Shown here: positions 1-38,311 of the stretch, piece after piece
How positions within the stretch are numbered: the stretch's first letter is position 1
How the letters are laid out: each line of letters begins with the position of its first letter
NCBI GenBank assembly: GCA_024275435.1
Contig: JAJRZC010000035.1
Coordinates: forward strand, 1 to 38,311
Direction of reading: 5' to 3'
Source of the DNA: Alphaproteobacteria bacterium
GTDB lineage: Bacteria; Pseudomonadota; Alphaproteobacteria; Rhizobiales; Hyphomicrobiaceae
Length of the DNA: 38,311 nucleotides
Notes under the pieces: generated by a model
What the model was told of the DNA's origin: nothing
Database searches by the model: none
The model's input: only the letters and a program-made list of their open reading frames with translations
Translations under genes and position numbers: made by a program

Positions 1-804
1 GCACAACAACGCATCGATCAAATCCGAGTCAATCTGGAACGGGCGAGATGGGTGATCCGAACACTGCTGGGGACGAAGGATATTGTCATCGTCAATATCG
101 CCGGATTCTATCTCAAGGTTTTTCTCAACAGTATGCCCGTTTGGCAAACCTCTGTGATAACGGGTCAAACTTATCATAAAACGCCCGTGTTCACCGAAAC
201 CATGAAGTATCTCGTTCTAAACCCCAATTGGATCGTTCCCCGTAGCATTATCAGAAATGAGATATTCCCGAAGGCAAAAGCAGATCCTGCGTATTTGATA
301 TCACGAAACTATATGCTGACCGATGGCAGTGGCTCGCAAATCAATCCTAATGCTCTCGATTGGTCATCGTACACCGCCAAATCATTTCCCTATCGTGTCA
401 CGCAACGCCCCGGTAAAAAAAATGCACTGGGCCGCATCAAGTTTATATTCCCAAATCGCTTCAATGTTTATCTCCATGACACGCCGAGCCGCCAGTTATT
501 TTCAAAAACCGGCCGCGCCTTCAGTCATGGCTGTATCCGTGTCAAAGATCCGTTGAAGCTAGCCGAAATAATCCTGGGCAATAGATTAGGATGGTCACGA
601 GACAAGATCGACCAAATCATTTCTTCGGGAAAGACAAAGCGTGTTAACTTACCAAAGCCGCTTCCCGTAGCCATTCTCTATTGGACTGTCGATCCAGGCT
701 TTGACGGAACGGTGCGTTTCTACAATGATATATACAAACGCGATGCCCGCCTTATCACAGCTCTGAATGCCAAGTTTCAATTGCCAAAAAAAACATCAAA
801 ATAG
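1..804 (+). CDS. L,D-transpeptidase, YcbB/LdtD type (5' end outside the window)
   Basis: This is the C-terminal part of an L,D-transpeptidase, which forms 3-3 cross-links or attaches proteins in periplasmic peptidoglycan. The reading frame is open from base 1. The residues before the GTG at 52 (AQQRIDQIRVNLERARW) read like the helix that precedes the YkuD domain in YcbB-type enzymes, so that GTG is probably internal and the gene begins upstream of the window. The YkuD signature is complete: a His in YLHDTPS, then SHGCIRV with the catalytic Cys codon at 532-534. The domain is followed by about 90 residues. A Trp-rich wall-binding or signal region would lie in the missing part. I am confident of the family, less so of the YcbB subgroup. 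Confidence 0.88.
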   Translation, partial: AQQRIDQIRVNLERARWVIRTLLGTKDIVIVNIAGFYLKVFLNSMPVWQTSVITGQTYHKTPVFTETMKYLVLNPNWIVPRSIIRNEIFPKAKADPAYLISRNYMLTDGSGSQINPNALDWSSYTAKSFPYRVTQRPGKKNALGRIKFIFPNRFNVYLHDTPSRQLFSKTGRAFSHGCIRVKDPLKLAEIILGNRLGWSRDKIDQIISSGKTKRVNLPKPLPVAILYWTVDPGFDGTVRFYNDIYKRDARLITALNAKFQLPKKTSK

Positions 805-878
805 CAGAATAACTTGGCATAACGTAGGAACGTGCAGCAAAAAAATTATTTTTAAACCTCTTTGGAAAGGTACGCTAC

Positions 879-1364
879 ATGCTATTCAAACGAACAAAAA
901 TATTATCTCTCTTTGCAGTCTTTGCACTGCTCACGCTCAACACATCCCTGGCAGAAGATGCAAAGATCAAGGTGGGTACGCTAACGTGCGAGGGAAAAGG
1001 CTCCATTGGTTTAATCCTTGGTTCAAAGGAAAAACTGTCATGCTCATTTTCAACCCCTGATGGAACTCACATTCACAGTTACGATGGAACAATCACCCGT
1101 GTCGGTCTCGATATTGGTGTGCGCGGCAAGAGTGTTATGATCTGGACAGTACTAGGTTCAACATCTCAACTATCTGGCGAAGCCTTAGGGGGCACATTTG
1201 CGGGTGTGTCGGCAGACGTTGCCGCAGGTATTGGTGCAGGTGCCAATATCTTGTTGGGCGGAAACAAAAAGTCCATCATCTTGCAGCCCTTGAGCGTCAG
1301 TGGTGGAAGTGGCGTTAATATCGCGGTTGGTGTGAGCGGATTGAAGCTTGTGACCATCAATTAG
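879..1364 (+). CDS. DUF992 family secreted protein
   Basis: This 161-residue protein belongs to DUF992, a family of unknown function common in Rhizobiales. Residues 1-25 form a clear signal peptide ending in SLA before EDAK, so the mature protein should be periplasmic. The mature part has the family pattern: VGTLTCEG, a GLILGSKEKLSC stretch, GTITRVGLDIGV, then a Gly/Ala-rich segment (GVSADVAAGIGAGANILLGG) and LQPLSVSG near the end. Two Cys, in LTCEG and LSCSF, could form a disulfide. The ATG at 879 has a good ribosome site (GGAAAGG, 864-870). The gene lies 74 bases behind the transpeptidase on the same strand. No function can be assigned; an envelope role is only a guess from the neighbour. 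Confidence 0.85.
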   Translation: MLFKRTKILSLFAVFALLTLNTSLAEDAKIKVGTLTCEGKGSIGLILGSKEKLSCSFSTPDGTHIHSYDGTITRVGLDIGVRGKSVMIWTVLGSTSQLSGEALGGTFAGVSADVAAGIGAGANILLGGNKKSIILQPLSVSGGSGVNIAVGVSGLKLVTIN

Positions 1365-1432
1365 TCAGCCGATTAACTCGTCAGCCTATCAACTCTTCAG
1401 AATGAGCTGTTTGATCGTTGCCTTTTCAGCGC

Positions 1433-1858
1433 TTAGTTTTCTAGCCCTTGAAGAATTCGAGAAAACAGCCCAACAAGAAAAGCGGTGCTCAACCCAAAGT
1501 TCAACAGCCCTGTCACAGCGGCCATGGCGGCAAAAATACGAAACTGCGAACTGACAATAATGTCGCCATAGCCAAGGGTTGTGTAAGTCACAAGCGAGAA
1601 ATAGATGGCATCGCTTAAGTTTGGTATCGCATCCAATAATACAAAGGCGGCCGCCCAGGACCAGACCTGAACCGTGTGGGAAAAAACCACTGCGAGAAAA
1701 GCTGTTGTCAGCAAAGCACCGTTTTTCAAGACATGTAAATCGGTTCGCCAGCTAAGGTCGATCCGTTTTAATATGTTGATAGTCAGCAATAGAATTAGAA
1801 TATGTGTTGCTGAACAGGTAACAAGCATTAAACTACCAAGCAGTATCTGAACGATCAT
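1433..1858 (-). CDS. Small two-pore-helix type potassium channel protein (Ion_trans_2)
   Basis: This is a 141-residue membrane protein with an ion-channel pore. Hydrophobic helices lie at about residues 5-30, 47-75 and 107-133. Between the last two is a pore loop with the selectivity filter TTLGYGD (residues 93-99), which matches the potassium-channel T-x-G-Y-G signature. No RCK or cyclic-nucleotide-binding domain follows, so gating cannot be inferred. The protein would sit in the inner membrane as an oligomer. It is transcribed away from the RND operon, with about 220 bases between the two starts. The start at 1858 is an ATG with a modest GAAAG upstream. I am confident of the fold; ion selectivity is inferred from the filter. 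Confidence 0.85.
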   Translation of the reverse strand: MIVQILLGSLMLVTCSATHILILLLTINILKRIDLSWRTDLHVLKNGALLTTAFLAVVFSHTVQVWSWAAAFVLLDAIPNLSDAIYFSLVTYTTLGYGDIIVSSQFRIFAAMAAVTGLLNFGLSTAFLVGLFSRILQGLEN

Positions 1859-2079
1859 TGTGTCGAGCTTTCAAGTTTAGATTTGCTTCTCATTCTTAGA
1901 TGCCACGAAGTGGTATCAAAATCTTCTCTCCACGAAGAATACGGTTGGGGCAGTTGGGGACAGGTGCGTTACTCTAGCTTATCAGGATACGAATCCGCTC
2001 ATTCGCAGGTTTCTGACTTTAGACTTTGAGCCAAGCTCGACACTCAATTCAATGAAATTTACACCGAGGATGTCGCTCT

Positions 2080-3195
2080 GTGAGAAAAAATCAATTCGTA
2101 GCATTTGCTTTTTCGCACACTCTTCTCGCTGTTTTGTTTGTAATGCCATCATTTGCCTTGGCACAACAGCCTTCCCCACCACCGCCAAGCGTAATTGTTC
2201 AAGCTGTTGCAGAGAAGGATGTCACCCCTGAATTTCGTTATGTCGGGCGTGTCAAAGCCATTGACACTGTCTCCATCCGGGCTCGTATTCTAGGAACCCT
2301 TGAAGAGCGCAATTTTATCGAAGGCCGCACGGTCGAAAAAGGGCAATTGCTCTTCTCAATTGAAAGAGCCCCCTATGAGATCGTTGTTGAGGAAAGAAAA
2401 GCCGACTTGGTAAGTGCGGAGGCAACACTTGTCGCTGCGCAAGCAGACTTTGGTCGCAAACAAGAACTCCAAGGGCGCGATGTTGTCTCCGTTGCCTCGC
2501 TTGATCAATCAAGGGCTGCAAAACTCACTGCCGAAGCGGATGTTCTCAAAGCTAAGGCTGCTCTTCGCGCCGCCGAGCTTGATTTGAGCTACACGCAGAT
2601 CACCAGCCCCATCTCTGGTAAAATCAGCATAGCGAAATACAGCGTCGGTAACCTTGTCAGTTCCAACAGCGAGCCCTTGGCAACGGTTACCAGTGTTGAC
2701 CCGGTCTATGTCGAAATAGGAATAAGCGAAAAACAAATGATTGACGTTCGTAAGCGAGGCGTTGATCTCAAGAATCCCCCGGTGGCACCAACTCTGCGTT
2801 TGTCCGATGGCTCAAGCTACCAGCACCAAGGCGAGTTCAACTATCTTTCACCTGACGTAAATCGGGACACCGATACGATTATAGCGCGAGCACAGTTTCC
2901 AAATCCAGACGGTGTCCTTTTGCCTGGGCAGTTCGTGACAGTGGTAATACGCCCCAAGGAGACAGAGCGTTCAATCGTTGTTCCACAAGTAGCAGTACAG
3001 CGAGACGCCGAAGGCTATTTCGTTCTTGTTGTAGATCGAGAGAACAAGGTAGAGATTCGGCGCATCCAGGCGGAAAGGCAGATTGAATCCGATTGGGTTA
3101 TCTCAAACGGACTTGCAACGGGCGAGCTCATCATAATTGATGGTATTCAGAAAGTTCGGCCCTTGATGGTCGTCAAACCTGTCAAAACGTCTTAG
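2080..3195 (+). CDS. RND efflux periplasmic adaptor subunit (HlyD/AcrA family)
   Basis: This is the membrane fusion protein of a tripartite RND efflux pump, linking the inner-membrane pump to an outer-membrane channel. It has 371 residues. Residues 1-28 are a signal peptide ending in FALA, followed by a Pro-rich linker (QQPSPPPPS). The family order is visible: a first lipoyl half with VSIRARILG and an EGRTVEKGQLLF motif, an Ala-rich coiled-coil hairpin at about 105-165, a second lipoyl half (YTQITSPISGKIS), then beta-barrel and membrane-proximal domains (PGQFVTVVIRP, VPQVAVQRD). The start is a GTG supported by GAGGA at 2066-2070. The pump gene begins 12 bases after its stop, so the two form an operon. 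No lipobox Cys is seen. Confidence 0.93.
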   Translation: MRKNQFVAFAFSHTLLAVLFVMPSFALAQQPSPPPPSVIVQAVAEKDVTPEFRYVGRVKAIDTVSIRARILGTLEERNFIEGRTVEKGQLLFSIERAPYEIVVEERKADLVSAEATLVAAQADFGRKQELQGRDVVSVASLDQSRAAKLTAEADVLKAKAALRAAELDLSYTQITSPISGKISIAKYSVGNLVSSNSEPLATVTSVDPVYVEIGISEKQMIDVRKRGVDLKNPPVAPTLRLSDGSSYQHQGEFNYLSPDVNRDTDTIIARAQFPNPDGVLLPGQFVTVVIRPKETERSIVVPQVAVQRDAEGYFVLVVDRENKVEIRRIQAERQIESDWVISNGLATGELIIIDGIQKVRPLMVVKPVKTS

Positions 3196-3207
3196 TGAGG
3201 GGCCGCA

Positions 3208-6200
3208 ATGTTCTCTGCCTTTTTTATTGACCGGCCGAAATTCGCCCTCGTGATCTCCATTGTGATCACCCTTGCGGGGTTAATTGCGCTGAGTGTGTTG
3301 CCCATTGAAGAATTTCCAAATGTAGCGCCACCTCAAGTAACAGTCTCTGCAAATTACACTGGAGCCAACGCGTCTGCTGTCGAGCAATCCGTAGCAGCTC
3401 CCATAGAAGACAAAGTGAACGGTGTGGATGACATGCTTTACATGTCATCCAACAGTAACAATGACGGCAGTTATTCTCTCACGGTTACATTCAAAGTCGG
3501 AACAAATCCCGACATTGCAGCCGTAAATGTTCAAAACCGCGTGGCAACGGCAACGGCTAGGTTGCCGCAGGAAGTTACCCGAAGCGGTGTGACCACAAAA
3601 AAGCAATCATCCAGCATGCTCATGGTCATCGCATTACTGTCGCCTAAAGAGTCACGCGATGCGCTTTTCCTCAGTAACTATGCTTCGATCAACGTTCAGG
3701 ATAGTTTAGCCCGGATCGACGGGGTCGGCAGCGTCTCTCAGTTTGGTCCCTTGGACTATGGAATGCGGGTCTGGTTGGATCCTGACCGTTTAACATCACT
3801 CAAGCTAACAACTGCCGACGTTGCCAGCGCCATATCTAGCCAAAACGTACAGGCCACAGCTGGGCAGATCGGCGCTCCGCCCTATGAAACAAGTTCACAA
3901 TTCCAGCTGACGATTCAAGCAAAAGGTCGCCTGACGTCAGTCGAGGAATTTGGCAATATCGTCCTGCGCGCCAATCGGGACGGGTCTTTCATAAGGTTGA
4001 AAGATGTCGCACAAATCGAGCTTGGTTCTCAAAGCTACAATGCGACCACCACATTCAACAATAAGCCATCAGCGGGAATCGCAATCTACCAGTCACCTGG
4101 AGCGAATGCTCTGGAAGTCGCAAACAAAATATACGATGAACTTGAACGTTTAAAGGTGCGGTTTCCACCAGATGTCGACTACAATATTGCCTATGACACG
4201 ACGATTGCCGTTCGCACCTCGATTAGTGAAGTTGTCACAACCCTGTTTATGACCTTCGCTCTTGTCGTAGCAGTCACATTTCTCTTTCTGGCCGACTGGC
4301 GTTCAACACTTATTCCCACACTCGCAATACCGGTTTCGTTGATAGGAACATTTGCGTTCCTTTATCTGATGGGATTCACGATCAATACCATCACGCTTTT
4401 TGCGATCATCCTGGCGATAGGTGTCGTGGTCGATGATAGTATTATCGTCGTTGAAAACGTACAAAGGCTCATGAACGACGAGGGCCTCGATGTTAAAGAG
4501 GCAACGCGCAAATCCATGGAGCAGGTGACGGGACCTGTCATTGCAACAACACTCGTGCTTCTGGCCGTGTTTGTACCCGTTTCGTTTATGCCTGGCATTA
4601 CCGGGGTACTCTACCAACAGTTCGCAATTACCATAAGCGTTGCAGTTTGCATATCGTCTCTGAATGCACTGACACTTGCTCCGGCACTGTGTGCACTCAT
4701 TCTCAAACCGGGATCTGGCGAGGCCAAAGGACCTCTCAGGTGGTTTGCCAATTTGGTCGATACAGGCCGCAATGGCTACGTATGGCTGGCAAGTGCGATG
4801 GTCCGGCGGATGATGTTATCGTTGATTGCGTTTGTTGCATTCGCAGTCGCAACCGGTTTTCTATTTTCAACCACCCCCACAGGTTTTCTCCCGCTCGAGG
4901 ACAAGGGCGCCTTGATGGCCAATATCCAATTACCTGATGGGGCCTCTCTCTCTCGCACCAAAGAGGTTACAATCCGCGCTGAGAAATTACTTCGGGACAT
5001 AGACGGAGTTCGCGATATCCTGGCTGTTCCCGGATATAGCTTGCTGTCCGGGGCAGCCCCAAACTCTGCACTGATCATTATGATCATGGAACCGTGGGAT
5101 CAACGCACAACATTTGACAAGAAGTGGTACAGCATCCTCAGGAAAGCGAACGAAAAATTTGCCACAATCGCATCAGCGAACGCGTTTGCCTTTCCGATGC
5201 CCCCCATTGCCGGCCTTGGAACGGGTGGTGGTGTCGAGGCTGAGTTGCAAGACTTGAGCGGCGGGACTCCGCAAGAGCTGGCAGCCGCAACACGCAGTTT
5301 AATCTTTGCAGCAAATCAACAGCCCGAATTAGCGCAGGCATTTAGCACATTTTCTGCAAACGTACCGCAGCTGTTTCTCGAGGTTGATCGTGACAAGGCG
5401 CAAACTCTTGGCATTCCCATTTCTGATATATTTTCAACACTGCAAGCCCAGTTTGGATCGTCCTATATCAATGACTTCAATCTTTACGGGAAGGTATACC
5501 GCGTCATAATCCAGGCTGAAGCGCGTTTCCGCAATCAGATCGACGACATCAATCGCCTCTACATTCGAAACTCAAATGGTGAGATGGTGCCACTAAGCAC
5601 TCTTGTCCAGATCAAACCCATTCTCGGTCCACTCTCCATTAAACGGTACAATATTTTCAAAAGCGCATCGATCAACGCCTCTCCTGCACCCGGCTACAGT
5701 ACAAGCCAGGCCATAGACGCGCTTGAGAGAGCCGCAGACAAAGCGCTGCCTGCCGGTTACAAACTCACTTGGACAGGAACGGCAAAACAGCAGCTAGAGG
5801 CGGGTAGCCTCGTCGTTGCGATATTCGCACTGGCATTTCTTTTTGCCTACCTGTTTTTGGTCGCCCAATATGAAAGTTGGACGACACCTGTATCAGTAAT
5901 TCTGTCGGTCGTTCTTGCGGCCTTCGGTGCACTGCTTCCACTTTGGTTGCTGCCGTTCCTGAACAACAATCTTTATGCTCAAGTCGGATTGGTTATGTTG
6001 ATCGGTCTTGCCTCCAAGAGTGCCATTCTCATTGTTGAGTTCGCCAAGAGCCAAAGAGAAGCAGGCAGAGGAATTACAGAAGCAGCGCTCGATGCCGCCC
6101 GACTTCGATTCCGGGCCGTGATGATGACGGCTCTTTCATTCATTCTGGGAGTCTCGCCGCTCTTATTTGCCAGTGGTGCCGGGGCTGCAAGTCGTGTCTC

Positions 6201-6351
6201 CGTAGGATTCGTCGTCTTCTTTGGAATGTTGGCTGCAACGGCAATCGGCATGCTCTTTGTTCCTGTGCTGTATGCCGCAATCCAGCAGACGCGCGAGAGG
6301 TATTCAGGATCCTCAAAGGAACTAAAAACCCAACAATCGACCGCCGAGTAG
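3208..6351 (+). CDS. RND multidrug efflux transporter, HAE1 (AcrB/MexB-like) family
   Basis: This is the inner-membrane, proton-driven pump of the efflux system; substrates are unknown but HAE1 pumps usually expel hydrophobic drugs or solvents. At 1047 residues it has the normal family length. It starts with the family N terminus ([13 protein letters not shown]), and has two large periplasmic loops and about twelve membrane segments. The proton-relay Asp pair in TM4 is present ([13 protein letters not shown], Asp409 and Asp410). The TM10 region has [14 protein letters not shown] with its conserved Lys. The ATG has GAGGGG upstream. No outer-membrane factor and no dedicated regulator lie in the window, so the pump probably uses a channel encoded elsewhere. 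Confidence 0.95.
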
Positions 6352-6465
6352 TGCCGAGCCATCAAGCACCAGTTTGAATTTCTATTTCTAGACGCCCGGA
6401 TGCTGCGCTCAAAGTGCCTGAGTTTGTCAGGCTAACGCGGTTCAAGTTGAGATTAAGACGGTAAC

Positions 6466-6801
6466 CTAGCCCTTGCTTGCAATCTCGTTAGCACAATCAC
6501 GGCAAAGAGAAGTGTGCGGCAGCACATCCAAACGTTCGTCAGAAATCTTGCCTTGGCAGCGAACACAAACGCCATATGTTCCCGCTTTGATTCTGGCCAG
6601 TGCAGCTTTTATAGCCTCGACTTCTGTTTTACCAGCTTGACCGAGGCTCTCGAGAACCTCATCCATCTCAGATTCAATTGCGTTGTCTTCCCAATCCGGA
6701 TCGGGTGGTTGGTCGAGATGATCTTCGATACGGTGTAGTCGCCCGCAAAGCTCTTCGAGACGGGCCTTTAGTTGTTTTTCACGTACTTTAACGTCAGTCA
6801 T
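6466..6801 (-). CDS. TraR/DksA-type zinc-finger protein
   Basis: This 111-residue protein belongs to the TraR/DksA family, whose members bind the RNA polymerase secondary channel and modulate transcription. An N-terminal charged helical region (residues 1-75, with an acidic EDNAIESEMDEVLES stretch) is followed by a four-Cys zinc finger: Cys79, Cys82, Cys100 and Cys103, spaced CxxC-17-CxxC. The segment IKAGTYGVC is characteristic of the family. The frame stays open upstream to about 7185, but similarity to the family starts only at the ATG at 6801, so I chose that start. It is shorter than E. coli DksA (about 151 residues) and may have a different role. It lies convergent to the RND operon. 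Confidence 0.88.
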   Translation of the reverse strand: MTDVKVREKQLKARLEELCGRLHRIEDHLDQPPDPDWEDNAIESEMDEVLESLGQAGKTEVEAIKAALARIKAGTYGVCVRCQGKISDERLDVLPHTSLCRDCANEIASKG

Positions 6802-6977
6802 AATTGTACCCCAAAAGCAAATCGCGGTTCTGTATTCACTTGGTTTTTGGAAGCTGGAGCAGTTACCAGCAACCTGTCTCGCACAAGTTTTCACATTAGA
6901 CCTAAAGGCCGCGGCCCGTCGGGCAGAAAATAGGGCCAATACCCAACAGATCTTGGGGACATCTTGCCGCGCAAGGC

Positions 6978-6993
6978 TTTGACCAAAGTCAAA
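6978..6993. repeat. Inverted repeat TTTGAC-CAAA-GTCAAA
   Basis: Two 6-base arms form a perfect inverted repeat around a 4-base centre. It lies 65-80 bases upstream of the ATG of the small membrane protein at 7058, in the divergent region shared with the DksA-like gene. It could be an operator for either gene; nothing identifies the regulator. Confidence 0.35.
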
Positions 6994-7057
6994 ACAAACA
7001 GCATGCGGCTCGCTAACCTGAATTATGCCACATACCCAATTGTATTCGGAGGCTATC

Positions 7058-7273
7058 ATGCGGTTTCTTCTGACGTTCGTGATGTTTGTCATTGTTGGCG
7101 TCACCATAGCTGGATCATTGATGATCGCTCTGCTGATCGCCCCCATTTCGGGCCAGGATGTCCAAAAGCTTTTCGCTTGGGTCATAGGCAGCGGCTTCGC
7201 CTTGGCTTTACCCGTCAGCTACATCTTGGCAGGGCATCTCTTGAAGCTCACTCAGGATAAAACCAGTGGTTGA
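7058..7273 (+). CDS. Small two-helix membrane protein, function unknown
   Basis: This is a 71-residue protein made almost entirely of two membrane helices, about residues 3-32 and 42-65, joined by a short loop (PISGQDVQK). The frame is open from an ATG at 7025, but a strong ribosome site (CGGAGG, 7048-7053) sits just before the ATG at 7058, so that start is preferred. It resembles short Rhizobiales membrane proteins that databases sometimes mislabel as CTP synthetase; that comparison is from memory. It ends 105 bases before the trpA start on the same strand and might be co-transcribed with it. No function is proposed. Confidence 0.6.
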   Translation: MRFLLTFVMFVIVGVTIAGSLMIALLIAPISGQDVQKLFAWVIGSGFALALPVSYILAGHLLKLTQDKTSG

Positions 7274-7378
7274 ATAGCTTTTCTCGCAGTGGACGAATAA
7301 AGCTGGTGGTCTTGGATTAACTCATCGACACAAAAGACCCTCTTGACCGCGCACGCCCCGCGCGCCATGAACACGTCC

Positions 7379-8200
7379 ATGACAGAAACACGCATAGACA
7401 AACGCTTTCAGGATCTTAAAGCCGAAGGCCGTCCTGCCTTGGTGACTTTTATTTCCGCCGGCGATCCGGATTTTGAAACATCCAAGGAAATTTTGCTGGG
7501 CCTGCCATCTGCAGGTGCCGATATTATTGAGTTGGGAATGCCGTTTTCCGACCCAATGGCTGATGGACCAGCTATTCAGGAATCAAGCATACGCGCACTC
7601 AAGGCCGGCCAGAACATGAGTAAAACGCTGCAACTCGTCTCACAGTTTCGCCAGGTTGACATTAAAACCCCCATCGTTCTCATGGGTTACTACAATCCTA
7701 TTTACGTTTACGGCCCCGAGCGGTTTCTTGAGGCGGCCTCAAAGGCTGGTGTTGATGGATTGATCGTCGTCGACCTGCCACCTGAGGCAGATGATGAGCT
7801 TTGCATTCCGGCAATGGATCACGGAATAAACTTCATCCGACTTGCCACCCCCACAACAGACTCGGTGCGCCTGCCCATGGTTCTTAAAAACACCAGTGGC
7901 TTCTTGTATTATGTTTCAATCACCGGCATCACCGGCTCAAAAGCCCCTGATGTGAGCAAGGTCCATGAGCACATTGAGCGCATCAAGGTCAGGACGAATT
8001 TGCCCATCGCAATCGGTTTTGGCGTAAAAACAGGCGAGCAGGCAAAAAATATTGCCAAGGGAGCAAATGGTGTTGTTGTTGGCTCAGCCATTGTGAACGC
8101 TATTCGAGATAGTCTTGACACGGACGGTGGGGCCACGCAGAAAACGGTCTCCAGGACCCTGGATGTGGTGAAAGACTTGTCACGCGCCTTGACAGCATGA
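7379..8200 (+). CDS. trpA: Tryptophan synthase alpha subunit
   Basis: TrpA cleaves indole-3-glycerol phosphate to indole and glyceraldehyde-3-phosphate, and passes indole to TrpB. The TIM-barrel signature is complete: [11 protein letters not shown], then [17 protein letters not shown], which holds the catalytic Glu51 and Asp62 (equivalent to Glu49 and Asp60 of the Salmonella enzyme). Phosphate-binding motifs GFGVKTGEQ and VVVGSAIV follow. The frame is open from a TTG at 7343 with another ATG at 7367; I chose the ATG at 7379 because [10 protein letters not shown] matches the usual alphaproteobacterial N terminus. No start has a convincing Shine-Dalgarno sequence. The order trpA-accD-folC is typical for the group, but trpF and trpB do not precede trpA here. 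Confidence 0.95.
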
Positions 8201-8507
8201 AATGGTGGAGAATTCAACCCTGTAAAATTGCGCAACAAAGAAATAATTTAATAATTACAATGCATTAATCCGCGACAATCGTTCCCGTTAACGAGCGCGC
8301 GCTCGCTTTCAGGCTATGATAGTCTGCCCGTGTTAACCTGATGCCGGGCGCTTTGTGGCAGTGTAGTCCACCGGTGGAAAGTGGGGTTCGAACGGAATGG
8401 ATCGGACACCCGACAACATTCACCATCATGCTCTGGTACACGCCCGGATGAATGCCTATATTCAATGGTAGTCGACAAGCTCCATTCGGCCTAAGGAGCC
8501 ATCACGC
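8201..8507. other. Intergenic region trpA-accD (307 bases)
   Basis: I find no convincing gene here. A GC-rich palindrome (CGAGCGCGCGCTCG, 8292-8305) followed by CTTTC could act as a weak terminator after trpA. A 66-codon minus-strand frame (8265-8465) has no recognisable features. AAGGAG at 8493-8498 is the ribosome site for accD. Confidence 0.5.
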
Positions 8508-9635
8508 TTGAACTGGATCAACAACGTTGTCCCGCCCAAAATCCGCAGCTTCCTGACAACGAGGCGCGAGGTTCCCGATAACCTATGGAAAACCTGTCCT
8601 CTGACAGGGCAAATGGTCTTCCACAAGGATTTGGAAGCCAATCAATTTGTCTTTCCTGGTTCCGAATATCATGAACGCATGGGCGCTCAGCAACGCCTAA
8701 CTCACCTATTTGATGACGGAGCCTTTGAAAAGGTCATGATGCCCGCGGCTGCCGTCGATCCTTTGAAGTTTCGAGATGGTAAGCGCTACACAGACCGCCT
8801 CAAGGAAGCCAAATCAAAAACCGATCTAGAAGACGCCATCCTGGTGGGCTCCGGTAAACTCGATGGTCGAGAAGTCGTCGCAGCCGTGCAGGACTTCCGC
8901 TTCATGGCAGGTTCTTTGGGTATGGCAGCCGGCGAGGCCATCATTGCCGGTATGTTGCACGCCGTTGCCAAGAAATCACCCTTCATCCTGTTTGCCGCCT
9001 CTGGTGGTGCGCGCATGCAGGAAGGGATTCTGTCCTTGATGCAGATGCCGCGAACGACCATAGCGGTCCAACGCCTACGCGATGCTAGATTGCCCTATAT
9101 TGTTGTTTTAACAGATCCGACGACAGGTGGTGTTACGGCATCTTATGCCATGCTTGGAGACATTCATATCGCCGAGCCCAATGCGTTGATTTGTTTTGCT
9201 GGGCCTCGCGTTATTCAACAGACCATTCGTGAACAGTTGCCTGAAGGCTTTCAGCGCTCCGAATATTTGATGGAGCATGGCATGATCGACATGGTCGTAC
9301 ATCGCCACAAATTACGAGAAACCCTCTCACGTGTTTGCCGCCTTTTGATGAACGGTGTGAAAAACACCAAAGGAAAGACCTCACCCGATCTAGAAAAGAA
9401 CATGAATGGCAGCGCCTATGCCACCCAAGACGATATCTCAGATTCTGACATAACGTTAAAACCAAAAACAAATAATACTTCAGATACAGAGACCATTGAC
9501 ATCATCGAGGCCGAGCCTGTCGAGGGAACCAGACGCTTCAAGGGAAATAAAAATGATCGCTCAGGCAAACAGCCTGCGCCCAAAGGGAATAGGAAGACAA
9601 GCTCGAACAAAAATCAAAAATCCCCTGAAAAATAG
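8508..9635 (+). CDS. accD: Acetyl-CoA carboxylase carboxyltransferase subunit beta
   Basis: AccD, with AccA, transfers the carboxyl group from carboxybiotin to acetyl-CoA to give malonyl-CoA for fatty-acid synthesis. The 375-residue protein begins [15 protein letters not shown], the usual alphaproteobacterial N terminus. The start codon is TTG, supported by AAGGAG at 8493-8498. The carboxyltransferase core is clear ([43 protein letters not shown]). Of the four zinc-ribbon Cys of E. coli AccD only one, Cys30, remains, so zinc is probably not bound; I recall similar losses in related bacteria. From about residue 285 there is a roughly 90-residue hydrophilic, low-complexity tail rich in Asn, Lys, Ser and Asp, outside the catalytic domain. 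Confidence 0.96.
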
Positions 9636-9712
9636 GTTTCAACAGGTTTCTCCTCAATAAATCAGACCGTTCTGTCGCCCATCCTTGAATTTTCCACTGG
9701 AACGTTTTTTCT

Positions 9713-9747
9713 CGCGGCCTATGATGCCCGGCCGGCGTTGCTTTTTT
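9713..9747 (+). terminator. Possible rho-independent terminator or attenuator between accD and folC
   Basis: CGCGGCC (9713-9719) can pair with GGCCGGCG (9730-9737) with a one-base bulge, and six T follow at 9742-9747. It lies about 80 bases after accD. The bulge and the four-base gap before the T run make it imperfect, so folC may still be reached by read-through. Confidence 0.35.
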
Positions 9748-9844
9748 CATTCCCAAACGGTACGCCTTCGAACCTGGGAAGTATCGCAATGTGTAGTCAT
9801 GAACTTGCCTTTTGGAGAGGCAAACCAGGAGCGAAAGGCGCGAA

Positions 9845-11236
9845 ATGCCAACGAGCGACACGCTCCTTGCAGAATTGAAAGAGCTGCATCCTAAATTGAT
9901 CGATCTGTCCTTAGGCCGCATCGATCGATTGCTGGAAATGCTCGGCAATCCCCACGAAAAAATGCCACCCGTTGTGCACGTAGCAGGTACCAACGGCAAG
10001 GGTTCCACAACAGCGATATTACGCGCCATATTGGAAGCTGCGGGCTTGCGCGTCCATGCTTATACCTCACCCCACCTTGTCAGGTTTCATGAACGTATCT
10101 CACTAGCAGGCGACAATGGTCGCTCAGCTCCCATCGGTGAAGCTGAACTTGTCGACGTACTCACCCGCACCCAGGAAGCCAACAAGGGCGGTGACATCAC
10201 CCAGTTTGAAATCACCACCGCGGCGGCCTTCACCGCATTTTCCGAGAGACCGGCCGATGTTCTGATATTGGAAGTTGGCTTAGGCGGAAGATTAGACGCA
10301 ACCAACGTTGTCAAACGACCGATACTAAGCGTCATAACGTCTATTTCCATCGACCATGCCGATAAGCTGGGCAATAGCTTGGAGTTGATTGCATCTGAAA
10401 AGGCCGGGATCATCAAGAAGGGTGTGCCGGTGGTCGTCTCCCGCCAACCCGAAGTTGCACTGGAAGTCATCACAAATCAGGCTTTCCAGGTTGGCGCCCC
10501 GACGATTATTTGGGGGCAGGAGTTTGATGCCATGGAGCAGCATGGCCGTCTTGTTTTTCAAAACGAGAACGAGCTTTTGGATCTGCCCTTGCCAGCCTTG
10601 ACGGGCGCACATCAGCTTACCAATGCGGCCGTTGCCATTGCATCTGCCCTGGCCTTGCGCAAATCCTTGAGAATAGGTGCTCACTCAGCAGGAGCCAACA
10701 GAGCAAGTGATGAGACAAAGTTATTGGAAGTTTCAGAAGGTGCAATCGAAGAAGGGCTGTTAAACGTCACCTGGCCCGGCCGTATGCAGCAGCTCACCGA
10801 AGGGCCCTTGCCGGATATGCTGTCTATTGGAAGCGAACTTTGGCTTGACGGCGGGCACAATCCTGAAGCAGGGGCTGCCATCGCCCTGACCATGGCAGAC
10901 TTGGAAGAGCGCAGCTCGAAGCCTCTTTACCTGATTGTTGGCATGATGAGTCTGAAAGATACAAAAGGTTTCTTGCTTCCCTTCAAGGGGTTGGCTCGTG
11001 AAATGATTGCCGTTCCCGTGCCCTCCGCCAACGTCCCGCCCCAAGAGCCAATTGAATTAGCTGACACCGCACGCCTCATTGGGCTCCACTGTGATATTGA
11101 ACCCTCGGTCGAAAAGGCTTTGAAATCTTTGGATAAGAAGCACCCAGGAGCAAAGCGCATTTTAATCTGTGGTTCTCTTTATCTGGCCGGCGAAGTTTTA
11201 GCCCACCAAAAAGGGGTCGCTCCTCAACCCAATTAA
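9845..11236 (+). CDS. folC: Bifunctional folylpolyglutamate/dihydrofolate synthase
   Basis: FolC adds glutamate to dihydropteroate and to folates using ATP. It makes dihydrofolate and then retains folates in the cell as polyglutamates. The 463-residue protein has the Mur-ligase fold. The P-loop GTNGKGST is at residues 48-55, followed by AYTSPHLVRFHERI, EVGLGGRLDATN and SISIDHADKLGN in the central domain. The ligase C-terminal domain contains LDGGHNPEA. The frame is open from a TTG at 9812. The ATG at 9845 fits the family N terminus better and has AGGAG (9827-9831) and AAAGG (9834-9838) upstream. It is the last plus-strand gene before a long minus-strand block. Confidence 0.95.
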   Translation: MPTSDTLLAELKELHPKLIDLSLGRIDRLLEMLGNPHEKMPPVVHVAGTNGKGSTTAILRAILEAAGLRVHAYTSPHLVRFHERISLAGDNGRSAPIGEAELVDVLTRTQEANKGGDITQFEITTAAAFTAFSERPADVLILEVGLGGRLDATNVVKRPILSVITSISIDHADKLGNSLELIASEKAGIIKKGVPVVVSRQPEVALEVITNQAFQVGAPTIIWGQEFDAMEQHGRLVFQNENELLDLPLPALTGAHQLTNAAVAIASALALRKSLRIGAHSAGANRASDETKLLEVSEGAIEEGLLNVTWPGRMQQLTEGPLPDMLSIGSELWLDGGHNPEAGAAIALTMADLEERSSKPLYLIVGMMSLKDTKGFLLPFKGLAREMIAVPVPSANVPPQEPIELADTARLIGLHCDIEPSVEKALKSLDKKHPGAKRILICGSLYLAGEVLAHQKGVAPQPN

Positions 11237-11375
11237 CGATCTTTCCAATTGACGATCTTGGCAGATCCCTCTCAAGGCTATCACGTCTTCTTTCAACAGC
11301 CTCATACATTGCACAACAACCCTCTGAGAGAACCGTGCAGGACCCATCCACTTGGCATGCGTGAACAGAAGAACA

Positions 11376-11415
11376 AATAAAAAAGAACGGCGCACCAAAA
11401 CAATGCACCGCTCTT
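11376..11415 (-). terminator. Rho-independent terminator of trxA
   Basis: Read on the minus strand, an 11-base-pair stem (arms 11405-11415 and 11383-11393, with two G-U pairs) closes an 11-base loop and is followed by a U-rich run. It lies 36 bases after the trxA stop and ends the long minus-strand block. Confidence 0.75.
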
Positions 11416-11450
11416 AAATTCTAACGCCACGATTCGAATTGTCTGAGTCG

Positions 11451-11777
11451 TTAGGCTTCAAGGTTGCCGTTGACCCACTTGGCGAGCGCAGTCTTCTGCG
11501 TAATCGCACCGGTATGTTGCGCTGCCACTTCTCCATCTTTGAAGATCAGCAACGTTGGCATTGCGCGGATATTATACTTATGAGCTGTCTGGGGGCTCTT
11601 ATCCACGTCGATTTTCACAACTGTGACAGAATCTTTCATGTCCGTGGCAAGCTCGCTGAGTGCAGGAGCCATCGCCTTACAGGGTCCACACCATTCGGCG
11701 AAGAAGTCCACGACGACAGGCTTGTCGGACTTTAAAACAATATCGTCGAAATTCGTGTCGGACACGATTTCTGCCAT
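11451..11777 (-). CDS. trxA: Thioredoxin
   Basis: This is a cytoplasmic dithiol reductant that keeps protein thiols reduced and supplies electrons to enzymes such as ribonucleotide reductase. At 108 residues it has the standard length. The active site is WCGPCK with Cys30 and Cys33, and the conserved cis-Pro is Pro74 (in RAMPTLLIF). The frame runs open for 32 codons upstream, but those residues are not thioredoxin-like, and GGAG lies eight bases before the ATG at 11777. It is the last gene of the addB-addA side of the minus-strand block, about 140 bases after addA, and a strong terminator follows it. Confidence 0.97.
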   Translation of the reverse strand: MAEIVSDTNFDDIVLKSDKPVVVDFFAEWCGPCKAMAPALSELATDMKDSVTVVKIDVDKSPQTAHKYNIRAMPTLLIFKDGEVAAQHTGAITQKTALAKWVNGNLEA

Positions 11778-11917
11778 GATCAGATCTCCAAAAAATAAGG
11801 GCCCAGCAGTTGGTGGTATTTCCGGGGCTATCCAACAAGAAAACGCGTCCCCAATAAGGCCGAACCGAATCAAATAACGCCTTCAACTACGATACGTAAG
11901 AACCGCCCCCTGCACCG

Positions 11918-14900
11918 TCAAGACCTGTCAGCAGCAAGATCCCAAAGCTGTGAACCGTACTGGACCAGTGTCGAATCCGGAATTTCCATCAATTGGGCGC
12001 TCTGCGTCCATAAAATGGCGGCACGAACTGCCTTTTTGGGATAAATATCAAGAAGAGCAAGACGGTACGCCGCAAGCTGAAATAGGTACGCGTCCGGAAC
12101 GTTTTCAACAAGCTTTGGGGGTGGCCGGTTGGTTTTATAGTCGACGATCAGGACTTCCTCATCAAGCACCGCCAGCCGGTCAATCATGCCACTCAAACGT
12201 AGCGGGGGACCGGATCCATCAGCGCTGGGAATTTCAGCGCCAATAGCCACCTCCGCTTGGCTGTTTTTTCCAAACAACGCGCCAAATGCGCCATCTGAGA
12301 GAATTGCCAGCGTCTCCTTCACAATGCTTTGGCGCACCTTCGATGCCAAAGCGGCCCCTCGGGTTTTTATATAGGCATTCGCGGCTTTGTCCCAGACCTC
12401 TCGTTCTAGGGTTGGCAAGTGCTCAAGCAGGGCATGAGTGAGCGTGCCTCGTAAAAATTTCCGCTCGTCGCTCAAGGAACGTAATGGCTGTACAGCCGGC
12501 TCCAAAGGTTCCAACGGTGCTTTAATGAATTTACCGCCTTCCGCCTGTATTGGCTTATCATCAATTGTCATTTCCAGTTGTGAACCTTCAGCAGGCAAAC
12601 GCTTACCATCCCGCAAACCATCTGGTTCAGGCGACAGTGGTTCACCTTCTTCGTCAATATCATAAGGAGCAAGCTTTGAGGGCGCGAGCGGCACGCTCAA
12701 TTCCAGTTCAACGGGTGCAGCAGAAGTCGCCCACAGGGGCAACGACTTTGCCACCTGTTTTTCCAGAGCTGAATGTTTGGGCCGATCGGGTGTGTGATGA
12801 GTTTGCGGAGCACGAATTCGTAAAATTTGCCGTCCATCCTCAGTTGTTACATTTTCGGCCATAGGCTCCAATGCCGAAGAGATAATATCAAACCAACATC
12901 CCTTAGAGCGGCCCTTATTACCCTCAAATCCGCAAATATAAAGGCGGTCTCTTGCCCGTGTCATAGCCACATATAACAGGCGATTGAGCTCATCACGTTC
13001 AGCTTTGCTTTTTAATTTTGCAGCCCGAGAAAAAGCATCAATGGACCCAGAACCTTTCACCTTCCACATCATCAAATCTGAAAAGCTTGATGGCAGACGT
13101 GGGGCGGAAACCTTGACAAACCCGCCAAGGTTTCCGCCTCCACTTGCTGTCGTGCATGTGTCGGGAAGAAACACAATGGGCGCTTCAAGCCCTTTGGAGC
13201 CATGCACGGTCATCACGCGAACCTCACCGCTGCCTTGCTCCATATCACGTTTGATTTCGCGTTTTCCGCTGCGAAGCCATGAAAGAAAACCAGAAAGAGA
13301 AGGCGGCGCCCCCTCATCAAAGTTAATCATCAGGTTCAAAAATTCATCCAGCGGTTCGCAGGCCTCCGATCCTAGCCGCGATAACATCTTGCAACGCATC
13401 CCGCCCGCATCGAGAATGTCGCTGTAAAACTCAAACGGAGGCAGAAAATCTGCCCGTTTGCGCCATTGCAGAAGCGTCCTCATGGCGCTCTCATACAATC
13501 CGCCAAGTTCACGCGCATCAAGTAAGGCCTTCCAAAGCGTCCCGCGCCTGCCGTTCGCGATACGAAACAGATCGTCATCCTCAAATCCAAACATCGGACT
13601 TTTCAGCACGCACGCCAGCGCAAGATCATCTTCAGGCAACACCAGGAAATCACCAAGAGCCACAAGGTCCATCACTGCGATTTGCGACATCAAATCAACG
13701 CGATCAGAACCAGCAACTGCAATACCCCGTGCTTTCAATGCGCGTACCATAGGACCGGCGAAGGGCTGGCGCTTTCTCACAAGAATAAGAATATCACTTT
13801 CGCGGATCGGTCGATCCTCAGATACGAGCAATTCGCCGTCCTTTAACCACCGTTGGATCGTATCGCCAATTTGGTCCGCTAGAATTTGGGCAGGGGCTAA
13901 ATATCGAGCTTCGTCTCCCGGCAGCCAGACATCATCTTTCTCTGTTTCTTGAGAGGAAATTGTTGGCCAGACTTCAACCAGTCCAGCGCGACCATGTCGG
14001 GCGGCAATATGGTTGATGTCTTCGCCGCTTTCTCCAAGACCCGGCGTAGCGGTGCGATCCCCAAACACAAGGTCAACAGCCTGCAACACAGGTGGAACCG
14101 TACGAAACGACAGGTTTAAGGGAACTCTGCGCCAAGGTTGCTTGGAAGCAAGGCAAAGTGTTTCAAACCGTTTTCCCATTTTGGAGAACTGCTCTGGAGC
14201 CGCTCCTTGAAAGCTGTAGATGGACTGTTTCTCATCCCCCACCGCAAACATCGTGCGCACATCCTCGCGCGCACCAACTCCGCTAAAAAACTCGCGCGCC
14301 AAAGCTTCGATAATTTTCCACTGCATCGGGCTGGTATCTTGCGACTCATCCACGAGAATATGATCAAGCCCGCCATCAAGTTTGTATAAAACCCAATCTG
14401 CATTGTCCCCACTCGCTAGAAGTTTCCCCGACTTCTCAATAAGGTCCTCGTAATCGAGCCCGGCGCGTCGAGCCTTAGCATCGGTGTACTCTTGTAAAAC
14501 AGCACGGCTCAGCGTGATCAAGGCAAGCGTTGCCTCAATAGCCTGCAGTCCATTGTGCTCTGCCTTCAAGGAGGTAAAAGTTTCTTGGGCCTTGGTGGCT
14601 CTCAAATATAGGTCCGGATGCTCTTTCTCCAGGCCCTTGCTCATAAGTCGGGAGCGAGGCTCATCCTTTGCCGTAAGAAAGAAACCAGACAAGCCCGCAA
14701 CTTTAGAAGAGCCAGGCGCACGTGAGATCAGCTCCCTTAAGGTCAAACAGAGTTCGTTGTCGCGCTTGCCTCCCGTGCTTAAAACCTCTGCAAGGCGTTT
14801 GATGTCGTCATCACTTAGAACCGAACAAAGCTCTTCGTTGATTTCGGATAATTTTATCGAAGCGCGCACACCCACTGTTTCACGCAATAATTGTTCTATG

Positions 14901-15595
14901 TTTTGGGGAAGCCCATCTTCTTGTACCCCTTCACCTTCAAAAAAGACCACACTCTCCAGAAAAGAACGCTCCGAAATCGCTGAAGAAAGCAACTCGTCAA
15001 ACCTGTCATCAGACGCAAAGGCAACCACTGTACTCAAGGCGATGCCATACGCACCTTCCGGATCGCTGGTCGCTCTTTGCAATACTGCATCAATGGCTTC
15101 GCGCTTCAACGTGCGCACCATGTCATCGTCGAGAATGGAAAACCCGGGCGTGACACCCGCTTCCAACGGAAAGCGTTGCAACAATCGCTCGCAAAACGCA
15201 TGGATGGTTTGAACCTTGAGCCCGCCGGGTGTTTCGATCGTATATGCAAAAAGAGTGCGCGCACGCTCAATTTCTTCCTCGGAGGGAGACCGTTTCAGCA
15301 GGTCTTTCAGATTCTCTTTCAGATCGTGGTCACTGGCACTCACCCATTTTGCCAACGCATCAAATACCCGCGCCGACATTTCCGCCGCCGCGGCCTTGGT
15401 GTAAGTCAGGCATAAGATACGCTTAGGATCTGTCCCCGCCAGCAGCAGGCGAAGCGTGCGCATCGTTAAAACGTGCGTTTTACCCGTGCCGGCATTGGCG
15501 CTCACCCAGACAGATGACTGCGGATCAGCAGCACGTGCTTGCCTTTGCCCGGTCTCTTTCAGGGCACGTTTAATATCAAAGGTAGAATAATCCAT
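11918..15595 (-). CDS. addA: Double-strand break repair helicase AddA
   Basis: AddA is the UvrD-type helicase and nuclease subunit of the AddAB complex, which processes broken DNA ends for RecA-dependent repair. At 1225 residues it is of normal size. The Walker A motif is ANAGTGKT (residues 33-40). Motif II is VDESQDTS with Asp416-Glu417. A later helicase motif is VMTVHGSKGLEAP. The C-terminal RecB-type nuclease is shown by SGMIDRLAV and VDYKTNR (Asp1152-Lys1154). The start at 15595 lies 12 bases after the addB stop, so the two genes are one transcription unit. Long plus-strand frames inside it have no recognisable protein features and are taken as shadows. Confidence 0.96.
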   Translation of the reverse strand: MDYSTFDIKRALKETGQRQARAADPQSSVWVSANAGTGKTHVLTMRTLRLLLAGTDPKRILCLTYTKAAAAEMSARVFDALAKWVSASDHDLKENLKDLLKRSPSEEEIERARTLFAYTIETPGGLKVQTIHAFCERLLQRFPLEAGVTPGFSILDDDMVRTLKREAIDAVLQRATSDPEGAYGIALSTVVAFASDDRFDELLSSAISERSFLESVVFFEGEGVQEDGLPQNIEQLLRETVGVRASIKLSEINEELCSVLSDDDIKRLAEVLSTGGKRDNELCLTLRELISRAPGSSKVAGLSGFFLTAKDEPRSRLMSKGLEKEHPDLYLRATKAQETFTSLKAEHNGLQAIEATLALITLSRAVLQEYTDAKARRAGLDYEDLIEKSGKLLASGDNADWVLYKLDGGLDHILVDESQDTSPMQWKIIEALAREFFSGVGAREDVRTMFAVGDEKQSIYSFQGAAPEQFSKMGKRFETLCLASKQPWRRVPLNLSFRTVPPVLQAVDLVFGDRTATPGLGESGEDINHIAARHGRAGLVEVWPTISSQETEKDDVWLPGDEARYLAPAQILADQIGDTIQRWLKDGELLVSEDRPIRESDILILVRKRQPFAGPMVRALKARGIAVAGSDRVDLMSQIAVMDLVALGDFLVLPEDDLALACVLKSPMFGFEDDDLFRIANGRRGTLWKALLDARELGGLYESAMRTLLQWRKRADFLPPFEFYSDILDAGGMRCKMLSRLGSEACEPLDEFLNLMINFDEGAPPSLSGFLSWLRSGKREIKRDMEQGSGEVRVMTVHGSKGLEAPIVFLPDTCTTASGGGNLGGFVKVSAPRLPSSFSDLMMWKVKGSGSIDAFSRAAKLKSKAERDELNRLLYVAMTRARDRLYICGFEGNKGRSKGCWFDIISSALEPMAENVTTEDGRQILRIRAPQTHHTPDRPKHSALEKQVAKSLPLWATSAAPVELELSVPLAPSKLAPYDIDEEGEPLSPEPDGLRDGKRLPAEGSQLEMTIDDKPIQAEGGKFIKAPLEPLEPAVQPLRSLSDERKFLRGTLTHALLEHLPTLEREVWDKAANAYIKTRGAALASKVRQSIVKETLAILSDGAFGALFGKNSQAEVAIGAEIPSADGSGPPLRLSGMIDRLAVLDEEVLIVDYKTNRPPPKLVENVPDAYLFQLAAYRLALLDIYPKKAVRAAILWTQSAQLMEIPDSTLVQYGSQLWDLAADRS

Positions 15596-15607
15596 CTATG
15601 TCAGCCC

Positions 15608-18600
15608 TCACCCAGCTCCACTAGGGTCATCCAGGCCCGAACCGGACCACTCAGCAACGCGAGCCAGATGTGCAAATTCATCATAGTCATACGATAAGTC
15701 ATGACGGCGCAGACAAGCGTATGCCGTCGATGGGTCGTCGAAATGAGCAATCAGGGAGGTAAGGTTTTCTGCCATCTCAAGCGCGAGAGCATCAACATCA
15801 TCGCACTTGACCAAGTGCTCATTCCCCGGTGGCTCGCCACCGGACGCTTGAATGTAGCGCAGTCCGCGCAGCGTTGAGTGAGCAATTCTGGAAAAACCTT
15901 TTTCGCGGGCAATGGCGGCTTCCAGAGGTAACTGTGGAGAGATACCCGATAAAACTTTTTTGTCATTGGGAATTTGGCCGGTCTTATAGTCGGTGATAAT
16001 CAAGCCGGAGCTCAAGACGTCGATGCGATCGGCACGCGCTGTAAGTTCAAACTTTCCAGCAGGGGCCTCAAACGAAAGCGTTCCATTGACTTCCGCAAAA
16101 GTGGACTCAAGATCAACCCGTCGCGCGGGTTCCGTTTCACAAAACCATGTGGCAAACCGTTCAAATCGCGCCACCCAGAAGGCTGCGACCCGAGGGTGTC
16201 CCGTGTATTCCGTTAAAACCTCACGCGCCAATTCAAGCAAAACTTGCTCGCAGTCATGGGGTAGATTGTTTGGATAAGTATTTGCAAACCGCGCTAGAAC
16301 AGCATGAATAATGCCGCCTCGCAGGGCAGCATCGGGCGAAGTCCCAAGAACAGGAAGCGGTTCCAGTTTAAGGATCTTGGACGCATAGATGGCATAAGGG
16401 TTCGCGATAAGTGTTTCAACACTTGAAACACTCAAGCGCCGCGGTCGAACAGAAAGGGGCGGTTTTGGCCGTGGTCGTTTGAGAGGTTTTGGATCTTCTG
16501 ACGCATCACGAGCAGCTGCCCACGAGAGCCAGGGCTTGTCTCCCTCAAGCGCATTGGAAAGCTCAAGGCCATCAAGAAGAGCCCGCATTCGCATGAGCCA
16601 GCGTGAAGGAACACAGGCAACTCCATCAACTTTCTTGGCACGCGTTAGAATGACCTGTGGCGCATCAAGAAAAGACGTGAAATCGAATGCCTTGCGCCCA
16701 ATTCCTTCCTCGGGTGCCGGCAATTTCAAAGTTTCGCGCATTGGCCGGTTGAGCCAGGGTCCCGGGTCCGCCGAATCGGGCCAGACGCCATCATTCAAGG
16801 ATCCAAGAATAGCAACATCCACCTTCTGAAGACGTGCCTCGATCGGTCCCCAGATGGAAAGGCGAGGATGAACACGCGAGCGCTCACGCACATTCTGACG
16901 ACCAATAAGAGTCCGATAGAAATCTGGATAATCCACTGGCGCAATATCGGGAGCGGCATGGGCTTGCGACAACAACGCCGAAAAACTTTCTGCAGCAAAA
17001 GCACCCGCCTCACGCAAAAACAGCGGAGAAGTTGTTCCACTTTGGTTACCGTCAGAACGGTCGCTCTCTCGCCCCCGGGGTGCCCTTTCCGTCTGCTCAA
17101 GAGTTTTTTCAGTCCTGCATAGCGCTTCACTTGTTTCCAGGTGGGCGCGCGCAAGTGAACGCAGTGTCTGCTCTTTTCGTTCCTCGAATAAGTCAATCAA
17201 GGGCGAGAAGGCTCCGCGCAATCGCTCGATGAGATCACGCGCCCGATCCCAGTCTTCCGCCCGAAGTCTTTTCACCGCGCGCCCTCTGCGCGTCCCGGCC
17301 TCGCATTCGCTCAAAGCACGCGAAAGCGCAGCGGCGATCCCATCCAGTCCCTGCCCGATGTAAGTGGTCCGAAACGCGGCAATCTCCAGCGCCCGCGCCG
17401 CAAATCTGATCTCCCGCGCTTCCAGTCCGAGGCGGCATAGCGGATGCTTTAATAGGGCCATCAGTTCAGCTGGGGCGAAGTTCTTTGCAACACAATTGAT
17501 GACAAGATCCAGAAACGCTCCGGGAACCGTTTTTACAAAGGGTCGCCCTGCGCTGTCATCCACATCAATCCCCCAGGATTTTAGCCGAATTGCAACGCGC
17601 CGAGCGAGCATCCGGTCTGGTGAAATTAACGCCCCCGTCTTGCCAGGGGTTTCTGCGACTTCGCGTAGGATTAGCGCGACGGTCTCCGCTTCAACAAACG
17701 AAGTGGGCGCCTCTAAAAGATGGACATTGGAAAGCCCTGCCGCGATCTGTTTGCGATCAGCGCTTTCAGTGAACTTATGCCAAAGTTGTGTGGTGCGTGC
17801 TGGCCGCATGGCCTCACTGAAAAATGCAGCCCGCCATTTATGTGTATCAGATGTGCTATCAGGAAAATCACCTTTAAGGATGCGCACATCACCTCGTGTC
17901 AAACCCAGCTCATCAAGCAGTTTCTTCATTCCAAATTGCGGATGCTCGGGATGATCTGGAACTATGGTCTGCCAGCTTTCCTCATCAAGCGTAAGGTCCA
18001 GGCCCGGCAGCACAACAGCACCATTGTCATGCCCTAGAACCGATCGCATGAGTTCCACCGTCGCGGGAATTGAGCCTGTGACGCCCGCAACGATCAAAGG
18101 ACCTTCAGGCTTTGTTTTCAACACACGTTCTGCTTCAGCAAGGATAAGGCGGTTTTGCCGTTGCCATGGGGATATAAGCTGAAGCTCTTCAAGCTGCTCA
18201 GGCCAGTAGTGCATAATGATTTGCAGGAAATCCACTGTGAGTTTCCAGTGATGGGTCAGATCTTCTGGAACGATTTCATCAATACCATCGAGTGAGCGCC
18301 CTTCTGCCTCCACAAGGTCCATAAGCTGCGCTAGTTCTTGCGCCATGTTGACAGCTTGCGCAGGTGTACGCGCACCCGCAGAGATGACCGGAGCCCGTTC
18401 AGAAGTTTCTACAGCTTTGGCAGATCCACTTCGAAGGGCACGCGACCACTGGGTCACAAGTTGGGTAAGCAGCAACACGCGATGAATGGGGTCAATCGCA
18501 GGAGGTATCCCCACAGCCCAGTCTGTTGAAGAAAAAATCCCCTCTCCCGATGTGATATCAAACGAAGCAAGCTGGGATAAGAGTGCCAGTTCCTCGTCCC

Positions 18601-18883
18601 GTTCGGAAATCGGTCTAATCTTGGGAAGCAGCATCGCACGCTGACCGCTAACATCTAGAAACGCTTGCGTGAGAGCCCGCTGTGCGCGTCGTGTCGGCAT
18701 CAGCAGCGTTGCGAAAGATAGATCAATGGGGTCTGGCTTGATCCCACCGAGATTTGGCAGATCACCATTCAAGATAGAACGTGCCAAAACTGACAAGAAA
18801 GGTTCACCGGGAGCTACGGTGAAAACCGATCCGGAAAGAGAGGTACCTGAAGAGGGCTCATCTGTTTTCTTCAAAGACGTCAC
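15608..18883 (-). CDS. addB: Double-strand break repair protein AddB
   Basis: AddB is the partner of AddA. It has an inactive helicase fold that scans DNA and a nuclease domain for the other strand. The 1091-residue protein shows the alphaproteobacterial form: LLMPTRRAQRAL near residue 60 in place of a Walker A motif, and a C-terminal nuclease with RADRID and ITDYKTGQI (Asp965-Lys967). I do not see the Cys cluster that holds the iron-sulfur centre in Bacillus AddB. The start is GTG at 18883, overlapping the murU stop by four bases (GTGA), which suggests translational coupling. addA follows after 12 bases. Confidence 0.94.
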   Translation of the reverse strand: MTSLKKTDEPSSGTSLSGSVFTVAPGEPFLSVLARSILNGDLPNLGGIKPDPIDLSFATLLMPTRRAQRALTQAFLDVSGQRAMLLPKIRPISERDEELALLSQLASFDITSGEGIFSSTDWAVGIPPAIDPIHRVLLLTQLVTQWSRALRSGSAKAVETSERAPVISAGARTPAQAVNMAQELAQLMDLVEAEGRSLDGIDEIVPEDLTHHWKLTVDFLQIIMHYWPEQLEELQLISPWQRQNRLILAEAERVLKTKPEGPLIVAGVTGSIPATVELMRSVLGHDNGAVVLPGLDLTLDEESWQTIVPDHPEHPQFGMKKLLDELGLTRGDVRILKGDFPDSTSDTHKWRAAFFSEAMRPARTTQLWHKFTESADRKQIAAGLSNVHLLEAPTSFVEAETVALILREVAETPGKTGALISPDRMLARRVAIRLKSWGIDVDDSAGRPFVKTVPGAFLDLVINCVAKNFAPAELMALLKHPLCRLGLEAREIRFAARALEIAAFRTTYIGQGLDGIAAALSRALSECEAGTRRGRAVKRLRAEDWDRARDLIERLRGAFSPLIDLFEERKEQTLRSLARAHLETSEALCRTEKTLEQTERAPRGRESDRSDGNQSGTTSPLFLREAGAFAAESFSALLSQAHAAPDIAPVDYPDFYRTLIGRQNVRERSRVHPRLSIWGPIEARLQKVDVAILGSLNDGVWPDSADPGPWLNRPMRETLKLPAPEEGIGRKAFDFTSFLDAPQVILTRAKKVDGVACVPSRWLMRMRALLDGLELSNALEGDKPWLSWAAARDASEDPKPLKRPRPKPPLSVRPRRLSVSSVETLIANPYAIYASKILKLEPLPVLGTSPDAALRGGIIHAVLARFANTYPNNLPHDCEQVLLELAREVLTEYTGHPRVAAFWVARFERFATWFCETEPARRVDLESTFAEVNGTLSFEAPAGKFELTARADRIDVLSSGLIITDYKTGQIPNDKKVLSGISPQLPLEAAIAREKGFSRIAHSTLRGLRYIQASGGEPPGNEHLVKCDDVDALALEMAENLTSLIAHFDDPSTAYACLRRHDLSYDYDEFAHLARVAEWSGSGLDDPSGAG

Positions 18884-19611
18884 GTTTCATCCAATATGTG
18901 TTCAGCAATGAGACGTTCAGCCTCTAAAAGTGCTTCCGGTGTCCCCACGTGCATCCAGACCCCATCTAAAACCATCCCAAAACAACGCTTATGGGAAAGT
19001 GCACGGTCCCAAACCTTGTTGAGAGAAAAGGGAACGGCTTCAAAACCATCAAACAGAGAAGGTTTCATGATCGAAACACCGGCAAAGACATACGGAACTT
19101 CCTGCCCCTCAACGCGCCGGCTTAAAATACCCCCCTCGCTCATGCTGAAATCGCCGGAGCCATCATAGCCCAAACTGGTAGCCCTTACTGCCAGCAACAT
19201 CAGGCAATCCATCTGAGACGGGTTCCAGGTCGAAATCAATCTAGATATGTTCGAATGGGTTTTCTCGATCCAGACACTGTCGCTGTTGTGAACAACAAAC
19301 GGCGCACTGCCAAGTAACGGCAACGCGTGCACAACCCCACCACCCGTTTCAAGAAGGCGCTCACGCTCATCTGAAAAAATAATCTTAGGTCGCCCATATC
19401 CCTCAAGATGCTTCGAGAGAACGTCAGCTTTGTAATGCAGATTGACAACGGCCTGTTCTATACCGGCCTGCCAAAGTCGATCAAGGACATGATCCACAAG
19501 CGCCTGCCCAGCGAGCTTGACCATCGGTTTGGGGACCGTATCCGTGAGGGGACGCATGCGCTTGCCAAATCCGGCAGCCAAAACCATCGCGGTTACAACA
19601 GCGCCACTCAT
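18880..19611 (-). CDS. murU: MurU-like N-acetylmuramate-1-phosphate uridylyltransferase
   Basis: This is a nucleotidyltransferase of the sugar-phosphate type, 243 residues long. The signature LAAGFGKRMRPLTDTVPKPM is at residues 11-30, and the metal-binding Asp is in VVHNSDSVW. In Pseudomonas and Caulobacter such a protein (MurU) turns MurNAc-1-phosphate and UTP into UDP-MurNAc in cell-wall recycling, working after the kinase AmgK. The AmgK-like domain encoded just upstream supports that assignment, but a mannose- or glucose-1-phosphate specificity cannot be excluded by eye. A TTG at 19620 is also open; I chose the ATG at 19611 because it sits closer to the conserved motif. The stop overlaps the addB start by four bases. 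Confidence 0.85.
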   Translation of the reverse strand: MSGAVVTAMVLAAGFGKRMRPLTDTVPKPMVKLAGQALVDHVLDRLWQAGIEQAVVNLHYKADVLSKHLEGYGRPKIIFSDERERLLETGGGVVHALPLLGSAPFVVHNSDSVWIEKTHSNISRLISTWNPSQMDCLMLLAVRATSLGYDGSGDFSMSEGGILSRRVEGQEVPYVFAGVSIMKPSLFDGFEAVPFSLNKVWDRALSHKRCFGMVLDGVWMHVGTPEALLEAERLIAEHILDET

Positions 19612-19687
19612 AACCAACAACCCCCGAGACTTTCAAAACCCCACAAGAAAAAACAAATACCTCACACGAAGCCCGTCTCACTGACTA

Positions 19688-21280
19688 TCATCTTCGAAAC
19701 GGGGCAACTTGTATCTGTTTGTCGAAAGCATCTTCATACCAGTTTGCAAGGTCTCTAAGTTTGGGATGTTGCAGGTTGCGGTTGAGATATCCCCAGATAC
19801 GTGGAATATGCGCAAGATAATGAGGCTTACCGTCACGCTCGGCAAGGCGCGCAAAGATGCCCAGGATTTTCGTATTTCTCTGAGCACCCATTATTGCATA
19901 ACTATGCACAAAGACTGTCCGGTCAAACGCACTATCAGCCTGTCGCACTTGCTCGCAATAGGATTCAATTAACTGAGTTTCAAGAGACTCAGGAACGCTC
20001 ACGCGCGCATCTTGCAGCAAAGAAACGAGATCATAGGCGGCCGGTCCACGACATGCATCCTGAAAATCAATGATCCCCACGCCACGAACACCCCTGCGCT
20101 CCGGTAGCCAGACGAGATTTGGCGAATGATAGTCTCTCAAGCACCAATGGTCCGGATCGTTTTCCAGTCCATCAATAACGACATCCCATATTGAGAAGAA
20201 TTGTTGGCGCTTGTCCTCAGGCATTAGAGAACCATGAACTTGCGGCCAATACCAATCGGCAAGAAGTGCCAGCTCACTCAACATGGCAGAACGGTCAAAG
20301 GCCGGTATATTGTGTTTCAGCTGTCCGCTCACCTCAACCACATCGGGAACAGGGAAACCCCGCAACGCGACCAATGTATCGGTAGCAGCCTGCCACAATA
20401 CATCCATGGACATGCCCTGTTGCACCTCATCAAAAAAAACCCTGGCTCCCAGGTCTTCCAGGATCAAGAAACCGTTGTCGAGGTCCGCAGCAAATATCTC
20501 AGGAGCGCTGAAGTCTTGAGAGCGCAGAGCGTTGGAGACAGCAACAAACGGCGCGACGTTATCTGCAATATGTGCCAGTTGATTGTAAGTTTTCCCATCA
20601 CGTAAAATCTTATTCTCGCGGACATGAGGCCAGTCCATCACCAACGCATAGTGTTTATCTTGCGTGAATAAACGTGCATATCGGCGCGCTGAGGCATCTC
20701 CCGCCAAATAAGAAATAGCCGAAAGCTTTTGATACCATCCAGATGACTTTATGAGTTCATACATCGCTCTCAAGCGTTTCAGGCGATTTTCCCAATGCCC
20801 AAAGCCCGTCAAAAGTATATCGCGCGTGTCATTGTCGGCATTTGAATCTCTTGTCGGTTGGCTAGGCTCATCCATCGGATCGATAATATTAAGAATAAGC
20901 CGGTCATGAGGTAGCCAATCTCCACCATGAGAAGGCCACTCAACAAGAGCAATGCTGTCATCGAGAGCATGGTCGAGCCCCAGTTCAGTCAGTTCGCTGG
21001 GATCGCCCAGACGATAAAGATCAAAATGCGCAATATTCATGCGTGGCGTATTGTACGTCTGCACCAGAGTATAGGTCGGGCTGGGAATCTCTTCGTCGCG
21101 ACCTCCCAGAAAGGCTCGAATAAAAGCGCGCGCAAACGTGGTTTTGCCAGCTCCAACCTCACCCTCAAGCGCTATCAGGTCGCCTCGGCGAACAATAACA
21201 CTGAGCAGTTGGGCAAACAAAACCATCTCAGGCTCTGAAAGCTGCAATATGGAAAATGTTGAAGCTGAATTGTCGGGCAT
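19688..21280 (-). CDS. tsaE: Fused TsaE (t6A ATPase subunit) and AmgK-like sugar kinase
   Basis: This is a two-domain protein of 530 residues. Residues 1-150 are TsaE, the ATPase that supports threonylcarbamoyl-adenosine (t6A37) formation in tRNA, with Walker A GEVGAGKT (40-47) and the family motif SPTYTLVQTY. The remaining part is an aminoglycoside-phosphotransferase fold. It has LAGDASARRYAR near the start, a catalytic loop LRDYHSPNLVW and a metal-binding IIDFQDACRGPAAYDL. This matches AmgK, the anomeric MurNAc/GlcNAc kinase. The murU-like gene 76 bases downstream would supply the next step. Such fusions are known in Rhizobiales. A GTG at 21307 is open too; the ATG at 21280 is preferred, although neither has a strong ribosome site. 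Confidence 0.9.
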   Translation of the reverse strand: MPDNSASTFSILQLSEPEMVLFAQLLSVIVRRGDLIALEGEVGAGKTTFARAFIRAFLGGRDEEIPSPTYTLVQTYNTPRMNIAHFDLYRLGDPSELTELGLDHALDDSIALVEWPSHGGDWLPHDRLILNIIDPMDEPSQPTRDSNADNDTRDILLTGFGHWENRLKRLRAMYELIKSSGWYQKLSAISYLAGDASARRYARLFTQDKHYALVMDWPHVRENKILRDGKTYNQLAHIADNVAPFVAVSNALRSQDFSAPEIFAADLDNGFLILEDLGARVFFDEVQQGMSMDVLWQAATDTLVALRGFPVPDVVEVSGQLKHNIPAFDRSAMLSELALLADWYWPQVHGSLMPEDKRQQFFSIWDVVIDGLENDPDHWCLRDYHSPNLVWLPERRGVRGVGIIDFQDACRGPAAYDLVSLLQDARVSVPESLETQLIESYCEQVRQADSAFDRTVFVHSYAIMGAQRNTKILGIFARLAERDGKPHYLAHIPRIWGYLNRNLQHPKLRDLANWYEDAFDKQIQVAPFRR

Positions 21281-21368
21281 TAGGGACCAAAAAATGACAC
21301 AGCGCACAGCTCCACAATCGACGGCAACGCCAGATTAAGAAAGTATGCGTCTTGGATGGGTATGCCTA

Positions 21369-23894
21369 CTAGCCTGCGCGATCATCGGCAAGAGTTGATT
21401 GAAAGTCTTCTTGTTGCAGTCCAGCCTTCTGAACGCGACCATTCTTTGGCAATCTAACCGTAAAGGTTGTTCCCTTACCTGGTTGCGAGTCCACCGAAAT
21501 GCTGCCGCCATGGAGTTCAACTAGGCTCTTGGTGATCGAAAGGCCAAGGCCCGCACCACGATGTTTGGACCCTTGGCTGTCGCTCACAAAACGCTCGAAA
21601 ATCCTTGACAGCGCTTCTTGTGAAATACCGATACCGTGGTCCTCCACCTGGAATACAACCTGGTCGTCTTCACCAAAGCAGGAGATGCGAACCTCACCAC
21701 CATCTATTGAAAACCCTACGGCATTCGAGAGCAGGTTATAAAGGATCTGCTGCAAGCGCCCCCCATCGGCAATAAAGTTTTTTGTGTCCTCGGCAACGGC
21801 AATATCAATGGTGAGGCCGGCACGCACCGCTTGCTCGCGAACGCCTGCAACGGCATTCTCAATAACCTCATGGACATTGATGGTCTCAGGCTGAATCTCA
21901 AGTTCACCAACATCAATTGTGGCCAAATCCAGAATGCCATCGATAATGGACAACAGTGTTCTTGAGGAGTAGCCGATATCCTGGACATATTCTCTTTGCT
22001 TGTCGGTCAAAGTGCCAAGAAGTGGGCTTTCCAGAAATTCACTAAAGCCGATGATGTTTGTAAGTGGTGTTCTCAGTTCATAGGACACATTACCGATGAA
22101 CTGGTTCTTCAATCGGTCAGAAGCCAGCAACGCCTCGTTTCTCTCGACCAATGCGCGCTCATAACGCTTTGAGTCCGTAACATCCACAAACGTCAGCAGT
22201 GTCGCCCCATCGGGAAGAGGCGTTGTAGCATAGTCGATAACAGAATTGTCGGGACGCAGCATCTGGCCTTCAAGCGGTGTTCGCATATCGCTAAATGCGG
22301 TAATAACTCGTTTGAGACGTGCCCAGGTCGCCTCATCATCGTAGAGGACACCGGCCACTGAAATAATTTCATCTATATGCGGTCCGCGCTCAAGCATGGA
22401 CGGCGACAGTTTCCAGATCGATGTAAATGCCCGGTTGTGCAGCTTGAGCCGTCCATCAGTGGCAAACAGCGCAACCCCATCGGTGAGACTGTTGAGCGTT
22501 TCGCTTTGCACCCGGATCATCTCATTGTATTGGCTTTGCAGCGCCAGCCGTTCAGACTCATCATTAAACAGGAATGTAATGCTGCCATCCTGTCGGTGTT
22601 CTGAGACAACATGCATCAAGCGACCATCTGGCAGAGGCCATAGGTCGTCAAACGTCTGTTCTCCATCCCCCTCAAGCCGCAAAATAGCCTTGCGCCATTT
22701 CGAGTAATTGATAACCGCTGGCAACTTGTCATGGGCAAGAAGCAGGTCGAAAACCTCTGTGCCACTAGGGCCGGTGGCAAGCCAGGAAGAATCAAGGTTC
22801 CACAAGCTGGAGAAAGAGGGATTGGAATATATGAGTTTCCGTTGGGGATCGAAAATTGCGACCCCTGTAGACACGCGATCCAATGTCCAGTCGTAGTTTT
22901 CAATCTGACGGTCAAATTCGCCGCGAGCGTTCTTGATTTCGGTAACATCGTTGGCCGTTCCCGCAAAGCCATCATGAAACGGAACAACCACCACATCAAA
23001 AGTGCGCCGTTCCCCATCGATGATGATCGGCAGAACCTCACGGTAAGTTTCACCTGAAGAGATTTTCTTCGCGATTGTTTGTCGCTGTCTCCGTTCCAGC
23101 AACTCAGTATTACGGGCAATGACATCATCGACGTTGGGTGCCTCAACAGCTTTAACATAGGCGGTATTGACCCAGGTTAAGCGCCCCTCAGCATCCTTTA
23201 GCCAGGCAGGTGTTGGTAAAGAGTTCAAAAGAGCGCGCGAGGAGCGAACGTCACGAGCCAGTTGCTCATGAATATCGTTGATACGTGATATTTCCCGCTT
23301 ATATCCGGAAATGTCTTTAAGGCGCAAAACAGCTCGCCCGGCACTGGCGCGCCCATCAGCCTCCAGGTGCCCTCCGGAATGAGTTTTCAAAATCATATTG
23401 AACGGGCGGCCGTCTTGAAAAAGAACGCGCGTAGCCGCTTCAAAGTTCCGTGCCGATCGCGAATCGAGCCAATCAGAAAAGTGCAGGATGTCTTCATCCT
23501 GTTTAGGTAATCCTGAAATCCCAACAAGCGTATTACTGACGATCTTAAGCGCCCCGCCAATTTCCCAATACATGAGTACTTGGGGCTCCGAGCCGACAAC
23601 CGACTCTGCCGTAGTCAGGCGTTGGCGTAGTTTACGATTTTCATCATGCACCCTGTTAACATCAAGGCGGGCATGGTTGGTCGTGCGCCACACCAGGAAG
23701 CCTGCTGAGACAGCGCTTATGCTGATAAAAAACAGCAAAAGAATCTGAGAAAGCCCCAGTCCGGAAACCACGACCGTTTCGCCTTGCGCGATCGCAACTG
23801 TCAACACCGTGACGCACGCGATGCTCGCCAGGAGCAGAAGGATAAGCTCCCTGGCTTCGTTACGGCTTGATGCTGAAAGCGGTGGTGAGGCCAT
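21369..23894 (-). CDS. divL: DivL-like PAS sensor kinase with Tyr in place of the phospho-acceptor His
   Basis: This is an 841-residue membrane sensor-kinase homologue. Two membrane helices lie at about residues 15-70, with no large periplasmic loop. About four PAS-like segments follow (roughly 105-200, 220-325, 340-455, 470-580), then a HisKA helix and a HATPase domain. The HisKA motif reads FIGNVSYELRTPL: the acceptor His is Tyr605 (codon TAT on the minus strand at 22080-22082). The ATPase side looks intact (N box LLSNAVGFS, DHGIGIS, FERFV, GAGLGLSITK). The same His-to-Tyr change and similar architecture define Caulobacter DivL, which controls CckA and polar cell-cycle signalling. Orthology is inferred. 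The gene lies between ahcY and the tsaE fusion. Confidence 0.8.
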   Translation of the reverse strand: MASPPLSASSRNEARELILLLLASIACVTVLTVAIAQGETVVVSGLGLSQILLLFFISISAVSAGFLVWRTTNHARLDVNRVHDENRKLRQRLTTAESVVGSEPQVLMYWEIGGALKIVSNTLVGISGLPKQDEDILHFSDWLDSRSARNFEAATRVLFQDGRPFNMILKTHSGGHLEADGRASAGRAVLRLKDISGYKREISRINDIHEQLARDVRSSRALLNSLPTPAWLKDAEGRLTWVNTAYVKAVEAPNVDDVIARNTELLERRQRQTIAKKISSGETYREVLPIIIDGERRTFDVVVVPFHDGFAGTANDVTEIKNARGEFDRQIENYDWTLDRVSTGVAIFDPQRKLIYSNPSFSSLWNLDSSWLATGPSGTEVFDLLLAHDKLPAVINYSKWRKAILRLEGDGEQTFDDLWPLPDGRLMHVVSEHRQDGSITFLFNDESERLALQSQYNEMIRVQSETLNSLTDGVALFATDGRLKLHNRAFTSIWKLSPSMLERGPHIDEIISVAGVLYDDEATWARLKRVITAFSDMRTPLEGQMLRPDNSVIDYATTPLPDGATLLTFVDVTDSKRYERALVERNEALLASDRLKNQFIGNVSYELRTPLTNIIGFSEFLESPLLGTLTDKQREYVQDIGYSSRTLLSIIDGILDLATIDVGELEIQPETINVHEVIENAVAGVREQAVRAGLTIDIAVAEDTKNFIADGGRLQQILYNLLSNAVGFSIDGGEVRISCFGEDDQVVFQVEDHGIGISQEALSRIFERFVSDSQGSKHRGAGLGLSITKSLVELHGGSISVDSQPGKGTTFTVRLPKNGRVQKAGLQQEDFQSTLADDRAG

Positions 23895-24061
23895 GTATCT
23901 GCTGGGTAAGGGTGAAAAAAATCAATCGCCTGAATCTTTGCTTGAAGGCATTGGAATGCACAGGCAACAATTGCCCCTGCCAACAGCAAGAGCGAATCAT
24001 TTCTATAAGTATGCGATTCCCTTCAGGAACTTGCCAGGGCCTAGCGGATACACTGCGCAAT

Positions 24062-24095
24062 AGAAAAGCGGCGCCAGATACCTCCAGCGCCGCCC
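24062..24095 (-). terminator. Rho-independent terminator of ahcY
   Basis: On the minus strand a perfect 7-base-pair stem GCGGCGC/GCGCCGC (24087-24093 and 24068-24074), extendable by G-U and A-U pairs, is followed by TTTTCT. It lies about 45 bases after the ahcY stop, so the DivL-like gene downstream probably has its own promoter. Confidence 0.8.
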
Positions 24096-24136
24096 TTGTC
24101 GATACATTTCCTTAACGGTTCAACCGTGATCACGAC

Positions 24137-25546
24137 CTAATAACGGTAATGATCAGACTTATAGGGTCCTTCTGTTTTGATACCGATATAAGAAGCCTGT
24201 TCGTCGCTCAGCTGAGTGAGTTTTACACCGATCTTATCAAGATGAAGCCGGGCAACTTTTTCATCCAGCGTCTTTGGCAACGTATAAACCTGATTTTTGT
24301 ACTCGCCGCTGTCACGCTTTGTCCAAAGCTCAATTTGAGCCAGCGTTTGGTTCGTGAACGATGCCGACATCACAAAGGAGGGATGTCCCATCGCATTGCC
24401 GAGGTTCACAAGCCGGCCTTCGGAAAGAAGGATAATTCTGTGTCCATCGGGAAATTCAATCTCGTCAACCTGCGGCTTGATGTTGGACCATTTATTATTT
24501 TTGATACCGGCAACGTCGATTTCGTTATCAAAGTGGCCGATGTTGCAAACAATGGCGCGGTCTTTCATCTTACGCATGTGATCAGCTGTAATGACGTCCT
24601 TGTTGCCCGTAGCCGTGCAGAAGATGTCGGCTTCTGAAACAGCCTCATCCATCGTGACAACTTCATAGCCTTCCATGGCCGCCTGCAAGGCGCATATAGG
24701 ATCAATTTCAGAAACCATCACCCGGCAGCCAGCATTTCGAAGCGAAGCGGCAGAACCCTTACCGACATCCCCAAAGCCCGCCACCATCGCAACCTTGCCC
24801 GCCATCATGACATCTGTACCACGTCGGATACCATCTACGAGGCTTTCGCGGCAGCCATAAAGGTTATCGAACTTGGACTTGGTGACACTGTCATTGACGT
24901 TGATGACCGGAAACAGCAGCGTGCCATCCTGGGCCATCTGGTACATGCGCAGCACGCCCGTTGTGGTTTCTTCCGTTACGCCATGGATGTTTTTGGCCAA
25001 CTCGGCAAACCAGCCCGGCTTCTCGCCAAGAGTTTTCTTGATCAGGTTAAATAGAACTTCTTCTTCTTCAGAGCCCGGCTTGTCGAGAAAAGCCGTATCG
25101 CCCTTCTCAGCACGCAGCCCCAGATGCACGAGCATCGTGGCGTCACCACCATCATCAAGGATCATGTTCGGCGTGCCACCATCGCCCCACTCCATCATCC
25201 GGCGGGTAAAGCTCCAGTATTCTTCAAGACTTTCGCCCTTAAACGCGAACACGGGAACCCCAGATGCCGCAATGGCCGCAGCCGCATGGTCTTGAGTTGA
25301 GTAAATATTGCAAGACACCCACCGCACGTCAGCACCAAGCGCCTTAAGTGTTTCGATTAAGACCGCGGTCTGAATTGTCATATGTAAAGAGCCGGCAATT
25401 CTTGCGCCTGTCAGCGGTTTCGAATCGCCGTATTCCTTACGTGTCGCCATGAGGCCGGGCATTTCTGTCTCGGCCATGGAGATTTCCTTGCGCCCAAAGT
25501 CAGCAAGGCTGATATCTTTGACGATGTAGTCGCCGGCAGCAGTCAT
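24137..25546 (-). CDS. ahcY: S-adenosylhomocysteine hydrolase
   Basis: AhcY splits S-adenosylhomocysteine into adenosine and homocysteine, removing the inhibitor left by methyl-transfer reactions. It is a cytoplasmic NAD-dependent tetramer. The 469-residue protein has [10 protein letters not shown] in the substrate domain, the NAD-binding loop GFGDVGKGS from Gly257, and the usual C terminus [10 protein letters not shown]. The start has AAGGGA seven to eight bases upstream. It stands alone between two intergenic regions, with its own terminator. The leader contains a nested inverted repeat at 25587-25621. Confidence 0.98.
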
Positions 25547-25950
25547 ATGGATGTCCCTTCGTCTTCAATGATGGATATTATCCGCGCAGCCAGCCGGCAA
25601 AACCGGGACCTTCCAAGGCTGGGCATCTGTTTGAAAGACTCTATATCCGAGGTCAGGCATGAGCGCAATAACATATAAGCAAGTCTTTATGTCTCACAAT
25701 ACGGCAGAATATCAGCATGCAGACCAATGGCATTTGCCAACCCTTGCTGAACCGTTGGTCAAATCCAAAAAAGCAACTGGAAGGCGCCCGCCCACACAAA
25801 ACCATGTAAAACCAACCATCAGCCTTGTTTCATGCTCTTTGAGGACTCTTCATCATCTAAGGCTTGTGAGGGCACGTTTTAAGGCAATATGAATGGGCAA
25901 ACCCAGCGTGCACCTTTACTCATCGCACCCATGGTGAAAACCAAAACGGT
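25547..25950. other. Intergenic region ptsH-ahcY (404 bases)
   Basis: This region should hold the ahcY promoter. The part nearest ahcY has a nested hairpin: CAGCC (25587-25591) pairs with GGCTG (25617-25621) and encloses CCGG...CCGG (25594-25597 and 25603-25606). It does not match the SAH or SAM riboswitch patterns that I know. A 77-codon plus-strand frame (25659-25892) shows no recognisable features and I do not call it. Confidence 0.45.
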
Positions 25951-26250
25951 TCAACTCTCCTCGCCAAACCCACAGTTTACCAGCTCCACAAGTGCTTCAA
26001 GAGCTTCTGGCCCCTCCGGTCCTCCGGCAATGAGCAACAGTTCAGTCCCAGGGCCGGCAGCCAGCATCATCAATCCCATAATCGATGTACCACCCACCAT
26101 TTGTCCATCACGTGAGACCTTGATCTGCGCATCAAAGCTCTCAGCGCACTTCACAAATCGTGCCGATGCGCGTGCATGCAACCCTTTGCGGTTGCAGATC
26201 GTGACGGTGGCTTCAGGATGACAGCCAAGATTTGCGCGTATTTCACTCAT
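25951..26250 (-). CDS. ptsH: Phosphocarrier protein HPr of the regulatory (PTS-Ntr type) phosphotransferase system
   Basis: HPr passes phosphate from Enzyme I to EIIA proteins. The 99-residue protein has the phosphorylated His25 in KGLHARASA and the regulatory Ser56 in GGTSIMGLMML, the site for HPr kinase. Both are present, and the kinase gene lies just upstream, so both phosphorylation states are plausible. No sugar permease is nearby, which points to a regulatory rather than transport role, as in other Rhizobiales. The EIIA-Man gene ends 59 bases upstream and is likely co-transcribed. Confidence 0.95.
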   Translation of the reverse strand: MSEIRANLGCHPEATVTICNRKGLHARASARFVKCAESFDAQIKVSRDGQMVGGTSIMGLMMLAAGPGTELLLIAGGPEGPEALEALVELVNCGFGEES

Positions 26251-26309
26251 GTTTCGAATATGAGAACATCTCGCCTATTTATTTCAGGGGGGGTCTTTGA
26301 AAAGCTGGT

Positions 26310-26714
26310 CTACGATTCCCTCGAAAGCTCGTTCCCCGCAACCTTAATATATTTGCGCCCCGCATCATGCGCAATATTCACAGCTTCTCTCAGGGGCATC
26401 TCATCTCTTATGCTCGCTAACTTAACCAGTATCGGAAGATTAATTCCGGCAATAACCTCCACAGGAACCTCATCCATCACCGAGATAGCTAGGTTTGAAG
26501 GTGTTCCGCCGAACATATCCGTCAATATAACAACGCCATCTCCACTTTGAGTTTTCTCAACAGCGCAGATGATCTCTTTGCGTCTTGCGGTCATATCGTC
26601 TTCTGGGCCGATAGAAACCGTCTCTAGTTGTGTTTGCGCACCCACAATATGTTCTAGCGCGGATCTAAATTCCTTTGCTAGATCACCGTGCGTAACGATG
26701 ACCAGTCCTATCAT
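26310..26714 (-). CDS. PTS EIIA component, mannose (fructose-superfamily) type
   Basis: This is a stand-alone EIIA-Man domain of 134 residues that accepts phosphate from HPr on His9 (in VIVTHGDLA). The domain motif LTDMFGGTPSN is clear. It lacks the EIIB half found in E. coli ManX. In alphaproteobacteria such proteins form a short regulatory chain with HPr and HprK, usually next to ChvG-ChvI as here. A TTG two codons upstream (26720) is better placed behind AAGGGA than the ATG at 26714, so the true start may be 26720; the difference is two residues. Confidence 0.93.
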   Translation of the reverse strand: MIGLVIVTHGDLAKEFRSALEHIVGAQTQLETVSIGPEDDMTARRKEIICAVEKTQSGDGVVILTDMFGGTPSNLAISVMDEVPVEVIAGINLPILVKLASIRDEMPLREAVNIAHDAGRKYIKVAGNELSRES

Positions 26715-26883
26715 CGTCAAAAACCAAATCCCTTTCTGCCAATGTATCGGGGCAAATACGAGCTCCCTTTGGCATCGCGTTTCGAGCCGTCTGTCTAGAA
26801 ACCAACACGAAATAGCTTGTGCGGTGCAAAAGTTACAAGTGTTCGCTCAAAGTGCAAGAGGGAATCGCAAAGGCTTCTGCTAA

Positions 26884-26943
26884 AAACCAAGGTTCCATAT
26901 TCGTTGGAAAAACAGTGAGAGAATGACCTTCAAAAGGAACCTT
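26884..26943 (-). repeat. Inverted repeat downstream of hprK, possible terminator
   Basis: AAGGTTCC (26889-26896) and GGAACCTT (26936-26943) are perfect 8-base arms 39 bases apart. On the minus strand the second arm met is followed by GGTTTTT. The position, about 33 bases after the hprK stop, suits a terminator, but the loop is long. Confidence 0.3.
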
Positions 26944-26976
26944 ACGACATCATTAACAAGTGATTGTTGCTCCAGG

Positions 26977-27450
26977 TCAGCTTTGTTCAGGTAGTTTTCC
27001 ACCCCGCGCCAGCATAATGAGGAGCTTTACACTCGCTGAATTATCAAATGCATGTAGCTTCAAAATAGGCAGGCGGACACCTTGAATGCACGTGCAAGGC
27101 ATAGGGTCTGGTAGCCTCTCAACGTCCCCTTGTGGCACCAGCTCTACGATCATCACCAGCCTGGCACGATCGAGACTTTGAATATCGATGACGCCAAGAC
27201 CGCGCACCTCAAGCTTGCCGCTCAGTGTCTTGGGAGCACGTACACTAAGCAGCCCATCATGTTCGAGCAACACCTCCCCATAGTCATCAGCCACAAGACG
27301 AATGGGGCCGCGGAACAACGGACACGGCGCTTGAGCAAGGCAACGCAGGGCAAGATCTGATTTTCCAGCACCCGATGGGCCACGAATGAGCGCCGCAAAA
27401 TCACCATGTGCAATTATGGTCCCATGCATAAGCTCTGGCGTACTAGGCAC
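26977..27450 (-). CDS. hprK: HPr kinase/phosphorylase, short alphaproteobacterial form
   Basis: HprK phosphorylates HPr on its regulatory Ser, and the full-length enzyme also removes that phosphate. This 157-residue protein has only the C-terminal catalytic domain, as is usual in Rhizobiales. Walker A is GPSGAGKS (24-31), followed by RLVADD and the family signature LEVRGLGVIDI. A GTG at 27465 is also open, but GGGGAG lies six to seven bases before the GTG at 27450. Either way the start overlaps the end of chvG (by 8 bases from 27450), so the two genes are coupled. It is shorter than the roughly 310-residue Gram-positive enzyme. Confidence 0.92.
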   Translation of the reverse strand: MPSTPELMHGTIIAHGDFAALIRGPSGAGKSDLALRCLAQAPCPLFRGPIRLVADDYGEVLLEHDGLLSVRAPKTLSGKLEVRGLGVIDIQSLDRARLVMIVELVPQGDVERLPDPMPCTCIQGVRLPILKLHAFDNSASVKLLIMLARGGKLPEQS

Positions 27451-29479
27451 CCGTCGCTCCCCCACGACTTGATGTGCCCGTGCGATCTATGGTGTTGCCA
27501 CTACGGTTTGCCACTGAGCGTCGCACAGGAAGGCGCACAACAAACCGTGCACCCAATCGGTTCCCAGCGTTAGGTCCATCACCTGACGTTCGGTTTAAAG
27601 CCCAGATCTCTCCGGCATGGGCTTGCACAATCTCGTTTGATATACTCAAGCCCAGACCAGAATTGTCTCCACGGCTGGAATCCATGGTCGGCCGGTACGT
27701 GTAAAAACGAGAAAAGATCGTCTCAAGCTTGTCTTCTTCGATGCCTGGTCCATCATCATCAACAAAGACCTCAACAAAGTCCCCAACACGCGAAGCGCTT
27801 ATTCGCACTTCGCTCTTGTCAGGTGAAAACGACAAAGCATTATCGATGAGATTTGTGAAAACCTGAGCAATCCGCCCCTCATTGCCCAGCACAACATAAG
27901 ACTGATTTTCTGAAGCTGACGATACATCAAGTATCAACCGGCAATCACGTTTGGCAGCTTTATCCTCGAATATCATCACGATTTTCTGCAAAACAGCATC
28001 CACCGCGACGGGGTCAGAAGATTGTCGTGCCAGCTCAGCGTTCAGTCGCGAAGCACTGGACACATCGGTGATCAGCCTGTTCAAGCGCTTGAGTTCACCT
28101 TGTATCTGTTCAACGAGCAACGCGCGTTGCTCAGGAGTTTTCGCAAATTCCAACGCTTGTGCTGTTGAACTTGCAGCAGTGAGTGGGTTCTTCAGTTCGT
28201 GCGCCACATCAGCGGCAAATTTTTCACTCGCCTCAATGCGCGCAAATAAGGATTTGGTCATGGAGCGAAATGCCTTCGCCATCCGGCCCACTTCGTCTTC
28301 TCGACCTTCATAGCTTGGCAGGTTGACATGCGCATTGATGTCCTGGCTAACCAGTTCGGCTGTTTCCGAAAGCCGTTTCATCGGTCCGGCAACTGCTTGA
28401 GCAATTAACAACGATGTGACGATGCTGGCAACAAGCGCCAAAAACGCCAATGGCCAGATGCCCTTTCGCTCCTCCGCAAGAATATCGTCAACTTCACCCG
28501 GGGGGGTCGACAGCAGTAGGACACCTAGTACCCGCCCCATCCGCTGAATAGGCACAGCCATCGAGACGATCTGCTCTCCCTTGCGATTGAGCAAAAGCAT
28601 GGCTTCGGTGTTTCCCTTAAGAGCACCGCGCACCTCAGGATAGTATTTGCCGTTCGCCGTTCCGATTTCCTTGTAGACCTGGACTTCCTTGTCGATAAGC
28701 CAGTGCTGTAATCTGGTCCAGAAGTTCTTGGTTCGAGGACGCTCCGGATTTTTCTTAACTTTGGCATTGGTCTCGGTAAACTGACCATTTTTCAGCCACA
28801 TGGAACTATCAACCACAAGTGTACCTGATTGGTCGTAAATGCGCGCACGTGTCTTGATAGGTTCAATCAGTCTGTTGAGAATAGGAGTCACAAACTGAGG
28901 TTGGATGGAAAGCTCCAAAGCGGCGAAACCATCATCGCGTAACGGGACCCGCACAGGTTCTTTTCCCGGGATCGTTTCAGGGTCCAGCGTAAAATCCGTT
29001 GATGAAACCTTTGCATCTCCGGCAATAGCTGCTGCAATAATCTGCCCCTGTATTTTAAGAGCGTCACTTTTCGCGTTGATAACCCATCCGCTATCCAGGC
29101 TCAGGTATAAGATTCCAATAAACAGAATCGTAAACCCAATAAGATTCGACACCAGAATTTTTCGCAGAAGTTTTCTGGAAATAAATCGAACAATTCGCCA
29201 TGAATTAACCCGTGAGGCAATCTTCGTCGCCACGGGTCCACCCGGTCGAATGGCCACCAGTATGCGCCGCAAGAATCTGAGCGCAGGTGCGAGCCACTTC
29301 AATGAAGAAGGCAGTTTACTTGGGTATTGAGCGTCAACAAGAGGCATCACGCGAGCAACCCGTTGAGCGGCAACATTCATACGCCGCATCAAGCTGCTGC
29401 CAAGGTCACGCACAGCCTCCACCGCTCGGCCAATAAGACCGCGTGCTGCTTCAAAACTATCGCTACCAAGGAGCGCCAT
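27443..29479 (-). CDS. chvG: Two-component sensor histidine kinase ChvG (ExoS type)
   Basis: ChvG is the membrane sensor of the ChvG-ChvI system, which responds to acidity and envelope stress and controls host interaction, exopolysaccharide and motility in Rhizobiales. The 678-residue protein has a cytoplasmic N-terminal extension of about 100 residues, TM1 at about 108-128, a periplasmic sensor domain of about 210 residues, a second membrane segment (WPLAFLALVASIVTSLLIA) and a HAMP linker. The HisKA domain has His427 in VAHELKNPL, and the HATPase has NLIDNALSFS, DDDGPGI and SGLGLSIS. GGAG lies six bases before the ATG. It follows chvI by 155 bases, and hprK overlaps its end. Confidence 0.95.
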   Translation of the reverse strand: MALLGSDSFEAARGLIGRAVEAVRDLGSSLMRRMNVAAQRVARVMPLVDAQYPSKLPSSLKWLAPALRFLRRILVAIRPGGPVATKIASRVNSWRIVRFISRKLLRKILVSNLIGFTILFIGILYLSLDSGWVINAKSDALKIQGQIIAAAIAGDAKVSSTDFTLDPETIPGKEPVRVPLRDDGFAALELSIQPQFVTPILNRLIEPIKTRARIYDQSGTLVVDSSMWLKNGQFTETNAKVKKNPERPRTKNFWTRLQHWLIDKEVQVYKEIGTANGKYYPEVRGALKGNTEAMLLLNRKGEQIVSMAVPIQRMGRVLGVLLLSTPPGEVDDILAEERKGIWPLAFLALVASIVTSLLIAQAVAGPMKRLSETAELVSQDINAHVNLPSYEGREDEVGRMAKAFRSMTKSLFARIEASEKFAADVAHELKNPLTAASSTAQALEFAKTPEQRALLVEQIQGELKRLNRLITDVSSASRLNAELARQSSDPVAVDAVLQKIVMIFEDKAAKRDCRLILDVSSASENQSYVVLGNEGRIAQVFTNLIDNALSFSPDKSEVRISASRVGDFVEVFVDDDGPGIEEDKLETIFSRFYTYRPTMDSSRGDNSGLGLSISNEIVQAHAGEIWALNRTSGDGPNAGNRLGARFVVRLPVRRSVANRSGNTIDRTGTSSRGGATGA

Positions 29480-29634
29480 GTCGTCTCCAGGTTCACGCGT
29501 CTAAATAAAACGCGTTTCCAATAGAAAAGAGTTTGACCCAAGTCATCGAGAACATCTTTGCGAGAAGCGTGAGAAGCAAAAGCCATCCTCACCCTGGTTC
29601 ACAAAATATGTGCTCAACGCACATGGGTCTGGCG

Positions 29635-30342
29635 TCAGCTCTCCTTAAAGCGGTACCCAACGCCATAGAGTGTTTCGATCACATCAAAATTGTCATCAAC
29701 CTGCTTAAATTTCTTCCGCAGTCTCTTTATATGGCTATCAATCGTACGATCATCAACATAGACTTGGTCATCATACGCCGCATCCATCAAGGCATCGCGG
29801 GTTTTTACAACGCCGGGGCGTGTCGCGAGCGCTTTCAGAATCAAGAATTCCGTGACCGTAAGTGTAACCGGTTTGTTGTCCCAGTGACAGGTATGACGTT
29901 CTGGGTCGAGTTTTAGAAAACCGCGTTCAAGAATCTGTTTTGTTTCTTCAGTCGTCGGGGGTCCTTCACGTGCAATGGAGCGACGCAAAATCGCCTTCAC
30001 CCGCTCAACCACCAACCGTTGAGAAAATGGCTTGGCAATGTAGTCATCGGCTCCCATTTTCAACCCGAATAGTTCATCAATTTCTTCGTCTTTCGACGTT
30101 AAAAAGATTACCGGCATATCTGATTGTTGACGCACTCGGCGCAAGAGTTCCATTCCATCCATGCGTGGCATTTTGATATCAAAAATACCAAGGTCGGCAG
30201 GGTCTTCACTCAGTGCTTCCAGTGCGGCCACACCATCGCTGTAAGTGCGAACCTTGTAGCCCTCGGCTTCAAGTGCCATGCTGAGCGATGTTAAAATGTT
30301 CCGCTCATCGTCAACCAGTGCAATCGTACTCTTTTCTTTCAT
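29635..30342 (-). CDS. chvI: Two-component response regulator ChvI (OmpR family)
   Basis: ChvI is the DNA-binding partner of ChvG. The 235-residue protein has a receiver domain with the acidic pair in VDDE, the phosphorylated Asp55 ([12 protein letters not shown]) and the conserved Lys in AKPFS. The C-terminal winged-helix domain ends [11 protein letters not shown]...YGVGYRF. The frame is open for 23 codons upstream to 30411, but [13 protein letters not shown] is the usual N terminus, so the start is the ATG at 30342. It is the first gene of the chvI-chvG-hprK unit and is divergent from the HugZ-like gene. Confidence 0.96.
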
Positions 30343-30705
30343 CGTTCTCGCCTTTGGATCGCTTAGTGCCGCCGCCTGGCCGCGCTCATTATGTTTCAAA
30401 CGTGCACGCAAGATGTGCGTAAAGTGGTACGGCCTTGTTTTTTGTAAGGGCCATGACCAATATCGATAGTGTCAACAGGGCCAAGCTGAACCGAGCCTGA
30501 ATAGGCGAGACGGTTAATTGTGGCAAGTCGCACAAGTGGTAAGCCCAAACGGCCTTTGTGGCAATGCCGCAAAGACCTTGTGCAAACAAGTTTCACAATC
30601 ATAACATACGGGATAGCCAGAGAAAAACGCTCCCATGAGCAATTTAGGAAGGTTAACCCGTTCACCAGCGGTTTTCTGGGGGTAAAGAGGGAAAGTAGAG
30701 GGGCC
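30343..30705. other. Divergent promoter region chvI / hugZ-like gene (363 bases)
   Basis: No gene is supported here. It must contain the promoters of both neighbours. A near-perfect inverted repeat CTTTGTGGC-AAT-GCCGCAAAG (30554-30574, one mismatch) lies about 130 bases before the HugZ-like start. AGAGGGG (30697-30703) is the ribosome site of that gene. Confidence 0.5.
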
Positions 30706-31530
30706 ATGAACTCAGAAACTGGAAAAAATACAGGCCAAAAGGGCGAAAACACCGCCCCGTCAACCGGCGGTTCTCATGATGATGAGGCGCGCAACCTCTA
30801 CGAACAGGCCACTTTGGCCTGTCGAAACCTCATACGCCGCGGTTTGAAGGCAGCTCTTGCGACATTCGACACCGACCCAAAAATCAAAAAGCCCACACCT
30901 TACGCTTCCCTTGTCATCACAGGCACAACAACCGAAGGCGCGCCCACACTTCTTATTTCCAATCTTGCCCGGCACACGAAAAACCTGGCGGCAAATGAAA
31001 GGGCATCTCTGTTATTTGATGAAACAGGACCCACCGGCGATTTGTCCACCAGCGCGCGCGTCACCGTGATCGGCAGTCTAAAACCCACCGACGACCAAAA
31101 TATCGCTCGACGGTTTATCAGCCGCCACCCTGATGCCGCCGGATACGCAGCGTTCGCTGATTTTAGTTTTTACAGCATGTCGGTTGAGAGCGCCCACTAT
31201 GTTGGTGGTTTCGGGCGCATTGTTGATGTTGAAGGATCCCATCTTCTGACCGGTCTCCAAGATTCGCAAAGCCTTATCGCTGCCGAGCCGGAGATCATCG
31301 AGCACATGAATCAAGACTACGCAGAAACACTTGCGCTTTATGCAACGAAGATCCTAGGTGCCGAAACTCAAGGCGGGCCTTGGCGTATGTGTGGCATCGA
31401 CCCTGATGGCATTGATATTCTTGGGCATGCTTGCGCCCTGCGCCTTGAGTTTGATAGCCGGGTAACAACACCGCAAGAAGCCCGCTCGTTGTTTAAGGAA
31501 CTTGCCGCCAAGGCACGCAACATAACTTGA
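30706..31530 (+). CDS. HugZ-like heme/FMN-binding split-barrel protein with DUF2470 domain
   Basis: This 274-residue protein belongs to the pyridoxamine-phosphate-oxidase-like split-barrel group. The barrel domain spans about residues 30-180 (LIRRGLKAALATF, SLVITGTTTEGAPTLLISNLA, RASLLFDE, ARVTVIGSL). The C-terminal DUF2470 helical domain follows (EPEIIEHMNQDYAETLALYA). This layout is that of HugZ, a heme-degrading or heme-binding protein of iron acquisition; many bacterial relatives are of unknown substrate. The frame is open from 30520, but AGAGGGG before the ATG at 30706 and the start of similarity support that ATG. It lies between chvI and the PEP carboxykinase gene. Heme degradation itself is not proven. 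Confidence 0.85.
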   Translation: MNSETGKNTGQKGENTAPSTGGSHDDEARNLYEQATLACRNLIRRGLKAALATFDTDPKIKKPTPYASLVITGTTTEGAPTLLISNLARHTKNLAANERASLLFDETGPTGDLSTSARVTVIGSLKPTDDQNIARRFISRHPDAAGYAAFADFSFYSMSVESAHYVGGFGRIVDVEGSHLLTGLQDSQSLIAAEPEIIEHMNQDYAETLALYATKILGAETQGGPWRMCGIDPDGIDILGHACALRLEFDSRVTTPQEARSLFKELAAKARNIT

Positions 31531-31839
31531 GCCTGACGATCAAAAGATGTTCCCATTGGTTTCGGCAGGTGAAATTTAGTGCCGATTTAAAAGCGCGAAA
31601 TCAAAGCGAAAAATCATCACGCAGCAACGGCGCAAAAAGATAAATTTCTTCGTGGAACTTAGACTTTTTAGTATGTTGACTTTTTCTTTTCAGAAGCGCA
31701 CCCCGGTCACGAGAATGAGCGCAAAATCCGCCATCTAAAGCATTTTTGAATACGTATTCAAGTAATCAAAGATCTAGCAGTCCTATCTTGAAAGCAACCA
31801 GCTAGCATGAACCTCTATGAACCTAGGAGTAATCCTGAA
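31531..31839. other. Intergenic region hugZ-like gene to pckG (309 bases)
   Basis: No gene is seen. The region is AT-rich and carries the presumed pckG promoter. Notable are the direct repeat GACTTTTT (two copies about 14 bases apart near 31665-31685), a TTGACT at about 31676 that could be a -35 box, and the perfect palindrome at 31746-31761. AGGAG at 31825-31829 is the likely ribosome site. Confidence 0.5.
31746..31761. promoter_or_regulatory. Perfect 16-bp palindrome, candidate operator of pckG
   Basis: TTGAATACGTATTCAA reads the same on both strands. It lies 79-94 bases upstream of the chosen pckG start, between the candidate -35 region and the gene. A palindrome with a central CG is typical of LacI/GalR-family sites. 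The PEP carboxykinase gene of Sinorhizobium is controlled by the LacI-type regulator PckR, so PckR is a reasonable candidate, but this is inference. Confidence 0.5.
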
Positions 31840-33666
31840 ATGAGCGCAGCATCAGCGGCCGCCATGGTGCAAGGATCCAAATCCAAGATAACGAACGCTG
31901 CCGTGCTGACTTTTGTCGAGGAGGCGCGCGCTCTATTTAAACCGGAAGATATCCACTGGTGCGATGGTTCAAAAGATGAGTATCAGTCTTTATTGAAACT
32001 GATGGTCGATTGTGGGACGGCCATGTGGCTAAACCCCGAAAAACGGCCCAACTCCATTCTCGTGCGCTCCGACCCGGCCGATGTCGCCCGCGTCGAGGAT
32101 CGGACTTTTATCTGTTCGAAGTCGAAAGATGATGCTGGTCCGACCAATAACTGGGCCGAGCCTGCCGAAATGAAGGCAACGATGGCCAAGCTCTTCGATG
32201 GAGCCATGAGGGGGCGCACAATGTATGTGATTCCCTACTCCATGGGGCCCCTTGGCTCGCCCATCGCCGGAATAGGCGTCATGGTATCCGATAGCCCTTA
32301 TGTTCCCGCCAGCATGCATATCATGACGCGTGTCGGTGATGCCGTATTGGATGTGCTGGGCGATAGTGAAGATTTCGTGCGCGGCATGCACTCCATCGGA
32401 GCGCCATTGCCCGATCCCACATCAACCGATGTTCCTTGGCCTTGTAACCCTGAAAAATACATTGCCCACTTCCCAGAGACCCGCGAGATCATGTCTTTCG
32501 GTTCCGGATATGGCGGCAACGCACTTCTCGGCAAAAAGTGTCACGCCTTGCGGATCGCTTCGGTTCAGGCCCGCGATGAGGGTTGGCTGGCCGAACACAT
32601 GCTGATTTTGAAACTCACCAATCCTGAAGGAAAGTCGAAGTACTTCGCAGCCGCTTTCCCCTCTGCCTGCGGTAAAACAAATCTTGCCATGTTAATTCCC
32701 ACTATTCCTGGTTGGAAGGCGGAAACCATCGGTGATGATATTTGCTGGATGAAATTCGGACCCGACGGGCGCCTTTATGCCATCAACCCGGAAACGGGGT
32801 TTTTCGGTGTGGCGCCAGGCACCTCGAAAAGCAGTAACCTCAACGCCATGAAGAGCATGGAGGAAAACGCCATCTTCACCAACGTCGCCCTAACCGATGA
32901 TGGTGATATCTGGTGGGAGGAGATGACCAAAAACCCGCCGACGCACGCCATCGACTGGCGTCGCAGATCTTGGAAGCCCGGATGTGGTCGCACTGCGGCC
33001 CATCCCAATGCGCGTTTCACGGCCCCAGCCGGTCAGTGCCCAGTGATCGCACCCGAGTGGGAAGACCCAAAAGGCGTTCCCATCAGTGCCATTATCTTCG
33101 GCGGACGACGCTCCACGGTCGTTCCTCTGGTGACACAGGCAATGAGCTGGCGCCACGGCACCTTTCTAGGCTCTATAATGGCCTCTGAAAAAACAGCTGC
33201 TGCAGCCGGAAAGATTGGTGAGCTTCGCCGAGATCCCATGGCCATGCTGCCTTTTTGCGGCTACCACATGGGCGATTACTTCGCTCATTGGCTCCATATG
33301 GGAGAGAAGGGCGGCGATAAGATGCCTGAGATCTTCTATGTCAACTGGTTCCGTAAGGGCGCCAAGCGCAAATTCTTGTGGCCGGGCTATTCTGAAAATA
33401 GCCGTGTTTTGAAATGGATCTTTGAGCGTTGCGACGGAACCGTAGAGGCGGAGGAAACACCATTTGGTCTCCAACCTGCCGAAGGGACTTTGGACCTGGA
33501 AGGACTCGACATAGACTCAAGCGATCTTGCCGAAGTTCTCTCGGTTAACTTGGAGTTCTTGAAGGCCGAGTTGCCAATGATCCGCCAGCATTTTGAAACT
33601 TTCGGCGACAAGATGCCAAAGGAACTTGTGGAAGAGCTCGACGCACTGGAAAAAAGGCTGGGCTGA
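31840..33666 (+). CDS. pckG: Phosphoenolpyruvate carboxykinase, GTP-dependent
   Basis: PckG converts oxaloacetate and GTP to phosphoenolpyruvate, CO2 and GDP, the first step of gluconeogenesis from organic acids. The 608-residue protein has the GTP-class hallmarks: [18 protein letters not shown], the P-loop [12 protein letters not shown] with the class-specific Cys277 and Lys279, [28 protein letters not shown] and [13 protein letters not shown]. These do not occur in the roughly 540-residue ATP-type enzyme (PckA). The frame is open from an ATG at 31807, but AGGAG at 31825-31829 lies ten bases before the ATG at 31840, which is preferred. It occupies the locus beside chvI where related bacteria usually have pckA. 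Confidence 0.95.
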
Positions 33667-33698
33667 TCAAGCGGCGCAATTCTAAGACTCCAGACCAG

Positions 33699-34676
33699 TT
33701 AGGCACTTCCAATCAATATCCCAACTGCAAACACCAGCGCCCCACCGAGAACCACCTGGAAAGTTGCCCGCAGAAACGGCGTGTCCATGTATCTGTTCTG
33801 AATCCACGCAATGGCCCAAAGCTCCACAAAAACAACGCCGATAGCGATCGTCGTTGCCGTCCAGAAGTCCGTTATAAGATACGGCAGCGCATGACCCAGA
33901 CCACCAACGGTTGTCATGATGCCGGATGCGAACCCGCGTTTCACCGGAGACCCGCGCCCCGAAATCACGCCATCATCCGAAGCTGCTTCCGTGAATCCCA
34001 TCGAGATGCCGGCACCAAGAGAAGCCGCTAAGCCCACAAGAAACGTCGTCCAAGTATCATGTGTGGCAAACGCTGTTGCAAATATGGGAGCGAGTGTCGA
34101 AACCGACCCGTCCATCAAACCGGCAAGTCCAGGCTGTACCCATGTTAAAACATACTGTCGATGGGCTTCTCGGTCTTCCGCCCCGCGCGCGTCAGCCCCA
34201 AGGTGTTCTTCTTCCAACTCACTGGCCCGAGACTTATGCCCAGCCTCTGCCGCTGCCAGATCGCCCATCAGTTTGCGTGTGTCGGCGTCCTGCGATTGCC
34301 GGGCAGCAACCAGGTAGAAATTGTGCGCATCCGTTTCCATCTTCTCGGCTTCTTCGCGCATACGCTCCAGCCCGAGATTCTCAATGAGCCACACTGGTCG
34401 GCGCGCATAAAAACCAGCGACGTGTTCGCGACGGATAAGCGGAATCATATCGCCAAAGCGCGCCTTGTGCAGGTCGATGAGCTGTTGGCGGTGAGTATCT
34501 TCCTCCGCAGCCATGCCCTCAAACATTTTGGCAGAGTCTGGATAATTTTCCCGCAGGCGTTCCGCATAAGTTCGATAGATCTGCGCGTCATCCTCTTCCG
34601 ACGAAATGGCCAGTGCCAAAACTTCCTGTTCGGTTAAGTCTTTAAACTGTCGTCGGTTGGAAAACCCAGGAATCAT
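33699..34676 (-). CDS. mbfA: MbfA-type membrane-bound ferritin / VIT-family iron exporter
   Basis: This 325-residue protein couples an N-terminal ferritin-like (erythrin-vacuolar) domain to a VIT1-like membrane domain. In the ferritin part, Glu and His ligands are visible in SSEEDDAQIY, AAEEDTHRQQL and AAAEAGHKSR. The C-terminal half has about five membrane helices with GLAGLMDGSVSTLAPIF and ASLGAGISMGFTEA, the VIT signature. In Agrobacterium and Bradyrhizobium, MbfA exports iron, protects against iron and peroxide stress, and is repressed by Irr. The frame opens at 34727; the ATG at 34676 follows a GGGAGAGGG stretch and starts the conserved MIPGFSNRR. An iron control element lies just upstream. 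Confidence 0.92.
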   Translation of the reverse strand: MIPGFSNRRQFKDLTEQEVLALAISSEEDDAQIYRTYAERLRENYPDSAKMFEGMAAEEDTHRQQLIDLHKARFGDMIPLIRREHVAGFYARRPVWLIENLGLERMREEAEKMETDAHNFYLVAARQSQDADTRKLMGDLAAAEAGHKSRASELEEEHLGADARGAEDREAHRQYVLTWVQPGLAGLMDGSVSTLAPIFATAFATHDTWTTFLVGLAASLGAGISMGFTEAASDDGVISGRGSPVKRGFASGIMTTVGGLGHALPYLITDFWTATTIAIGVVFVELWAIAWIQNRYMDTPFLRATFQVVLGGALVFAVGILIGSA

Positions 34677-34697
34677 AGCCGCCCTCTCCCTCACAAG

Positions 34698-34714
34698 TTT
34701 AGAATAATTCCAAA
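34698..34714. promoter_or_regulatory. Iron control element (Irr box) upstream of mbfA
   Basis: TTTAGAATAATTCCAAA matches the Irr-box consensus as I recall it (TTTAGAA, three bases, TTCTAAA) at all but one of the 14 defined positions. It lies 21-38 bases upstream of the mbfA start, where bound Irr would block the promoter. Repression by Irr under low iron is inferred from mbfA of related species. Confidence 0.75.
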
Positions 34715-34818
34715 TTAGGCGGAGCATACCCCAAAATCAAGTGAGTCCAGGAGTGCTCTTAGGCTCCCAGCCTTGAAGTCATAAAGTTGGGCAGAACCTA
34801 TGACAGTATTCCCATAAA

Positions 34819-34832
34819 TTGCTTGTAAGCAA
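34819..34832. repeat. Inverted repeat TTGCTT-GT-AAGCAA
   Basis: Perfect 6-base arms with a 2-base centre lie in the mbfA/PqqC-like divergent region, 117-130 bases before the PqqC-like start. It is a possible operator; no regulator is identified. Confidence 0.3.
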
Positions 34833-34919
34833 AAGCGGGAAGAGAAGAAGTTAAGTGCATGTTTGTGCAGCATTCTGCTTATCTTCTAAGCTAACCCGCC
34901 CATCAGCCGAAAGCTGCAA

Positions 34920-34941
34920 TCCTATCGCCTTCTGATAGGAG
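34920..34941 (+). promoter_or_regulatory. Hairpin covering the ribosome binding site of the PqqC-like gene
   Basis: TCCTATC (34920-34926) and GATAGGA (34934-34940) form a perfect 7-base-pair stem with a 7-base loop. The second arm contains most of the Shine-Dalgarno AGGAG (34937-34941), seven bases before the ATG at 34949. Folding of this leader would hide the ribosome site, which suggests translational control. Confidence 0.5.
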
Positions 34942-34948
34942 CCATTGT

Positions 34949-35782
34949 ATGATTCATATTATCAAGTTGGGAGGGTTTCTTGAACAAATGACAACTGTCC
35001 CCAAAAGCTTGTCAGACAGAATGGCCAAAGGCACACTCATGGTACCGCAGGAATTCGAAGCCGTGTTAAGGCAGGTTGCGGCTGAGAACTATCACGACAA
35101 GCACCCTTTTCATAAAATGCTTCATGGTGGTTTACTCAGCAAACACCAAGTACAAGCTTGGGCTATAAATCGCTATTGCTTTCAGGCAGCTGCCCCTCGC
35201 AAGGATGCAATTTTGATCTCCCGCGCGCTTGATCGAGAATTCAGGCGCGAGTGGGTACTTCGGCTTTTGGATCACGATGGCTTTGGTTCTGACGAAGGCG
35301 GGATCGAGAGATGGCTCAAACTTACCGATGGCCTCTCTCTCGATCGTCATTACGTCACCTCAATGAAAGGGGCGCTTCCCGCAACAGTTGTCACCATAGA
35401 AAGTTATCTGTCGTTTGTTCGCGAACAACCCTTTGTCGCGGCTGTGGCCACAACACTGACAGAGCTTTTCGCACCAAAGCTTCATAGGAAAAGACTGTCG
35501 GCGATGCTAGAGTCGTATGATTTTATAGATCATGAGGTGCTGACATATTTCAAACAAAGGCTGACACACGCCCCACGAGATGCTTCCTTCGCCCTTGAAT
35601 ATGTCATCAAGAACGCCACCAGTCCCCACGACCAACAGGCCTGCATCGAGGCCGTCAAATTCAAATGTAAAATGCTTTGGGAACTCCTTGATGCACTTCA
35701 CCAGGCATATGTTCTTGAACAATGCCCGGTTGGTGCATTTCGCCCCGAAAACGCTACTCAGGAAGAGGCCGTTCAGAATTAA
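34949..35782 (+). CDS. PqqC-like (pyrroloquinoline-quinone synthase family) protein
   Basis: PqqC performs the last oxidation in making the redox cofactor PQQ, without metal. This 277-residue protein aligns along its length with PqqC: YHDKHPFHKMLHGG, NRYCFQ, LDHDGFGSDEGGIERW, SLTELFAP-type TTLTELFAPKLH, YFKQRL and VKFKCKMLW. Residues equivalent to His24, Arg50, His84, His154, Arg157, Tyr175, Arg179 and Lys214 of the Klebsiella enzyme are kept. The Tyr-Tyr pair at 52-53 is Cys77-Phe78. The ATG at 34949 has AGGAG seven bases upstream; a second ATG at 34988 is possible. No pqqA, B, D or E is in the window, so it may be a standalone PQQ enzyme or a relative with another substrate. Confidence 0.82.
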   Translation: MIHIIKLGGFLEQMTTVPKSLSDRMAKGTLMVPQEFEAVLRQVAAENYHDKHPFHKMLHGGLLSKHQVQAWAINRYCFQAAAPRKDAILISRALDREFRREWVLRLLDHDGFGSDEGGIERWLKLTDGLSLDRHYVTSMKGALPATVVTIESYLSFVREQPFVAAVATTLTELFAPKLHRKRLSAMLESYDFIDHEVLTYFKQRLTHAPRDASFALEYVIKNATSPHDQQACIEAVKFKCKMLWELLDALHQAYVLEQCPVGAFRPENATQEEAVQN

Positions 35783-35803
35783 AAAACGAACCGGCCTCTT
35801 CCT
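35760..35803. terminator. Long inverted repeat at the end of the PqqC-like gene, probable terminator
   Basis: AGGAAGAGGCCG (35760-35771) and CGGCCTCTTCCT (35792-35803) are perfect 12-base arms around a 20-base loop. The left arm lies in the last codons of the PqqC-like gene, and the repeat ends 19 bases before the stop of the convergent SRPBCC gene. It could stop transcription from both sides, but neither side has a strong T run. Confidence 0.5.
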
Positions 35804-35822
35804 GTCATTCTAAGGCGTAGCG

Positions 35823-36290
35823 TTATTTCGTTTTTGCCAGTTCTACGGCTCCAGCCTCGTAGATCCCGGTAATGATTTTCAAGGCCTTCTCATCGGAGGC
35901 ACCATTGCTGTCAAATTTACCAACCCATGACAGCTTTGATTTTCCACCCGTGGGCTTCACGCTGATAGTGGACATATAGTTTTTAACAGGTAGAGGACTT
36001 TCAACGATCGAGTAAGTGTAGCTCATTTCTCCATCGTTGCGTGATTCCAAGCGTTCTAAAATCTTGGCACCATCTCCAAGCGTGAGTTCACGAAATGTCT
36101 TTCCGTCTTTTTCCGAGAGTGTACATTTAGCGACGGCAGGGTGCCATTTCTCGATTCCACAAAAATCACCAACCGCTGCCCAGGCAGTTTTGGCATCCGT
36201 TGAGAGATCACGCTCAACCTTTGCATCCAGGGCAAAGGCGCTAGCTGGAAGCATGGCGATCGCAAGAAGCGTAAAAAGGGCTTTCTGCAT
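35823..36290 (-). CDS. Periplasmic SRPBCC-fold protein (polyketide cyclase/MxaD-like)
   Basis: This 155-residue protein has a signal peptide (MQKALFTLLAIAMLPASAFA) followed by an SRPBCC, or START-like, lipid/ligand-binding fold. The family pattern is visible: VERDLSTDAKTAWAAVGDFCG, then IEKWHPAVAKC, a LTLGDGAKILERL strand, YTYSIVESPLPVKNY and the C-terminal helix. It resembles proteins annotated as MxaD in methanol-oxidation clusters; that is a memory-based comparison. The frame opens at 36335, but the signal peptide begins at the ATG at 36290, with AAAGG upstream. It lies downstream of the TetR gene on the same strand, with a TetR-type palindrome in between. Confidence 0.8.
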   Translation of the reverse strand: MQKALFTLLAIAMLPASAFALDAKVERDLSTDAKTAWAAVGDFCGIEKWHPAVAKCTLSEKDGKTFRELTLGDGAKILERLESRNDGEMSYTYSIVESPLPVKNYMSTISVKPTGGKSKLSWVGKFDSNGASDEKALKIITGIYEAGAVELAKTK

Positions 36291-36338
36291 AGTAGGGACC
36301 TTTCTGACAAAGTTATGATAACTCTCATTTGTCACAAG

Positions 36339-36354
36339 TTGACCGGTCGGTCAA
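36339..36354. promoter_or_regulatory. TetR-type operator palindrome
   Basis: TTGACCG-GT-CGGTCAA has perfect 7-base arms around a 2-base centre. GACCG-type arms of this form are typical of TetR/AcrR operators. It lies 49-64 bases before the SRPBCC start and 12 bases after the stop of the TetR gene, so the adjacent TetR protein is the natural candidate regulator. Confidence 0.6.
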
Positions 36355-36365
36355 GAAAAACGTTT

Positions 36366-37052
36366 TTAATCAGCACGCCCTGATGAACGTAGTAAGCTCA
36401 GGGCTATATGCCCAAACGCACGCATCTTCCTGGGTTCGCCATAGGCACTTGCCATAACAGCTCCCCCCTGCATAAGCCCAAGCAACGCGTCAGCAGCATC
36501 CTCAGGATCAAGATTATGCAGATCCTCTGCATCAATAAGTTGGGTAATGACCGGGGCAATGGCCTTGTTCCAACGCTTGAAAGCAGCCTTGGCAGCCGAT
36601 TGAACAGGTGGATTGGATGAGGCGAGTTCAAGAATGATATTGCCGAGGAAAAAACCCGGTGGAATTGTATGTGTTGGCGAGTCGTTAGCGGCGTTCTGCG
36701 TCATGGTGAAAAGGCGCATGATTTTTCGCGCCGCCGGAACATTTCCAGAAGATATTTTATTGATCATTCCTTCGATTTCAAGGACGCGCCGCTCAATCAC
36801 TTCCAGCAGAAGATTCGTTTTTGACGGGAAAAAATGATAGAAAGTACCTTTCCTGACATTTGCCACTGAGCAGATCTCGGCCACGCCAACACCATGGTAG
36901 CTTCCCTGTAGAAAAAAATGTCCAGCAGCTTCAAGCAGCCGTTCCCGTGAGACCGCTGCAGGGGGAGATTGAAGTTTTATAGCCTTTTTTGGCTGTGCCC
37001 GTAGCGGTTGACGTGCACGAGGCGGAACGGTTTTTCGGGTTCGTGCAGTCAT
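36366..37052 (-). CDS. TetR/AcrR family transcriptional regulator
   Basis: This is a 228-residue DNA-binding regulator. After a basic, Pro-rich N-terminal tail of about 33 residues comes the TetR helix-turn-helix (SRERLLEAAGHFF, then VAEICSVANVRKGTFYHFFPSKTNLL, about residues 36-82). The C-terminal ligand domain is helical and gives no ligand. It lies between the di-heme cytochrome gene and the SRPBCC gene, all on the minus strand. A matching operator lies before the SRPBCC gene, and no equally good copy was seen before the TetR gene itself. The long basic N-terminal tail is longer than usual; a later start is possible. Confidence 0.9.
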   Translation of the reverse strand: MTARTRKTVPPRARQPLRAQPKKAIKLQSPPAAVSRERLLEAAGHFFLQGSYHGVGVAEICSVANVRKGTFYHFFPSKTNLLLEVIERRVLEIEGMINKISSGNVPAARKIMRLFTMTQNAANDSPTHTIPPGFFLGNIILELASSNPPVQSAAKAAFKRWNKAIAPVITQLIDAEDLHNLDPEDAADALLGLMQGGAVMASAYGEPRKMRAFGHIALSLLRSSGRAD

Positions 37053-37162
37053 TTTTGATCTCTTTAGCGATGGTCGGAAATTAATCCTGTTGCGACATCG
37101 TATTTATATCGGGTGTGCCGAACTTTCCAATATTCGTGAACAGTTTGCAACCAACAGATGAA

Positions 37163-38242
37163 TCAAAGGGTTTCCAGAAAAGCCACCAGATTCGCTTTTT
37201 CTTCAGCAGAGAGCTTGAGGTTTCGTTGCAGTAGGGCATCCAACCCTTTTCGTATTTCGATCCCATCGCTGTAGTGATCCACCACAGAACTCAGGTTTTC
37301 CAAGGAGCCATCATGCATGTAAGGTCCGCTCATGCGCACAGATCTCAGGGTCGGAGTCTTGAATGAGGCAACACCCTTCTTGCCTGCCTCAACAGCTGAG
37401 ATTTCAGGAACGGGAAGCAAAAGCCCGATGTCGTGAAAGCCATCATCCGTAAAACGCCACCCGGAATGGCAAGCCACACAGCCGCCTTTCCCAACAAAGA
37501 TCTTAAAGCCCGCGGCCTCCGATGAAGTGAGGGCGCGTTCATCTCCCGCAATCCACCTGTCAAAGCGCGTTTCCGGTGAAACAATGGTACGTTCAAAAGC
37601 TGCCAAAGCGGCGATAATATTTTCTTGCGAAACAATGGGGTTTTCTGGAAAAGCGCGAGCAAATTGTCGGCTCAGGTTTGCATCGGCTTTTAACCTGGGA
37701 ACAATTTCATCAAAGTCGCCAGCCATCTCTTTCTTGCTCAAAAGCGGACCAAGCATCTGCTCTTCCAGGCTGGCAGCTCGCCCATCCCAGTTAAATGATT
37801 TCCCCCAGGCGACATTGTAAAGTGTCGGCGTATTGCGTGCCAGATCAAACCCATCAAGTCCAAGCGCCCTCTTGCGCCCATCAGAAAAGCCCTGAGAGCT
37901 GTCATGGCAACTGGCACAGGACCGGTTTTCGTTTCCAGACAAACGAGTGTCGCCAAACAAACGCTCGCCAAGCGTAACAATATCAGGTTTAGCCGTGCTC
38001 ACTTTATCTTGAATAGCGCCATCGCTAGGGCGCAAAAAAACCTGCCGCCAGAACTCCAAAAGGTTTTTTTGTGATGATCCATCAGCGGCATAGGCGGATG
38101 AAGGTAATAGAGAAAAACACAAGAGCACCAACACCAACGCCCACTTGACCCATTGCCCGTGCTTCTGCCATGACTCAATAAGATATTGAAAAAAATGCCG
38201 AACGCGCAAACAGACAACGATCTTGGTTGAAGGTAAGGTCAT
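37163..38242 (-). CDS. Di-heme cytochrome c peroxidase / MauG family protein
   Basis: This 359-residue secreted protein carries two c-type hemes: CASCH (Cys109-His113) and CVACH (Cys255-His259). The family layout is clear: LGERLFGDTRLSGN, the first heme, RNTPTLYNVAW, NWDGRAASLEEQ, the second heme, TPTLRSVRMSGPYMHDGS and a Leu-rich C terminus. Members are periplasmic peroxidases (CcpA) or MauG-like enzymes that modify quinone cofactors; sequence reading cannot decide which. The chosen ATG at 38242 gives a long N-terminal region before the hydrophobic signal (ALVLVLLCFSLLPSSAYA). A TTG at 38299 has GAGGA upstream and is a real alternative. An in-frame stop at 38309-38311 shows that the gene does not extend out of the window. 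Confidence 0.88.
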   Translation of the reverse strand: MTLPSTKIVVCLRVRHFFQYLIESWQKHGQWVKWALVLVLLCFSLLPSSAYAADGSSQKNLLEFWRQVFLRPSDGAIQDKVSTAKPDIVTLGERLFGDTRLSGNENRSCASCHDSSQGFSDGRKRALGLDGFDLARNTPTLYNVAWGKSFNWDGRAASLEEQMLGPLLSKKEMAGDFDEIVPRLKADANLSRQFARAFPENPIVSQENIIAALAAFERTIVSPETRFDRWIAGDERALTSSEAAGFKIFVGKGGCVACHSGWRFTDDGFHDIGLLLPVPEISAVEAGKKGVASFKTPTLRSVRMSGPYMHDGSLENLSSVVDHYSDGIEIRKGLDALLQRNLKLSAEEKANLVAFLETL

Positions 38243-38311
38243 GATTCGGACAGCACGTTTTTCAGATTCTGAGATCACTCTTTTTTGTCTTGCAATCAAC
38301 TCTGATCCTCA

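Follow-up and report, generated by a model that had tools for sequence, protein, structure and literature searches.

A DivL orthologue with tyrosine at the phospho-acceptor position in a Hyphomicrobiaceae-type bacterium, and histidine-bearing DivL proteins in other Alphaproteobacteria

Introduction

Is a gene with the plan of a sensor histidine kinase but a tyrosine codon at the acceptor position a divL gene, and could its product still be a kinase? The question is raised by a gene in a stretch of 38 311 nucleotides (hereafter the window), for which an earlier note had proposed DivL from the sequence. Caulobacter DivL is devoid of kinase and phosphatase activity: autokinase activity is absent and an ATP analogue is bound weakly, whereas its PAS and DHp domains bind DivK~P selectively and so link the phosphorylation of DivK to CckA (PMC4211667). 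The kinase or phosphatase mode of CckA is set by a silent reader of DivK~P (PMC4211667, PMC9430884). In Sinorhizobium meliloti, divL exerts its effect via CckA and CtrA, and temperature-sensitive alleles point to essentiality (PMC11500502).

Results

The gene is one long minus-strand open reading frame (23894-21369) with an ATG start, 841 amino acids and no internal stop; the plus strand over 21369-23894 is closed by many stops. Its HisKA motif is FIGNVSYELRTPLT, and the acceptor position is Tyr605, encoded by TAT at 22082-22080 of the minus strand and the counterpart of Tyr550 in Caulobacter DivL. The earlier reading of NVSYELRTPL with TAT in place of a His codon was thus correct. Pfam matched HisKA (residues 596-661), HATPase_c (710-817) and three PAS domains. 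An AlphaFold model (mean pLDDT 82, pTM 0.38), in which the domain folds are usable and their arrangement is not, consists of two N-terminal helices (8-37 and 48-102), PAS-like folds, the DHp region (model residues 573-662; 21909-22178, minus strand) and the CA region (670-816 in the model; taken as residues 670-817, 21444-21887, minus strand). There are four PAS-like folds, at about 105-194, 230-316, 344-445 and 473-571, the first of which was missed by Pfam. Hydropathy gave two membrane segments in agreement with the N-terminal helices. The plan of two membrane helices followed by several PAS domains is as first suggested.

In a search of solved structures, the best sequence match was Caulobacter DivL (4q20; E 1.1e-46), with 96 of 237 kinase-domain positions identical; the next kinase, HK853 (1.9e-36), followed at a distance of ten orders of magnitude in E. 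By fold, 4q20 was among the top matches (39% identity over DHp-CA), and ranked above it were longer multi-domain kinases and phytochromes with more of the query aligned and low TM-scores. We then placed the protein in a HisKA-HATPase tree (101 rows, quick IQ-TREE; Caulobacter DivL and CckA kinase domains taken from PDB alignments), in which the genome's own kinases, one of them DivJ/PdhS-like, stood in for PleC, DivJ and PdhS references. The window protein and 4q20 fell inside an 84-row DivL clade (99% SH-aLRT) that excludes Caulobacter CckA and the genome's own kinases tested. The protein therefore groups with Caulobacter DivL and not with ordinary PAS kinases.

No second full-length DivL was found in the genome assembly, which is 94.5% complete; the next match to the window protein (121 bits) covers the kinase domain only and carries His. 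Two other identities were rejected. CckA does not fit, as the window protein lacks a receiver domain and an HDFNN-type H box and the genome's CckA lies on contig C8, and DivJ, PleC or PdhS do not fit because of Tyr605 and a score of 147 bits against NCBIfam DivJ/PdhS cut-offs of 1000 and 2000. Genome contigs were scanned for relatives, of which the best 80 Hyphomicrobiales loci were kept. The closest among the matches listed are the DivL proteins of Hyphomicrobium and Filomicrobium (L133-L144; 48-55% identity), which carry Tyr without exception, have mostly the same neighbours and differ in no way of note. In a genome of the same family (G008; 1.8 Mb, 95% complete) there was no full-length DivL match (best E 3e-31). 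We conclude that the window gene is a standard Hyphomicrobiales DivL, real but ordinary, of a known family and in an already described operon. The earlier assignment to DivL is upheld by the best structural match, the clade, the conserved Tyr and the operon position.

Tyr occupies the position of Tyr605 in 136 of 136 Hyphomicrobiales loci, a number that slightly exceeds that of independent loci since a few genomes are present in both collections. By comparison, His stands at this position in each of the genome's 17 other kinases in which it could be read. The earlier note had described the ATP-binding motifs as intact. This holds for the N (Asn724), G1 (Asp752, Gly754, Gly756), F and G2 (Gly780, Gly782, Gly784) boxes, whose residues are conserved in nearly all DivL orthologues, but not for the N-box Lys, which is Gly727 in the window protein (codon 21714-21716). 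This position, which corresponds by alignment to Lys383 in HK853, is Lys in none of the 136 Hyphomicrobiales loci. Outside the order, about half of the DivL proteins (28 class-level loci) have the Lys. Its loss would fit a catalytically silent kinase. As the motifs are intact except for His and the N-box Lys, residual ATP binding by the window protein may be possible.

The surface that receives DivK in Caulobacter is also recognizable. Arg553, Pro555 and Ala601 of Caulobacter DivL correspond to Arg608, Pro610 and Ala658, which are found in 136/136, 135/136 and 122/136 Hyphomicrobiales loci, respectively. In Caulobacter, Arg553 and Ala601 are needed for DivK~P docking. Besides this docking triad, the Caulobacter and window proteins share the acceptor Tyr, the PAS array and the DHp-CA fold; they differ at Caulobacter Tyr562, which is Phe617 here (and Phe in 131/136 loci), and at the N-box Lys position, which is Arg in Caulobacter and Gly in the window.

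The partners of DivL are encoded in the same genome. DivK matches Caulobacter DivK (1m5t; E 2e-59) and its gene adjoins that of PleD; PleD, CpdR and CtrA pass their NCBIfam cut-offs, and the CckA on contig C8 has the Brucella CckA model as its best match. The ChpT frame found on contig C402 of the draft assembly is broken by a TAA stop, and there is a further, incomplete ChpT that begins at the end of contig C148 (L101 and L102, respectively). The interrupted and duplicate copies are possibly due to an assembly error or to contamination.

The earlier note saw the gene in a metabolic block between ahcY and tsaE-amgK-murU. These neighbours were identified correctly, but the block is not incidental: the order chvI-chvG-hprK-EIIA-HPr-ahcY-divL-tsaE/amgK-murU-addB-addA-trx is conserved across Hyphomicrobiales, and divL adjoining ahcY or tsaE was seen in other orders too. 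The window genes listed here all lie on the minus strand. Upstream of divL are a ChvI/BvrR-type response regulator (29635-30411), a ChvG/BvrS-type sensor kinase that has its His (HELKNPL; 27443-29479), HprK of the C-terminal domain type (26977-27465), an EIIA-man type PTS protein (26310-26720), HPr (25951-26250) and the conserved neighbour ahcY, encoding S-adenosylhomocysteine hydrolase (24137-25546). Downstream follow the equally conserved tsaE-amgK fusion (19688-21307; TsaE at residues 26-142, APH family at 201-454) and a murU-like nucleotidyltransferase gene (18880-19620). S. meliloti, Agrobacterium (DivL is Atu0027; PMC3577659) and Brucella, whose DivL proteins are known, belong to the same taxonomic order. 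In Brucella abortus, this bvrRS-hprK-PTS-ahcY-divL-tsaE gene set is a demonstrated 16-gene operon in which divL is named and ahcY and divL are cotranscribed (PMC9491525). In the window, by contrast, ahcY and divL lie 240 bp apart, and the gap contains a terminator-like hairpin with a T run (about 24097-24064; -27.2 kcal/mol, z -2.0), and cotranscription with ahcY is therefore less certain. A promoter and terminator scan near divL gave nothing above chance, and the window holds no exact CtrA box (TTAA-N7-TTAA).

We extended the comparison to another 59 genomes of Alphaproteobacteria whose best match was DivL-like. The acceptor was Tyr in 48 and His in two; the others had Phe, Val, Ser, Thr, Gly, Gln, Lys or Leu (one each), and one lacked a kinase domain. 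DivK was not found where the acceptor was Thr, Gly, Gln or Lys or where the kinase domain was missing, and the genome with Leu had only a 45% identical regulator in its place. Of the 48 genomes with Tyr, two lacked DivK. Decay of the acceptor and absence of DivK were associated (Fisher p 0.0016, without phylogenetic correction). That a decayed acceptor site goes with a mostly missing DivK supports a DivK-reading role of DivL. In the small or reduced genomes represented by L264, L265, L268, L270 and L271, the Tyr of DivL is gone, frequently together with its ATP motifs or kinase domain, and these genomes lack DivK. This parallels the related loss of both DivL and DivK in Rhodobacterales (Brilli et al. 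2010, PMC2877005; PMC9430884).

The families of the two His-bearing genomes, f59 and f103, were surveyed separately. His was present at the DivL acceptor in 23/23 readable genes of f59 (L275 (G092), L278-L300, L323, L324). Within f103, the genera g127 (2 genomes) and g166 (10 genomes) have His and six genomes of other genera have Tyr. L275, L320, L321, L323, L324 and L328 lie in the identical chvI-to-addA operon and are therefore positional orthologues. In a PAS-to-CA tree with a weak root, the f59 and g127 His groups were nested among Tyr proteins (support 90-98%) and the g166 group formed a long, unplaced branch; because of that root, the direction of the Tyr/His change is not proven. The third of these His groups, small and with an intact kinase signature (L274 and L303; G137, G199), sits among Tyr-bearing members of its own family. 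DivK is present in every genome with a His-bearing DivL that was tested.

The ATP sites of these groups differ. In the f59 and g127 proteins, the N, G1 and G2 boxes are complete and the N-box Lys is present; DivL of the f59 type may be a working kinase. In g166 (L320, L321, L328, L310-L319), the His is kept but the N, G1 and G2 boxes are destroyed; such a protein, with an acceptor His on a pseudo-ATPase, would formally resemble a phosphotransfer protein. The sole exception to Tyr mentioned in PMC4211667 is Magnetospirillum (Ala). No report of a His-bearing DivL was found in the literature searched, and one may nonetheless exist.

Discussion

Our results identify the DivL of this lineage, with the chvIG-PTS-ahcY-divL-tsaE operon and a complete CckA-ChpT-CtrA input circuit in place. 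We regard it as highly probable that in this Hyphomicrobiaceae-type bacterium the window gene is the divL orthologue and that its product works by the published DivK~P-CckA mechanism, the latter by analogy with Caulobacter and Sinorhizobium. The protein would be held in the inner membrane and would not phosphorylate itself. Its DHp surface would bind phosphorylated DivK, with phospho-selectivity provided by the PAS domains, and this binding would change its contact with CckA. Free DivL would promote CckA kinase activity and keep CtrA~P high, whereas with DivK~P bound to DivL, CckA would act as a phosphatase and CtrA~P would be low. Of the 'phosphatase modulator or signal integrator' offered in the earlier note, the non-kinase role is retained on grounds of orthology, and we would refine it to a silent DivK~P reader that sets the mode of CckA.

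The same features can be read in other ways. Generic HisKA kinases, HK853 among them, are matched by the kinase domain as well, as they would be in the case of an ordinary PAS histidine kinase, unrelated to DivL, that lost its His by chance or through a sequencing error. Given Tyr at every orthologous locus (136/136), the grouping with Caulobacter DivL and an operon position common to annotated divL genes, we consider this chance of practically negligible size; a sequencing error or stray loss is ruled out by the Tyr conservation together with the synteny. Tyr605 might itself be the phospho-acceptor of a bacterial tyrosine kinase that keeps ATP binding. Caulobacter DivL was reportedly first proposed, in 1999, to be a tyrosine kinase, and the intact N, G1, F and G2 boxes, which are under selection, and the invariant Tyr in Hyphomicrobiales would suit such an enzyme. 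The missing autokinase activity and weak ATP-analogue binding of Caulobacter DivL (PMC4211667), and the loss of the N-box Lys from all 136 Hyphomicrobiales loci, make it very improbable.

The conserved linkage to chvI-chvG-hprK-EIIA-HPr, and the cotranscription of the equivalent genes in Brucella (PMC9491525), could indicate that the main output of DivL has moved from CckA/CtrA to the co-encoded PTS-Ntr/ChvGI stress circuit. We think this very unlikely: the genome encodes the full CckA pathway and DivK, the DivK-docking residues are conserved, S. meliloti divL works via CckA and CtrA (PMC11500502), and the terminator-like hairpin separates ahcY from divL in the window. We thus retain the silent DivK~P reader for the window protein, which on its own does not change the understanding of DivL.

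The wider survey may qualify the picture of DivL as a uniformly fixed Tyr pseudokinase. Hyphomicrobiales would be doubly locked out of catalysis, by Tyr and by loss of the N-box Lys, while some His-bearing orthologues elsewhere with a complete ATP site could be DivK-responsive kinases; we put this forward as a tentative idea, somewhat more likely to fail than to hold. A natural His-bearing DivL, if real, suggests a direct test of whether DivL was, or became again, a kinase.

Two further genes may be recorded. At 34949-35782, the window encodes a TENA/PqqC-family protein (E 4.9e-39) that is PqqC-like by eye, and no other pqq genes were recognized in the window. On contig C326 of the genome, an 890-aa protein (L026) has two complete HisKA-HATPase modules flanking a receiver domain.
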